From Mrakia gelida (lineage: Eukaryota; Basidiomycota; Tremellomycetes; Cystofilobasidiales; Mrakiaceae), in assembly GCA_024345305.1 (NCBI GenBank), contig BRON01000004.1:2046001-2110000 (forward strand): DNA of 64,000 nucleotides, given 5' to 3'. This document shows, one piece after another, positions 1-64,000 of the stretch. Made by a program: the position numbers and the translations under genes. Every line of letters begins with the position of its first letter. The first letter of the stretch is position 1. A model generated the notes under the pieces. It was not told the origin of the DNA, made no database searches, and saw only the letters and a program-made list of their open reading frames with translations.

Positions 1-2719
1 CTCTCCTCCCTCCTCAAGCAAAGCCGTTCCTCCAGGACTCATCAACCTCGCAGCCCTCAATTCCTTCCTCTGCCTCGAGTTGGTCATGCTGGCCTCCTGG
101 AGATCCTTCTCCATGTCCGCCTGCTGTCTCGCGACGTCCTGCATCGACTCCTCCCAGAGGAGCTTCGCGTCGACCTCGTGCTGGTACCGAGCGATCAACC
201 ACTTCTCTCGATCCATCGACATGCCTTGGTACTCGACGATGAGATCTGAAAGGACCTTGAGCGATTGACGGATCGAGTCCTTGACGGTCTGCTGGCGAGA
301 CGAGGTGGAGGAGAGGGTTCGAGCGAGGGGAGCTGAGGAGGAGGAAGTGGAGTTAACGATGGACGGAGCGGGAGAGGGACCGACAACGAGCGCGTCGAGG
401 AGCTGGTTGGTGACGTCGATGTGCTCCCTTGTCGAGTGAGCGAGGAGTTCGTACTTGTCCTCGTGAGGGAGTCCAGGGAGGTGAACGTGGTGGATCGACT
501 TGCTGTTTCCTGTGGGGTTGACGTCGTCGTCTCCGTCAAGGGTTTGGTTGTCGTCCTCGAGGGATCGGCTGGGGGAGGGAAGTCTCTGGGAGGACGAGAG
601 AGGACTGGTGACTCCAATGATGGGTTTAGTGACGTTGATGGGGTCGGGGAGGGCGATCTCAGCTGCACTGGGCGAACGAGTGAGAGGTCGACGGAACTGG
701 TTCGAAGTTCGCTTGGAGTGGATGGAGGAAGCGGAGGATTCGAGGAGTCCTCCAGTTCGAGCGAAGTCGATGTGGAGTTTGATGGACTGGTGATGAAAGC
801 GAATTAAAGAGAAAGGTTCAGCTCCTTCGATGAAAGAAGGAGAAGGGAAAGGAGGCAGGGACGACGCGAGCTCACCTGACTCCAGTTCGCAGCTTCCTGA
901 GGGTGGCTCGCGCGGAGCGAGTACCTAGGGAACCTCGAGTCCGATCCAGACGAGGAAATATCAAATCCAGTCGAAGAGGTAGCCTTGACCTGAGCGAACT
1001 TGAGATGAACCGATCCTCGACAAGCCTTGTTCTCCTCCTCCGAGTTTCGGAAGTCTGTGCGACGCGACGGAGAACGATAAATGAGCTTTGCTTCGCTTCG
1101 CTCGAAGGTCAAGAAGTGTGAGAGACTAGACTTACAAGAGAGAGTTCCGTTATCGAGAACGAACCACCGAGACTTGTATCCGTGAGCGACCTGTTCGAGA
1201 CGAAGAGAGGGAACGAGAGTCAGAACGAGCCTTGTGAGTGTCGAGAAGAAGGACGAGGTCAACTCACGTTCGTGTACTTCATGAGGTATCCCCTCTGGAC
1301 ACCGAGTTTCCCATCGGCTTTCCCAGTCAACATGGCCTTCTGATTGTTGGAAGCTGCAGAAGAAGGTCGAGTTTCGAAAGGTCAGCGTTCCGTTCGAGCT
1401 CACGTCCCCTTCCCTTCCCTTCCTTCATCCCTCGAGCCTTCTTTCCACTTCGGACCTGAGCTCCTGCGCATTGAAACAAACGAGAGAAGTGGCTCACCCT
1501 GCTTGAGAAGATTGCTAACATCGTCTCCAGCTCCAACTCCCTTCTCTCCATCGAAGGCTCGCTTCCCTTGTCGATTCCTGACGAAGACGTCGGCTCCTCG
1601 TTCCAACGCGAGCTCCCTGATGACAGCGAGGTCTTTGCGTCTGTGAGCGGCCGATCAACAGTAATAAATGAGTCAGTCTTAGCTCTACCACCCAGACTGG
1701 CCTGGTAGCAGCTCCATCCAGAGCTCTTCTCGACTCGATCGAGCTTCGATGAAGTCGGACTGGGGAAGGGAAACGCACCTGACAGCTTCATGCAAGAGAG
1801 TCGTCCCTGTCGTCTGGTCCAAAGCGTTCAGATCCAGGATAGCAGCTCTTGGGCTCTTCAGGATCTTGAGGATCTCGGCTGAAGGGTTTGAAGAGACGAG
1901 TTGATTGGCGGCAGAGAAGTTGGAAGGAGTTTGGTGGAGGGAGGGACGTCCGCTGGCGAGAGTTGACGTCGAGGGATTCGAGCGAGAGGTTGGACTGCTG
2001 CTGTTGAAGGGAGCGTTGATGTAGGAGGAGAGTTGAGCAAGGAAGTGGGTTTGAAGGTTGGCTCGAGATTCTGTTTTGTGGAAGGTCGGGAGAAAAGAGA
2101 GTGAGCGACGTCATGAGAAGGCGAGCGAGGCGAGAAGGGCGGCGAACGAACCGAGGATGGTGTCGACGACTTCTGGTGAGGAAGCGCTCTCTATGCAGCT
2201 CAGACCTTTGGCGTCTAGGAGAGTGTCGTCGATGGTAGGTTGCTGAAGGAGTAGCCGAACGATATCAGACCGACCTGCTTCTCCTGCGAGGTGCAAAGGA
2301 GTCGTCCCTGACGAGGAAGGGTAGGCCTTGTTGGGATCCACGGATCGGTTGAGCAAGATGAGCTCCACCGTATCGTCTATAGTGAAAGGTGTCAGCTCTA
2401 GAGAGTGCTGGAAGGGGACGTCGAGGGTGGGAGACTCACAAGAGGCGCACTTGATGGCTCGTGAGAGAAGGGAGCCAGCAGCTTCCTCGTCCGCTCCAGG
2501 CTTGGTGAGATCGTTCAAGAAGGGATGGATCTTGGCGATGTCTCCTGAACGAAGAGCCTCGAGTAGTCTGAACTGGTAGAGAGCTTCAGAGTCGCCAACA
2601 GGACGAGCTGGAAGGAGTCAAAGGGAGGAGGAGGAGGCGCCCGTCAGAAAGGCACGTTCGACTCGTATGGACGAAGGGAGCTCACCATCTGAGCTGTAAG
2701 AAGCTTTTCGGGTCGCCAT
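1..2719 (-). CDS. OSH1: Oxysterol-binding protein Osh1/Swh1 homologue, 3' part outside window
   Basis: Sterol/phosphoinositide carrier that acts at ER contact sites. The start ATG is at 2719; a short first exon ends at 2686 and the second begins at 2607. After it come ankyrin-type segments (TTPLHLAGEAGRSDIVRLLL at about 2290, then a GADVFVRNRQGKRAFD segment near 1590) and a PH domain spread over exons between about 1330 and 850 (GVQRGYLMKYTN, then GYKSRWFVLDNGTLS). The opening LLEALRSGDIAKI and the order ankyrin, then PH, match the long yeast Osh proteins. A coiled-coil stretch of charged residues lies at 1-300. The lipid-binding ORD domain is not in the window, so the gene is cut by the window edge, not broken. 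Eight or more introns are seen. It shares a 244 bp divergent promoter with UTP18. Confidence 0.88.
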
Positions 2720-2963
2720 TCCCCGTAGATGTTGAGAAGGAACTTGGAAAGGTGTCTAGAGGGAAGGGGTTGGAAGGGAGGAGATGAGAGTTGGGGACTG
2801 AGAAGAGCAGAGCTCGATCCCTCCTCCTTCCCCTCCCCTCCTTCCCTTCCCCAGCTTTCCCTCGTCGACCTCGAATTTTCCTTCCCTTCCTTCCTGCTGC
2901 CCTCAACCATCAGCACACTCCCCTTCTCTTCCTCTCCCTTTCTCCTCCGTATCCTTCCCAGCC
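2720..2963. promoter_or_regulatory. Divergent promoter between OSH1 and UTP18
   Basis: A 244 bp gap lies between two divergent start codons. It is rich in pyrimidine tracts on the plus strand. No TATA-like box is seen. Confidence 0.45.
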
Positions 2964-5407
2964 ATGTCTGGTCAACCTGTTCGAACTCGACGTTCCAAAA
3001 AAGGAGGAGCCGGTCGAAAACCTTACGACAAGAACGACGTCGAGAACCCAGCCAACGCTCCCTTCGGTTCAACCTCAGCTACCCAACGACTCTCAGCTCA
3101 GGATGAACTCGATAAGGACGACGAGGAGAGGGAGCTAGAGAGCTTGCTCTTTGGAAAGAAGAAGAGAACCGTAGGAGGAGCGAGGAAGGGAGCTTTCAAC
3201 GGAACTGGAGGAGAAGAGGAGGACGTCGTTTTGGATCAAGCGGGTTTGGGTCACGTTCAGGACGCAGATGTGAGCTTATTTCTATACTTCTCAGCTTGTA
3301 TCCAAGCTCGCATACTCACCCTACCCCCTCCAACTCCTCTCAGCTCTTCTTCATGGACGCACCAGCCACAGGAGCGTCCAACCCTCTCGACGAGCCTTTC
3401 TCCGACGACGACGACGACGAGAACGATCAACTCTCCCAACTCGACTCAGCTTCGGAAGACGATGACGACAACGACGAGGACGAGGAGGAGGATCTCGAAG
3501 CCGACACCTTCACCAACAACCTCCAGGAAGAAGAGGACGGCTACGCTTCCTCCAGCAGCTCCTCGAGCTCGAGCTCAGCTCACTCCTCCAACGGAGGGTT
3601 CAAGTCCAAGCTTTCCTCCTCCAAGAAGAGCAAAGCTCCCAAACCAGCATGGTTCGATCCCGACGATGCCCTCGTTCAGGTTTCGCTCTCGACGGATAAG
3701 AGGTTGAGGAAGCTCAGGAGAGGGGTCGAGGAGGATATCGTCGGTGGAAAGGATTTGGAGTCGAGGTTGCGAACTCAGTGAGTTCGAGCAGCACGCGTCT
3801 TTTTGTCGCGACTCTCTTCGCCCTCTCTACCTCCCTTACGAAGCTATGTACTGACTGTTCAACATCGCTGTCGTCGTCGCTCAGATTCGAATCCCTCAAC
3901 CCTCGTCCCAAATGGGCTTCCCTCTCCTCCTCCAACTCCAACGACCCTCTGCAATCCCTCCTCTCCTCGTCCTCGCCCTTCATCGCTTCCTCGAAAGGAC
4001 GACTTGGTTCTCACCTCCCAGCAGGTCAACTCGACATCGAGCGAGTGCGAGACGTGAAGGGTGGAGAGGAGGGAGGTGTGCGCGCGCTTGAGTGGGCTCC
4101 CGGCCTGTCGAGGAGCGTGTTGGCTGTCGCTGGTGGGGATCGAAGAGTTCGAGTTTACAACGTGAGTCGCCACGAACCTTCCTTCGTTTCTTTCCCTCGT
4201 TCAGAGTGTCGTGAAGGCGTCGACCTAACCTCGTCGCGTCTTTCTTTACCTTCCGTCCCTCAGATCGACGGCTCCTCCAACCCTCTCCTCTCAACGATCC
4301 ACGTCCCCTCCCTCCCGATAACAACCCTCACCTTCCACCCTCTCTCCCCTTCCACCCTCCTCCTCACCGGTCCCCGCCCTTACATGCATCTCCTCTCCCT
4401 CGCCACCTCAACCTCCACCCGACTCCCTCTCTTCCCCGAATCCTCCTCCTCAGCAACCGAACCCACACCGAAACACCTCTCCAACATCGCCTTCTCGCCG
4501 ACAGGAGAACTCCTCGCGGCTGCTAGCTCATCGGGAGTGCATCTCGTTTCGTTCGGACAGGGTGGACCTCAGGGTCTTGTGGGGACGTTGAAGGGAAGTG
4601 GTGGGAAGGGCGGAGTGAAGGGGTTGAAGTGGGCGAGGGGAGGGAGGGAACTTTGGGTGCTTGGTGGAGAGGGAGGGGAGGTTGGAGTGTGGGATGTTGG
4701 GGAGAGGAGGTGCGTGGGTAAGTGGAAGGATGACGGAGGGAGTGGGTGGGGTGCTGGGCTGCTGGAAGGGAGTGAGGCGGGTGGGTTGGCTGCTGTTGGG
4801 TGAGTTTGTCGCGTGGACACCTCTTTTCTCGTTCTTCCCTCCCTTTCGCGTCCCACTCACGCCTTCCCCTTCTCTTCTCCAACTTTTTGGGCACGCAGAT
4901 CCACCACCGGAATCGTAAACCTCTACTCCACCAACCCCTCCTCCTCCTCGGACCTCTACTCCTCAAACTCCAAACCCTCCCCTTCCTCCTCCGTCTTCCA
5001 ACCCCCTAAACTGCTCAAATCCTTCGCAAACATCACCACCCCGCTCTCAACCATCAAGTTCAACCCCGATGGGCAGATCCTCGCTGCTGCGTCCAAGGAG
5101 AAGAAGGATTGCTTGAAGCTGGTGAGTTGGTCTCGACGCGTCGTCGAACTCCCTTCCCTCTCTTGCCGTTCTCCTTTTTTTTTTTTTTTTTTTTTTCGAA
5201 CTGACCCACTTCGTCCGCCCTCGCTCGTTTCGCTTCGCTCAGTACCACACCCCCTCCCTGACGACGTTCCAGAACTGGCCTACGGCGTCGACTCCGTTGG
5301 GACATGTGACGGCGTTGGGTTGGAGTCCTAGGAGTGATCATTTGGCGATGGGGAACCAGAGGGGGAAGGTGTTGATTTATAGGTTGAGGGGGTATGGGGG
5401 TTACTAG
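2964..5407 (+). CDS. UTP18: U3 snoRNP (SSU processome) WD40 protein Utp18
   Basis: Nucleolar component needed for 18S rRNA processing. The N-terminus is basic, then very acidic (a run of Asp at about 3400-3430). It is followed by the signature PAWFDPDDALVQVSL, a conserved LRKLRRGVEEDI block and the NPRPKWASL segment that precedes the propeller in Utp18 proteins. WD40 repeats follow: VRALEWAPG..VLAVAGGDRRVRVYN, then further repeats to the end. The C-terminus (TPLGHVTALGWSP, then NQRGKVLIYRL) closes the propeller as in the family. Four introns are seen, at about 3270, 3780, 4160 and 4802, and a fifth at 5120-5241 that holds the T22 tract. It is divergent from OSH1. No key segment is missing. 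Confidence 0.87.
5175..5196 (+). repeat. T22 homopolymer inside a UTP18 intron
   Basis: Twenty-two consecutive T lie in the last intron of UTP18, far longer than any other homopolymer in the window. It may be a slippage-prone site or an extended polypyrimidine tract. Confidence 0.9.
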
Positions 5408-5909
5408 ATGATGATGTGCATTTTTTTTGAGCTCAGGAGGGAGGGAGGGAGGGAGAATGAGAAAGTCGCGTCGAGCAGTCTTGAGAGTTCGCTCGGGTCT
5501 TCCAGCGCGATACGAGAGAGAGATGAAGAAGCGAGAGAAAACGTTTCGGAACATATTCTGCACTGAGAAGAGTGCTCGTCATGCAGATCTGAAGCCAAAC
5601 CTGCCAATATCTAGCCGATACTGGTCGTGAAGGAGTTGAGCTTTCGCGAGAATGACTTCGAGAAAGCGCGAGCTTCGTCCTCCCTCCCTTTCTCCACCAC
5701 CCTCAGCCCCTCTTCCTCCCCAACCTCTCTATCTCAGCTCTCACCTCCTCTCTACCACCTCGGTCGCCATCAGGTGAGCCTTTAGTCTCTGTCTCGTCTC
5801 AAAACCTGCAATCTAACGAGCTCTCTTCGTTCTTCCAGCTCGAATCCCTTCCTCCATCCTTCAGCCTTCGACCTCCCTCCCTCTTTCGCCTCCTCCCACC
5901 CTTCTTCCC
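5408..5909. other. UTP18 to CHY-protein spacer
   Basis: 502 bp with no supported gene. A GTGAGCC...CTTCCAG intron-like unit at about 5773-5838 suggests a spliced 5' leader for the following gene. The ATG at 5652 opens a frame that does not join the conserved CHY frame through that intron. Confidence 0.4.
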
Positions 5910-7452
5910 ATGTGGTAAGTCGCGTCTCTCAGCTTTCTCTTGTACTCCGATCTGATGTATGAACCCTTTATCGTCTCTCAGCAAACACATCCTGAACGCT
6001 CAAGTCGCCGTCCGAGCTCCCTGTTGCGCTAAATGGTTCGACGTGAGTTCAGCTTCTCTGCTCCTCTGGCGAAAGGAGAACAGGGGTTATCGGATCAGAT
6101 TGGTGTCGAAGGAGGTCGTAGAGGGTGGAGAGTACGCGCTGGGTGTGGTCTGGGAGCTCGTGGGTTGAAGGAGGGACAGCGAAGGTGAAGGAAGGAAGCG
6201 TCGAGCTCAACCTCCTGGTTCCTTGCCTTGCCCTCTCACCTCCTCGCTCGAGCTCTCGCTCCTACTGAGGCTGCAGCTCCAAAGCGAGAAGTGCTATCAT
6301 GCTTGGCGCTGTACGCTGCAAGTCTTCACTCAGAGGAGCTGGTACCTCGGCTCTCTGGCGATGAGAAGAAGCTCGAAAACGCTCGAGCTCGCACCTCCTC
6401 CTCCCTCCTCCCCTCCCTTCTTTGATCTGAGCTGACTCCCGTCTTCTTCTTCCCTCTGCCTTTCTTCGCGTACGATTCCAGTGCCCTCAATGCCGTTCGT
6501 ACTTCACTTTCTTTCGATCACCTCGTATCTGTTCTCTGTTGAAACTTGAGCTGACTCCTCTTCTCTTCCCTCCGTCCTCTCCAGACGAGGAGCGCTCGGA
6601 TCACAAGCTCGCTCGAACGATGGAGATGGCGTTCATGTGCAAGAAGTGCAAGAAGGCTTTCAGGAAGGTGAGCATCTCGTTTCCGTTCGAGACGAGGCGA
6701 GCCTTGCTCTCCTCTGGACTCCTTCGCTGAGCTCGCGAGCTCACCACTCCCTCCTCCTCTCGTCTCGCTTCGCTCTCTTTACTCAGGACATGACAACATA
6801 CGAAGACTCGGACGAATACTGCCCTCATTGTAAGCAGCGTTCCTCGTCACATTTCGGTGCCTCTCCCTGAGGTTTCGACGAGCTCACCCACTCCTCCACC
6901 TCTTCCTCTTCCCTCGCTCGAACAGGCGATAACCACTACGTTCGTTCCTTCTCTCCAACGTTGAGAACTCTCTCGAGTGAGACCTAGACGGCTGATTGTT
7001 CTCCCATCATCTTCATACAGGTCCTGGAAGCCAAAATCCCCCAAGCCATCCTCGGAGTAGAAGGAGAGGACGCGAGGATCAACTCCAAGTTCGTACCACC
7101 AGCATCATCTCGCTCTTCTTCTGTCGCTCATTCTTCTGGAAGAGTGAAATTGATCTGGAGCTGACCGTATCTCTTCCTCCTCCTCCCTGCGTTCTTTCCC
7201 TTCCTCCGTCATCCCTTCCTCTCTCTCCCCAACTCTTCAACTCGCACCTCGACTCGACTCGCCCTCGTTCTCGTTCACACTTTCTTCCCTGCCACCTTCA
7301 TCCTCTTCGCCAGAATGATCAAAGACGACCGTCTGAAAGGAGAGGACGAACGAGGTGCCTTCGCTCGAGGGAAGGACGTCTCCGACAAGGTCGATATCCG
7401 GGTGGGGAGCGTAGCGGGTCAGATGGGAGGTATCGCTGGGATGGAGGACTGA
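5910..7452 (+). CDS. CHY-type zinc-finger protein, small
   Basis: The spliced product of about 160 residues starts MCKHILNAQVAVRAPCC, continues AKWFDCPQCHEERSDHKL and MAFMCKKCKKAFRK, and then has DEYCPHCDNHYV. This Cys/His spacing is that of the CHY zinc finger (PF05495) found alone in many fungal proteins, probably zinc-binding. The role is unknown; kinship to Hot13 or RCHY1 is only at domain level. The start is inferred: a 5-nt coding exon (5910-5914, ATG plus two bases) is followed by an intron to 5981. An exon of 13 nt (6482-6494) encodes the CPQC part. The intron before it is about 440 nt, several times the usual length here. The tail after the finger is acidic and ends AGMED. The upstream frame from the ATG at 5652 is the alternative start but needs a phase change. 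Confidence 0.72.
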
Positions 7453-9363
7453 TCTGGATGAATCAGTATGTCGACTTCCTCGCTGTCGCTGTAGGAAAGT
7501 GAGAGGACTGGAGGGAGGGAAGGAAGGGACGGAGGAGCTCAGCTCGTCATCGTTCGAGAGAGAGATAAGGGATCGAGAAGACGACGCGTTCTCGCTCGCA
7601 CCGAGAGAGGGAGCCAAAGACGTTATTCTCGCTCGCTGAGCCTCTCAACGCCTGTCAGCAACCCCCAGGGCTCAACGAGAAGGTTTTCATTCTCTCCCTC
7701 TCTCCCTTCCTCCCCTTCCTCGAACGAACGAAAGCCCCCCCTCCCCTCCACTTTCACCCTCCGCCGCTTCGGCTTCATTCCTTTTCCTCCGGGCGCCGAT
7801 CCCCCTGCCAAATTCTGCTCATATCGCTTCGATGACAAGAACCTTCCCTCACGACTGTTTCCGAGATGAGAAAGTCGGATTTGGGCGTCGTTTTTTGTCC
7901 GACTGTTCCCTCCGTTGGGCCCGCTCATCGCCTCTCCCACTTTCACCCCTGGTCCAACCTGTCTGGCGTTTGCCTCGACCTCGGAGTCGGACAGGAAATA
8001 CATTGCTTTCGTTTCCACGCAAATTTAGACGGGAGATGGCAGTGCAGTACAGGCGGAGGGAAGCGAGCTGTTCGAAGTGAGACGCGTCGCGGCCAAAGTG
8101 GGCGGAGATGGATGTCGAAGATGGAGAGCTTTCCAGGTCAGTTTTTCCTCGCTCTGGCTGGCTCTTTGTGACGACTTCCTGTGCGTAGTTGAGTCCAAGC
8201 TGGCATCCTTGCTACCAGACAGGTCCAGTTTCTTTCCTGGCGACTTCCCTTTCATCGACTCGACTTCTTGACTCGCTCTCGTAACTTCTCTCCTCCCACC
8301 CTCCTTTCCTTATCTTTCGCTCTACCCACGGCCAGGGCACGATCGATACAACCTGTTTGACAGCTTGGGCTGGTTGCTACTCCGCTACTCGGTAGCGAGC
8401 GAGAGTTTTGGAGGGAAGTTCGAGCGAAGGTACGGGGAGGAGGGGACGTGCTGGAGCTGAAACGAGCTCGAGCTTCGTCCTTGGGTTGGGTATAGCAGGT
8501 CAACAAGTCGTTAGAAAGTGTTGAAATCTTCGTATGGTTCCTGTATGTACTTGTAGGAAGTTCGTGAAGTCAGAAGAACTATCTTCGAGCTGCCGAGTCT
8601 CTCGAGTTCGATGCGTCGAGGTCGAGCAGGTTTCGCTCTTTCGCGAGCTTCTTCGCCAGGCTGAGGTGGACCAAGGCTCTCGCTGATGCCTCTGAATTTC
8701 TTGAACAACTATAGAGTATCTTTCCCTGAGCGAACCAGAAGGTGTAGGAAGAAAGTTGAACGCGTCGCGACCGGTCAAAAAATCCTGCTCCTCGCCCCTC
8801 CTCGGAATCTTCCTCTGCCTCTTTCGCTTTCTCGGAGTCATCAGTAGCCGATCCCAGTATTTCCTCTCCGACTGCGACGCTGAAAGGAGGGAAACCGTCA
8901 AATTTGCAGAGCGAGAACGAGCGTCGAGCGAAGTCGGGGATCGAGGCGTTTGCTCAGCTTGTCCCCCTCGCGGCCAGGCCCTTCCCGACTCCCCTCCTCC
9001 TTCTTCGGTTCTTCTTCTACAGCACCCCTCTGCGATGTCTCGGGAACAGAGAGATAGAGAGCTGTCAACGAAGAGAGAGAGAAGAAACCTCTTCCTTTCC
9101 TCTGCTTCTGTGCGCTTTTTGACTGCTGGAACTCGACGCGGCAGTTGCGACGTACTCCCTTTAATCAACGTTTGAAGTCACATGTTCGCTCTCGCATGAC
9201 GAAACGTGCAGGGCTTTGCGTTTTGAATCCATGATCGACGAGAGTTACTCCTAAGAGGTCAAACACGGTCTCGGCTGAACGAACGAAAGCGCATCTCTGC
9301 TCTCCCTCTCCCATCAACCACCACCTTCCCTCCCTCCCTTCTTCCCTTCTTTCCACCCAAACC
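7453..9363. other. Gene-poor stretch upstream of the HMG-box gene
   Basis: 1.9 kb between the CHY gene and the HMG-box ATG. Short open frames exist on both strands, but none has a recognisable domain or a consistent chain of exons. It may hold the 3' UTR of the CHY gene and a long promoter or spliced leader for the transcription factor. Confidence 0.4.
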
Positions 9364-12122
9364 ATGGCGCACTCTCACCAAGACGAAGACGACATCTCTA
9401 GCTCGGACGACGATCAGGACTCCTCGTACTCAGCGTCGGAAGCGTCCAACTTCAGCCCGACCTCCTCCTTCTCTCCTCTCACTCCGACTTCCCTCCAGTT
9501 CCCTCTCTCTACCACCACACTCTCTCTCCCTTTCGTCAAACCATCGTCTACCAATGGATCCAGAGCTCAGATCTCTACCTCGGGCTCGAGTCAAACGCTC
9601 GGAAGAAAGCAGAAGACGACAGGTACGTGCGACCGAGTCGACCTCTCTTCTCTCTCGGACCCCCCTTTTCTTCCCCACTCTAACTCGTTCCTTTCTTTTC
9701 TCTCCTCCTTCGCCTCCTCACTCGCTCTCTTCCCTCTCGATCACCTTCTACTACTCGGTACCACTACTCGAACATCCTCTTCCTCGACTCTCAGATCACT
9801 CCTCCTCGCCTTCGACCATCCTCCCTCGCACAGCGATTCCTCCTGGAGGAGTGCTGCCTGCGTCGATTCTCGAGCAAGGATTCAACGCCGTAGGAGAGCC
9901 ACGACGACCCAGTGAGTTCACGATCTATCTACGAGCGCTCTGTCGAGACTGGAGGAAGGGTGGAGAAGAAACGAGCTCGTCGAGTCGATTCCTCGTTCCG
10001 TCGCTCCTCGTTCTGACCTCCTTTTTTCGCTCCTTCAGTGAACGGTTTCAGTGAGCTCAAGTTTTTACCTGCATCGCTTCCCAGCCTCCGAAACTGACCT
10101 TGCTCTTCTGCTATCAAACTTTTAGTGATCTTCTCCCGCTGGCGAAGGACAGAGCTTCGAGGCGCGTCCTCTCTCTTGTTCGCTTCCCTCTCGGGGGACC
10201 AAAAGTATCGCCAGCTGACCGTCGCTTCTCTTCTTCGCTCTTCTCAGGGAAACATCAAGAGCTCAAGACGGGAGAGATCTCCTCTATCCTCAGTGCTGAG
10301 TGGAAGACGATGGATAAGGTGAGTGAAAAGACGGGAGTGGTCGCGTCAGCTGTCGTGTCCTGTCAAGTGTCTGATCGAGATCGTTCGTGGGTTTGCTCTT
10401 TCGTTTCTCGTGTCCAGCCTGGTAAGGATTTTTACCTCGGTCAGGCGACGAACCTCAAGACTGCCTTCGATGCTCGATACCCTGACTACAGATACGTCGT
10501 GAGTTTCGAAGTCCTGACAACCTCTCGATTTGATCGGGTTCGCTCGTCGCGTCGCATTCGACGAGCCGCTAAACCATTTTCTTCTCCTTCCGTCGTTTCC
10601 CTCTGGTCAGAGACGACCCAATGGTACTCGCAAGAAGGGATCTCGAGGCGGGAAGACCTACATCCCTCGAGCTCGAGCGAAACAGCAGGCCATCCTCGAC
10701 GCTCAACAAGGATCGACTTCGACTTCGAACTCGTCGGCTCTCGGTCTCGGATGCATGTCGAACGGAGAGCCAACTCGATGGGTTCAAGAGGATGAGGATG
10801 CGGATGGGAGTTACCAGGGACATGGAGGGCGACAGATGGGTCTCCTCGAGCAGCACGGGAGCGTCAAGATCAACAGTCAACAACCTCGACGCGTCGTCGT
10901 GGTCTCCTCCTCTCGCGGTCGAGCTTCCAGTGGACCCAGCAACGACAAACTCGGCCGTCGAACCATCTCCCAACCCTACCCAACCCCTTCGGACCTCTAC
11001 CAGCCTCCTCACCCCGTCCAACGAAGCCCTCCCTCGAACATCTCCCCTCCAACCAACTTCCCCGCTCCCCGACGCGTGATCACCATCCCTTCCGTTCCTT
11101 CACTCAAGCAATGGTCGTCTTCGGTTCCAACTTCGTCTCCTTATCCTCACTACGACCAACCTCGAGGACTCGCCGAGATGCGATCACTTCCCACGCAGCG
11201 ATCGTCCTACGCCCACCCTCCCTCTGACCCTTCCACTCCCATGTCTTCGACCTTCCCTCCCTCCTCCGAACCCAACATCTACTCCTCCGGATCCTCACCC
11301 TACCCTCCGTCGGCCTCGTCGTTCCACACTTCCCGAGCTGTCGAGGAACATCTTCCGCTCGAGGACTTCGTTCGAAAATGGTCGCCGCAACCAGTCGGTT
11401 CCCAACCAACAGTGGGATTGGGACTGGGACCTCGGTTTGAGAACGAGATGGAGATCTCGATGAGAGGAGGGTCGGACTGGCAGGAGGCTGGTTTCTCGAG
11501 GAGGGGAGGGTGGGACGGAGGAGCACGACGCGTCGAGGAGTACCGACAACCCCAGGGACCTCAGCAACCTCGATGGTCTCCGGCTCCTCTCCAGTCTCCC
11601 TTCCTTCCGGCCGCCACGTCATCCTCGTCCTCTTTCGGATCCGCTCATCTTCCTCACTTCCACCCCAACTTCGGACAATCCCACTCCCTCGCCTACAACG
11701 ACGTTCCGCCCCCCGCCGACCTCTCAACCCCGTCTCCCAGCCCTTACGACCACTCCTACCCTCAGCACACAACCAGCTCCTACTTCAACTACCCCTCCCA
11801 ACCTCCTCCCTTCCACCCCTCCCCCCAACATCCCTCGCAACAAAACGTCGGCCGAACCGAGTTCAACTACCCTCCACCACCTCCTTCCCGATCCTCCGTC
11901 TCTCAACCCTACTCCTACCCTCCTCTCTCACCCGAGCACCACCATCTGTCCGCCTTCACCTCGTATCGATCCGACCACGTTCTCCTCGGACAAGACGAAC
12001 ACGGCGACGTGCTCTCGAACGAGATCTGGACTGGAGGATCAAACTCGCCGATCGGTCTCGAGGATCTCAAACCCCAGGGAAGCTTTGGATCCTTCCCCGA
12101 GGGTGATAGGTGGAGAGTATGA
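9364..12122 (+). CDS. HMG-box transcription factor (MATA-HMG/SOX type)
   Basis: Sequence-specific DNA-binding regulator expected in the nucleus. The HMG box is assembled from small exons: RRPMNGFMIFSRWRRTELRG, then KHQELKTGEISSILSAEWK, then GKDFYLGQATNLKTAF and ARYPDYRY, followed by a basic RRPNGTRKKGSRGGK tail. The opening RPMN.FM.FSRWRR is the hallmark of the family. The first exon (9364-9621) is an acidic/Ser-rich leader. The long last exon (about 500 codons, to 12122) is Pro/Ser/Tyr-rich and probably disordered. The box needs a 12-nt exon at 10039-10050 and an intron with a GC donor at 10162-10247. Fungal relatives include mating and development regulators, but no mating-type genes were recognised nearby, so the target pathway is open. 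Confidence 0.82.
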
Positions 12123-12618
12123 GAGAGGTCGAGGGTGGTGATGACTTTTGAATCGTGAACGACGACGCGCCTGTTGTTTCTTTTCTTTTTCTTTCTCTAT
12201 CTCGACGATACCTTCGCTTTTTTATGCTTAGCCTACTCGTGTTTGTTCTCTCCTTCTATATTCACTCTTCCTGTCTTATGCTACCTCACCTTCTATCAGT
12301 CTCGAGCACTCTCTTTGTTTCTCTCGCACTTTGTTTTGATTCGTAGCTCTTCGTTCGTTCTGTTCCCTCTCGCTTCGACCATATTCGCTCGCACCCATTT
12401 TTGTTCGTACCTTCGCTCTCTCCCTCTCCCTACATACCTTCTATCTTCCGTACACGATGTTGATGACCCTCTCTTCATTTTTACTTTCCTTAGATTGGGG
12501 AAGCTGAGCTCTCCGTTATCTTCCCTGACTCGCCGACTTTGGACTTCCTTCCTTCAAACACCCACGACCCTCTCAGACCCTTCCTTCCCTTACTCTCCTC
12601 TTCCCCAATCACCCAAGG
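12123..12618. other. 3' region of HMG gene and 5' region of BCAT gene
   Basis: 496 bp. The first half is unusually T-rich on the plus strand (about 12170-12420), as expected for a 3' UTR. The second half is CT-rich leader. No gene is seen. Confidence 0.5.
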
Positions 12619-14669
12619 ATGACCATCTTCGCTAAGAAGCCCCTCGCTGATATCGACGTGAGTAAAGTACTACAGTCCTCGGCGAGGGAAGAGGGAGAGA
12701 AGGAAGCTCAACTGACTTTTTTGAGCTCTCGCTCCTCCTCCTCCCTTCCTTTCCCTTCTCTCTCCTCCCACCCAGCCTTCCAAGCTCATCATCGAGCGAA
12801 ACCCCAACCCCACCAATCTCCCTGAGAACCTCGTATGGGGAGCTCACTTCGTACGTCTTTCATCTTCGCTCGTTCTCGTCATAGGAAGAGAGAGAAGCAA
12901 CGGACGAAGCTGACCTTCGTTCCCTTCCTTCCTTGCAGTCCGACCACATGCTCACCATCCGCCACGTCCCTGGAGAAGGATGGCAGGCTCCCAAGATCGT
13001 TCCTTACGGTCCTCTCGCTCTCTCCCCAGCTTCAGCCGTTTTCCACTATGCTCCATCCCTTTTCGAAGGTGAGCGAGCATCCGTCCTCCTCCCTTCGCGC
13101 TCTCCCTCCGAAAGCCGCCAGGACTCTAACGAAACTCTCTGCTTCCACTTTCTTCTTCAGGTATGAAGGCCTACAAGTCTGAAGGAGCCGAGCCTCGTCT
13201 CTTCAGGCCTGACATGAACATGGCTCGAATGCTCAGGAGTGCTGGACGAGTCGCTCTCCCCGTTCGTCCTGCCTCTCCTCCCTCCCTTCTTCTCTTCCCT
13301 CGCGTTCGGCGTCCAAAGATGGTTTCCGATCCAACCTCACCACTCCAGGTCAACGAGCCTGACTCATCTGAACCCTACTGACACGATCCTCTTCCTTTGT
13401 TCTCCTGTTGTTGGTTTCTTGCAGCAATTCAACCCTGACGCTCTCATTGAATTGATACAAACCCTCGTCAAGATCGACGAGAAGTTCATCCCTCCCCCTC
13501 CTTACTCCCTCTACCTTCGACCCACCATGATCGGAACCCGACCCACCCTCGGAGTCGGAGCTTCGGACGATTGTCTGCTCTTCGTGATGTACGTGTCGAC
13601 CTAGCAGAAGGGAAGGGAAGGAAACGGAAGCTCACCTCGGCCTTCTCCTTCGACAGCATGAGCCCCGTTGGACCCTTCTTCCCCAAGGGATTCAAGCCCG
13701 TTTCCCTCCTTGCTACCACCGACGCTGTCAGGTCTTGGCCTGGAGGAACTGGAGCTTTCAAGGTTCGTGTTCAGCGGCTCGTTTGGGTCGAGGAGAACGA
13801 GACAAAGCTGACCTTCCGCGACGCGTCTTGCTTCTTTGCTTTCTTTCCCCTCTTTCTCTTTCTCAGCTCGCTCTCAACTACGCTCCTTGCTTCGTCCCCC
13901 AGAGGACTGCTCAGGAGCTGGGATACGATCAGAACCTGTGGTGCATGGGTCCTCGAGTCACCGAGTGTGGTGCGTCTCTCGTTCTTCGGACGGTTCGCGT
14001 CGTTTCTTCGAGACTTCGTCGCTGACCCTCGCTTCTTTCTGATCTTCAGGTCAGATGAACCTGTTCGTCGCCTACGAGTCTGCCGACGGAGGTTGGTCTC
14101 TCCTTCCCTTTTCTTGTCGCGTCTCGCTCGACCTGAAGCTGAACCGTCCTCGTCCTCTTCCCGCTTTCCTCAGTCACACACCTCATCACCCCCCCTCTCA
14201 ACGGTCAGATCCTCCCCGGAGTCACTCGAGACTCCCTCCTCTCCCTTTCTCGCTCCCACATCGCAGGAGAGTTCGTCGTCGAGGGTCTCCCCACGAGCAA
14301 GTTCGAGGTCGAGGAGAGAGAGTTCACCCTCGACGACCTCAAGCTTTGGTCGTCGGAAGGAAAGCTCAAGGAGGCTTTCGGAGCTGGAACCGCTGCCATC
14401 GTCTGCCCTGTTGAGAGGTGAGCTCGCAGATTTCTCGTCTCTTTGCTGCCCGTCTTGAAGCGCGTCGCTGACCTTCGTTTTCGCGTCGTTCTCGCAGGAT
14501 CGGTATCCCCAACGACGAGGGAACCATCGAGGATCTCCCCGTTCCTACCTCCGAGTCTGGACTTGGACCTTACGCTACTGCTCTTCTCGCCATGATCACC
14601 TCGATCCAGGAGGGACGAATCACTGGACCCAAGGGATGGGGAGTCGTTTGCAAGTCGACGCAGGCTTAG
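12619..14669 (+). CDS. BAT1: Branched-chain amino-acid aminotransferase
   Basis: PLP enzyme that moves the amino group between leucine, isoleucine or valine and 2-oxoglutarate. The spliced frame starts MTIFAKKPLADID and reads through the whole class IV fold: SDHMLTIRHVPGEGW, ALSPASAVFHYAPSLFEGMKAYK, RMLRSAGRVALPQF, the lysine region PGGTGAFKLALNYAP, TECGQMNLF, LPGVTRDSLLSL, and AFGAGTAAIVCPVERIG near the C-terminus. Length and motif order are complete. There is no clear mitochondrial presequence, so a cytosolic location (Bat2-like) is possible. The symbol marks the BAT1/BAT2 family, not a proven orthologue. About nine introns are seen. The one after RVALP (13262-13424) is of double length and carries an internal CAG|GT junction. 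Confidence 0.93.
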
Positions 14670-14937
14670 ATCAGACCCGTTTTGGTTGGAGGAGATCTTT
14701 CTCGCTTAGATGCTAGGTTGTACTATGGATTTTATAAATAGATAAAGGGTATATATATACTGCTTTTACCTTCAACGCGACGAGAGAGGAGGGACGAGAG
14801 AAAGGAGAGGCGAAGGAGCCGAAAGGTGAGCTTCGACGAAACTTGATCATCAAGAACGCTCGCGTCAGCTTTCTCCCTTCAAACCACGTCCAGATTTTGT
14901 TCTCCTCTTAGAGCACTCTCGGTATAGATTCAAGGAT
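14670..14937. other. BCAT 3' UTR with AT-rich patch
   Basis: The stretch at 14725-14760 is strikingly AT-rich for this genome (TTTTATAAATAG, then an AT repeat). It may be the polyadenylation zone of the aminotransferase gene or a TATA-like element about 180 bp before the next ATG. Confidence 0.4.
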
Positions 14938-16020
14938 ATGGAAGACAGTGAGCCCTCACATCCTCCATCGAATCAAGCTCAAGCTCGCTTTCCTTCCTTG
15001 AGCCTTCATCGAACCAAACTCTTCGAGCTCACCTTTCCCTTCCTTCCTCCCCCTCTTCCCCTCTCCCTCCCTCCCCCAGTATTCGAATCCTCCCTCTCCT
15101 CCCTCTTCTCCCAACCCGTCATCGCACACTCCCTCGCTCCCTCCGAAACCCACTTCCTCTACCCTCATGCCTCCCTCCCAACGCCCTTCAAACTTCTCAT
15201 CCCTCAATCCCCTCCCAAGCTCAACTTCTTGCAGACAAGCTACCTCTGGCCCTCCTCCCTCTACCTCGCCCACCTCCTCCTCTCCGAAACCATCCCTCTA
15301 CGGAAAGACGGTTCCGAGAGGATCGCCGAGCTTGGAGCTGGGAGTGGACTGGCAGGAGTGGCGGCTGGGTGGATGATGAGAGGAGGAGGGGGTGAGCTCG
15401 TCGATACGGATTTCGGAGACGAGGGGATCTTGAACGCTCTCAGGGAGAACTTGGAAATCAACCTCAGACCTTCAAAAGAGAAGGGGGGACTGAGATGGGA
15501 AGTGCTACCACACGAATGGGGGACTTCACCAACACCTCTCCTCCTCTCCCCTCCCTCGACCTCACCTTCGCCCCGTCGATTCACCACCCTCCTTCTCGCC
15601 GACCTCCTCTACTACACCGCCGGTCACTCAGCCCTCCTCGCGTCCATCTTCGCGCTCTTAGCACCCTCGGAGGAAGGAGGAGTCGCCCATCTCACAGCTG
15701 GTCTGCACGGAGGGAGAGGAGCCGTCGAGAGGTTCGGTGAACTCGCGAGAGCAGCTGGGTGCGTCGTCGAGGAGAAGGAGGTCGTCGTTTGGGATAGTGC
15801 GCTGGAAGAGTGGGTGAAGGTGGGACGGGAGGAGGAAGATGGGGAAGGGAGGGTGTGGAGAGGTGTACTCAAGGTTGGGAAGAGGGAGCTAGAGTTGTTT
15901 GGTGAGTACAGATCGCATCGAAACGGAGACGGACGGACGCGTTTGCCTTCTCCGCGTCCGCGTTCGCTGACTCTCGACCTTCCTTCTCTTACTCGTCTCT
16001 TTGCAGGTGCAGATTTATGA
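14938..16020 (+). CDS. S-adenosylmethionine-dependent protein methyltransferase, Efm7/Nnt1-like (PF10294)
   Basis: About 330 residues in one large exon plus a tiny last exon that codes the final residues (ELFGADL). The SAM-binding motif I is IAELGAGSGLAGVAAG. An upstream YLWPSSLYLAHLL segment is typical of the family-16 lysine methyltransferases, and LLADLLYY corresponds to the post-motif region. Such enzymes methylate translation factors or other proteins in the cytosol. The exact substrate cannot be read from sequence. It is unusual here in having a single intron (about 15902-16006), so its reading frame is certain. It lies between metabolic genes on the same strand. Confidence 0.8.
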   Translation: MEDSEPSHPPSNQAQARFPSLSLHRTKLFELTFPFLPPPLPLSLPPPVFESSLSSLFSQPVIAHSLAPSETHFLYPHASLPTPFKLLIPQSPPKLNFLQTSYLWPSSLYLAHLLLSETIPLRKDGSERIAELGAGSGLAGVAAGWMMRGGGGELVDTDFGDEGILNALRENLEINLRPSKEKGGLRWEVLPHEWGTSPTPLLLSPPSTSPSPRRFTTLLLADLLYYTAGHSALLASIFALLAPSEEGGVAHLTAGLHGGRGAVERFGELARAAGCVVEEKEVVVWDSALEEWVKVGREEEDGEGRVWRGVLKVGKRELELFGEYRSHRNGDGRTRLPSPRPRSLTLDLPSLTRLFAGADL

Positions 16021-16291
16021 CCCCTCACCCTGTCTGCTCAAAATCGAGAGCTCTTATCAGCAGTCTTCCCTGCACCGACTCCTCCGTCCGCCGTCGCCAA
16101 GGTCCTCCTCATCCATCCAGCTCACCACGCGTCCATCTCCCTCGCTGGTTAGCTCGAGTTTTTGGACGAGCAGCAACAGCTGCCGTTCCCCTTGGCTGCC
16201 TTTTTTTCGAGTCACACGAGCAGAATCTCTCTTCCTTCCGAAGGGACCGACTCCTTTCCTCCAACTCCATCAGCCCTCCCCGTCAAAGATG

Positions 16292-19200
16292 GTCGCCCTT
16301 TCCTTCCTCGCATCTTCGGTTCGTCTCGTCTCGTCTTCTTCCCACACTCAACCCTCTGCCCCCCCTCGAGCTGACCCTTCTTCGTCCATCGATCTACCAG
16401 ATCGTCACCCTAACCTCCTCCAAACAACCTCAGCATCCTACCTCCCCCTCGTCGCTCGAGATACCAACGACACCGTCTCCCCCACCTGCGCCGCTCCCCC
16501 CCTCGCTCTCCAGACCTTCTACCCTATCTGGGACGCTCCCAAGAACGCCAAAGGAGAAGATGGATCGAGGTTGGCCTACGGACCTCCTAACGCGCCGATC
16601 AAGAATCGATTTGGACAGCCTGCTGCTGGGTCGGATAAACCGAAGGTCAGCCAGAGCTCGATTCAGCGCTCGTTTGTTTTTCTTGCCGTCGTTCGCCTGC
16701 TGATCATGATGGTTCGATTAAAACCAGGTCAAGAACTTTATCTTCTCCGTGCCTGATGGGTTCGGACCTGCTTCTCAGGTGTTTGGTGAGTCTTCTCGAA
16801 CGCAAAAGAGTGAGGAAGAGATAGGGAAGTCGGACGACTGATCTTCTTTCTCGTCCGTTCGTCTTTGCCTCTTTTTTACAGCACGAAAGTGAGCTCCCCT
16901 TCCCAGACTCTCGAGTTGCCCAAAGTAAGGATGGAACGCTGACGCTGTTCGGTTTCGGTCTTGCTTCGTTCTCAGCTACTGGCAATGGGAGAAAAACAAG
17001 ACTTGGGACGATCAACTCCCAGCGGACAAGTTGTTGGTTGGGACTGTTAGAACGAGGTTGAGTGATTCGTTTGTGAGTTGACGTTGACCTTGATCTTCTA
17101 TTCAACGAGGTAAATCCCTGCTGACTCGCGCTTTCGCTTCGATGTTGGTTCATCTTCTCAGGGTAAGTTCGAGAACGACGACAAAGCCCGAGTTCGCACC
17201 AAGACCCTTTCTTCCGCTGACGTCTCTCCTTCGTCTTTCATCAGTCACCGACAGCGCTGCAGCCGCATCAGCCTACTCCACTGGAGTGCTCACTTACAAC
17301 GGAGCTATCGCTACCGATGATGATGCTCGGTGAGTTCTAGAACATCGAGACGAGCGCGAGGCTCAACGAGACTGACTTTCTCCCTGCGTCTCGCGTTTCA
17401 GTCCCATCGGAACTGTCCTCGAAGCTGCTGCTGCTCAAGGATACTTCACTGGGCTCGTCGTCACCAGCCGAATCACTCATGCTACCCCAGCCTCGTATGC
17501 TTCTCACTGCTACGATCGAGAGCAGGAAGCTGTGAGTTTTTCAAGAACGAGTCGTTCGGTTGAGTTCGACGCGTTCTGACTCGACCACTTTCTCTCTCGA
17601 TCAGACCATCGCTGAGCACATGATCGGTTCGTCCACGCTCATGAATCGTATCTGCGTACGTACAGCTGACTCTCTTTACTTTCATCGATCTTAGGAGGGA
17701 CTCCTCTCGGTCACACCGTCGACTTGATGATGGGCGGTGGTCTCTGCTACTTCCAGGTTCGTTCACTTCCCACTTTCTTTCTCGTCGAGATCACTCTGAC
17801 ATTGACTCTCCCTCTTCCTACCAGCCCAACACCTCAGACTACCCTCGATCCTGCCGAGGAGACCAGAAGGACCTACTAGCTCAGGCGAAGGACGATGGTT
17901 CGTCGCATCCTCCTCCCCTCCGTACAGTACTTCTCAATCTCATTCTCGAGCCGACCTCGTCCTTGCTTCTTTCCAGGCTACTCCGTCATCACCAGCAGGA
18001 AAGGCTTTGACTCTCTCGACGGAGGAAACAACGTCACCCTTCCCCTCATCGGTCTCTTCACCGGTTCGCACATGAAGTAAGTCCTTCAATCTCGTTCCGC
18101 TTCGTCGAGACTCATCGCTGACCCTTCCTTTCCCTCGCTAGCTACGAGATCGAGCGAAACTCGACTCTCGAGCCCTCCCTCTCGGAAATGACCAGGACTG
18201 CTCTTCAGGCTCTTCGGCTCGCTACGGCGAACAGCGAGAAGGGCTTCTTCATCATGGTGAGCTCGAGCTCGATCTCGCTCCGTGCCGTCCTTCGTTCGTC
18301 TCGCTGACCTATTTCTCCTCATCCCCACTCCCAGGTCGAAGGATCGAAGATCGACCATGCCGCTCACTCTCACGATCTACCCGGTCATCTTCACGAGATC
18401 CTCGAGTGGAACAGGGTGAGTAGCATTCGGTCGAACGAAGAACTTGACGCGTCTGTTTCAACGTTGACTGACTCGACTTTCGTTCGCTTCTCTTTACAGG
18501 CTGTCCAAGTCATCGTTGACTTCATCGATGAGGGAGATGATGATACTGTTTTCGTTGGGTCAGTGAAACAATCTCTGTTCGACAGATGAACTCTCGTTTC
18601 GTTTCCCGATCGCTGACACCCACGTCCTTTCTCCCACTTTCTTCGTCTCTTCTGTTCGTTCCTCTCAGTGCGGCCGATCACGAGTGTGGAGGTCTAGTTC
18701 TTGGAGGAGCGACGGTCGGTGGGCACGAGTATCAATGGGTGCCTGAAGGTGAGTTCGTCGTTCCTCGTCTTCGTCGAGGTTCCCTCTTTCTTTCTGCTGA
18801 CGCGCCCTCTTTCATCCTCATCGCAGCCATCTCGCAATCCAAGAACTCAGCTGCTACTCTCGCTAGCCGAGTCGTCGCGTACAAGGGAGACGACCTTCCC
18901 AAGTTCGTCGAGGAAGACATCTTCCCTTCTTACGGAGTCTTCGACGCGAACTCGACGGAGATCGACGACGTGGTTGATAACCTCAAGACGCCTGGATAGT
19001 GAGTTCCGAGATTTCTTCCACTCAACACTCTCGAGAGGACTGACGAGATCGCTTCAACAGCGTTCTCGAGGGAGTTATCGCCGACTCTTTGAGTCGACGA
19101 GCGATGTGTAAATGGACGACTGGGTGAGTCTCTGCTTTCGTGAACCCTTGTCGAGTGGATGCTAACATTCTCTTTTGATTCTCTCGCAGAGGTCATTCTG

Positions 19201-19865
19201 CGGTCGAGTGAGTCCTTTCCCTTCGCGCGTCGAGCTCTTCGGTCGGCTGATCAGTTCTCTCCCTCTCTTTTCCTGCAGCGTCAACCTCATCGCATACCCT
19301 CCTCATCTCACCAAGGACATGGTCGGAAACCAGTGAGTTCCCTCTGTATCATCTGCTCGTCCTTGCTTGGCTGACCGATCGATCTCTTCCTCGTCTTCAG
19401 CGGATCCACTGAGCTCGCTCGTTTCGTCGTCGATCAACTCGCTCTGGATCTCAACGCTATCACCGACAGACTCAACGCTGAGGATCCTGAGACTCAGGAA
19501 TGGAGGGATAACTCTGTTGGGACTCTGAAGTTCGTCGACGGGAAACCTGTCGGAGGCGGTGAGTCGACGTCTTCCTTCTTTTGACGCGTCTTCGCCTTTT
19601 CTTCTTCTTCCTTCGTCTCTCGAGCTGAACCTCGTCGATCGTCTTGCCTTTTCTCTGTCTACATGTATACATCGGGTCTCCTCCGGACCGTCGAACAGAA
19701 AGGAAGCGAAGACGAACAGGTTCGAGACAGAACACGCGTCGCACGCGAGACCCCATCGTTTTCCACCTCCACTTCCTCTCACCCATCACTCGTTCTGACC
19801 CCTTTCCGTCACCCTTTGATACTGACTCAGAACAACTCAGAATTCAATCCAACCAGGAGGGGTAG
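16292..19865 (+). CDS. PHO8: Alkaline phosphatase, Pho8 type
   Basis: Metal-dependent phosphomonoesterase, vacuolar or secreted in fungi. The spliced protein contains KNFIFSVPDGFGPAS, the catalytic serine region VTDSAAAASAYSTG, HATPASYASHC, VEGSKIDHAAHSHD, VGAADHECGG and a late TGGHSAVDVNLIAY, i.e. the nucleophile and the zinc/magnesium ligands in order. About twenty introns are seen. Conservation demands a 7-nt exon (16882-16888), a 1-nt exon (17162) and an 18-nt exon (19190-19207). The N-terminus is uncertain: from the ATG at 16292 the first intron is in frame whether spliced or not, and no clear signal peptide is seen. At the 3' end, reading through gives a stop at 19584; two well-formed introns instead add a short basic tail ending at 19865, which I prefer. 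Confidence 0.9.
16882..16888 (+). other. 7-nt exon of the alkaline phosphatase gene
   Basis: CACGAAA lies between a T-rich CAG acceptor and a GTGAGCTC donor. It supplies the Ala-Arg-Asn link between GFGPASQVF and YWQWEKN. Confidence 0.7.
17162..17162 (+). other. Candidate single-nucleotide exon (G) in the alkaline phosphatase gene
   Basis: An intron of 89 nt (17073-17161; GTGAGT, CTGAC, CTTCTCAG) and one of 82 nt (17163-17244; GTAAGT, CTGAC, TTTCATCAG) flank one G. With it the frame reads RLSDSF-V-TDSAAAAS. Without it the conserved serine region is out of frame. Confidence 0.62.
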
Positions 19866-20182
19866 GAACAGGTCTCAACCCCTCGAAAGGGGAAACAAAC
19901 CACTTCGAACGTCGATCAACCTCCATTTCCCCGAGCTCACTTCTCTTCCTCTTCCCTTTCACCTCGCTTTCCACTTTTCGCTCGCTCCTTCCTCCCAGAC
20001 CACCATCAACCCCGACTGCCTATCCTACTTCCGTCCCACTCCTTCATCAAGGTTCTTCCATCGTCCCCCGAGTCGCCCACAGCACTCCCTCTCGACCACT
20101 CGACGAACCCGACTTCCCTCCGTCGTCTCTCCCTCACTCCAACTTGAACATGGTGTTCGTTTATCCCTCCATCCCTCCACGA
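19866..20182. other. Phosphatase to receptor spacer
   Basis: 317 bp. The only ATG is at 20150. CT-rich leader-like sequence; no gene is seen. Confidence 0.4.
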
Positions 20183-21853
20183 AGGCAGAGAAGGCCATCC
20201 CAGTGCCCTTCTATACCATTCAAATCCTCTCTGCGTCGCTGCTTTCCATCCTACTCCTGATCTTCTTCCTGCAAAAGAAGAAGAGGCACTCGACGCTCAG
20301 TACGTCGTCTTCTTCGCTTCCTCCCCATTTCTTCGATCCTGACTCGATCCTTCTTCTCTTCTCACAGTTAACCTCATCGTCGCTCTCATCCTCGATTCGG
20401 CCCTCCATTGTGTGATCATGGGCCAGGAAGATGCGCCGTCGACCGCTGTAGCAGTGCTGAGCACTGGGTTCGCGATCTCGGGCGTGAGCTCACACTCCTC
20501 CTCGCTCTCTTTCCTTCTTCTCGGCGTTCGAAACTGACGACGTAATCATCTCGCTTCTCACAGATCCTCGCGACCTTGGGCACGTTCGCTGCGATCATTT
20601 TCAGAGTGAGACTCGAGCGCTCGAGCCTCGTCGCTCGACCTCGTCTTCCTCGCATCGCTGACGCCTGTTCTCTTCCCTCTTCAGATGGGGGTTATCTGCG
20701 TCCTAGAGCAATCCAACACCATCAAATGGGAAAAGGTCATGGACGTCGCGCTTCTTGTGATCCCCTGGGTTTGCTGCCTCGCGATGCTGATCGCTTCGAC
20801 GGTGGTGAGTCGTTTTCGAGTTCTTCTGCTTGCCTTCGACTTCCACGACTGACTCTTCCTTTCCACTGCTTCAGGCTTCGGCTCTTCACCCCGAGAACAT
20901 CGCAGTTACAGTCCTGGGGGCATACAACCTCGACGGAAAAATGTGAGCCCGTTCTCGAAGCTTTCGAGTTCAAAAGGGATCGAACCTGACGCGTCGTTGC
21001 TTCCTCTTCGTTCGAACGTACACCTCTCGAGGACTGGCCGTCCTCTTCCTCCTCATCGCCCTCGTCTTCGAAAGTTAGTACCTTCTGCGCGACCCAGCCC
21101 TTTCACACTCATCTCTGACCACCTCTTCCTCAGTCTGGACCGTCGTCGTTTGCATTCGCAGACCGTCGAGGCTTCATGCCAGCGCTGGAGACTCTCAGAC
21201 CACCTCGGACGCCCGCTACGTCGCCAAGAGCCCCTTCGACTTTGGGTTCACCATTCGAGTCCTCAGCTTCGGTATCTACGCTGGAGGATCTGTCATCTTC
21301 GCTGCGATCTCGCTCGTGGGATCTTCGTTCGGACCGTGCGTTTAATCTCCTCTCTCTCTAGACTCGACTCGAGCATCAGTACTGATCCCACCCCTTCACA
21401 CTCTAGATCCATCTATCAAGCCTTAGCTGGTATCGTCGTTTTCTTGATCTTCGGCAGCCAAAGGGTTCGTTCTTTCCTCGACTCTCCGACCGTCGATGCG
21501 TCTTTGATCGTTCAGCTGACTTCAAGTCCCTCTATCGATGCCCACTCCAGGACCTCCTCCAATTCCTTCACATCCTTCCCTCCAACGAGTTCCACGGTCA
21601 ATCCCAGATTCTCCACTCGACCATCGACGTCCGAAATGACCAGTCCAACGCGAACCCAAACTCGAAACGAAAACCTGACAAGAGCTTCTCGGTCGATCGA
21701 CGAGGACCTCCTCCCAACGCAGGATCAGAGATCTCGCTCGAGACGATCGATACGAGGAAAGATTCGGAGGGTGGGAACGGTGGGGAGTTCCAGGTCGAGG
21801 TGGCGAGGGGGGGAGGAGGGTCGAGTTGGTCAACACCTGGGAGGACCGTCTAG
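20150..21853 (+). CDS. Seven-transmembrane, GPCR-like protein (start unresolved)
   Basis: The exons give exactly seven hydrophobic segments: YTIQILSASLLSILLLIFFL; LNLIVALILDSALHCVIMG; STGFAISGILATLGTFAAII; MDVALLVIPWVCCLAMLIAS; GLAVLFLLIALVFEIWTVVV; TIRVLSFGIYAGGSVIFAAI; and IYQALAGIVVFLIFGSQ. A hydrophilic tail of about 110 residues follows, rich in Ser, Thr and Arg and ending TPGRTV. A short outside N-terminus, basic loops and a long cytoplasmic tail fit a G-protein-coupled receptor. It lacks obvious Ste3 pheromone-receptor features, so the ligand is unknown. The first coding exon is uncertain: the ATG at 20150 is not in the frame of helix 1, and no upstream in-frame ATG joins it convincingly. 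Introns have the standard form. Tail-to-tail with the iron regulator. Confidence 0.7.
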
Positions 21854-22585
21854 GCGATTAGAGTAGATCAAGTAGACTAGAGTCTCGTTCGCTTTCGTTG
21901 TTGGTTCCTTCGCTCCTTTAGATTTACGGCTTCTGATGATATGCCCTCACATTCCTTTCGAGTAGAGCTGGTGCTGCCGAAGAGAAGGGGTTCGCTGTCG
22001 AACGAAGACGCGTCTCCCGCTTGTAGTTTCCGCAAGGCTTCGAACGAGAAGACGACAGTATGACCATCAAAGATGCTAAACAAGAAGAAGAACAAGCAAA
22101 GTCCGTTCGTCGAGCAGATATCGAAGTAAGAAGAAAGGAAACAGCGAGAGAGAAGAGGAGGAAGGTGCGTGGAAAGCGAGAGAGAAGACGAGAGTCGAAG
22201 GTACAAAACGAAGAGAGAAAGAGAGACGACGAGGGTGCGGACGAGCTGATGAAGGGAAAAGAAGACGAGAGAGAGCTACGTAGAAGACTAGAAAAACAAG
22301 GTGTGCGGAGATGTGTGCGAGAGTAGAAGAGATGACGAGGGAAGAGCTGGAGAGGAAGGAGAAACGCGTCGTGTTCGGACGGAGAGCTTTTGGGGGGTTG
22401 GTATAGCAAAAGGAGGGGATGCGAGCAAGACCGAGAGAGACGAGAGAGAGATGAGGGGTATGCTAGTGGGGACAAGGGAAGGGGAAAGGGATATAGGAGC
22501 GAAGAAGGAAGATACAGAAAGAGTAAAGAAAACGAAACCGAGAACGACCAACAAGTCCGTGGGAACCCAACCGACCACCCACCGC
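21854..22585. other. Convergent 3' intergenic region, purine-rich
   Basis: 732 bp between the stop of the receptor-like gene and the stop of the GATA gene. The plus strand at 22060-22330 is strongly purine-rich (GAGA/GAAGA), which keeps several frames open without domain content. Probably two 3' UTRs. Confidence 0.5.
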
Positions 22586-25353
22586 TCAGTGCCCGTTCTC
22601 CAATCCCCAGACCTTCTCGTTCCTCCTCTCTCCTACACCAGCTCCGTTCGCTCGGTTCAGCCTCACAGCTCCGTTGCTATCGACGACCATCCCGTTCGAT
22701 CCGTTCGAGTTGCTCTGCGACGACGACCTCTCTCCTCCCCCAGGAGCCCTCAACTCGTCCTCGACGGTCCTCAGCTTCGACTTGGTCCTCTCCAGCATTC
22801 CCTCCAGCCACTCCCTGCCGGCGAGAAGCTCGACTCGGTAGTCTTCCAGCTCGGCTCGAGAGACGGAGGATCGGGGAGGGGGAGGAGGGAAGATCGAGCT
22901 CGAGAGGGGAGGAAGACGCGTCCCGTGGTTGAGGCTCTGATGTTGGGATGCAGCGGCCGACGAGGAGATGGGAGGGAGATGCTGGTGAGGGGATCCAATG
23001 GGAGCGAGGTGGGGAGAGGACATAGAGGGAAGGTGGTTCGAGTTTTGGAGGGAGGAGGAGGGGAAGGGCGATCCTCGTTGCTCGGTCTTGGGGACGTGAG
23101 TGTGGGAGGAAGTTCCGTTGCCGTTCTGCGAGGAGGTTGGAGGGTTGGGAGAAATGCGACCTCCTTTCGAATCCCTGTCCCACATGGGGGAGCCGTAGGA
23201 AGGATTCATCATGGGAGCGAGCTCGAGGGACTTGTCGGCGTGTCCGTTCGATCGAGACGACTGTGACTGATGAGAGGAGTGGGAGTTGTTCGAGTTGGAG
23301 TGCTGGTTCGAGTGGGAGTTGGTGTTCGGGGTGGAAGGATTGGGGCTGAGTAGATGAGCTGGCATCGAAGGAAGGGAAGTTCGAGGTCCGTTTTGAGACG
23401 AGTGTCCAGGTCGAGATCCTCCTGCTCCCGCGGCTGCTGAGTACCCTCCCATGCTCGCGACGGAAGCAGCGTCCTCGCTGACTGAGCTGTTCGAGCCACT
23501 GTCGAGCTGATCCTCGTCGTCCAACGCGGTCGACTTCCTCTTGCGACTTCGTCCCGCGCTGGCTTTGGGAGGAGCGAGCGACGACGAGGGAGTTCCGTTC
23601 CCGTTCCCGTTTCCATTAGGACGAAGGTTCGAAGACTTGTCCGCGAAGGGAGATCCTTGGTTGGTGGGAGGTTGACGCGAGGAGGAGGTGTTGATGGACT
23701 GTTGTTGTTTCGACTGAGCGGCCTGCTGTTGTTGGTTGAACTGCTGCTGCTGCTGGAGTTGCTGCTGGTACTGGTTTTGCTGGGATCGAGAGACCGACAT
23801 GAGAGCCTCGGCTGCATCCTGCTGGGAGGTATCATCGTCCTTGACGTGCTGCGAGAAAGGAAGGAGAAAAAGAGAAGAGAATCAGCCAAGGGCTCGGTCG
23901 TTCGATTTCTCGGCACGTCGGGTCGATGAACTCACGACCTCTGCTGGAACGAGATCCCTGTTGGCAGCAGGAACTCTCTTCCTCCTCTTGATGACAGTCT
24001 TCTTCATCGTCACAGGTCGAGCTTGTCCGTGAAGTTTGAAGTAAAGGCCTGATAAGGAAAGGGCGAAAACGGAGGGGAAGAGCGAACCCAATCAGCCGAG
24101 CGCCCTCTCGTCCCTCGTCCCCAACCTTCTTCGAGCGAGCGACGAACGGAAAAAGAATCACTCACCACAAGCGTTGCAGGTCGTGTTCCCATCTGCATCT
24201 CGTCTCCACAAGGGCGTCGTACTGGTTCCACAGTTGACGCAAGTGATTCCTCCTCCAGCGACAGCACCTCCAGCGACGGCACCCGACGAGCCATTCGATT
24301 CGGACGACGCTCCTCCAGCTGGTCCGTTGTTCAAAGCAGGGCATCCTCCGCATCCAGCTTTGCCTCCTGTACCGTTGCAGTGACCATCTCCAGGGCAGGA
24401 GCCGACCGATGCTGGAGGAGTGGGAGGTCGGGGAAGTCTCGGAGGATGGGAGGCGGTGGAGGACGAGTTCGAAGGAGGAGGAGGGGGAGGGGAAGGGTTC
24501 GTTTGAGGAAGCGATTGAGTCGAAACCCTGGGAGGAGGAGGCAGCGGAGAGCGAGGGATGGAGAGGTTGTGCTCTGAAGGCTGAGGAGGTCTCGACTGAG
24601 GTGCTAAGAGTGCTGATCCTGAGGAGGGAGGAGGGAGCGAAGAGGACGAAGGAGGAGGAGGAGGGAGGTTGCTAGTCTGCGGTGGTCGAGACCCTAGGGG
24701 TGCGAAAGGGGAGTGCATCGGATTTTGGTGAAGACTTAAGGGTTGAGAAGGTTTGGTGAGGATGAGAGGCGAGGCTGAGGATGGTGGATAGAAGCAAGAG
24801 AAGTCGAATAGTCAGTAAAAAACTGATCTCTGAAGAGGACGAACTCGAGGTGGGTGAGATAAGATCTGCGTTCGTTGATTAGCTGAGGCGGTTCCTTCCT
24901 CCTTCTTCCCCCTTCTACGACCTCCCACGATACTAGGAACAGCCCGGTTTTCGAAGATATAGAAATAACACACGCTCTTCTATACCTAGAGAGGTTTTCG
25001 ACTCTGGATCGAGCGAGAAAGCCCTCGAAAGACGACGGTCAAAGATCCACGTTGGTCCTTCTTCGAGCGCTCAGTTGACGCCACGCTTTCCTCTTCTTCG
25101 TTCCTCCTCCCGTTCCCTTCTCCAGCTCATCCAGACGGAGCTCAGCCTACCCTCTACATCCCCTCCTCTTTGCACCCTCATCGCTCCCAAAACCGAGTAG
25201 AGAAACGGAAGGAGGGAGGCCGAGGGTGTGAAGCGAAGCCAGCAGAAGAAAGCGAAGGGGGGAGGACTCACCTCCTCTCGGTTCGATCCCTTCCATTCCT
25301 CGATACATCGGCTGAGCATAAGGAGATCCTTCTGGTATGTCGTACGAGGTCAT
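22586..25353 (-). CDS. CIR1: GATA-type iron-responsive regulator, Cir1/Sfu1/Urbs1 family
   Basis: Nuclear repressor-type factor of siderophore and iron-uptake genes. Two hallmarks are visible. One is a cysteine-rich iron-sensing block near 24380 with spacing C-x5-C-x8-C-x2-C (GSCPGDGHCNGTGGKAGCGG). The other is one GATA finger, CVNCGTSTTPLWRR...CNACGLYFKLHGQARP, split by an intron at 24049-24165. Only the finger after the cysteine block is present, as reported for basidiomycete Cir1; no N-terminal finger was found. A basic region (KKTVIKRRKRVPAANRDL), a glutamine-rich tract (23701-23785) and a long Ser/Asn/Pro-rich C-terminal part follow. The first exon (25272-25353) is joined to the second at 24774 by an intron of 497 nt, by far the longest well-framed one here, with matching phase. 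Iron control is inferred from the family. Confidence 0.88.
23701..23785 (-). repeat. Glutamine-rich tract in the GATA factor
   Basis: CTG/TTG-rich on the plus strand, read as runs of Gln (CAG/CAA) on the minus strand. A low-complexity coding repeat. Confidence 0.85.
24775..25271 (-). other. 497-nt first intron of the GATA factor gene
   Basis: GTGAGTCC donor and CTATCCACCATCCTCAG acceptor with CTGAC about 40 nt before it. Phase joins ...RGG to ASPLILTKP. Its size and position after a short first exon suggest it may hold regulatory sequence. Confidence 0.6.
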
Positions 25354-28300
25354 CTTTTAGAGAGGGTGGGGGGATTCCGAAGAGAGAGCGAAAAGGAGAG
25401 GAGCGAGGAGACGATGGTGGTTTGAAGGGCGAAGAGAAGTCTGGCTCGTCAGCGACCTCTCCCAAGGCTCTCGTTGGCCCAATCTTTCTCCACTTTTTCG
25501 CCCTCCCTGATTCCCCACCAACTCGGCCTCTATGGCGCCGATCCAGTTATCTGTCCTGGGTCCCGTCAAATCTTTTGACCTCCTTCCATGACTTCGAAAA
25601 TACTTCTCTCTCTCTACATCAACTCACGACGCGTCCTTTTCGCCTTCGTGTCGAGATCCTTCCTCGTCTCTATACACACTTGGATCTGCTTCCGCTGCGA
25701 GCTCCTGTCTGCTCCAGTGAGCCTGACCTGTATCTCTCGTCTTCGGACACCACCGAGAGCCGCGATTTTTGGGTAGACGGCTTCCTCCTGCGACGTCCTC
25801 CTTTCCCAAATAACTCTCCGAGCCGCGCTCTCCCTACCACCAACTGCTACCACACCCACCACGGCTCTCGTATAGTACCCATCGCACTACAGACGGCGAT
25901 AGAACTTTCCAACCTCACCCGATCCGACGCGTCTCACCTTTTTCTTTGCCGCTGATTGTCGGCTCTCGCTCTCCGAACGCGAACGAAGACGATGGAAGTC
26001 GAGATCAAGCTCGAGCTCTGATCAGTCCGTCCGTATCTCTTCTGAACGCTCTGGAACAAGCCTACGAGCCTGTCAGCCAGTAGGAAGAGCCGGGAAGCAC
26101 CGGGTCAGTCAGACGGGAGGAGAGAAAGGGACGACGCGTCGCGACTCGACGCGTTCTGCGAAAGTCTGCTCGTTGGAGAACCGACAACTCACTCGACGTC
26201 GGCGTTCACAGAGTTCACGAAAACCTTCTCTCCCACCCCTTGGCCCTGCATATCGCCGCGGGCTCTGCTCCCTGTCTTTCTCGCCCGACTGCCGCATCTG
26301 ATCTTTTCGCGAGTCGGATGTGATGTCGAGTTTGATCTCGTCTCTCCTCTTCTTCTCAGCTCCAAGCTCCCAAGAAGATCTTCCCTCAGTATGCTTCGAG
26401 AGCGTCATATATCTCCCACTCAGCCTTTTGTTCTCGACGAGGTCTATAGGGTCTAGATTCGAAGGGGAGAGGGCGATAAGCGGCAAACCAAGGGAGGGAG
26501 CTGGACTGAGCTTAAATTGCAACCTCCCTCCCTTCCCTCCCACGCGAGACGAGACCCAACGACGACTGAGGTTCCTCGTGTCGTAGACAGCCATCTCGAC
26601 AACCCTCCCTACTGCTCTTGGACCAAGACCAACGCTGAGCCAGAACGTGCCCAAGTAGTGCGAGCTCAGCCCAAGCCGAGCTCAAACGCGTTTCACCCTC
26701 CCTCCCTCCCTTCCTTCAGCCCAACCCAGCTCATCGCCTTCCCGCCTCGCCCTCTCATCAACCAAACACCCAGCCAGCCTGCCCGCCAACGCACAAAACC
26801 CATCGACCCACTCCCTACCCCTTCAAACCAGCACCCGAGGCGCTTGACACGCTGAGCTCCAAAGCCTCCCTCCCTTCCCTCGCTCGTTCAGCCCACCTCT
26901 CCCTCCCAACTTCCCACCTCCCATCAACCCTAGTTACCCCCACACTCTCACCTTCTCCACCCAACGAGTCGATCCCCGAAGACGCGATCCCGGATCACGA
27001 CTCGGGAAGATCAACGCGACGCACGAGCGAAGGGGAGGGTCCGGTTCGACTCGGCTTGACCTCAACTCCTTCACCACTGCAGGCGATTTCGAGCGGCGGC
27101 TCAGATGTACAGCCCTCGTCGGTCTTGAGGAGGTATCCCGGAGGTTGGGAGGAGAAGAGACGCGTACGGACGCGTTCGTTGGATCGAGGAAGAGAGGAGG
27201 AAGGGTGATGGTGAGCTCGACGAGACTCGGCTGAGCGAGCGAGGTCGTCGTTGAGGGACTTGAGGGTGGGTTGGAGGAGGAGGAAAGGGTCAAGTTAAGG
27301 TTAGTGAGGTGGTAGGGTGAGAAGCGGGGAGAGAGCCAACGTGTTGATGGGTGAGGGAATCAGGGTGAGGGGAGGAGAGGCTGAGGAGGAGGAGGGTCTT
27401 GGGTGAGCTCGACCATGGGCGTGTGTCGATGTGTCGAGTTCGTCGAAGAGATTTAGAGATTGCACAGGGAGAGCAGTAGCAACGGTAGAGTCAGCTCGAG
27501 CTCGAGTGCCAGCTCGTCCAGTTCTCGTACGTCTACCCTCCCTCCTCGCTCTCGTCTTCCCAACCCACCCTTGGTCTCAAGAACTGGACTGAACTCACCT
27601 TCTTCTCTTCGTGCGCGTTCATTCCTCAGCCCAGTCCTTCAATTCCCTATCTACATCGTCCCCGCCAACGCCTATCCTTCGACTCCATCTCAACCTCTCG
27701 ACGTCCAAGACCGACCTCGACGCTCCTCTCCTCGACGATGCGTCGCTTCGAACCGAAACCTTCGCATGATCCTGACCGTTTCCGGGGAGGTTCCTCGATC
27801 TCGAGCAGCGAGGCACCTGCCTTCGGGATCCCAAGGTATGAGTGGAGTTGCTGTAAGAGAAGAAGGAGAGGAGGAGGAGATGGACGTCGAAGGAGGGACG
27901 AGGGAGGTTGTCGAGAGGGCGGAGTTGGAGTCGAGAGGGTCGCAGTCACGAGGGAAGGTTGAGCGAGAGAGGAGCGACGTAACTTGGGCAGAGGTAGGCG
28001 AGGGAGAGCTCGAAGTAGGATCTGAGTTGAAGATGGGAGGGCTGTCGAGTCGTCGGTGAAGGAGGAGAGGTCGAGGTGGTCTGATGGATCGAGAGGGGTT
28101 TGAACGAGGTCAGCTTTCCTTCCTTCCTTTCTCGTTATCCCAGATCAAGTTGAGCAGAGACTGACTCTCGACTCTATTCTCCCCTCGACCTTCCAGCTTC
28201 TAGAGGGAATCCCTTGGGAACCAGACGAAGGAGGAGGTCGAATGAGCGATCCCTCTCCTTTCCTCCCCTCCCCTCCCTCTCCTCCCAGCTTCTCCCTCTT

Positions 28301-28797
28301 ATCGCCACCGAACCCATGATTCGATAGCGACGAGCTAAGTTACACTGCACTCAACTCGATCTCCAGATTCCCATGCTGACCTGCAAACCTTTCATCGCCA
28401 CCATAGTCGCCTGTCCTCTCGACCTCCTTCCAGCAGCTTAAACAGGGAAGCGCGTGCTCGTCCTGCCTGAGATGTGGACATTTCGTTCTCTCCTGGGTCG
28501 GACGAGCTAGGTATTGTCTCGATTCAAGTCGAAGGAGGTGAGGATGGGTATTGAGGAGGTCTGGGAGGAATTAGAGGAGTATCGTGGATGTTTTGCAGGA
28601 AGGGGAGGTCGGTGTTGGAGGTCAGGAAGCTGGAAAGGGAGAGGCCAAAAGGCGGGGAGGGCTGCTCTCTCCTTCTCCCTCCTACCCTCCATCTTCCCTC
28701 CCCCTACTTCCCTTTCCTCCCCTTCCTTTCGCGCTAAATTCCCTCTGCCTGATCTCTCCTCCCTCTTCTCCTCCTCCTCGTCGTTGTCTTGACGACA
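25354..28797. other. Unresolved 3.4 kb region with possible coding exons
   Basis: No recognised family. The first 1.1 kb probably belongs to the GATA gene promoter. Between about 26500 and 28550 several stretches have gene-like codon use, among them a plus-strand chain of three exons: 27347-27402, 27468-27536 and 27631-27769 (ending LRTETFA). These are joined in phase, but the first intron lacks a pyrimidine tract. At 26900-27290 three frames on both strands are open at once, so strand cannot be decided. CTGAC...CAG acceptors on the plus strand near 28198 and 28446 suggest spliced RNA, perhaps a leader of the next gene. I call no protein here. Confidence 0.3.
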
Positions 28798-31070
28798 TGT
28801 CGCTCGCTTCCGTCTATCCTCATCCCTCCCACCTCTTCTCCTCCTTCACCTCCTCCGCGGCTCAGCCCATCAACAAGCAGCTCTCTCCTCCTCCTCCTCA
28901 CTCTCATCACTACGGCAAATATCCTCAGAGTCCCTCCTACTCCCTTCCTGCGCCTGCTCATCACCCTTCCTCTTCGGTAAGTCTCCTTCCCTTCTCTCTG
29001 CCATCGAATCAGAGGAAGAGTCGAACGAGATCAACAAGGCACGGGCTGACTTCCTTCCTTCGCTCGTCTCTCCTTCCTCTTCAACAGATGGTTCCCTCCT
29101 TGACTTCTTACCCTCTCCCGTCGTCGACTCGGTACTTGCCTGCTCTTCCTTCTCCCTCCCAGGCTGATCACCACCACCAGGTCAGTCAAGCTACTCCTTT
29201 CCTCCTTGCGCTCTCTCAATTCCAACGACGTCCGACTGATGCTCCTTCTTCGTTCGCCCTTTCCCTTCCAGAACATCAAAAGCAACCCGACGTTCGACTT
29301 CGTACGTCTCTTTTACTCCTCCTCTCTTTCTCCCAACCTCCTCCCACTTCTTCATACTTCTCTTCTTAGCCTGCTGTCGACCCTCTTCCTAGCAACCCCG
29401 CTGACTTCTCTCGCTCCCTCGTCTTCCCTCTCTCAGCACGTCGACGGCTCCGTCACCTACCACCTCACCATCGCTCAATGGAACTTTATCAGCACCCCTG
29501 CCAACATCGACCCTCGAAATCACTTCGTCAAGATGGAGTACGCTCAACGAGCCCTCCGAAGAAAACCTACCTCCCTCGGAATCGACGCCGTCGTCGCGAT
29601 GATCCCTCATCTTCATCCGACTTGGGATCCTTCGACAAGCCTCCTCTCTGTCTACCGACCAGCTCATCTCGGGCAGCAACCCATCCAGCAGCAGGTCCAG
29701 CCTCACAGCGGCGGAGGAAGTGGCGGAGGAGTTGGGCAATCCAAGGTCTCGTCGTTGTTGTCGTTTGAGGTCGAGCGCACGTCGTCCTCCCTTGCTCGAG
29801 TTCAGAAGGTGAGCCTCTTTATTCGCGCTGCCTCTCGCTACCCAACTCGCTCTTGACTACCTTTTGAGAGCCAGCGCTGACCTCTTCGATCCTCTCTGCC
29901 TCATCGCCTCGTTCCATCAGCATCTCCCCATCAAGCCGTCTCCCCTCGCTCAACAGCAAGCTCCTCCTCCCTCCCCCGTCGTCGTCGCTGCCAAGAGCTC
30001 TCCTTCTGCCTTTGATGGACCTTTGGGATCATTCAACAAAAGCTTGGGACTCCCAGCAGCCTCGAAATCGTCCTCGGGTCTCGTCGACGCCGTCGCTGAA
30101 CGAAAGCGAAAAGTGCGTTTCCCTCTCAGTCTTGCCACCATGCTTGTGGTCCTTCCCCGCCCCTCATACCGTCACTAAACCCTACCGATGCTCCCTCTTC
30201 TCTCGCCCTTCCTCCATCCAGTTCGCCGACTCCGCTACCCACTCCCCCGCCTCTCTCGACGCGTCGTCGCCTCGAACCCTCGGTCAACCCTTTGCTCCTC
30301 TCCCTTGACGAGCTCAGCATCAAGAGCCTACCCGATCGGTCGACGAGTCTCATCTTCCGTCCTCTCCTGAGTCTTCGACCTCGTCTTCCCCGCCGGTCGA
30401 TCAGGACAGCGAGCCTGAGGAGCAGTCGTCGTCGAGTCCCTCTCCCAAGAAGCAGAAGCTGGTGCGTTCTTCCCTTTCTCTCTCTTCTCTTCTCGCCTCG
30501 TTTTCCTTTTGACGACTCATGTGCTTACCTGCTATCTATTTTCTTTGTATCTCAGGAGACTGCATCCCCCGTCAAGTCTTCCGTCGTCGTCGTTGAAACC
30601 GAAGCTCAGGTCGAGGTCGGGATCGCTTCGCCTCCCCTCGCTCTCGTCAGTATCCCGTTCTCTCCCACCTTTTCCAAACCTTCTCTGATCTTATTTTCTC
30701 CCGTCCTATCACTCCTTCAGCCCTACCACCCCTCCCCCTACCCCCACCCCTTTAACACCTCCTCCATCCACTTCAACGCCTTCGTCCCCTCGTCTCCTCA
30801 TCCTCACCCCCTCCTTCCCTCGGCACTTATGTCTACCCCTCGGCTCTCCCTTGGGACTGGTCACCTTCGGATGCGTTCCCCATCTTCAAGAAGGTCTACA
30901 AAGGAGCTGAGAAGGTGAGCTCGCCTCGTCTCTCGCCTCGCTCGCTCTTCCTCGACTGACCTCCCTCTTTGTTTCGTCTGCAGGCGAAGACCATCGAACC
31001 TTCGGCCATCTTCAACCACGCCCTCGTCGGCCACGACGGCGTTCAAGGCGGACCTCCTTCCGCTCACTGA
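28798..31070 (+). CDS. Hypothetical protein, Pro/Ser/Gln-rich with one conserved-looking core
   Basis: Starts MSLASVYPHPSHLFSSF. A globular-looking core (HLTIAQWNFISTPANIDP, then RRKPTSLGIDAVVAMIPHL and STSLLSVYRP) sits between low-complexity Pro/Gln/Ser stretches. A nuclear-localisation-like ERKRK and KKQKL follow. The C-terminal exons read WDWSPSDAFPIFKKVYKGAEK and KTIEPSAIFNHALVGHDG, and end GGPPSAH at 31070. Introns have the standard form; one of about 200 nt near 30115-30320 removes an in-frame stop. In the exon starting at about 30721 the phase coming from upstream does not reach the frame of the conserved-looking C-terminus, and a one-base shift near 30800 would be needed. The family was not recognised. 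Confidence 0.55.
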
Positions 31071-32442
31071 ATTCGACGCGTCCGTCGTCGGTCCTTCGCA
31101 TTCCCTCTGTTCCTCTCTTACCCCTTTCTACCTCTCCTCATCTCTTCTTCATTCACCCTCGTCCTTATCCATCTCTCTCATCTCCTATACTGTATCTCCA
31201 ACCATCTCCAACCCACTCGCATCTCCCTTCACTTCACTTCCTCTCGTTTTCACTCACGCTCGTTCACACTTCGCATTCGCATCTCCGTATCTTCTTTACC
31301 ATCACCTCACACACTCCTTTTTTTTCTGCACTCGCTCCTCTTGTTCGTGCTCTCTCTCTTTCCTCCACCCTTGTTGCTTTGTTTCCCCCTCCCCTCGACC
31401 CGGCTCGACGCGTCTTGTTTTGTTCTTCGTTTCCTTTGGGATTGTTGCTTTGTTGCTTTATTCGTTTATGAACCTTTTGTTTCTGTTATGCTATTGCTGG
31501 TGCTTGTACAGAACGATCTGGGGAGGGAGAGGCGAGGGAGGATGGCGTGGGGAGAGGGTGTGAGAGCGACGCGTCGTTTTCGCGAAGTCGACGTCCGAGA
31601 CGCTCACGGTTTTCGGTTCTGGCGCTTACGAGTTGGAAAGTAGAGCTAACAGTAGGAGAGAGAAAGCGATTAATATAACAAGAGGGACACGAGGCAGGAG
31701 AGAGCGAGAAAGAAAGAGGTGAAATCGTAAGGAGGAAGAACAAGCGAGAGAACGAGACGCGACGAGAGAAAGACAGACAAACGAGACGAGAACGAAAAGG
31801 CGAACGAAGGAGGCATTGGCGACTCGGGGTGTAGGTATGTTTAAAGAGTAACGGAAGGAGACCAGATACCAGGGACGGGAGAAGGAAACGAGAACGAGAC
31901 GAGAGACAAGGCGATGCACGAGAACAAAACGAAAACGAGAGACAGAAACAGACTAGGATAAGGGAAATTGAAGGGAAGTCGTTATAGATTAGGTGTTATT
32001 GACTATCGTAATACAGGAGATTTTGAAAGGTAAGAAGGAAGAGGAGGGAAAGCAAGGGAAGGAGGAAACAGAAAGCGAAACGAAGACCAGCTTCGAAACG
32101 CACGAAAACGCGACTGCTCCTCCTCCTCAGAACCAACCCGCCAAGCTCCTGTGTCCTTGAGCTGTCCAGTATCCATCGTCCTTGAGTCCGAGTCCTTGGG
32201 ACTGCCATCGAGGGACCAGGATCGCTGCTCCGGAGGAGAACGACGAGTTGGTTGATGCGAACGACGAAAGGGAGGAGAAGGATCCGTTAGAGGAGTCGAG
32301 GGAGGGTCGGGTGGGGGTGGTGGAGGCTGGATGAAACGAGGAGATAACTGAGAGTTAGTTATCGGCAAGATAGAGACCCGATGTCAGAGACGGAGGAGAG
32401 AAAGAGAGAGGACGAACGAGAGCGAGATCCGGAGTCGATGAG
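31071..32442. other. Intergenic, convergent 3' regions
   Basis: 1.37 kb. Plus-strand T/C-rich up to about 31500, then purine-rich to 32150. Open frames on the minus strand (for example 32003-32368) are Pro/Ser-rich and lack start and splice support. Probably 3' UTRs of the two flanking genes. Confidence 0.4.
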
Positions 32443-33209
32443 TCAGTTGACGGAGACGAGGGCTCGACCGTAGATTTTGGTTTCTCGATGCGAGGTGGGA
32501 GATTCTGTGAAAGGATGGTGAGATTCGGGTCAGTCTGGAGGCTGTAGGAAGCGAACTCGAAGGAAGTGCGACAAACCGAGAGAAGACTTCGAGCTCGCCG
32601 CGTAGAAGACTGAAGCAGCTCGATGTTTCTTGGCAGGAGAAGCTGAGGAGTGACCGGAGAGAAGGCAGGTTAGCCGGTGATCGAGTGGAGATGATCGCGG
32701 GGAAGAAGAGAGAAGAGACGAACCTCGAAGCAAAGTGATGGAGTTCGACCCGATTCCTCCAATCATCGAACCCTGAGGGACGAGGGTTCGAGCAACTTCG
32801 GTAGATACGTTGGCCATGTTGAAGTCGAAGCCTGGAGACATCAAGGAAGAGAGGAGAAGAGAGCGCGAGTCAGCATTCAGAAACGTACTGGACGCGATCG
32901 CTCATCTCGAGCGAGATCGACTCTGAGACCTCGACGCGAAAAGAGCTCACCAAAGACGAGCAAATCTGCACCCCCCTCCACCTCCCTCCTCTGCTCCTTC
33001 CTAACCCTGTGGGTGTTGGAGATGAAGGGGTTGATAGGGAGGGAGATGATGGATTTGTTCTGGCAAAGGAAAGGGAAGGAGGGGAGATTCAGCGAGAGCA
33101 AAGGGGAGGGAGGGCAGGCGAGGCAAGAACGAGGAAACGAAAGACTCACGATTTTCTTGCTCGCACCCTTGGTGGTAGAAGCGAAGAGGATGGTGATAGA
33201 GTTGAACAT
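32443..33209 (-). CDS. Small hypothetical protein (about 134 residues)
   Basis: Five exons joined in phase on the minus strand. They read MFNSITILFASTTKGASKKI, then NKSIISLPINPFISNTHRVR, EVEGGADLLVFGFDFNMANV, STEVARTLVPQGSMIGGIGS, an ASPAKKHRAASVFYAASS segment, and a last exon ending IYGRALVSVN. The introns carry GTGAG or GTTYGT donors, CTGAC or CTAAC branches and CAG acceptors, which supports a real gene. I do not recognise the family. There is no clear membrane helix; the first residues are mildly amphipathic. Spacing to the F-box gene on the same strand is about 0.9 kb. Confidence 0.55.
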
Positions 33210-34135
33210 GATGTTAATATATAGATAGGGTGAAGGGCGAGTGAGTGAAGTGGAATGGAAGGAAGAGTGGAAGGGTGAAAGATGTGGTTGAGTGTCGAGC
33301 TCTCCTCCCTCCCTCCTCGTCTTTTGGCCCTTCGTCCCCCCTCAAGAAGTGATCACGGACCCAAACGGCTCTCAAATTTGTAGAGCCGAAGGACGCAGTG
33401 TGCTAGATTAAGGGCTAGGGATAGATGGAACGCGTGGATCGAGGTCAGAAAAGGCGAGGACGCGTTCCAGTCTCGATCAAAATAACGACGCGTCGAGCTT
33501 GAAAAACTTACTTTTGACGTCTTTTCGAGGGTGATTTACGGCGTTTGGAGCAGAGATGGGCGACCGAGTGGGGATTGAGGTACTGATTGAGTTGGATCTA
33601 GATTGAAAAGGAGGAAGGAGGTCGAGCGGCGACGGAGGAAGGAAGCGAGGGCGAGCTTGCCGTCGACGGACGACGCAGAGGGAAGAGGAAAGGTTGTAAG
33701 GGGCATGTCATAGGTGCTGGGGATATGAGAAATCTGGAGAGGGAAGGCAAAATATCAGGACGCGCTCGAACCGGGAAAGAAAGAGCAGGAAAAGCTCACA
33801 TCGACAGTTCGACGCGTCGAGATTTGAACGAGTACGGCTCGAGGAGGGGTGAAAACGCTGGGAGTCGGAGGTCATACACTGTGAGGAGTGGTTTACAAGG
33901 ATCGAACGAACGATGAGAGAAGTTAGGGGGGGTAGCGCCCTCGCAGGAGGTCGACTCGAGGATCGGGAGGAAAGACTCACGAGGGCGAGGGCGATGGAGC
34001 TGGAACGCGAGGAGTGCCACGATGGGCCTGATAGGAGGGATTGGACGTGATCTAGAGGAGCGATGAGAGAGGGATCAAACCTAGCCAGAGAATCGACGCA
34101 GAGGCAGCAAAACGTGAACTCACGAAATCGACGCG
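33210..34135. other. Intergenic region upstream of the small hypothetical gene
   Basis: 926 bp with several ACGCGT palindromes (about 33486, 33810, 34132). Short frames exist on both strands without domain or splice support. Probably the promoter of the minus-strand gene to the left and the 3' UTR of the one to the right. Confidence 0.4.
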
Positions 34136-35196
34136 TCAGGCCTCTTCCATCTTGATCACCTCGTACTGAACCAAGCCCTTCCTTCTGCTGACTTCCCTCT
34201 CTACCAGCCCTGCTCTCATCCACGTCCTCTCTACTATGGCCTTGATATCACCGCACCACTTTTCGGATGGCAATCGAACGACGACCTTCTCCACCTTTGT
34301 CAACGCAGGGAGAACGCTTCGAAGGATGGGAGATATACAATCTCGACTATCTACCGTGTGCATGATCAAGATGATCGTAACACTCCGACTGGTCCCTCGA
34401 AGACAAGCCCAGTTCTCCCTCCCTGACCCCTCACAGTCCTCGAGACAAAGCAGAGAGAGGTTCAACCAGATCGCGTTCGACGGGAGTCCGATGGAAGGGA
34501 GGAGTCCAGCGCCGGAGGGATTGAGGAGGCCGATGAAGTGAACCGATTGAGGGTCGAAGAGTGGAGTGAGAGATCGCCATGCGTCGAGGGGTCTCGCGAG
34601 TGGACGGGCACGGAGGGTGAAGGACTCGACTTCGACGGCGGCGTGGTCGGATTTGACACGATCTCGAAGCAGGAGAGGGTTTGGAGAGAGATGATCCATT
34701 GGCGAAGCGGTGAAGGTGAAGGATCTGATCCTCGTGAGAGAGAGGTAGGGCTCGAGTTGAGGTTGATGCGAGGAGTGCTGAAGAGGATCAAAGGGAAAGG
34801 GGAGGCGAGGCCGTCAGCTTCGAGCTCAACCTTGCTTGCCTCGACGAGAGCCTCCCATCTGTTTCTCTACGTTTGAGGTGTTGGATAAAGGCTCACCCTA
34901 GGACAGAATAATCTTGCTACAGCCTGGAATCCTGTGATATCGATGTCGTCGTAGAGGAGCGGGGAGGAGAGTTGGAGGAAGGCGAGGGAGAGGGACGAGG
35001 TTTTGGCGAGCGTGGCAGGATCGCAGAAGCGAAGGATTTCTCGTTAGAGTTCGGTGGGGAGGAGGGGGAAGGGTTTTGCGGTCGAGAAGGTGGGGCTTTT
35101 GGAGGAGGAGTCGATGGGTGGATCGAGGGAGGAGATGATGAGGGAGGGAAGGGAGATGGAGGAGGAGGGAGAAGGAGATGGAAGAAGAGCGGCCAT
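34136..35196 (-). CDS. F-box-like protein
   Basis: Two exons joined in phase (intron about 34781-34896) give roughly 310 residues. After a Ser/Pro-rich start (MAALLPSPSPSSS) comes a short F-box-like motif, PLLPTELYREILRFCDPATL followed by AKTSSLSLAFLQLSSPLLY. Most basidiomycete F-box proteins share this LP.EL..EI...CDP.TL pattern and link substrates to SCF ubiquitin ligases through Skp1. The rest (LSLLCLEDCEGSGRENW, then VTIILIMHTVDSRDCISPIL and TKVEKVVVRLPSEKWCGDIK) has leucine-rich-like strands but no clear repeats. It ends EVIKMEEA. The substrate is unknown. The call rests on the N-terminal motif only. Confidence 0.55.
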
Positions 35197-35736
35197 TTCG
35201 ATGGTAAAAGGGGACGAATGGGATAAGGTTGAAATTGTGGGAAGTAGGAGGTGATGGATATTACTGTTGGGAGTCGAAAAAGAGTCGACGAACAGTTTGG
35301 CTTGTTGAGATGGTGAAGGAGAGAGGCTTGCGGGAAAGGGAGCTCGACGCAAAGGAAGTTGAGCTTCGTCGTTTTCCTTTGCTTCCGTCCTTTCAACTGC
35401 ATCTCCCTCCCTTCGACAGCTTATACGACCAACAGACATCTCATCGTACAGGACGGCCTCCCTCCAGCTCTCTCAAGCCATGTTCCTTCTCGTTCGCCTT
35501 CTATCCTCTATAGGTCCATCTTCCTCCCCTCCGTCCCTTCCCCTTCCCTCCTCCTCTTCCCCTCACTTCGACTCCTCCTTTCCTCGATCTGTCTCCTCTC
35601 GCCAGCCCCCATGTCACTGGTCACCTCACCTGCACCTCGCTAACCGTCACCTGACTTCTCCTCTTTTCACTCGATCAAGGAAGATTTTCTCAGCCCAAGG
35701 CACGATCGAGTTCAGAGCGGGAAGGGAGGTGAAGTG
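35197..35736. other. Divergent spacer between the F-box gene and next plus-strand gene
   Basis: 540 bp. It contains a possible 5' exon or leader for the plus-strand gene, with an intron acceptor-like CTGAC...ATCAAG at 35661-35690, but no frame can be joined with confidence. Confidence 0.35.
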
Positions 35737-37081
35737 ATGAGCTCGACGATGTCGACCTTCTTGACCTCCCCTCCTTTGCCTTCTTCTCTCCTTCAACCAC
35801 ATCCTCGCTTAACTCGCCCTTCACCATCGAATGGAATTCAACGTCGGAAGAACTCTCTCAGCCAGCCAAATCAACCCAAACCCTCTCCTCCCTCGCCCAG
35901 CTCAAATCCAAACCAAAACTCAACGCGTCCTCCCTCCCTCTTCCTCTGCCTCCAACCCACCCAAACTACCCACCCACCTAAACCAACATCACCAGCATGC
36001 TCTCCTTCATCCCCCGAATCCTCTCCCTCGTCTTCGCTCCCTCTCCCGTCGTCGTCGTCGCCTCTCCCTCCTCCTTCCCCCTCCTCTTCAACGACGACAA
36101 GCTCGCCCTCCCTCTCCCCTCCTCCTCCCTCTCGGCTCTCGACCAACTTCGCTACGTTCAGACCAGTTCCACATCCGGACTCTCATCTCCTCGGATAAGA
36201 AGCGAGCGACCAAGTCTCTGACTGTCCTCGTTCAGCCGAGAAAGAGGGAGTCAGCTCGAGGAGGAGTGAAGGTCGTCGACGCGGGACGACGCGAGCTGGG
36301 TTCGTCGTCGTCGATTCCCTTCTGGGTCGAGGCTGCTGCTTCGAAGCCAATCCGAGATCAGAAGCTGCAGGACGAGGTCGACGAGCTGCTTAAGCTTTCG
36401 AGGTTCGAGGACGAGGATGAGGACGAGTGTGAGGAGACGAGGAAGAGGGAACGAAGTGGATTGGGAGACGCGAAGAGAGCGCTGTCGCGACAGGCTGCTG
36501 TGAAGGGACTCAGGTGGCAGGAGCAGCGACGAGAGGTCGAGAGGATGATGTTCGACAGTCAATTCAGTTTGGAGGACGAGGAGGAGGAGGAGGAAGAGCT
36601 TGAGTTTGTCGTTGTCGAGGAGGAAGCGACCGTCGAGCAGGAGGTCAAGCCTGTCGAGATCGACGAGGCGCGACTCGAACTCGCGAAGCTTGTATCCGCC
36701 AACGCTGCTTGTGCTGGATACGCCTGGCGACGAGAGATGGCGGAGAAGAGGTTGCACCGAGCTGTGAGTTTGCCTTCTCCTCTTCTTCGTTCTCTTTTTC
36801 GCTTCGCTGTAGGAGTCGAACGTCGAGCTGACCTTCCTTTTCCTCCTCCTTCTTCTCTGCTCGTTCGCCTATCGAAGGACACCCTCGCGATCCTCACCGG
36901 AAAGCCTCACCACGCTACCCAGTCTAAGATCGTCGAAGATCGAAAGCTCTACAACTCCCTCGCCGACGTCTGGAAGCAGCCTCGACTTCCCGTCTCTGGA
37001 GATCCTCTCGTCTGGGCGAACGGAGAGTTGGAGAGGGAGGAAAGTAGGATCAGGAGGAACGCGAGGATGATGCTCGTTTGA
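35737..37081 (+). CDS. Hypothetical acidic protein with a reading-frame conflict
   Basis: The 3' half is clear: from about 36163 the frame reads FHIRTLISSDKKRATKSLTV, then IRDQKLQDEVDELLKLSRFE, a Glu-rich acidic block (about 36576-36600), ANAACAGYAWRREMAEKRLH, an intron at 36761-36878, and a C-terminus ILTGKPHHATQSKIVEDR...NARMMLV. The 5' half is not clear. The frame with normal codon use (SEELSQPAKSTQTLSSLAQL, then MLSFIPRILSLVFAPSPVVV, ending DQLRYVQ near 36155) meets a TAA at about 35971, which a 69-nt intron could remove. It then lies one base out of phase with the 3' half. The continuous frame from the ATG at 35831 is open but has shadow-like composition. The family is unknown. Confidence 0.4.
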
Positions 37082-38101
37082 GGCGGAGTCAAGCTTCCGT
37101 AGTGGAGGGAATAAAGGGGAGGGGAGAGGGAGTTGGGTCGGGAGGAGGTGAGTCTTCGTTTTGGTCGCCCGCCTTCGTTCTCGACAAAGAGCTTTGCTCA
37201 CCTGCTCCTTCTTCTTCCTCACATCAGACCACCCAGACTCCCACATCATCGTTATCATTATTATAGCACGTCGGACCTCGTCCTCGAGACTTGACTCCTT
37301 CGTCGAGGCTTTCGTCCTCGACTCGTCGCGTCCGTTCGAACAAGGTTCGTCTTGCTTCCTCCCATCCCTTCTCCTCGTCCTTTCGGTTCCTTAAGCTGAC
37401 TCAGACTACCCTTTGATCCCTGTAGACTCATCACACCACCTTCCTCTCTTTCATCATCCGATCTCCTTTCCTCCTCCTCCCTTCCTCCAAAATCAAAGAC
37501 GCGTCTCGACGTGCTCTTCATCATCATCGCTTCGTGCGCGCGCCTTCCCTCGCTGGTCGAGATGGCTTTTCCGGTCCTTGTTCTCCCTTCTCATCCTTTC
37601 GTCTGTAGTTTCGTTCTAGGTTTTCGTCCTCTGTCCCTTCTCGTAGCTTTGCCTTCCATTCTCGCCCTTGTCTCCCGGTTTTCTTCCGTCGCCTCGTTCA
37701 AGTACCCTCTTCTCGTCTTGCTTATCTATCTCTCTAATGTAAATCACCTAGTACTACCTCCTTTTCCTCCTCCTCGATCTGGGTCCTCGGGCAAGCCACG
37801 AAAGCTCAAGAGCAGATGAAAGGAAGCAGTGGTCGCGGGTTGCTCTCAACCTGACACCTTGAGACCGGTTTCGAAACCCGCAGGTCGCGCCAGCGAATTC
37901 AAAGCGTATTCCTGCACATTCTCGTTGTCCTTCGTAAAAGATGTGATAGATGAAAAGGACGAAATGCTCGCGAGAGGGACGCGCCTCAAACGCTCGAAAC
38001 GCGAAGAGCTCAATGAGGGAAGGGAGACCTCAAACCGTCAGCTCCCTCCCTCCTCCCTTGATCGAACCTTCTCTACAAAAGCTCTCCGCTCGTGAGAGGC
38101 T
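37082..38101. other. Intergenic region
   Basis: 1.02 kb. T/C-rich after 37180, as in 3' UTRs here. An imperfect inverted pair (GCGGGTT...AACCCGC at 37837-37883) looks hairpin-like. No gene is seen. Confidence 0.4.
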
Positions 38102-40281
38102 ATGCCCGCCTTCACCTCTACCCCCCAATCTCAGCAGAGTCAGGTTCAGCAGGGAGGATCAGCTTCCAATCCTTTCAGACGTGAGTTCGTCGAGCTCAAC
38201 CTTCCCTTCCTTCCTCGCTTCACCTCCACGAACTCAAGGAGGATCTCAGTCCCAAGCATCCACTCGACCGAAACCTCGTCCCAGTGTCAACACCGCGGCA
38301 TCAGCATCAGCTCTCCTCCCGCCTCCCCTCCGTCCCTCGAGAGGAGACGACGACGACAGAGAAGACGGTGGATCTCGAGGGGAGAGCTCGGCGACTGGTC
38401 GCAAGAGGGCTGGGAGGATGTCGCTGGACTCGGGATATGGAGGATCCATCTTCGGAGGAGGAGCGAACGGAGGAGGATCGTCGATGAGAGCTTCATCTTC
38501 AGCGTCGCCCAACAAGAGGACCAACACCTCCTCGCCGTCAAGTCGAGAGGTCGGCAGGCTTCTCCTTGGCTCAGCCCCGGAAGAGGACGAGGCTCAAGAA
38601 GAGGAGGATAAAGAAGCTACCCCCGTCGCCAGTCGAGAAGCAGCTGGACATCGAAGCAGAGAGGCTTCCGTCGCCTCCTCAACCTCAGTCGCGTCCTCCT
38701 TCCATTTCGGTCGACGCCCAATCCAGAACTCCCAACCACTCCAACTCTCCTTAAACGCCTCCTCCATCGACAAAGGCAAGAAGCGAGCGGCTCCCCTCGA
38801 CGACGAGGACGACAGCATCAGTCGACGCGCCTCGAGTCGAACCCTCTCCGCCGCCTCCTCCCGAACCCTCTCCGCCTCCTCCTCACGAACCATCTCGGCG
38901 TCCCCAGCTCGATCGAGGACCCTAGGAAGGAGCGAAAGTCGAGAGCTCGATCTTCTGGGAGGGATGGATCTAGGATCGCAGGCAGAAGAAGGAGGAGGAG
39001 GAGGAAGGTCGAGGTCGAGGTCGAGGTCGAAAGACGACGAGATGGAGGTCGACGACGAAGGAGGGATCGAGCAGCAGCCACAGCCGATGGACGAGGATGA
39101 TCACGAAGACGTCTACCAACCCCAACCCTCCATCTCCCCTCCTCTTCACACCGCTACCCACCGTCGAAACAAAGGAAAAGGTAGAGTCTCGAACCGAACA
39201 CCAGTTCCAGCACCAGCTCCTCGCGACTCTCGATCCCTCTTCATCTCCCCTCCTCGACCAGCCCTCGCTCCTCCCACATACACCTCGCAATCTGCTCCCG
39301 ACGCGTCGACCAGCTCGTTCCGACTCGGAGGAGGCTTGGACCCTCGTTCGACGTGGAAGGGTACAGAAAGTCTCACTGCATCTACCCGTTGACGAAGACG
39401 TGGAGGTCGGTGGACAAGCAGTTCATGGCGCTGGGAGATCTGAGCTTGCCGCCCTGGGAGGAGATGGATGGGGAGTGGAGGAAGGTCAAGGGGGTGAAGC
39501 CGCTGAGGGAAAGGTTGGTGAGTCGCGTCGCGTTCTCGTTTTGTTTGCTTTCTCTCGATCTTGGCTAGTTGAGACGCGACTGACCCGCCTCCTTGAATGC
39601 CGGCCTCTTTCTTCTCAGTCCACGATGGTCTACGCTCGACTCCACTGAGAGGACTCCGAACACAACGAGGTTCACGGGAAGTACTTGATCAACAAATCGT
39701 TGCCGGTCAAGGCGATGGTGAAGCATTTCTTGGTGAGCTCAGTGATCGATCCCCTCTCAAACGCTCGAACCTATGCTGACCAACCGTATTTCGCCCTTTT
39801 TTATCGCGCAGAGACAAGTCCACGGCCACGAACGAGATCGAGGAAGTCAAGCTGGTCAGTCACCTTTCTTGCCTCGTCTTTCCGTCCTTCTCCCCCTCCC
39901 CTCTCGCCTCTCTTTCCGGCTAACGCTTCTTCCGCTCTATCTCTTTTCGTGCCTCCTTCCACCAGCTCCGAGGGTTCGATACCATGACCGCCGAATCCGA
40001 CTCGACGAATCTTTAAACGACCTGGTTCGTCTCGTCCTCCCTCTCTTCTTATCACGTCGCTCGCTCGTCTTTCTTGACTGACTCTAGTGGCCCTTTGGCT
40101 CGGTTTCTTTTCAGTCGGACTTTGAATGTGGGGACACGATCGACGTCCTCGACGAACAGGTGAGTGGCGAAGAGAAAGACGCGTCGGGACGAGCTGAAGA
40201 AACAGCGCGACTTCTTGCTGACCTTCGCTTCTTTTCGTCCAACTACTTCAGGTCGGAGGATCTGTGATGGGATCCGGATAG
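38102..40281 (+). CDS. SUMO-like-domain protein (Rad60/Esc2/NIP45-like), frame disrupted as read
   Basis: The N-terminal part (38102 to about 39340) is a disordered Ser/Arg/Glu-rich region with RTLSA-type repeats, acidic patches and basic KGKKRAAPLDDEDD segments. The last exons encode a ubiquitin-fold domain of SUMO-like type: EVHGKYLINKSLPVKAMVKH, then RVRYHDRRIRLDESLNDL, then SDFECGDTIDVLDEQVGG, ending SVMGSG. The close DTIDVL.EQ.GG resembles SUMO-like domains of genome-stability proteins, and also SUMO itself. Two problems exist. Between about 39340 and 39400 the frame of the N-terminal part must shift to that of GYRKSHCIYPLTKTWRSVDK. A TGA (39646-39648) also interrupts STMVYARLH / EDSEHNEVHG after a canonical acceptor. 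It may be a pseudogene, an assembly error or unresolved splicing. Confidence 0.5.
38836..38925 (+). repeat. Tandem RTLSA-type peptide repeat
   Basis: Degenerate tandem copies reading SSRTLSAA, SSRTLSAS, SSRTISAS and ARSRTLG lie in the disordered part of the SUMO-like-domain protein. Confidence 0.8.
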
Positions 40282-40618
40282 CTGCTACGAGATGGGCGTG
40301 GTGATGATAGTTCTTTCGACAAAAGATAACGATGAGCCCGAGAGCGGTTCGACGCACGTCGCCTTCTCGTCCGGCTTCGCGAGAAAGACGCGAGAAAGAA
40401 GAACGAAAAAACCGCCTTGCAGGATCCTCAGCTTCCCTTCTCTCCTCTCTACCAGACCCAACTCTCATCGATCCGGAAAAAACGCACACGCGACGGCACC
40501 TTCTCTCCCTCCCCTCTCCTCCCCCCTCGCTCCTCCCTCCCAAACCACGACCTTCTCTCCCCCGCCCCTCCCTCTTCTGCCCCAGCCCCCATCTCCCGCC
40601 CCCAACCTCTCGCTCAAG
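40282..40618. other. Promoter region of UBC12
   Basis: 337 bp. Becomes strongly C/T-rich from 40490 up to the ATG. No gene is seen. Confidence 0.5.
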
Positions 40619-42262
40619 ATGATGAAGGTGAGCGCGCCTCTCAATTCAATGTTCCCTCTTCCCCTCTTTCAGCAGGAAGGGAAGGAGAGAAGGAGAAGGA
40701 GAGGAAGGGGAATCGAAGCTGACCATCCTCCTTCTCCTTCTTTCCTCCTCCTTGTGTAGATCTGGTCCATGAAGAAGGACTCTGAGGCTACCGCCAAGAA
40801 GAAGCCTAAGGTTAACGCTGCTCAGTTGAGGGTTCAAAAAGGTAAGGTCAACCTCGGAGCAAACGAAGGAGAAGAGAGGGAGGGGAAGGAGGAGGTTGAG
40901 GTGGCGAGGGGGTGGAGGAAGGAGGGAGACGACTGGTCTCCCTTGTCGTCTCAAGTGTCGAAGAGACCATCTCTCAAGGGGACGAAACAGAAGCAGCTCT
41001 AGCTGACTCTTTCTGATTTGCTGCTTTCCGCTCGTTGTCGTCGTTCGTTCTCTAGACATCACCGAGTTGGATCTTCCCAGCAACATCAAGACCATCTTCC
41101 CTGACCCTGCCGATATCCTCAACTTTGAGCTTACCATCGACCCTGACGAGGGTTAGTCAACTATTCCTTTCGAGCTTCGTTGGTGTTGATGGGAGCGGAG
41201 GGGGTGTGGGTGGACAGGATGGGGAGGAGGAGGTGGAGGGAGGGTTCGGAGCTGGCTGAAGGAGCAAGAGTCCTCTCGACCTCCCTCGTCTCATCAGCAG
41301 GTCTGGGAGTATGACCGGAGCTCTTGATAATCTCAGTAGAGGTCTCCGATGTACCTTGGCGTCGAAAAGCCGTCTCGGCCCCGTCGAGACGGCGGAGACA
41401 AGCTCTTTGAGCTTTGGACGAAGCTCGCGCTCCTTCCCTTCCATTCATTCCTCGAAGCTGACCTCCTCTCATTCACCTCGCAGGAATGTACAAGAACGGA
41501 CACTTCAAGTTCACCTTCAACATCAACGCCAACTACCCTCACGAGCCTCCCAAGGTTCGGTGCACTCAGAAGGTTCGTCTCTCTCTTCCCTCCTCCTTCG
41601 TTCGCGGCCGAGCTCACGTCCCCTCCAGTTCAGAGCTGACTTCCTCGACTCAACCGTGTCATCCAGATCTACCACCCCAACATCGATCTCGAGGGAGCCG
41701 TCTGCTTGAACTTGGCGAGTCGATCTTCGAGCTAGATCGCGATTGTAAACTGGAACTTATGACTGACCTTCGACCTCTTCCCTCCGCTCGTGTTCTCCCT
41801 CAGCTCGTGAGACCTTCATTCTGACCTCTTCGCGCGTCTCTGGTTGTGCGTGACTGACCCTTCGTATCTTCGGTTTTTTAGCGAGAGGACTGGAAACCTG
41901 TGCTCAACCTGAACGCGATCATGGTGAGCTTCGTTCTCCTTCCGTCCTAACCTTTCCCCATCTTGCTCTCACACGCTGACTTTTCTTCTCGTTCCTCGCC
42001 TTTAGATCGGACTCCAGTACCTCTTCCTCGAACCCAACGCCGACGATCCTCTGAACAAGGGTTCGTTCTTCCATCTCGTTCTCTGCCTCGAACGCGTCGT
42101 CGTCTCACCTCTTCGCGTCGCTGACCTCTTCTCGCTCTTCCCATGTTCCCAGACGCCGCCAAGGAGCTCCGAACGAACCGAGAGGTCTTCGCTCAGAACG
42201 TCAAGTACTCGATGGCCGGTCGTGCAGTCAAGGGAGAGACGTTCGACCGTGTCCAGAAGTAA
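40619..42262 (+). CDS. UBC12: NEDD8-conjugating enzyme E2 Ubc12
   Basis: Accepts NEDD8/Rub1 from its E1 on a cysteine and transfers it to cullins. The spliced protein is about 177 residues, a normal length. It starts MMKIWSMKKDSEATAKKK, the docking-peptide form of Ubc12, then has AAQLRVQKDITELDLPSNIK, YPHEPPKVRC and the active-site region [27 protein letters not shown] (catalytic Cys at about residue 105), split by three introns. QYLFLEPNADDPLNKDAA and a C-terminal FDRVQK follow. The Leu between NL and RED comes from a 3-nt exon (41804-41806). The intron before it starts with GC. The first exon holds only three codons. Confidence 0.95.
41804..41806 (+). other. Candidate 3-nt exon (CTC) of UBC12
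   Basis: An 89-nt intron (41715-41803; GCGAGT donor, CTGAC, CCCTCAG) and a 75-nt intron (41807-41881; GTGAGA donor, CTGAC, TTTTTTAG) flank CTC. It restores the two-residue spacing of the invariant CLN-x-L-RED segment of Ubc12. Confidence 0.75.
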
Positions 42263-42709
42263 AATAGACGAGACGCTCGCGGTGGACTCCCTCCCTCCCT
42301 CTCGTTTAGAAGACCCGCTCTCGCTCGCTCGCTTTGTTCTATGTTTCTCTCACACCTCTCACGACCTACCTACTGCTACACTTCTTCGCATCACCACTGG
42401 GCTGTTCTTACCACCTCATCAACCTCCCATCGTCTTTCTTCGTACACATAGCGCGTCGTCGGCTCTCAGCTCGCGACGACCCCCCCCCGCTCCTTCGTCT
42501 CTTCTTTCACGTTTCTTTTTCACGATACCAAAAACCACTAACCCCACTTTTTCTCTCACATTCGTACGCAGACTCGAGAGTTCTAAGCAGTCCTTCTCTG
42601 ATCTTCTCAGCAAAGCAATCGTTTCGGACCGTCGAATCCGTCCCTCCTCCGCTGCCTCCCTTCCACAACGATCTCGATTTCCATCTGACTCGCCGTTCCT
42701 TCTTTTTCA
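42263..42709. other. UBC12 3' region and Mmf1 promoter
   Basis: 447 bp. CT-rich, including a run of C at about 42481. No gene is seen. Confidence 0.5.
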
Positions 42710-43860
42710 ATGACCACCATCCTCAAACGCCTCTCTTCTCCCAGCACTCTCACCTCAACTACTAGACTCTTCGCACGAACTATGTCCTCCGCTCCTTACT
42801 CTGTTGTTTCTACCGCTGGTGAGTTGAGCTTCCTGCTACACGAGAGAAGGGAAGGGAGAGATGGACGACGAACGAAGCTGACCTTTCTTTCCCCTTCCCT
42901 TTCCCTTCGTTGGTTTCGCCAGACGCCCCTGCCGCTATTGGACCTTACGTGCAGAGTGTCAAGTACGGAGGATTGGCTTACCTCAGTGGATGTATCCCTT
43001 TGGATCCTAAGTCGGTGAGCTCGACGTTCGAAGAAGAAAGGAAGGAAGGGAGGAGAGGGAAGGAGATGGCCGTTCTTCGCTTCTTGCCCTGCCTCCCATC
43101 GCCTGCTTCACTCGTTGCTGACCCCTACGCTTGGCTTGGATCTCGTAGATGACCGTCGTCCCAGGAGCTATCGAGGAGCAGTCCGTTCGTTCTCGTTCCC
43201 ACCTCTCTGTCTCCTCCTCCTTCCCTTCCGTCGAGCTCACCACTCCTTCTCCCTCCCTCCTTCCCTCGTTTTGCTTTGTTGGAAACAGAACCAAGTCTTC
43301 CTCAACATGGCTGCCGTCCTCAAGGCCGCTGGATCTTCCCCTGCTCAGGTTCTGAAGACCACGTACGTCCCTCTCTCCCTCCCTTTCCCCAACCCAGGAA
43401 AGTGAGCTTGCCTTCGCGCGAGAGGTCCGACGCTGGTCCCTGACCTTTCCTTCTTGCTCGTTGGCTGATGGTTCGACAGCGTCTTCCTCAAGTCCATGGA
43501 CGACTTCGTTGCTTTCAACGGGATTTACGCTAAGGTTCGTCCCGGTTTGCTCACCCTCCATCCACCCACCCGCTCAACCCAAGTTGGTTTCCTGGACTTC
43601 GAGCTCAAGCTCACCTTTCCCCTCCCTTCCCTCCCCTTCCCTTTCTTTTCAGTTCTTCGGCGAGACCAAGCCCGCTCGATCGTGTGTGGAGGTCGCTAGG
43701 TTGCCTAAGGATGTGTTGGTTGAGGTTGAGGTACGTCCAAAAGCCTGACTCGAAGCCTGAGGGAGGGGGGAGGGAGGCGTGAAGGAGGGAGACGGAGACG
43801 AAGGGCTGACTTCGTTCGTGGTTTGGGTGGAACCAGTGCGTCGCTGTTACTAGCGATTGA
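42710..43860 (+). CDS. MMF1: RidA/YjgF-family imine deaminase, Mmf1-like
   Basis: Hydrolyses reactive enamine/imine products of PLP enzymes, for example those formed from serine and threonine in branched-chain amino-acid synthesis. The core is complete: [71 protein letters not shown] and [16 protein letters not shown]. The first 24 residues ([20 protein letters not shown]...) are basic and hydroxylated without acids, a typical mitochondrial presequence. A second in-frame ATG at 42782 (MSSAPYSV) could give a cytosolic Hmf1-like form. Six introns are seen. It shares its pathway with the branched-chain aminotransferase encoded at 12.6 kb, though the two are far apart. Confidence 0.92.
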
Positions 43861-45313
43861 ATTAGAGGGAGGAGTAAGCTCTAGATGGAATGCAGAATGC
43901 TATGGAATCGTGCTGAGGAGGGGAAGGAACGAAACGGAAAGGGCAACGAACGCGAGTTGAGTTGAGGTGAGCTGATGCGTTGTCTTCCCTTCGCTGAGCA
44001 GAGCCTTGGGCCTGGCCCTCTCTCTCGTTGATAAGTCAGATGCTCGTGTGACCTGCCTCGAGCTGGACCTGCGTCGAGGAAACGTGTGGAGAGAAAAAGG
44101 CAGGATCCGACACGAGGGACGTGACAACGCGTCGAGTCTGTGTTGACCTGTTGATTGACTTGGCTTGAGTCTCGTCCGTGCAGGACCGAGAGTGGAACGG
44201 GGGCTTATTTCAGATGAAAGGGTACGTTTGATAATCGTGCTTTGCTCGTTGGAGATGGATAAGAGAGAAGAAGGGTCGAGGGGAGGGAAGGGAGCTGAAA
44301 CGCGTCGCCTGATGTTTTGCTTCGCCTTTGTTTGGGCTTTCAGGTCACAACACTTGGAGGTACCGACTCAAAGACCCAAAGTAGCATCTTCAGTCGCTCT
44401 TGGTACCTGTCTGTATCTGTGCTCTCGTTCTCGAGCGGTCGTGCGAGCAGTCTCGTTCGCGGTTCGGCTTGTTCGATCTGCCGCAGCATGAGCGTTTGTC
44501 CCCCCTGACTTCGTTACTGATTGTCGTTTCATAACCTCAGAATCAGACGCCAGGACCCCGATCTCCATCAAGAGCGTCCTCGAGCCCAACTCGACGCGAG
44601 AATGGAGCGCTTACGGTGAGTCGGCGACTCGACGCGTCGTCAAATCCTTCCCAACTTCGTCTTCGCTCTACGGAGGACTGGGGAAAGAGGGAACGAGCAC
44701 ATGTCTCGGACGAATCTGTACGGAGAAGAAGATGAAACAAATGAAGTGAAGATCTGCTGAAGGCGAGATTTTCCTCTCCCTTTTCCTCCCCGCAGACTGC
44801 GATCGTCCTCCAATCTGTCTCGTTCCCATTCATCCCTCACTCCAGCGCTTCTCTGTTATCTCGTTCGCTCGTCAACTTGGCTCCCTCTTTGTACGCTATA
44901 TACTGACCAGCGTTCTTGCCTGGGCAGGTTCCGAAGGACGGGACCGAGTTCTCGTTCCGTCGCTCACTCCGTCGACGCGTCTCACACGACACGCCACCAT
45001 CCGAAACACTTTCGCTTCCCGGACCCTCCCTCCCCCCCTTCGAAGAACACTCCGGCTAGTACCCTTTCTCGGCCGCTCAAGCCCTCTTTTCGCCATCAGC
45101 TTCGACGAGGCTCGACTCTAGTTCGTCTTCAACCACTTCCTTCTCTCCGTTCCTCTTTCAACCTCCCTTCGAGCCTTCAACGACTCTCCCACTTTCCTTG
45201 CCTTCCCCTACATCTCCACCTTCCTCACTCTCTTCAAACCTCACATCGTCTTCTCTCTCCAACTCTCTTGTTCACAACGAGCTTCCAGCTCTCACCTCAG
45301 CTTCGTTCGCAAA
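43861..45313. other. Possible unrecognised spliced gene between Mmf1 and the membrane protein
   Basis: Plus-strand exon-like pieces with good intron signals occur: 44184-44221 (reads DREWNGGLFQMK), then after a CTTTCAG acceptor HNTWRYRLKDPK, a piece after the CCTCAG at about 44540, and a last piece after GGGCAG at 44929. Frames can be joined in more than one way and no start is evident. No known domain is recognised. It may also be a spliced leader of the next gene. Confidence 0.3.
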
Positions 45314-47400
45314 ATGTCGTCTAGTCCCGTCGTCTCTCGAGGAATCGGTGGTCTATGGGAGGGCAACCCTGGGCTCTACGTCGGAGGCCTTTTCCTTGGA
45401 ACTGTTATCGATAACCTGCTCTTCGGAGTTCTGATGATTGAGGTGAGTTCGTCAAGTTCAGCTCTTCTTCCCCTTCTCGGTTCCCCCGACTCAAAACGAA
45501 GCGCTTACCTCGACGCCTTCGTTCGCTTCTCTTCGCAGACTTGGACCTACTTGTTCGTCACTCCTCTCCTTCTCTCATGCAATCACATACTAACGACTTA
45601 AATCTCCTCTTTCCATACAGTCACTGGTTTCGAGGCGATCGACGCAAGTTCAAAGTGCTCGTCTGGCTCGTCTTTTTTTTGAACTCGTTCGTTGCCTCGT
45701 CTGTTTCCCTTCCCTGTTGCATGTTGCTGACTCAATGGCGTCTCCTCGCTCTAGGGTTCAGACTGGAGTCACGGTCGTATACGCTTTCCTCTGCTTCGTG
45801 AAGGAGATCGGGGACTGGGAGACGATCGTTGCTCATGGTGAGTCGCGACGCGAGAGTTCCCGACTCCAGCGAACGAAGCTGCTGCTTCTCCCTTACGCCC
45901 CTCCCGAAGCTGACGCAGCTACATCTTGTTTCTCCATAGTGAACGTCGAGTTCGAGATCATCCTCATGCTCGAGGCTCTCTGTACTTCGTGAGTCGTCGG
46001 TTGTTCCCGCCCCGCGACGCGTGTCTTTTGACCTGCCAGATTCGAAGAACTGATCCCACGGTTTTCACGAGAGCTGACCGTCTTTTCATCCTCTTTCGGT
46101 CTCTAGAGCCGCCCAGATCTTCTTCCTCGAGCGAGCCTACAAGATCTCCAAGAAGAATCGATACGTCCTTGGATTCTGCTCGCTCACCATCCTCGCGGGC
46201 CTCGGTCTAGGTCTCGGTTCTGCTATTGCTACCATCGCGCAGCCAACTGGAGACACTGTGAGCTTCTCCTCCTAGCACCTCGGTTCAACAGGAATCCGTC
46301 GACCGGCGACGCGACGCGAAACGCAGGTCGAGCTGACTTTCGTTTCCTTCTCAGGTCGACTTCTCTTCCTTCGCCGTCTTGACCGACCTTATCGTCGCCT
46401 GGAAAGCGGTCACAGGACTCACTGACGTCGTCCTGACTTTAACCAGTGAGTTGAAATATCCTACGTTTAGCTCGTCGCGTCTCTTTTCCTAGGCGACGAA
46501 CTGATCTCGCTTTGCTTTCATTTCAGTCGTCTGGTTCCTCATTAACTCCAAGAGCGGGTGGGCTCGCACCGACAGCACCGTCACATCTCTCATCCGATTC
46601 AGTACGTGCCTCTTTCATCGCCACTCCGGCGAGGAGTTCGTGGCTGACGAGTTCGACGCGTCTTTTCTGTCGCAGCGTGCGAGGCTCAAATCCTTCCTCT
46701 CATCGCTGGACTCTTCTTCCTCGCTGCCTACGTCTGGAACGCCAACTCGAACCTCTGCCTCATCGGATCGTTCTCGGAGACGAAGCTTGCGGCGATCTCA
46801 GTTTTGCATGTCTTGAACAGTCGTGAGTTCTCTTGTTCCAACTCTTGCGACGCGTCGTGTTTCATCTCGTGTCTTTCGCGGCTGACCGGCGCTCGCACCT
46901 ATCTTCGTCCTCGTTGTATTCATTCTACAGGAGGGAAGCTCAGACACGACTGGAACGGGACCGATCGATCTACGGAGCGAGGCACCTCCGGAAACGCGAC
47001 GACAAAAGGAGGAGGACGAGGAGTCACCGTTTTCACTGAGACGCAGATTCACGTGAGCCTTTGCCCCACTCTTCAGCTCTCTCCCTTCTTCATAAGAGCC
47101 CCCTTCCTCACCTTGCTTTCCCTCTCCTTCCAGACCTCCAACCCCGGCTCGGACGACCGACGAGAAATGGACGGCCAGACTCGCTCAAACCGACACGACC
47201 CCGACGGGATCTCGCTCGAATCGTTCGAGCAGGAGGACGCTGCGAAGAGGGCGCAGGAGAGTGCTTCGAGCGAAGCCTATCTCGCTACCCTTGCTCGAGG
47301 GCCATTCGCGAGCGAGGTCTCGTTCGCTGGGACGGCGAGGACGAACGAGTCGGGGATGAACTTGGTTCCTGACAATCGAGGATCGCTCTATAGAGAGTAG
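45314..47400 (+). CDS. Multi-pass membrane protein, DUF6534-like (basidiomycete family)
   Basis: About seven hydrophobic segments are read across exons: NPGLYVGGLFLGTVIDNLLF, GVTVVYAFLCFVKEI, EFEIILMLEALCTSAAQIFF, VLGFCSLTILAGLGLGLGSA, KAVTGLTDVVLTLTIVWFLI, and AQILPLIAGLFFLAAYVWNA. The seventh is TWTYLF...HWFRGDRRKFKVLVW, spread over early exons. The order LGTVIDNLLFG, then KVLVW, and a final SETKLAAISVLHVLNSR match the plan of the DUF6534 family, whose last helix ends in LNSR. A soluble tail with Ser/Thr/Asp follows, ending NRGSLYRE. The function of the family is unknown. The tail may carry sorting or phosphorylation signals. The frame is intact throughout. Confidence 0.72.
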
Positions 47401-47645
47401 ATATGTGTACCATCTGTTCGAAGCTAGGACGGGATAGAGTAGAGAAGCGCTTGAATGTCGAGGGCACGAGGAGCGGAGGCGGAAAGAGCGAGCTCGATGG
47501 CTCGAAGACGCGTCGACCGGCCTGATTTCTCATTCGAAAGAAGATCAAGAGGTAAACATTAAGATATCCATCGTGTGTAGTAGATTTGCAAGCAGATGTA
47601 ACCAAGAAGTTGATACAGCAGGAGCCCGAGGAGGAAACTAGAAGA

Positions 47646-49831
47646 CTAAACGACTCCCGCTCCTCGCTGAACCTCGACCTCGTCCTGTCGAGCTCCTCCT
47701 CCCAACCCGTGATGATGATCGAACCCGTGCCCTCCTCCGTTGGTCAATCCCGAACCAACACCTCCCCCGTTCCCGAAAGCGCTTCCTCCTCCAACTCCTC
47801 CGAACGCCCTCTCTCCAGACCTCAACGCGTCGCCAGGAGCTCCCGAATCTCCAACACCATGTCCCCATCCTCCCTCTCGAGAGAAAGGAGCGTCGTATCC
47901 TCGTCCAACGCTGGCCTGGTGATGATGTCCGTGCTTCTCGTTGATGAGACCTCCGTTGGATCCGGTAGCCTCGTTGGCGAGATCAGGAGCAGTCGAGTTG
48001 AGGGAGTAGGGGAATCGAGCGAAATTGCCTCCGGCGGGGTGGCGAAGGAAGAGGGATGTTCGCTTGCTGAGGAGGATGTGGTTGAACCTGAAGTCCCAGA
48101 CCGAGGCGAAGCACTGCCTGTAGGAGACGAAGGCGGTGCAAGTTCCGATGCAGATTCCAGCGGCGACGTCCCACCAGTGATCTGAGAGAACGAGGAGAGA
48201 CGAGAAGTGAGACGCGTCAGTCGAGGGCAAGGTCGGAGCATGAACGAGACTTCGTTACTCACGGAACTTGTCGATGGTGAGAGCTCCTCCGATGAGAATG
48301 ACTCCGAGGAGAGGAGCGAAGAAGAAGATCTGCTTCCAGTAAGCTGGCGAACGAGAGAAGGCGAAGATAAAGTCAGCTTTCATTCGTTCGAGCTCTCTCG
48401 TCGTTGCCGGATCGAGATCAAGAGTTGAACGTACCTGGTCGGTAGTCGGACATGACCTTCATCTGAGCGTTGATGTACAGCGAGAGGAAGACGAAACCAG
48501 CGGCAGCGGCCTGAATGAACGAAGAGTCGAGGGATAGCGCAAGTCAGCTCGAGTCGCGAACAACGGCGAAAAATAGCGTCTGGAAGGACTCACAGTCGAG
48601 TGACCTGAAGGGAAAGACTCGAGCGAGTCGTTGATCTCCTTCTCGTCTCCAGTGCAGACGTCTCGTTGGTACTGAATGGAAGAAGGGACGCGTCGAGAGA
48701 AAGGGAGACACGCGTCAGTTCAACCGTCTCTCGTGACTGCCCAGCGCGTAGGTCTCGAGCTCACCATGATGTTACCGAAACCGTTACCTTTGGGGACGTC
48801 TCCGGGAAGGATGTTGGGCTTGCAGACCTCGAGGAAGTGGGGTCGGAAGCCTGAAGGAAGGGAGAAGAGGAAGTCAGCGAAAGGTCGATCGAACTTCGTT
48901 TGAGTAAGACTGCCACTGACCTCCGATCAGCGTTTTCAAGAACACTTGGAACACAGCAGCCGTGATGAGGGATTGAACGAGAGCCATGGTAGTAGCAGTA
49001 AGCATGTGGACGCTCTTGTGTCGGATCTTTTTGAAGAAGAACACACGCGATTAAGGTCAGCTCGAGCGAGATCAAGGCGCGAAAGAACGAGCGTCGAAAG
49101 CGAGAAGGTAGACGTACTTGGAACAGAGCGATGAAGACGAAGGGGATCAAGAAAGCGAGAGCAGCGGCAAGGAGAATAGGGACGACCTCCTTCCTCATGG
49201 GGTAGGCGTACTGCAAAAGCGAACGAACGACGCGTCAGAAACTCAAATCGATCCGAACCCCTCCTCCCTCTCCGCCTTTGACTCACCTCAGGGTACACGA
49301 TCTGACCATCCTGGAAGTAGATGGGGAAACTCCTCGAAGGAGCAGGAGGCGACTCGTAGAGACCTAGACCGAGAGCTCCCATCTGGAGTGAAACGCGATT
49401 GAACGGAAAACAAGGTGGTGAGCTCTTCCGACTTTCTTTCCCTCTCGCTGAGCTCATCTACCTCGAGAAGAGAAGGGGGTATAAGGGAGGAAGACATACG
49501 AGAGCCATGGTGATGCTAGAAAGACGAAACAACGAAAAGCTCGTCAGTCAACATCAACTCCTCATCTCCTTTGATTCCCCTCTCCCCTCCCTCCCTCCCT
49601 CCTCCCCTTACCTTCCCCCCTCCTCCCCCCCATTCTTCCTCCTTCACACCTCAAACCAACTCACAGATCAGGTCCCCAAAGCTTGATCCACCCCCCGAAG
49701 CTGAACTTCTCATGACCTCCAATCCCTCCCTTCCCTCGAGTAGGAGCGTTCGCGTTGACTGTCGTTTCAGCCTCTGAGGGAGCGACTCCATTGGCGGGAA
49801 GGGTATCCTTGTTCTTTCGACCGAAAACCAT
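47646..49831 (-). CDS. DPP1: PAP2-family lipid phosphatase, Dpp1-like
   Basis: Membrane enzyme that dephosphorylates phosphatidate or diacylglycerol pyrophosphate to diacylglycerol. The three PAP2 signature motifs are present in order: KTLIGGFRPHF, SFPSGHSTAAAAG and IDKFRDHWWDV. Hydrophobic helices flank them, for example VVPILLAAALAFLIPFVFIA and AYWKQIFFFAPLLGVILIGG. The start (MVFGRKNKDTLPANG) precedes a soluble leader. An exon of 16 nt (49500-49515) carries the residues ITMAL. The C-terminal tail of roughly 130 residues is rich in Gly and His (GHGFDHHHGLGGG) and not part of the catalytic fold. Introns are minus-strand versions of the standard type. It would supply diacylglycerol to the DGAT2 encoded at 58.9 kb. 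Confidence 0.9.
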
Positions 49832-50524
49832 GGTGTGTTGATGTTCTGGGCAGGAAGGAAGGAAGAAGGGAGAGGGAAGAGGGGAGGGAAGAGGGGGGGA
49901 AGAGGTCAGGACAACAGCGACCGAGCGAGGGGAGCTCGCGACTCTTTCCTCCCCACCCCCCCAGCGAGCTGAAGAGGGAAGAACTCGTTCGTTCGTACTC
50001 ACTACAGCGAAGAGAAAAGGGTCGCTGAACGTCTGTGGCGAAGTGGTCGTTGAGAGGAGGTCAGGAGCAACAAAAACCTTCGTTGTTCTAGATCAACTTC
50101 CGCCAGCCCCCGCCCGCCCAACGGCGCGTCAGAGATTGATCTCTCGACGGGGCGAGCTGTTTTTGGACGGTCGCCTGGACCAAACAAGTGTTTGATCTCC
50201 TCTGATCTCCTGAGCACTCATGCGCTCGCTCGCTGACGTCGAGGGTGACTGACCCTGACCCAACCCAGGCTCCCAGCGAAGAAGGGAAGGTGAGGAAGAG
50301 CTCACCCCGAACGCGTCGCGCACCTTTCCCTCCTCTCGAGAGGATTTGAGAGCGATGATACATAGTAGAGCAAAGAACGACTAACTTAATACAGTAGAGA
50401 TTAATTCCAAGATCAATGAGCACGGTCATAACTCCCTTCCTCTCCCTGTGCGAACGAAAGCGAGGGTCAGTTTCGCGACGCGAAGGGACGGAGAGGGCGG
50501 GAGGGAGATAGGGATGGAGTCGAC
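49832..50524. other. Promoter of the PAP2 gene and 3' region of the glycosyltransferase-like gene
   Basis: 693 bp. A plausible 3'-UTR intron (GTGAG at 50524-50528 to CACAG near 50443, minus strand) and an AT-richer patch at 50355-50420 belong to the upstream gene. No other gene is supported. Confidence 0.4.
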
Positions 50525-53500
50525 TCACCATCCAAGCCAAAGGAGAACACCAAGGAGGACGATACGAGTCCTCCCCAGCCCAGTACTGTCGACATCTAAG
50601 TGAGAAACCTCGTCCGTCTGAAGCGAACGACGAGGACGAGAAACGAGCGAGTCAGTTCGAGCGAACGACGACGAGAGGAGAAGGGAAAGGAAGTGTTGTG
50701 GTAGTGGAACTCACAATCATACCCCCTCCACCCCTTCTTACTATACCCCTCCCAGAGCTTAAGCATCCCCTCGACCTTGGCTCCGTTGGTGAGATGAGTT
50801 CGAGCGTACGCGAAAGCCAGCATGGCTTTCCGTTGGAGTTCTTCTGGGTCTTGGAGGGCGAGATCGAGGACGGCGTCGATTCGTTCGATGGGCCAGGTTG
50901 GTTTGAGCTGAGGGTGGGTGGGTGGTGGAGAGAGGTGGGAGGGGGAGGGAGGAGAAGGGCAGGGTGGATGTGAGTTTCGATTCGAATCGACGCGAGAGCA
51001 GCGGGAAACAGGACGAGAAGGGGAGCTCACCTCGATAACAAACTGCTTCAGCTCCACATCCTGATCCGTTGGGATATCCGTCGCGACTACGCAGCCACTC
51101 AGGAAGGCCTTTCCATGTCCGAAGGAAACAAAGCAAAAAAGTCGCAAGCAGTCAGCGAACGAGTCTCGTCTCGTCTCGTCTCGAACCCCATCTCTTCTCT
51201 TCTCCACTCCCTTCCTTCCGCGCTCAACTCACCTGAGCATACTTGCGAATCAGTTTCCTCTCGAGGGATGCATCGAACTAACCACGAAGCAAGGAATCGA
51301 ACCCAACAACGAAAGTCAGCGAGAGCTCAAAGATTGAGAGAGTGTGAGTGAGGTCGAGTTTTCGAGAACTCACCACACAGATCTTCGTCTCCCTCATCGC
51401 ACCAGCGAACCCTCCTCTCAGCTCCAAATGCTTCGCTAACAGAGGGGAGTCCTCCTCGTACCATTCCGGAGCTTCAGGTGGGGCTTGGGCTTCGACGGTG
51501 TAGCCTGGCGGACGACGAAAAAAGAAGAGCGAGAGCGAGGTTGAGCGACGGCGAACGCGTTCGAGTTGAGAAGAGAGAGTGGGACGAAAACACTCACCTG
51601 GATGTTGATACCACTGAATGGACGTCTTCTTGTTCCGAACGGCGTTGGTGACGGTTGTTCGAATGGGGTAGAAGGATCCGTCGAAGCCGCTGCAGGTTGG
51701 GTTTGGATCGAGACGCGAAGCAAGGTCAGCGGAGAAAGAACGAACAAAGACACACCTCAGAAGAGAGCAGGGGACGACTCACAAGCCTTGAGCGTCCACA
51801 GTCTTCCTGTGAAAACGAAAAGTCCGTTCGGAACAGAGCGAGGGTCAGCGAGGATCGACGTGACGAGCAGAAACGAGGGACGCACATCTCCCAGCTCTTG
51901 AGAGGGAAGTAGTCCCATCGATTCGCCGAGTCGGAAGAGACTCCAAAGAGTTGCATCTCTGTGAGACAGAACGAAACGCAAGAAGGAGAGGTCAGCGGTG
52001 AGCGAATGCACAAATGAACGTCGCGAGGTTCGACGCGAGAAAGAGAGCGAGAGAACCAACCCATCTCAGGGAACCTAGACTTGATCCTGGCATGATCGAA
52101 CATGTCTACCAGCTCGTGCGCGTACTTCACGACGGTGATCTGGTCGCAGGAAACGCGTCGAACGAAGGAAGAAAGAGTCAGCCCTCTTTCGCGACTTCGA
52201 GGCTTCAAGACGCCAGGAGAACGAGCTTACATTCAGATGAGGAGCATACCACTTGTTGATACTTCGAGCGAGGGAAGGAAGGGAGGGGGGGAGGACGTTT
52301 CGTTAGCTTCGGTCGAGCAGAGCAAAGAGAGAAGAACAAGGGGGAACGAAGACCGCGGGGTTGCTCACCAGTCGTCCGAGTGCTGCGAAAAGAGAACGAA
52401 GCAAGATGAGCGAGGTCAGCTCTCCAGCTCATCGAGCAGGTAGTAGAGACGAAGATGCACTCACACAGTCCCCAAGTTGTCTGTCGAACGAAAGGTTAGT
52501 AAGGTAAGTGGGTGGATGAGCTTCGTTCCCTCGACGCGTTTGCCTTCTCTCGTTCGAACTCACTGAGCAAACAGCGTCCCACACCCAGGGTTATCCACCA
52601 ACGGGTCTCCCACCTTGAAGATGTCCGAGATCGTCCATACTAGATCGTAGTACCCACAGCCGACGGCGACGGCTTCGTTCTCCCCCTGCTCGTTTTCGTT
52701 CTGTCCCTTCTGAGAATCAACACCCTCCCTCCTCACGACCGTCGTCTGCCTCCTCCGGTTCCTCAAGTTCTCCGAGATCGACAACGTCTTACTCCAGCCC
52801 TTCCACCCAGGACCCCAGACGTCCGTTTCCACGTAAGGATGGTCGTAGGACGCCGAGATGAGCTCGGGAGTGTGGGTGTTCATTCGGGTGAGGTAGTCGT
52901 TGAAATCTGGACGAAGGGAGGGAGGGGATCAGCGAGATCAGCGGGTTCGTTCGTTCGTCGTGCCCTCTTTTTTCCCTTCTTCACCACCGCGAGCTTAGCT
53001 GCCTCGCTTGTGGCAAGAAGAGTATAGAGGGAGGTAAAATGGTTGACTCACCAACCAAAAACAAAACCCTAACCTTCCCCTCCTCTCCTCTCCCCGCCCA
53101 TCCTCCCCTTCTCATGCTGAATCCTCCGTCTCCCTCTTGGGCATCCCAATCCCACCTGCTCCTCCCCTTCCCACCCTCGAACCACCTCTTCTCCCTATAG
53201 GCATCCTTCCATCCTCGACTCGGTAAGCTCCCTTCCTGATCCAGCTCCAGGAAAGCAGCCAACTGAGAGTCGTCCGAGGAGAAGAGTGAGCTCGCGAGGT
53301 CCCTCCCTAACACGCAGACGCTCACGAGGAGGAGGGCAGCGGAGAGGAGGAGAAGAAAAGGGTTTGACGAGTAAGAAGAAAGCCAGCGAGAGTAAGGGTG
53401 GGAGGGACGACGATGGCGGGTGTGTTGGTGGTGGTGAGAAGAGTGAGAGGAGGGGGAGGGGAAGAGGGAAGAGGAGGAGGAGGAAGAGGGGAGGAAGGAG

Positions 53501-53634
53501 CTCAACCAGCTCGTGGTGGGTGGGGTACGAGGACGAGAGGAAGGAGGGGTGATGGGTGGGGTGGGGGGGTAGGTTTTGTTAGGGTTGGTGCTGCTGGAGG
53601 TAGAAGTGCTGTAGATGGGCAGCGAAGGGCTCAT
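50525..53634 (-). CDS. Type II membrane glycosyltransferase-like protein
   Basis: The N-terminus is cytosolic and Ser/Pro/His-rich, with one membrane helix (NPFLLLLSAALLLVSVCVLG), and the rest faces the lumen. The lumenal part reads NTHTPELISASYDHPYVETD, then CGYYDLVWTISDIFKVGDPL, NKWYAPHLNITVVKYAHELV, SANRWDYFPLKSWEM and ERKLIRKYAQAFLSGCVVAT. The last block, followed by LDLALQDPEELQRKAMLAF, resembles the C-terminal domain of CgeB/PF13524-like glycosyltransferases, where a sugar nucleotide binds. Donor and acceptor are unknown. Mini-exons of 16 nt (52465-52480) and 14 nt (52369-52382) are needed. The last residues (GRTRIVLLGVLLWLGW) are hydrophobic; splicing past the TGA at 50525 would extend them. 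The ATG at 53634 is preferred because the frame upstream to 53856 is shadow-like. Confidence 0.65.
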
Positions 53635-54160
53635 ACGGTCTCTCGTGGTTGAAGGGAGAAGGAGGAGGTTTGAGCTCGTCTCTCCTGTTTTCGCGGTTGG
53701 GTTTGAGACTGCTGCCGTGGTGCTTGGCGTTTTTGCCGGCAATAAATAGATCAAATTTTCGGAGAGGTGGGTTTGGTGTTCCTCTGCTGAAATGCGAGAG
53801 ACGCAAGTTTTCTCTCGCAGCGAGAAGGGCAGGAGGACCGCTAGAGGAGGAGCCAAGGGAGGGTCGGCTGAATTGGGTGACTGGGCTTTCGAAGCTCGCC
53901 CGAGGTTCAGGGAGAAAATTTCCGAAGCGCGATGAACGCGAGAGGATCTGGTCGCATCCTTGCTTCAGGTCTTCGACCTTTTTCTCTCCTTGTCAACGAG
54001 GCCGAACTCGCGGAGAGAGATGAAGCAGAGAAGAGGAGGCGATCAACAAGCTCTCGACGCGTCTCCTTTCTCGAGGTCGAAAGAGGGGGAGGAAGATCGT
54101 TACTGGTCATCAAGATCAGGCAGGAAGTACGTAGAGGAGGGACATAACACAAGAACTGGG
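53635..54160. other. Spacer between the glycosyltransferase-like gene and seipin
   Basis: 526 bp. Mixed open frames on both strands without domains. Probably the glycosyltransferase promoter and the seipin 3' UTR. Confidence 0.45.
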
Positions 54161-55969
54161 CTAGAGAGAGAGAGATGGGAGGCAGACGAGACGGCGGCCG
54201 TTCATTACGACCTCGAGGGTCGAGTCGACGCGCTCGAACCAGAAGGAGCGGACGACCTCGAGGTCGAAGCTCCCCAAGACCTGTGAGAGGGAGTGGTTCC
54301 GGACTGGAAACAGACACCCAGAGCAGAAGAAGGAGAAAGTCAGCTCAGCTTCGACGGGAAACGAGTCGACGCGTCGAGAGAAATCGAAACTTCGAACTCA
54401 CCCCTCCAAGCAAACTCCTCTCCTCATCCTCCTCCTCCCTCTTCACCTCCACCGCCCTTCCACCCGTCGCAGTCCCCTCCCCACTCGAAACCTCCTCAGC
54501 AGCCTCATCCTCCAACCTCTCCCTCTCCTCCTCAGCTCTGATCCTCCCAGCCTCAACACCCTTCAACCTCTCCCACTCCTCCTCCTCTTCCTCCTCTTCC
54601 CTCTTCAGCATCCTCTCTTCCTCTGAACTGTCCAGCAAACTTCCTGCTCCCTCGCCAGTGATGTCTCCCATGCCTCGAGGAAGCTGAGCGGCCCATTCTC
54701 GCTCGCGGGCGCGGGAGAGGTTGAGTTTGGGCGAAGGAAGAGGGGAGGGGGTGCGTTTTGGGGAAGGGGCGGTGAGGGTTGAAGAGGTGGGTGAGAGGAG
54801 GTAGAAAGCGAGGAGGGAGAAGAAGAGGGTTGTGAGGAGGGAGGTGGTGGTGAAGGTGAGGAGGGAGAGGAGAGGGTGGTGGGCGAGGAGGGCTCTGAGG
54901 AACACGAGAAGGCAAGGCAGGTCGTGTGAGCTTTCCGAGTCTCGCACTTGGTTCGACGGTTCGAGCAGAAGGAGTAGCAGCAGTCGAACTAACCTGATCC
55001 CGCTAAGCTTCCCAACGATCCTGACTTTTCCTCCAAGAGTAACAACCTCCTTCCCACTCCCTCCGTTCTTCCCATCCCCCAAACTCTTCCAAAGATCCTC
55101 CCTTCCAACCCAAACCCTCACGAGCTTGACCGTCTCGCCTGCCTTCCCCGAGCTAGGCAGGAGGACGACTCCGTCGAGCATCTTGAGGGTGATGGTCTTC
55201 TGTGGAGTGTGGAAGACGAGGGAGAGGAGGTTGAAGGGTGAGAGGGGAGGGAGAGCGGCGAGGAGGGTTGGGAGAGTTGAGCTGTGGAGGGGAGGAGGAA
55301 AGAGGAACGACGAAGGAGGGGAAGGTTTGCCTGTTTTGACGGAGGTGGTTGTGTAGGCCGGGAGGAGAGAGAGGTGGACCATGAAGTTGCCTGAGAAAGG
55401 AAGGAGGAGGGGGAAACGACGAGAGGGTCAGCTCGATCACATGTCGAGGGAGGGAAGGGAGGTGAGAGGTGGAGCTGACCGAGATTGACGTTGGATCTCG
55501 TCACTGGGAGAGTGAGATCCACGTAAACATCGTATGCTTGGTTCTCAGAGAAGCGAGATACATCTGGGAGAGTGATGAGCGAGTGAGGAGGTGAGGCAGG
55601 AGTTCTGTAAGCAGAGGAAGGAGACGGGGGAGGGAAGGTCAGCCGTCATCGAGCTCCTTCGACCTCCTCCTTCTTGCGCTTCTCCTTCTATACTACTCAC
55701 CCGTAGTGAAGCTGCATGTTCCCCTCCCATCCCGAGACCTTCCCCCAGCTGAACCAGAGGACTCCGTAGCCTCCCGCGCTGATGATCAAGGATGCGATTC
55801 CGAGGAGGGAGAGAAGAGCGAGTCGAAGCAGGTTCAGGTGAGTTCGTTTCGAGGTCACCAGATGAGTAGCAAAGTCGAAGGGAGAGTAGAGAAAGGTAAG
55901 GAAGGATGGAGGATCGGGTGGAGTATAGGTGGAGTGGGTTCCGTGTCTGCGAGATTGAGAAGTCGACAT
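54161..55969 (-). CDS. SEI1: Seipin (lipid-droplet assembly factor)
   Basis: ER membrane protein that forms rings at sites of lipid-droplet budding. It starts MSTSQSRRHGTHSTYTPPDP. The first helix is LNLLRLALLSLLGIASLIIS. The lumenal seipin domain begins ENQAYDVYVDLTLPVTRSN and continues LGNFMVHLSLLPAY, SPFNLLSLVFHTPQKTITLK and VKLVRVWVGREDLWKS. The second helix is LLTFTTTSLLTTLFFSLLAF. The paired helices, the YDV.V.L.LP...N...G.FMV.L.L motif and the length fit seipin. The cytosolic tail is long and very acidic or Glu/Arg-rich (EEERMLKREEEEEEEEWERL), predicted coiled coil, and a last exon ends PSLSL at 54161. It is divergent from the MYND gene by only 120 bp. Confidence 0.88.
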
Positions 55970-56089
55970 GGCAACGAGGGTCGAAGGTTGAGGGGAGAAA
56001 GAGGAGGGACTCGACCTTGCGAGTTTCATTCGACGTCCACGAGCTCCTTTCGCTTCCCTTCCTTTTCATCCCAAACTACTCCACCTCCG
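55970..56089. promoter_or_regulatory. Compact bidirectional promoter, seipin / MYND gene
   Basis: 120 bp between two divergent ATG codons; the 5' UTRs must be short or overlap. No TATA-like motif. Confidence 0.5.
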
Positions 56090-57521
56090 ATGCCCAGAAT
56101 CAGCTCCGATAATCTCGAGAACATGCGAAAGATTGCTCGCGTCTTTGGGCTCGAGCAACCTGGGGGGAGGTCAACGTGGAAGAGCTTCTCTCCTCAATCA
56201 GCTCGACAAAGCCACAGCGAGGTATGTACGCCCATCTCCTCCCTTTCAAGTTACCTCATCTTCAGTCTCTGAGGCTGTGTGTCCGTCTCTCTCAGTTGGC
56301 TCAATCGATCAGGGCGATGACCCACAAGGAGAACGAGGGGGGCGAGTGTCGATGCGCCATCATGGCTTTCGTGAGCTCCTCTTCTCTATCTTCCTCTCTC
56401 CCCGTCTCTATCTCTGCGAGCAGAGAAGGATCTCATCTGACCAGATCTTTTGCTGCAGACCCTCCTCGCCGCCAACCACCTTCCCGAGTTCCTCCACCTC
56501 TACCTGTCCTTCGCGACGAACGAGAGCACTCACCTCCCCTTCACCATCACCCTCATCTTCTGCGCCGCTGAGCCGTACCTAGGAGCCTATCTTCGTCAGA
56601 ATCACGACTATCGCCTTCTGGACCACCAGGTCGAGCTCTTGCTGGCGTTCGAGTACCAGAAAGCTCTCCCACCAACGGTACGTTCGCATCTCTCAAAGCG
56701 CCAGTCGTTCGAAATGCGACGCTTTCGTCAAGCTGACCGTCCGCTTCTTCGTCTACCCAGAGGTTCAACTCTTCCACCGAAGTCGAGAACTGGGGTCACG
56801 AAGTCTACACGCTCTATCGACTGATCCTTCTTTTCAGGATCTTCGTCTTCCACTTCTCCAAAGGGCTTAACGTTCCCAATCCTCTCCGTCCCTCCATCTC
56901 AACTGCCACGCTCCTGGATCGCCTCGAACGACTCATCCTTCCTCCCCTCGCACATCAACTCTCCACTCCCTTTGATCTGAGCGATATCTTGGGACCGGAT
57001 CCATCCCAGGCCGCTCGAACGCAGACCCTCACGTTCACGGAGACGGCGCAAAGGGATCTCGACGACGCGGTCTTTCACATCCGAGCCCTCGTCGATATCC
57101 TTCGACTTGGAGACGCTTACGATAACCGAGAACCGTTCAAGCACTCCACCAGGGACAAGGACGTGCACCGATCTCCAGAAGACTGCTGTAGGGCGAGAAG
57201 GTATCCGGACTCGGTTTGCGTCGCGTCCGAAGGAGAGTTGAAGGTCTGCTCGAGGGTACGTTCTCTTCAATCTCTTCCCGTCACAAACCCAAGCTGATGG
57301 ACCGCGTCGCTCCTTTCGATCACTACAGTGTCGTGCAGTGGTTTACTGCTCTGAGGGTGAGCGGACAAGAACCGTCTCGAGTTCCTTTGGTGGCTTCGCG
57401 TCGGCGTCGACCTGACCTTCGCCTTCGCTTCTCTCTCATCCTCACAGAGCATCAGTTGAAAGACTGGCCGACCCACAAGAGGATCTGCGTCGCCGTTTCG
57501 TGGGGGATTCCTGTCGATTGA
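56090..57521 (+). CDS. MYND zinc-finger protein
   Basis: The N-terminus reads MPRISSDNLENMRKIARVFG. A helical middle part follows: ECRCAIMAFTLLAANHLPEF, HLPFTITLIFCAAEPYLGAY, LDHQVELLLAFEYQKALPPT and TAQRDLDDAVFHIRALVDIL. A C-terminal MYND finger is assembled from three exons: VCSRCRAVVYCSEEHQLKDW, then PTHKRIC, with the C..C....YC..HQ..DW..H...C pattern. MYND fingers bind proline-rich peptides, so it is likely an adaptor or regulator. The middle part has no recognised family, and similarity to samB/MUB1 is no more than the finger itself. Introns are standard and the frame is intact. It ends AVSWGIPVD. Confidence 0.78.
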
Positions 57522-58074
57522 GGGCTGACGGGGATGATGAGCAGGACGGGACGACGTGAGGTGCATCGAGGAGGGTTGAGTAGGCGGGTTTGTTTACGAA
57601 TTATGCGAAGACGCTGGGTGCTTTATCGCTCACCACTGCCTGTTCTGAGGCTGCTTCGCTCGGTTTTGGAGTAAGACCAGCTTACTTGGAGTTGGACTGA
57701 CGAGTCTCGACGCGTCGATGTCGTCCAGCTCATTTCTTTGTGCGAGCGACCGGGCTTTCCTTTCTGTTCGTTCGCTCACTTCTCTAGCTTCGCACTCATC
57801 ATCATTCGTGAAGCCCAACTCTGTGAGATCTTGCCTTTATCCTCGTCTGGCAGGGGAAGAGCGCAAGCTTTCCTCGACCGCTGCTCGCTGCGACGCGTCG
57901 CGAGTTCGGGGTCGAAAAGACATAGATCAGGTCATCTAAGTATGGCGACGTATGTACCCGGGTAGCTGAGTCTATAGAGTGCAAGGACTGATACATAGCG
58001 GGGGCGTCAAGATCATCCTCAAGCTGCGACGACAGACAGGAAGAAAGGAACGAGCTCACCATTTTCACTTCCTT
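57522..58074. other. Convergent intergenic region
   Basis: 553 bp between two stop codons. It holds two ACGCGT palindromes (about 57713, 57895). No gene is seen; a search for a tRNA-like fold near 57950-58010 failed. Confidence 0.45.
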
Positions 58075-58693
58075 TCCTTGTCCTCCAGCGAAGGAACCGT
58101 TTCCTTCGGCTTCAAGCCCGCTACTGGAACCTTTTCCGACGGTGGAGAAGAGAAGTCGATCCATTTGGCGACTAGGGACGGAAGGAGACGAAGGAAGCAA
58201 GACGAAAGCGAGGGAGGGAGGGAGGAAAGGTGAGCTCGACGTTTCCCTCCTTTGTTTTTCGTCGAGAAGTCAAGGGCGACTCACCGTTGTATAAGATCAT
58301 CAACCCCACCATCAGAGTCGTCGTAGGCCCCAAGCAGTCCACCACGTCCGTCTCGTGCCTCACTGGGTTCTTCCCTTCCCTACAGAGCCACTTGGTTTTG
58401 ATGACAGCGAAGTAGAGCACGATGAACGAAAAGCCTTGGACGTTCGTCGCTACCCAGGAGACCAGGTTCCGGTTCGAGGAGCTTGAGGAAGGTGCGATGG
58501 TGAGGGTGAGTAGGATGGGTTGGAGGATGAAGTAGGAGGAGAGAGCGAGGAGGAAGAGGAAGAAGAGGGAGAGGAGAGGTTCGGGGAGATCCAGGGGCGA
58601 GAGAGGGAGGTCGAAGTGGTTCGCCAGGAGGAGGTACGGAAGCAGAAGTCCTAGGGAAGTGAGGGTAGCCGAGAGAGGAAGGGAAGATGACAT
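58075..58693 (-). CDS. Four-helix membrane protein of unknown family
   Basis: About 180 residues from two exons. Hydrophobic segments: ATLTSLGLLLPYLLLANHF, LSLFFLFLLALSSYFILQPI, VATNVQGFSFIVLYFAVIKT and TTLMVGLMILYNVAKWIDF. Between helices 3 and 4 lies KWLCREGKNPVRHETDVVDC. The tail is charged (EKVPVAGLKPKETVPSLEDK, then ERK). The intron (about 58180-58282) joins ILYN to VAKW in phase. I do not recognise the family. It is divergent from DGAT2 by 169 bp, so the two may be co-regulated. Confidence 0.62.
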
Positions 58694-58862
58694 TTCTTCC
58701 CACGATGATGGTTGTCGGAGAGAGAAGAGGGTCGATCCTGTTCACCTGTCTTGATGAAACCAAACTCAGCTTCGTCAATCGACTCGCCTCTCCGCCCCTT
58801 GCCTTTGCTTTCGTTTGCTCGCTCGCTCCCTCGCCTTCCCTCAACGCTCACCACCTCAAAGG
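58694..58862. promoter_or_regulatory. Bidirectional promoter, four-helix protein / DGAT2
   Basis: 169 bp between divergent ATG codons; pyrimidine-rich toward the DGAT2 start. Confidence 0.5.
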
Positions 58863-61609
58863 ATGACAGCAGACACGGCCACCTCTACCTCCCTCGACCC
58901 TCTCCCTGGTTCAGCTTCGATCCCTTCCCTTCGCCCTTCTCGTTCAAAGTCACCTCTGGTTGAACTCTCGAGCTCAATCTCTGAGCTTCGAGGTTCGCTC
59001 GTCAAGAGTTTCAAGGCTCAGAAGATACCTCAGGTCATAGAGATAAAGTAAGTATTCACTCGCAGACAAGGGCGGGCTAGGCTGGGAACTGACTTGAGCT
59101 TGTTGTTTGCAGATTTGCTCCTCTGAAAGGTGAGTGAAGGGAGAAGAAGGAGGTGGCGGGTGATGAGCTCCAAGCTGACTCCTTCTCCCTTCCTTCCCTT
59201 CTTTTCACTCGACTCTCAGTCCCTAGGAATCGTTAGTCCTTCTCACCTCACTTCAACTCACGCGTAGTCTCGAGCTGACATATATACTCTCGTATCATTC
59301 AGGTCGACTCCAAACCGCCTCAGGTGAGCCGAACTCGGTCTCGTTTCCCATGATGGAGCGACGTGAAGCTCACCCCCTCCCTTCCTTCTTCCCTCGGCCA
59401 AAGTCGCTCTCTGGTCAACTCTTCTACCGTCCGTACACCTCTTCTCCCTCTACCTCTCCCTCTCGAAGCTAACCTGCTCTCTATCTTCTTCAGGATATGC
59501 GTCTCAACCTTCTTCTTCTGCTGGTTCGTTTCGTGGTTCCTTCTCTCTCTTCCCCGCACCTTCCCTCCCTTGACCTTCCCTCCTCCTCTTTTTCTCCGGG
59601 GACCAAACACTCACAGCTCTATCCCTCTCCTCTGGCCCATCCTCATCCTCTACCTCATCTGGATCTTCAAGATCGATCGTGCTGCTGAGCACGGAGGAAG
59701 GCCGAAGAAGTGGTTCAGGAAGCAGGCGATTTGGAGGTGAGCTCTGGACGCTTCCTTCTCTCTTGCTCTCCTCCCCTTTCTCCTTCAGCCCTCCCCTCGT
59801 TCGATATGAGCTGACCTTGGTTGATATTGAATGCAGGCACTTTTCGGGATACTACCCAGTCTCGTGTATCCAGGTTCGTTGGCTCGCTGAGTTCGAGGTT
59901 CGAAACCGCAGGCTGATGATCCACGTTCGTTCGTCTTTGTTTTGGTGTCGTGCTGCAGGAAGCGACGCTGCCTCCGGATCGTCCTTACATCTTCGGATAC
60001 CACCCTCACGGTACGACCTGCTTTCTTCTCTGTCCGACGGAACGACTTGAGACTGACCATCTCTCTTTCTCCCGCGTTCGATCGAGCAGGTGTGATTGGG
60101 ATGGGAGCGTTCTCGAAGTCCGTCGTCTTCCTCTCCCTCTGCGTCTATCGCGTTCATGTCTCGACTAAGGCTGACGATGTGCTCTCTTCTATTACTTTGA
60201 CTCAGCTTCGCGACGGAAGGTGAGTGATACGCCCTCGAACGGAAAGGACGGCGAGCTCGAGACTGATGAGAACTCGACGCGTCGATCCTGCTCGCAGGCA
60301 CCGGATTCTCGAAGAACTTCCCTGGGATCCGACCTCATCTTCTCACCCTGGCAGCTAGTGAGTTACCTCCTCGCGCTCGTTTTCGTCCGTCACTCCCCTG
60401 ACCTCTCCCTCTCTTCCTCGTCCCAACAGACTTCCAAATCCCTTGTTCGTCTCGCCGCTCTTCCTCTCCTCTCCCTTGCTCCCGACTCGAACTAAGCTCA
60501 CACCACTCCCCTTCCGTCTTCATCTCCACCGACGTCACAGTCTACCGAGACATCATCCTCCTCCTCGGCATGTCCTCCGTCTCCAAACGTTCTTGCTCCA
60601 ACATCCTTCGAAAAGGACCAGGATCCGCCATCGTGATCGTCGTCGGAGGAGCAACCGAGAGTCTGAGAGCTCACCCCGGGACGGCTGATTTGACGTTGAA
60701 GAAGAGGTTGGGGTTCATCAAGATCGCGATCCGAGAGGGGTGAGTCGTCTTCTTGGGCCAGGGAGGGAAGCTGAGCTCGAACTGACGCGTGGTCTTCTGA
60801 ATGGGTTGGGAAACGATCAGAGCCGACTTGGTACCGGTGTTCAGTTTCGGGGAGAACGATATCTACGATCAGCTGTGAGTGCTTTTCTCTCTTTGCTGGA
60901 GAGGAGAGGACGAGGACGCGTCGAAATGAAGCTGACCTTTCTCGGCTGGGCTTTGCAGAGCGAACGAGCGAGGGACGACGATCTACAAGGTTCAGAAGGT
61001 CTTCCAGAGCATCTTTGGGTTCACGCTTCCCATGTTTCACGGTCGAGGGTGAGTTCAGTCCCGTCTCGTCAGAGAGAAAAGAGAGAGGAAGGAAAGGACG
61101 AATGAACTGACGCGTCGCGTATTCGTTCGATTCTCGTTGCAGGCTCTTCAACTGTTAGTTCCCCTCCTCTTCTTTCGTCGAGACTATCCGTATAACGTCA
61201 GCCGACCTCTTCCCCCCTCTGTTTGGGAACCAGACAACCTCGGTCTGATGCCGTATCGACATCCCATCGTCAGCGTCGGTGCGTCGCCTCTCCTTTCCTT
61301 GCCGCTTCCTATCCCTTTCTACCCCATCAAAGCATCTTCAAATCTCTCGAACTGACTCCCGACATCTTCGTATCGTCTCGCAGTCGGTCGTCCCATCTCG
61401 GTAACTCAGAACGACGTCCCAACCTCGGAACAGATGCTCGAAGTCCAGAAGGCCTACATCGAGGAGCTGCTCAGGATTTGGGAGACCTACAAGGTCAGTC
61501 ACCACTCCAGCCTCTCTTCATATGGCGTCCCGTCCTGACTCGATGCTTTTCGGCTTCGCAGGACGTCTACGCGAGGAACAGGACGAGAGAGCTCACGATC
61601 GTCGAGTGA
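58863..61609 (+). CDS. DGA1: Diacylglycerol O-acyltransferase type 2
   Basis: Makes triacylglycerol from diacylglycerol and acyl-CoA at the ER and lipid droplets. After a Ser-rich leader come VALWSTLLPICVSTFFFCWF and WPILILYLIWIFKID, the membrane hairpin. Then follow WRHFSGYYPVSCI, the catalytic IFGYHPHGVIGMGAFSNFAT (HPHG at 60001, split by an intron), VTVYRDIILLLGMSSVSKRS, IVIVVGGATESLRAHPG, KIAIREGADLVPVFSFGEND and PMFHGRG. It ends RTRELTIVE. All family landmarks are present. The 5' half is cut into very small exons, including 17 nt (59113-59129), 12 nt (59220-59231), 21 nt (59303-59323) and 14 nt (60206-60219). It stands near seipin and the PAP2 phosphatase. Confidence 0.94.
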
Positions 61610-61830
61610 TCTTCGTTCCCTCCCTCGCTCCCTCGAGCTGGTCTCTTGCTTGCTACTCTTGCTTGTTTTACGGTTTCAACACCCACTTTTCACTCCTACC
61701 TCTTGAGCCACCGCGACGAGAAAATCTGAAGGAACGCGAGAGAAGAAGAACCATACGTCACCGAACTTCACTTCCTCGACCTTCCTTGAATCCGATCTCG
61801 CCTCCTCCTTCATCCTCCCCAACTCTCACC

Positions 61831-63024
61831 ATGCCTCCCCCCCTTCCCCTCCGATACATCTCCTCCCTCGTCGCCCAACAGATCGACGACATCCTCATGT
61901 CCCCTACCCAGGGAGGCTTCACTCTCGATCAACTGGTCGAACTAGCGGGGCAAGCGTGTGCTCAAGCTCTTGCGAGGACGTTCCCTCTTGCTGGGGGAGG
62001 GAAGGACAAGACGTTCAAGAAGGTCCTGGTCGCGGCTGGACCAGGAAACCAAGGGCTGGATGGACTTGTGGCTGCTAGGCACCTTGGTGAGTTCAGTGGG
62101 AGAGGGAGGACGAGGGAAGGGACGAGATGGTTGAGCTCGAGCTCACCTTCCTTCCTTTCCTTTCCTCGTTTGTTCGAAGCTCACTTCGGATACGAGACGG
62201 TCGTTTACTTGCCCAAAGTGAGATCTACATACCTCTAAGCTTCCTCTCGAGTCCAAGTGGTGCTGACAGATTTGCTCTACAGCCTGGATCGAAACCTCTC
62301 TCGTTCGCTCTCTTGAAGCAGGTCCAGAACCTCGATCTCCCCGTCGTGAGCTCGCTCGAGGATTTCGAGAAGGAGCTTGGGAAGGCTGATTGTGTGCTTG
62401 ATGCCCTGTTCGGTGAGTTCATCCCTCAACCTGCCTCGAGAAGGACGAGGATCGAGAAACGGAAGGACTCCGAAACTGATGAGCTCGACCTCTCCTTCTC
62501 GTTCGCAGGCTTCAACTTCCGTCCTCCTCTGCGAGAGCCCTTCACGGCTGTTCTCCCTCTGCTCTCCAAGACCAAAGTGCCCATCCTCTCGGTCGACATC
62601 CCATCGGTCAGTCCAGTGTCCTTGGTGATACCTGCCTCCTCCTGGAGAGCCCGAGACTGACTCTCATCCTTGTTCGTTCGACCCCGTCCAGGGATGGGAC
62701 GTCTCTCTCGGTCCTCTGCCTTCCTCCGTCACTTCCTTCCCAGCGCTCAAACCCTACGCTCTCATCTCTCTCACAGCTCCGAAGGAAGGGACGAGGTTCT
62801 TTGGTGGTAGGAAGCACTGGTTGGGCGGGAGGTTCATTCCGCCGTGAGTCTCCCACCTTGTCGTTCGTCGAGAAGAGCGAAAGCTGACCGATGATGGTTT
62901 GATCGCGAACAGTGCCATGGACAAGCAGTTCGAGCTCAACCTCCCCACTTACCCTGGTACCGATGGGATCGTCGAGATCGAGTCTCTGGGCGAGAAGCCA
63001 AAGGAGGAGGAGGACGAGGCTTGA
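61831..63024 (+). CDS. NAXE: NAD(P)H-hydrate epimerase (YjeF N-terminal domain)
   Basis: Metabolite-repair enzyme that interconverts R and S forms of hydrated NAD(P)H. The protein reads [104 protein letters not shown] and [20 protein letters not shown]. These are the conserved glycine-rich turn, the DA.FGF motif and the DIPSGWDV motif of the family. The turn is GPGNQGLDG instead of the usual GPGN.GGDG, so one Gly is Leu. The tail is acidic (KPKEEEDEA). Five introns are seen. No kinase domain is attached, as in other eukaryotes. Confidence 0.92.
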
Positions 63025-63214
63025 CGAGCGAGTCGAGTCGCGACGCGTTTCTGATGAACTTTTTACGACGGCGATTGATGACCTCCCTTTCCCACCCTTT
63101 TCTTTCGAGCCAGCAAGCACTTGTCAAATCCATACGTCATCACGTGTCGTTACTAAGACATCTTCGTTGTCGTCAGGTCGTTACAGGAAATCTACGTCGA
63201 CAAGAGCAGCCCGT

Positions 63215-63955
63215 TCAAAACCACCCATCCTTCCTCCCGACCCCAACCGCAACAATCTCCCCTCTCCCCTTCTTTCCCCTTCCAACCGTCATCGCCCCTT
63301 CCCTCCCACCAAACGTCAACCCACTAACCTTCACGCCGCTCCATTTCTCCAACCCCTCCCGTCCTCCTCGTCGTCCAATCGATCCCCACCGCTCGACCTT
63401 CTCATCCGACGAGACGACGTTCCTGTTCCCACCACCGACTCTCCACTCCTCTCCCAGCCTCAAAGCCTGAATGAGATCCTCTCGTCTCTTCTTGGGCGGG
63501 GTAGGAGGAGTGACTTGGAGTTGAAGAAGAGGACCGCGTCGAGGGGCGGGTCGAGGTGGCGAGTTCGGGTTTGCTGAAGAGGAAAACGAGTCGGTTGCAG
63601 GGACGAAGCAGGGCATGGAGGGTCGATGTTTGAGGGCCGAAGGGGAAGTGATGATCGTGAGGGTGTTGTTCTGGAAGCGAACGAGGGAGCGAAGGAGCGA
63701 TATCGTCAGGTCTTTGGGAGATGAACGACGACGCGTCGCAGTCTCGAACGAGCGACCAGAAAAAGAGAACGAATAACTCACATTCCCAACAGCAGACCTC
63801 TTCAAACTCAGCTGAACTTTCCCTCCTCTTCTTCCGATAGACTTCAAAGCCAGCGCTGGAGGGGGTGGGACGGCGGAGGATTCGAGCTGAAGGGGAAGCA
63901 TTCGAATGGGTTGAGGAGGAGGGGAGGTCTGGGCAAGTCTAGGAGCACAGGACAT
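63215..63955 (-). CDS. Hypothetical basic protein
   Basis: Two exons. The first reads MSCAPRLAQTSPPPQPIRML, then ALKSIGRRGGKVQLSLKRSA. An intron of standard form follows (from about 63780 to 63672; GTGAGT, an internal ACGCGT, CTGAC, TTCCAG). The second begins NNTLTIITSPSALKHRPSMP, passes a Pro-rich linker, and continues RREDLIQALRLGEEWRVGGG to a Gly/Arg/Lys-rich end (GRKDGWF). About 210 residues, basic. No known domain. It is convergent with the epimerase gene and its promoter lies at the window edge. Confidence 0.5.
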   Translation of the reverse strand: MSCAPRLAQTSPPPQPIRMLPLQLESSAVPPPPALALKSIGRRGGKVQLSLKRSAVGNVSYSFSFSGRSFETATRRRSSPKDLTISLLRSLVRFQNNTLTIITSPSALKHRPSMPCFVPATDSFSSSANPNSPPRPAPRRGPLLQLQVTPPTPPKKRREDLIQALRLGEEWRVGGGNRNVVSSDEKVERWGSIGRRGGREGLEKWSGVKVSGLTFGGREGAMTVGRGKKGRGEIVAVGVGRKDGWF

Positions 63956-64000
63956 CGTTTCGTTCGTTCACTCGTTCGTAATTGTCGTGGTTGGGAGAGA

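Follow-up and report, generated by a model that had tools for sequence, protein, structure and literature searches.

A probable single-nucleotide exon in an alkaline phosphatase gene of Mrakia gelida, with further candidates across the genome

An alkaline phosphatase gene of Mrakia gelida very probably contains a real exon of one nucleotide, predicted from genomic DNA: the G at position 17162 of the window (the whole stretch of 64,000 nt that was analysed, C4:2046001-2110000 in an assembly of 34.86 Mb and 25 contigs). We consider it highly likely that this G is a coding exon lying between two GT-AG introns removed by intron definition, and that it is a member of a class. Others probably accompany it: about 15 such exons are predicted in the genome, with very unequal support, and some dozens by rough estimate. 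Single exons of this kind were known before, rarely, and what appears to be new is their number in one genome.

The predicted exon, its introns and its gene

A preliminary description had divided positions 17073-17244 into two introns of 89 and 82 nt around a lone G, and our coordinates match it exactly (89 + 1 + 82 = 172 nt). The features concerned are as follows, in window positions unless a contig is given.

16433..19558, + strand: coding part of the alkaline phosphatase gene as modelled, with 20 exons and 19 introns in one open frame of 549 codons, ends provisional
16882..16888, + strand: 7-nt exon CACGAAA, joining its neighbours in frame (...QVF-ARN-YWQW...)
16976..17072, + strand: upstream exon, ending RLSDSF, phase 0
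17073..17161, + strand: intron 1, 89 nt, GTGAGT...CTTCTCAG, with CTGAC 41 nt before the intron end
17162, + strand: predicted single-nucleotide exon G, base 1 of the Val codon in VTDSAA
17163..17244, + strand: intron 2, 82 nt, GTAAGT...TTCATCAG, with CTGAC 28 nt before the intron end
17245..17329, + strand: downstream exon, starting TC-ACC-GAC (TCACCGAC), the rest of Val and then TDSAAAAS
C4:1051605-1053936, - strand: alkaline phosphatase paralogue with SDSLVTDS in one piece, without an intron there
C17:540403-542204, + strand: alkaline phosphatase paralogue with SNSLVTDS in one piece, without an intron there

Complete GT-AG introns flank 17162 on both sides, each with a donor, a branch-like site and an acceptor, and in CAG-G-GTAAGT a single base separates the acceptor of one from the donor of the other. 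The consensus donor, CTGAC and CAG acceptor that had been ascribed to each intron were all located (GTGAGT with CTTCTCAG, GTAAGT with TTCATCAG and CTGAC in both). The assignment of the gene to the alkaline phosphatases also held, with a match to PF00245 over profile positions 2-419 of 423 at 287.4 bits (cut-off 24.4; E 2.5e-85). The 20-exon model was built by hand, and its start codon and 3' end are provisional.

The reading frame calls for the extra base. The catalytic serine is encoded in the downstream exon, within TDSAAAAS, and omitting the G breaks the frame of this conserved motif, as does a lone 172-nt intron. The preliminary description had said that one long intron shifts the frame of VTDSAAAAS and that the G restores it, which agrees with our enumeration: among 43 frame-restoring single GT/GC-AG introns, 27 were stop-free, and all 27 delete or insert residues at the motif. 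The predicted mRNA junction would be TCG-TTT-G/TC-ACC-GAC (SDSF-V-TDS; a slash marks a junction within a codon), so that TCGTTTGTCACCGAC would be the message across it and TCGTTTTCACCGAC a message speaking against the model. Among the 120 alkaline phosphatase homologues listed, of 2356 found, [VI]TDS[AS] is present in 117 and absent in 3. In the 117 listed homologues showing it, the spacing of the VTDS motif is constant throughout, R-T stands exactly at -8/-7 from V in 115 (F-T in the remaining 2), and the residue corresponding to G/TC is either V (105) or I (12).

Besides the one-nucleotide exon, the gene has further small exons of 18, 22 and 7 nt; the one at 16882-16888 (+) lies two exons upstream of 17162. 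The top database matches are two Mrakia frigida proteins, one with 93% identity over 63% of the query and the other with 63% identity over 86%. As annotated, the M. frigida orthologue starts at MIGGTPL, downstream of both micro-exons, and the region of the one-nucleotide exon is absent from the entry; the gene finder may have failed at these micro-exons. Around the exon, an antisense open frame at 16707-17237 had no Pfam match, and a sense open frame at 17097-17330 matched only from the VTDS exon onward. An Rfam search of 16900-17400 gave a sole match (E 0.42), under its cut-off, on the other strand and outside 17073-17244. Upstream, an open frame at 14830-16020 (+) with an ELGAGSGLAG stretch resembles, by eye, a SAM-dependent methyltransferase. 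A CGACGCG motif recurs in introns ahead of the branch-like site, for example at window positions 17560-17600 and in the calcineurin A gene L037.

Alternative readings of the interval

With weights learned from the other 17 introns of the gene, the two tested ones being left out, intron 1 scored 18.0 and intron 2 scored 16.5, within the 12.5-19.6 spanned by those 17, and the interval read as one 172-nt intron scored 8.2. There is only a slight chance that the true account is such an intron plus a genome sequence that is wrong by one base at the edge of an exon. An extra base at either exon edge would likewise restore the frame, and the sequence comes from one assembly only, but this would leave unexplained an acceptor-G-donor that is close to consensus and has a branch-like site to itself: an internal acceptor-N-donor of the observed quality arose in 0 of 20,000 dinucleotide shuffles of the stretch, and one matching the weakest real sites of the gene in 1 of 20,000. 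The implied intron would also exceed the gene's other 17, which span 62-110 nt, and the error would need repeating in other genes, each time next to an internal site of this type. No intron among 130 others in 13 gene-path models was 160 nt or longer, a result that is partly built in, since that model penalises long introns, and is therefore weaker than the one from the hand-made model. We hold it similarly improbable that a single intron uses a shifted donor or acceptor and adds residues to the motif or removes them from it. A donor at 17077 would give SDSF-VI-TDS, a donor at 17062 would give RL-ITDS, and the donor at 17073 with an acceptor at 17186 or 17192 would insert 19 or 17 residues. 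These frames are open, and a VI insertion of such a kind occurs in the annotated Phaffia calcineurin; however, the shifted donors ending at 17244 score -1.8 and 4.3 compared with 16.5-18.0, the motif spacing is constant in all 117 listed homologues showing it, and neither paralogue has extra residues in the motif.

Two further accounts seem to us close to negligible. Two excisions from one intervening stretch, with splice sites nearly back to back, recall a stwintron or a zero-nucleotide recursive splice site, either of which would leave no base in the mRNA. Here the frame needs one base to be kept, and both introns carry complete sites of their own; the splice elements are uninterrupted, unlike those of a stwintron, and a zero-nucleotide site needs AG directly followed by GT, whereas the sequence is CAG-G-GTAAGT. 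Alternatively, the gene could be non-functional and its frame no longer maintained, given a paralogue with an intact motif on the same contig. A dead gene would hardly keep 20 exons in one 549-codon frame with a full-length domain, or 93% identity to the M. frigida protein across its annotated part.

Further candidates in the genome

The genome was scanned with two patterns. Pattern A (CTGAC N15-40 CAG N GTRAGT) found 23 sites against 5 with the pattern reversed, and pattern B (CTGAC N15-42 YAG N GTNNGT N20-50 CTGAC) gave 36 matches, 2 of them at one site, against 2 reversed. United they comprise 46 sites, a set joined and sorted partly by eye from patterns that favour strong sites, and 15 of these read as single-nucleotide exons by frame, the alkaline phosphatase exon included. 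With 0, 2 and 3 middle bases, pattern B matched 49, 27 and 37 times, compared with 36 for one base; because these counts are similar, the raw number shows no excess of one-nucleotide exons and sites need judging by frame. Among the 0-, 2- and 3-base sites on C1-C20, several that have a clean tract could be 2- or 3-nt exons. Of the 46, 27 did not come out as single-nucleotide exons, most of them having a further AG between branch and acceptor and resembling the ends of longer exons.

Sites were checked by frame and translation, and with a home-made gene-path model carrying a 6-nat penalty on exons below 10 nt. The model was trained on the alkaline phosphatase gene and applied locally, as a whole-window run chained each strand into one "gene"; retrained versions lost the small exons and hence were not used. 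It picked the one-nucleotide exon in 13 of the 17 loci tried, the others being L033, L052, L055 and L069. The fifteen predicted sites are listed below.

Site 1: alkaline phosphatase, G/TC, Val
Sites 2 and 3: two calcineurin A paralogues on C17, C/TC, Leu in SAPNY-L-DVY and SAPDY-L-DVY
Site 4: complex I 20-kDa subunit, AT/C, Ile in SDVM-I-VAGT
Site 5: EF-2-like protein, AC/G, Thr in DC-T-LHAD
Site 6: SIW14-like phosphatase, TT/A, Leu in LKTV-L-TLI
Site 7: CFA-synthase-like protein, A/TC, Ile in RKW-I-FPGG
Site 8: mitochondrial carrier, C/C/T, Pro in IY-P-IDAVKT
Site 9: WSC protein, T/AC, Tyr in AGLE-Y-YTQC
Site 10: aldehyde dehydrogenase, T/TC, Phe in SIND-F-GVF
Site 11: UNC-93-like protein, GG/A, Gly
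Site 12: ABC transporter, A/A/C, Asn
Sites 13 and 14: two MFS transporters, T/A/T, Tyr, and T/AC, Tyr
Site 15: membrane protein of no named family, G/GT, Gly

Aligned to solved structures, calcineurin, the EF-2-like protein, the complex I subunit and the SIW14-like phosphatase show no gap at the junction, with one of the two SIW14-like alignments shown having a one-residue gap some residues upstream of it. At the complex I site the gene-path model favoured a residue-adding exon of 22 nt, and the one-nucleotide exon is chosen there on homology. The structure match of the mitochondrial carrier is weak, though ungapped at the junction, and the aldehyde dehydrogenase alignment has a gap a few residues from it. 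The CFA-synthase-like and WSC sites rest on homologue motifs and internal repeats; two sister WSC domains in the same protein keep the same spacing. Sites 11-15 rest on frame, joined by the domain family at all but site 15, where a Pfam search gave no match and the score gain is the smallest (2.6 nats). The MFS site L055 is weak, with CTGAC just 17 nt from the acceptor and a best model path that crosses a stop.

Several pattern sites were set aside. One reads better, by eye, as a 5-nt exon: L068:1539-1543 (C17, near 672310) is a probable exon CGTCC, in a gene that, by one motif, looks like that of a GH1 beta-glucosidase. L046, L049 and L060 proved to be degenerate copies of the aldehyde dehydrogenase site and were rejected as one-nucleotide exons; they lie close to contig starts, at about 24.5 kb on C4, 12.7 kb on C5 and 34.2 kb on C10. 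The calcineurin A gene L037 also has a 3-nt exon 237-234 nt before its one-nucleotide exon (C17:695070-695160; gene-path model and 3-base scan).

Across the 15 sites the base is G in 3, C in 4, A in 5 and T in 3, and it is the first base of the codon in 8, the second in 3 and the third in 4. A bias towards G, as suggested in PMC12940212, was not seen among these sites. Of 130 ordinary model introns, 67 would pass pattern B at the 3' side and 52 at the 5' side (product 0.206), so that 13 supported pattern-B sites point to about 60 single-nucleotide exons genome-wide, a crude figure that assumes independence.

Splicing, origin and related systems

The preliminary description had held that exon definition cannot explain an exon of one nucleotide, in line with the discussion in PMC4674806. 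Where introns are short, splice sites would instead be paired across the intron, that is, by intron definition. With a single base between them, acceptor 1 and donor 2 could scarcely both be occupied simultaneously, and one intron would leave first and the other follow; the two introns at 17162 are thus most likely removed one after another, and use of the exon would presumably be constitutive. Guo and Liu make the stepwise argument likewise for APC11 (PMC4674806). The order of removal is not told by U1 complementarity, which for donor 2 hardly depends on whether intron 1 is still present: the two values agree at 12 of 15 sites, and at the other 3 the value after removal is higher.

Tandem duplication of introns is not supported as an origin, since paired introns are no more alike than mismatched ones (mean likeness 0.125 versus 0.106, s.d. 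0.067, 12 pairs). The exon may have arisen as introns came to flank a single nucleotide in a lineage where they are extremely dense; reports credit Phaffia and other Cystofilobasidiales with more introns per gene than any other fungi (PMC5103461). With a mean exon of 98 nt (112 model exons), random intron placement would make about 1% of exons one nucleotide long. Gene and exon numbers like those given for M. psychrophila (5994 genes with 8 exons apiece; PMC5100859, which also describes a transcriptome of that species) would then lead us to expect some hundreds. Set against these hundreds, the estimate of about 60 suggests that most such exons are purged, or that few are gained, although they are tolerated. 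Since exons of 3, 5 and 7 nt occur too, the one-nucleotide exon seems to mark the extreme of a continuous range of sizes.

Protein entries from other species contain possible traces of the same feature. SAPNYLDVY is found in 116 of the 120 calcineurins listed, with 1 giving no match; the exceptions are the M. frigida paralogues (SAPNYVDVY and SAPDYVDVY) and Phaffia rhodozyma (SAPNYVIDVY). In the CFA-synthase-like protein, M. frigida has RKWVFPGG against RKWIFPGG in our model. Identity to the M. frigida entries is 92% for calcineurin and 95% for the CFA-synthase-like protein. A V would arise if the extra base were the first G of the donor (G/TC), and VI if the exon were extended by four bases (GTNA/TC), and in sequence all four entries, three from M. 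frigida and one from Phaffia, look as if annotation had tried to accommodate a single additional base. It is also possible that the M. frigida V residues reflect a genuine one-nucleotide exon G instead. At the RKW/FPGG codon, 27 of the 119 matched CFA-synthase-like homologues listed have extra residues (VL in 11, VI in 7, AI in 4, others in 5), all of which we take, going by their names, to be from Agaricomycetes. The remaining 92 have I in 69 and V in 23, where V is the residue of M. frigida, Mixia and additional Agaricomycetes; Trametes is split, three species having I and four VL. These residues hint that the CFA-synthase-like exon is old, or may instead reflect true residue variation.

A broader interpretation, which we put forward tentatively and incline slightly against, is that single-nucleotide exons are regular and long-lived in intron-saturated fungi and are hidden by annotation. 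The calcineurin exon would then predate the duplication and be shared with Phaffia, and the CFA-synthase-like exon would be shared with Agaricomycetes. Annotation would have shifted the junction by one or four bases, leaving V, VI or VL at otherwise fixed positions, and the present genome would contain dozens of such exons.

The preliminary description called exons so short "almost unknown". That fits, but single-nucleotide exons have been published, in APC11 of Arabidopsis (PMC4674806), VPS55 of plants (PMC8831610) and CYP621A of Fusarium (PMC12940212), and they probably form a class in this genome. The Fusarium case is the closest: a fungal nuclear gene with a lone G between CAG and GT, required by frame and a conserved motif, in a stretch about twice the usual intron length. 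It concerns one P450 subfamily in an ascomycete genus, with the G central in its codon and RNA reads in support, whereas ours is a basidiomycete case, at the first base of a codon and predicted from DNA, with many more genes and all four bases involved. The APC11 and VPS55 exons, too, are one-nucleotide coding exons between two GT-AG introns that annotation missed (PMC4674806, PMC8831610); soybean APC11 illustrates in PMC8831610 how reads across such an exon may escape an aligner to which it was not supplied. Constitutive or alternative, they are explained by intron definition with stepwise removal, and they were proved by cDNA, minigenes and reads, in two conserved clusters in 10 plant species; in contrast, about 15 are found here in one genome, as predictions. 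Fungal stwintrons resemble our case in having two spliceosomal introns removed successively from one intervening stretch, but they are nested (PMC5639578): the internal intron splits a splice element belonging to the external intron, and the mRNA retains no base of the stretch. In the open-licence literature listings that we searched, no report appeared of a one-nucleotide exon in a basidiomycete nuclear gene, nor of many in one genome. Placozoan cox1 is a mitochondrial gene, outside nuclear spliceosomal splicing. An exon of one base pair is reported for it (PMC5436844).

If our reading is correct, these sites would form a natural set of minimal exons in conserved genes, covering every base and every codon position, that allows tests of the spliceosome on sites one base apart and makes the lower limit of exon length under intron definition testable. 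Conserved genes of intron-dense fungi would also be mis-annotated in a recognisable way, as an unusual residue at the junction. Calcineurin of M. frigida and Phaffia and the CFA-synthase-like protein of M. frigida would be examples of this signature, which could be searched for in protein databases.
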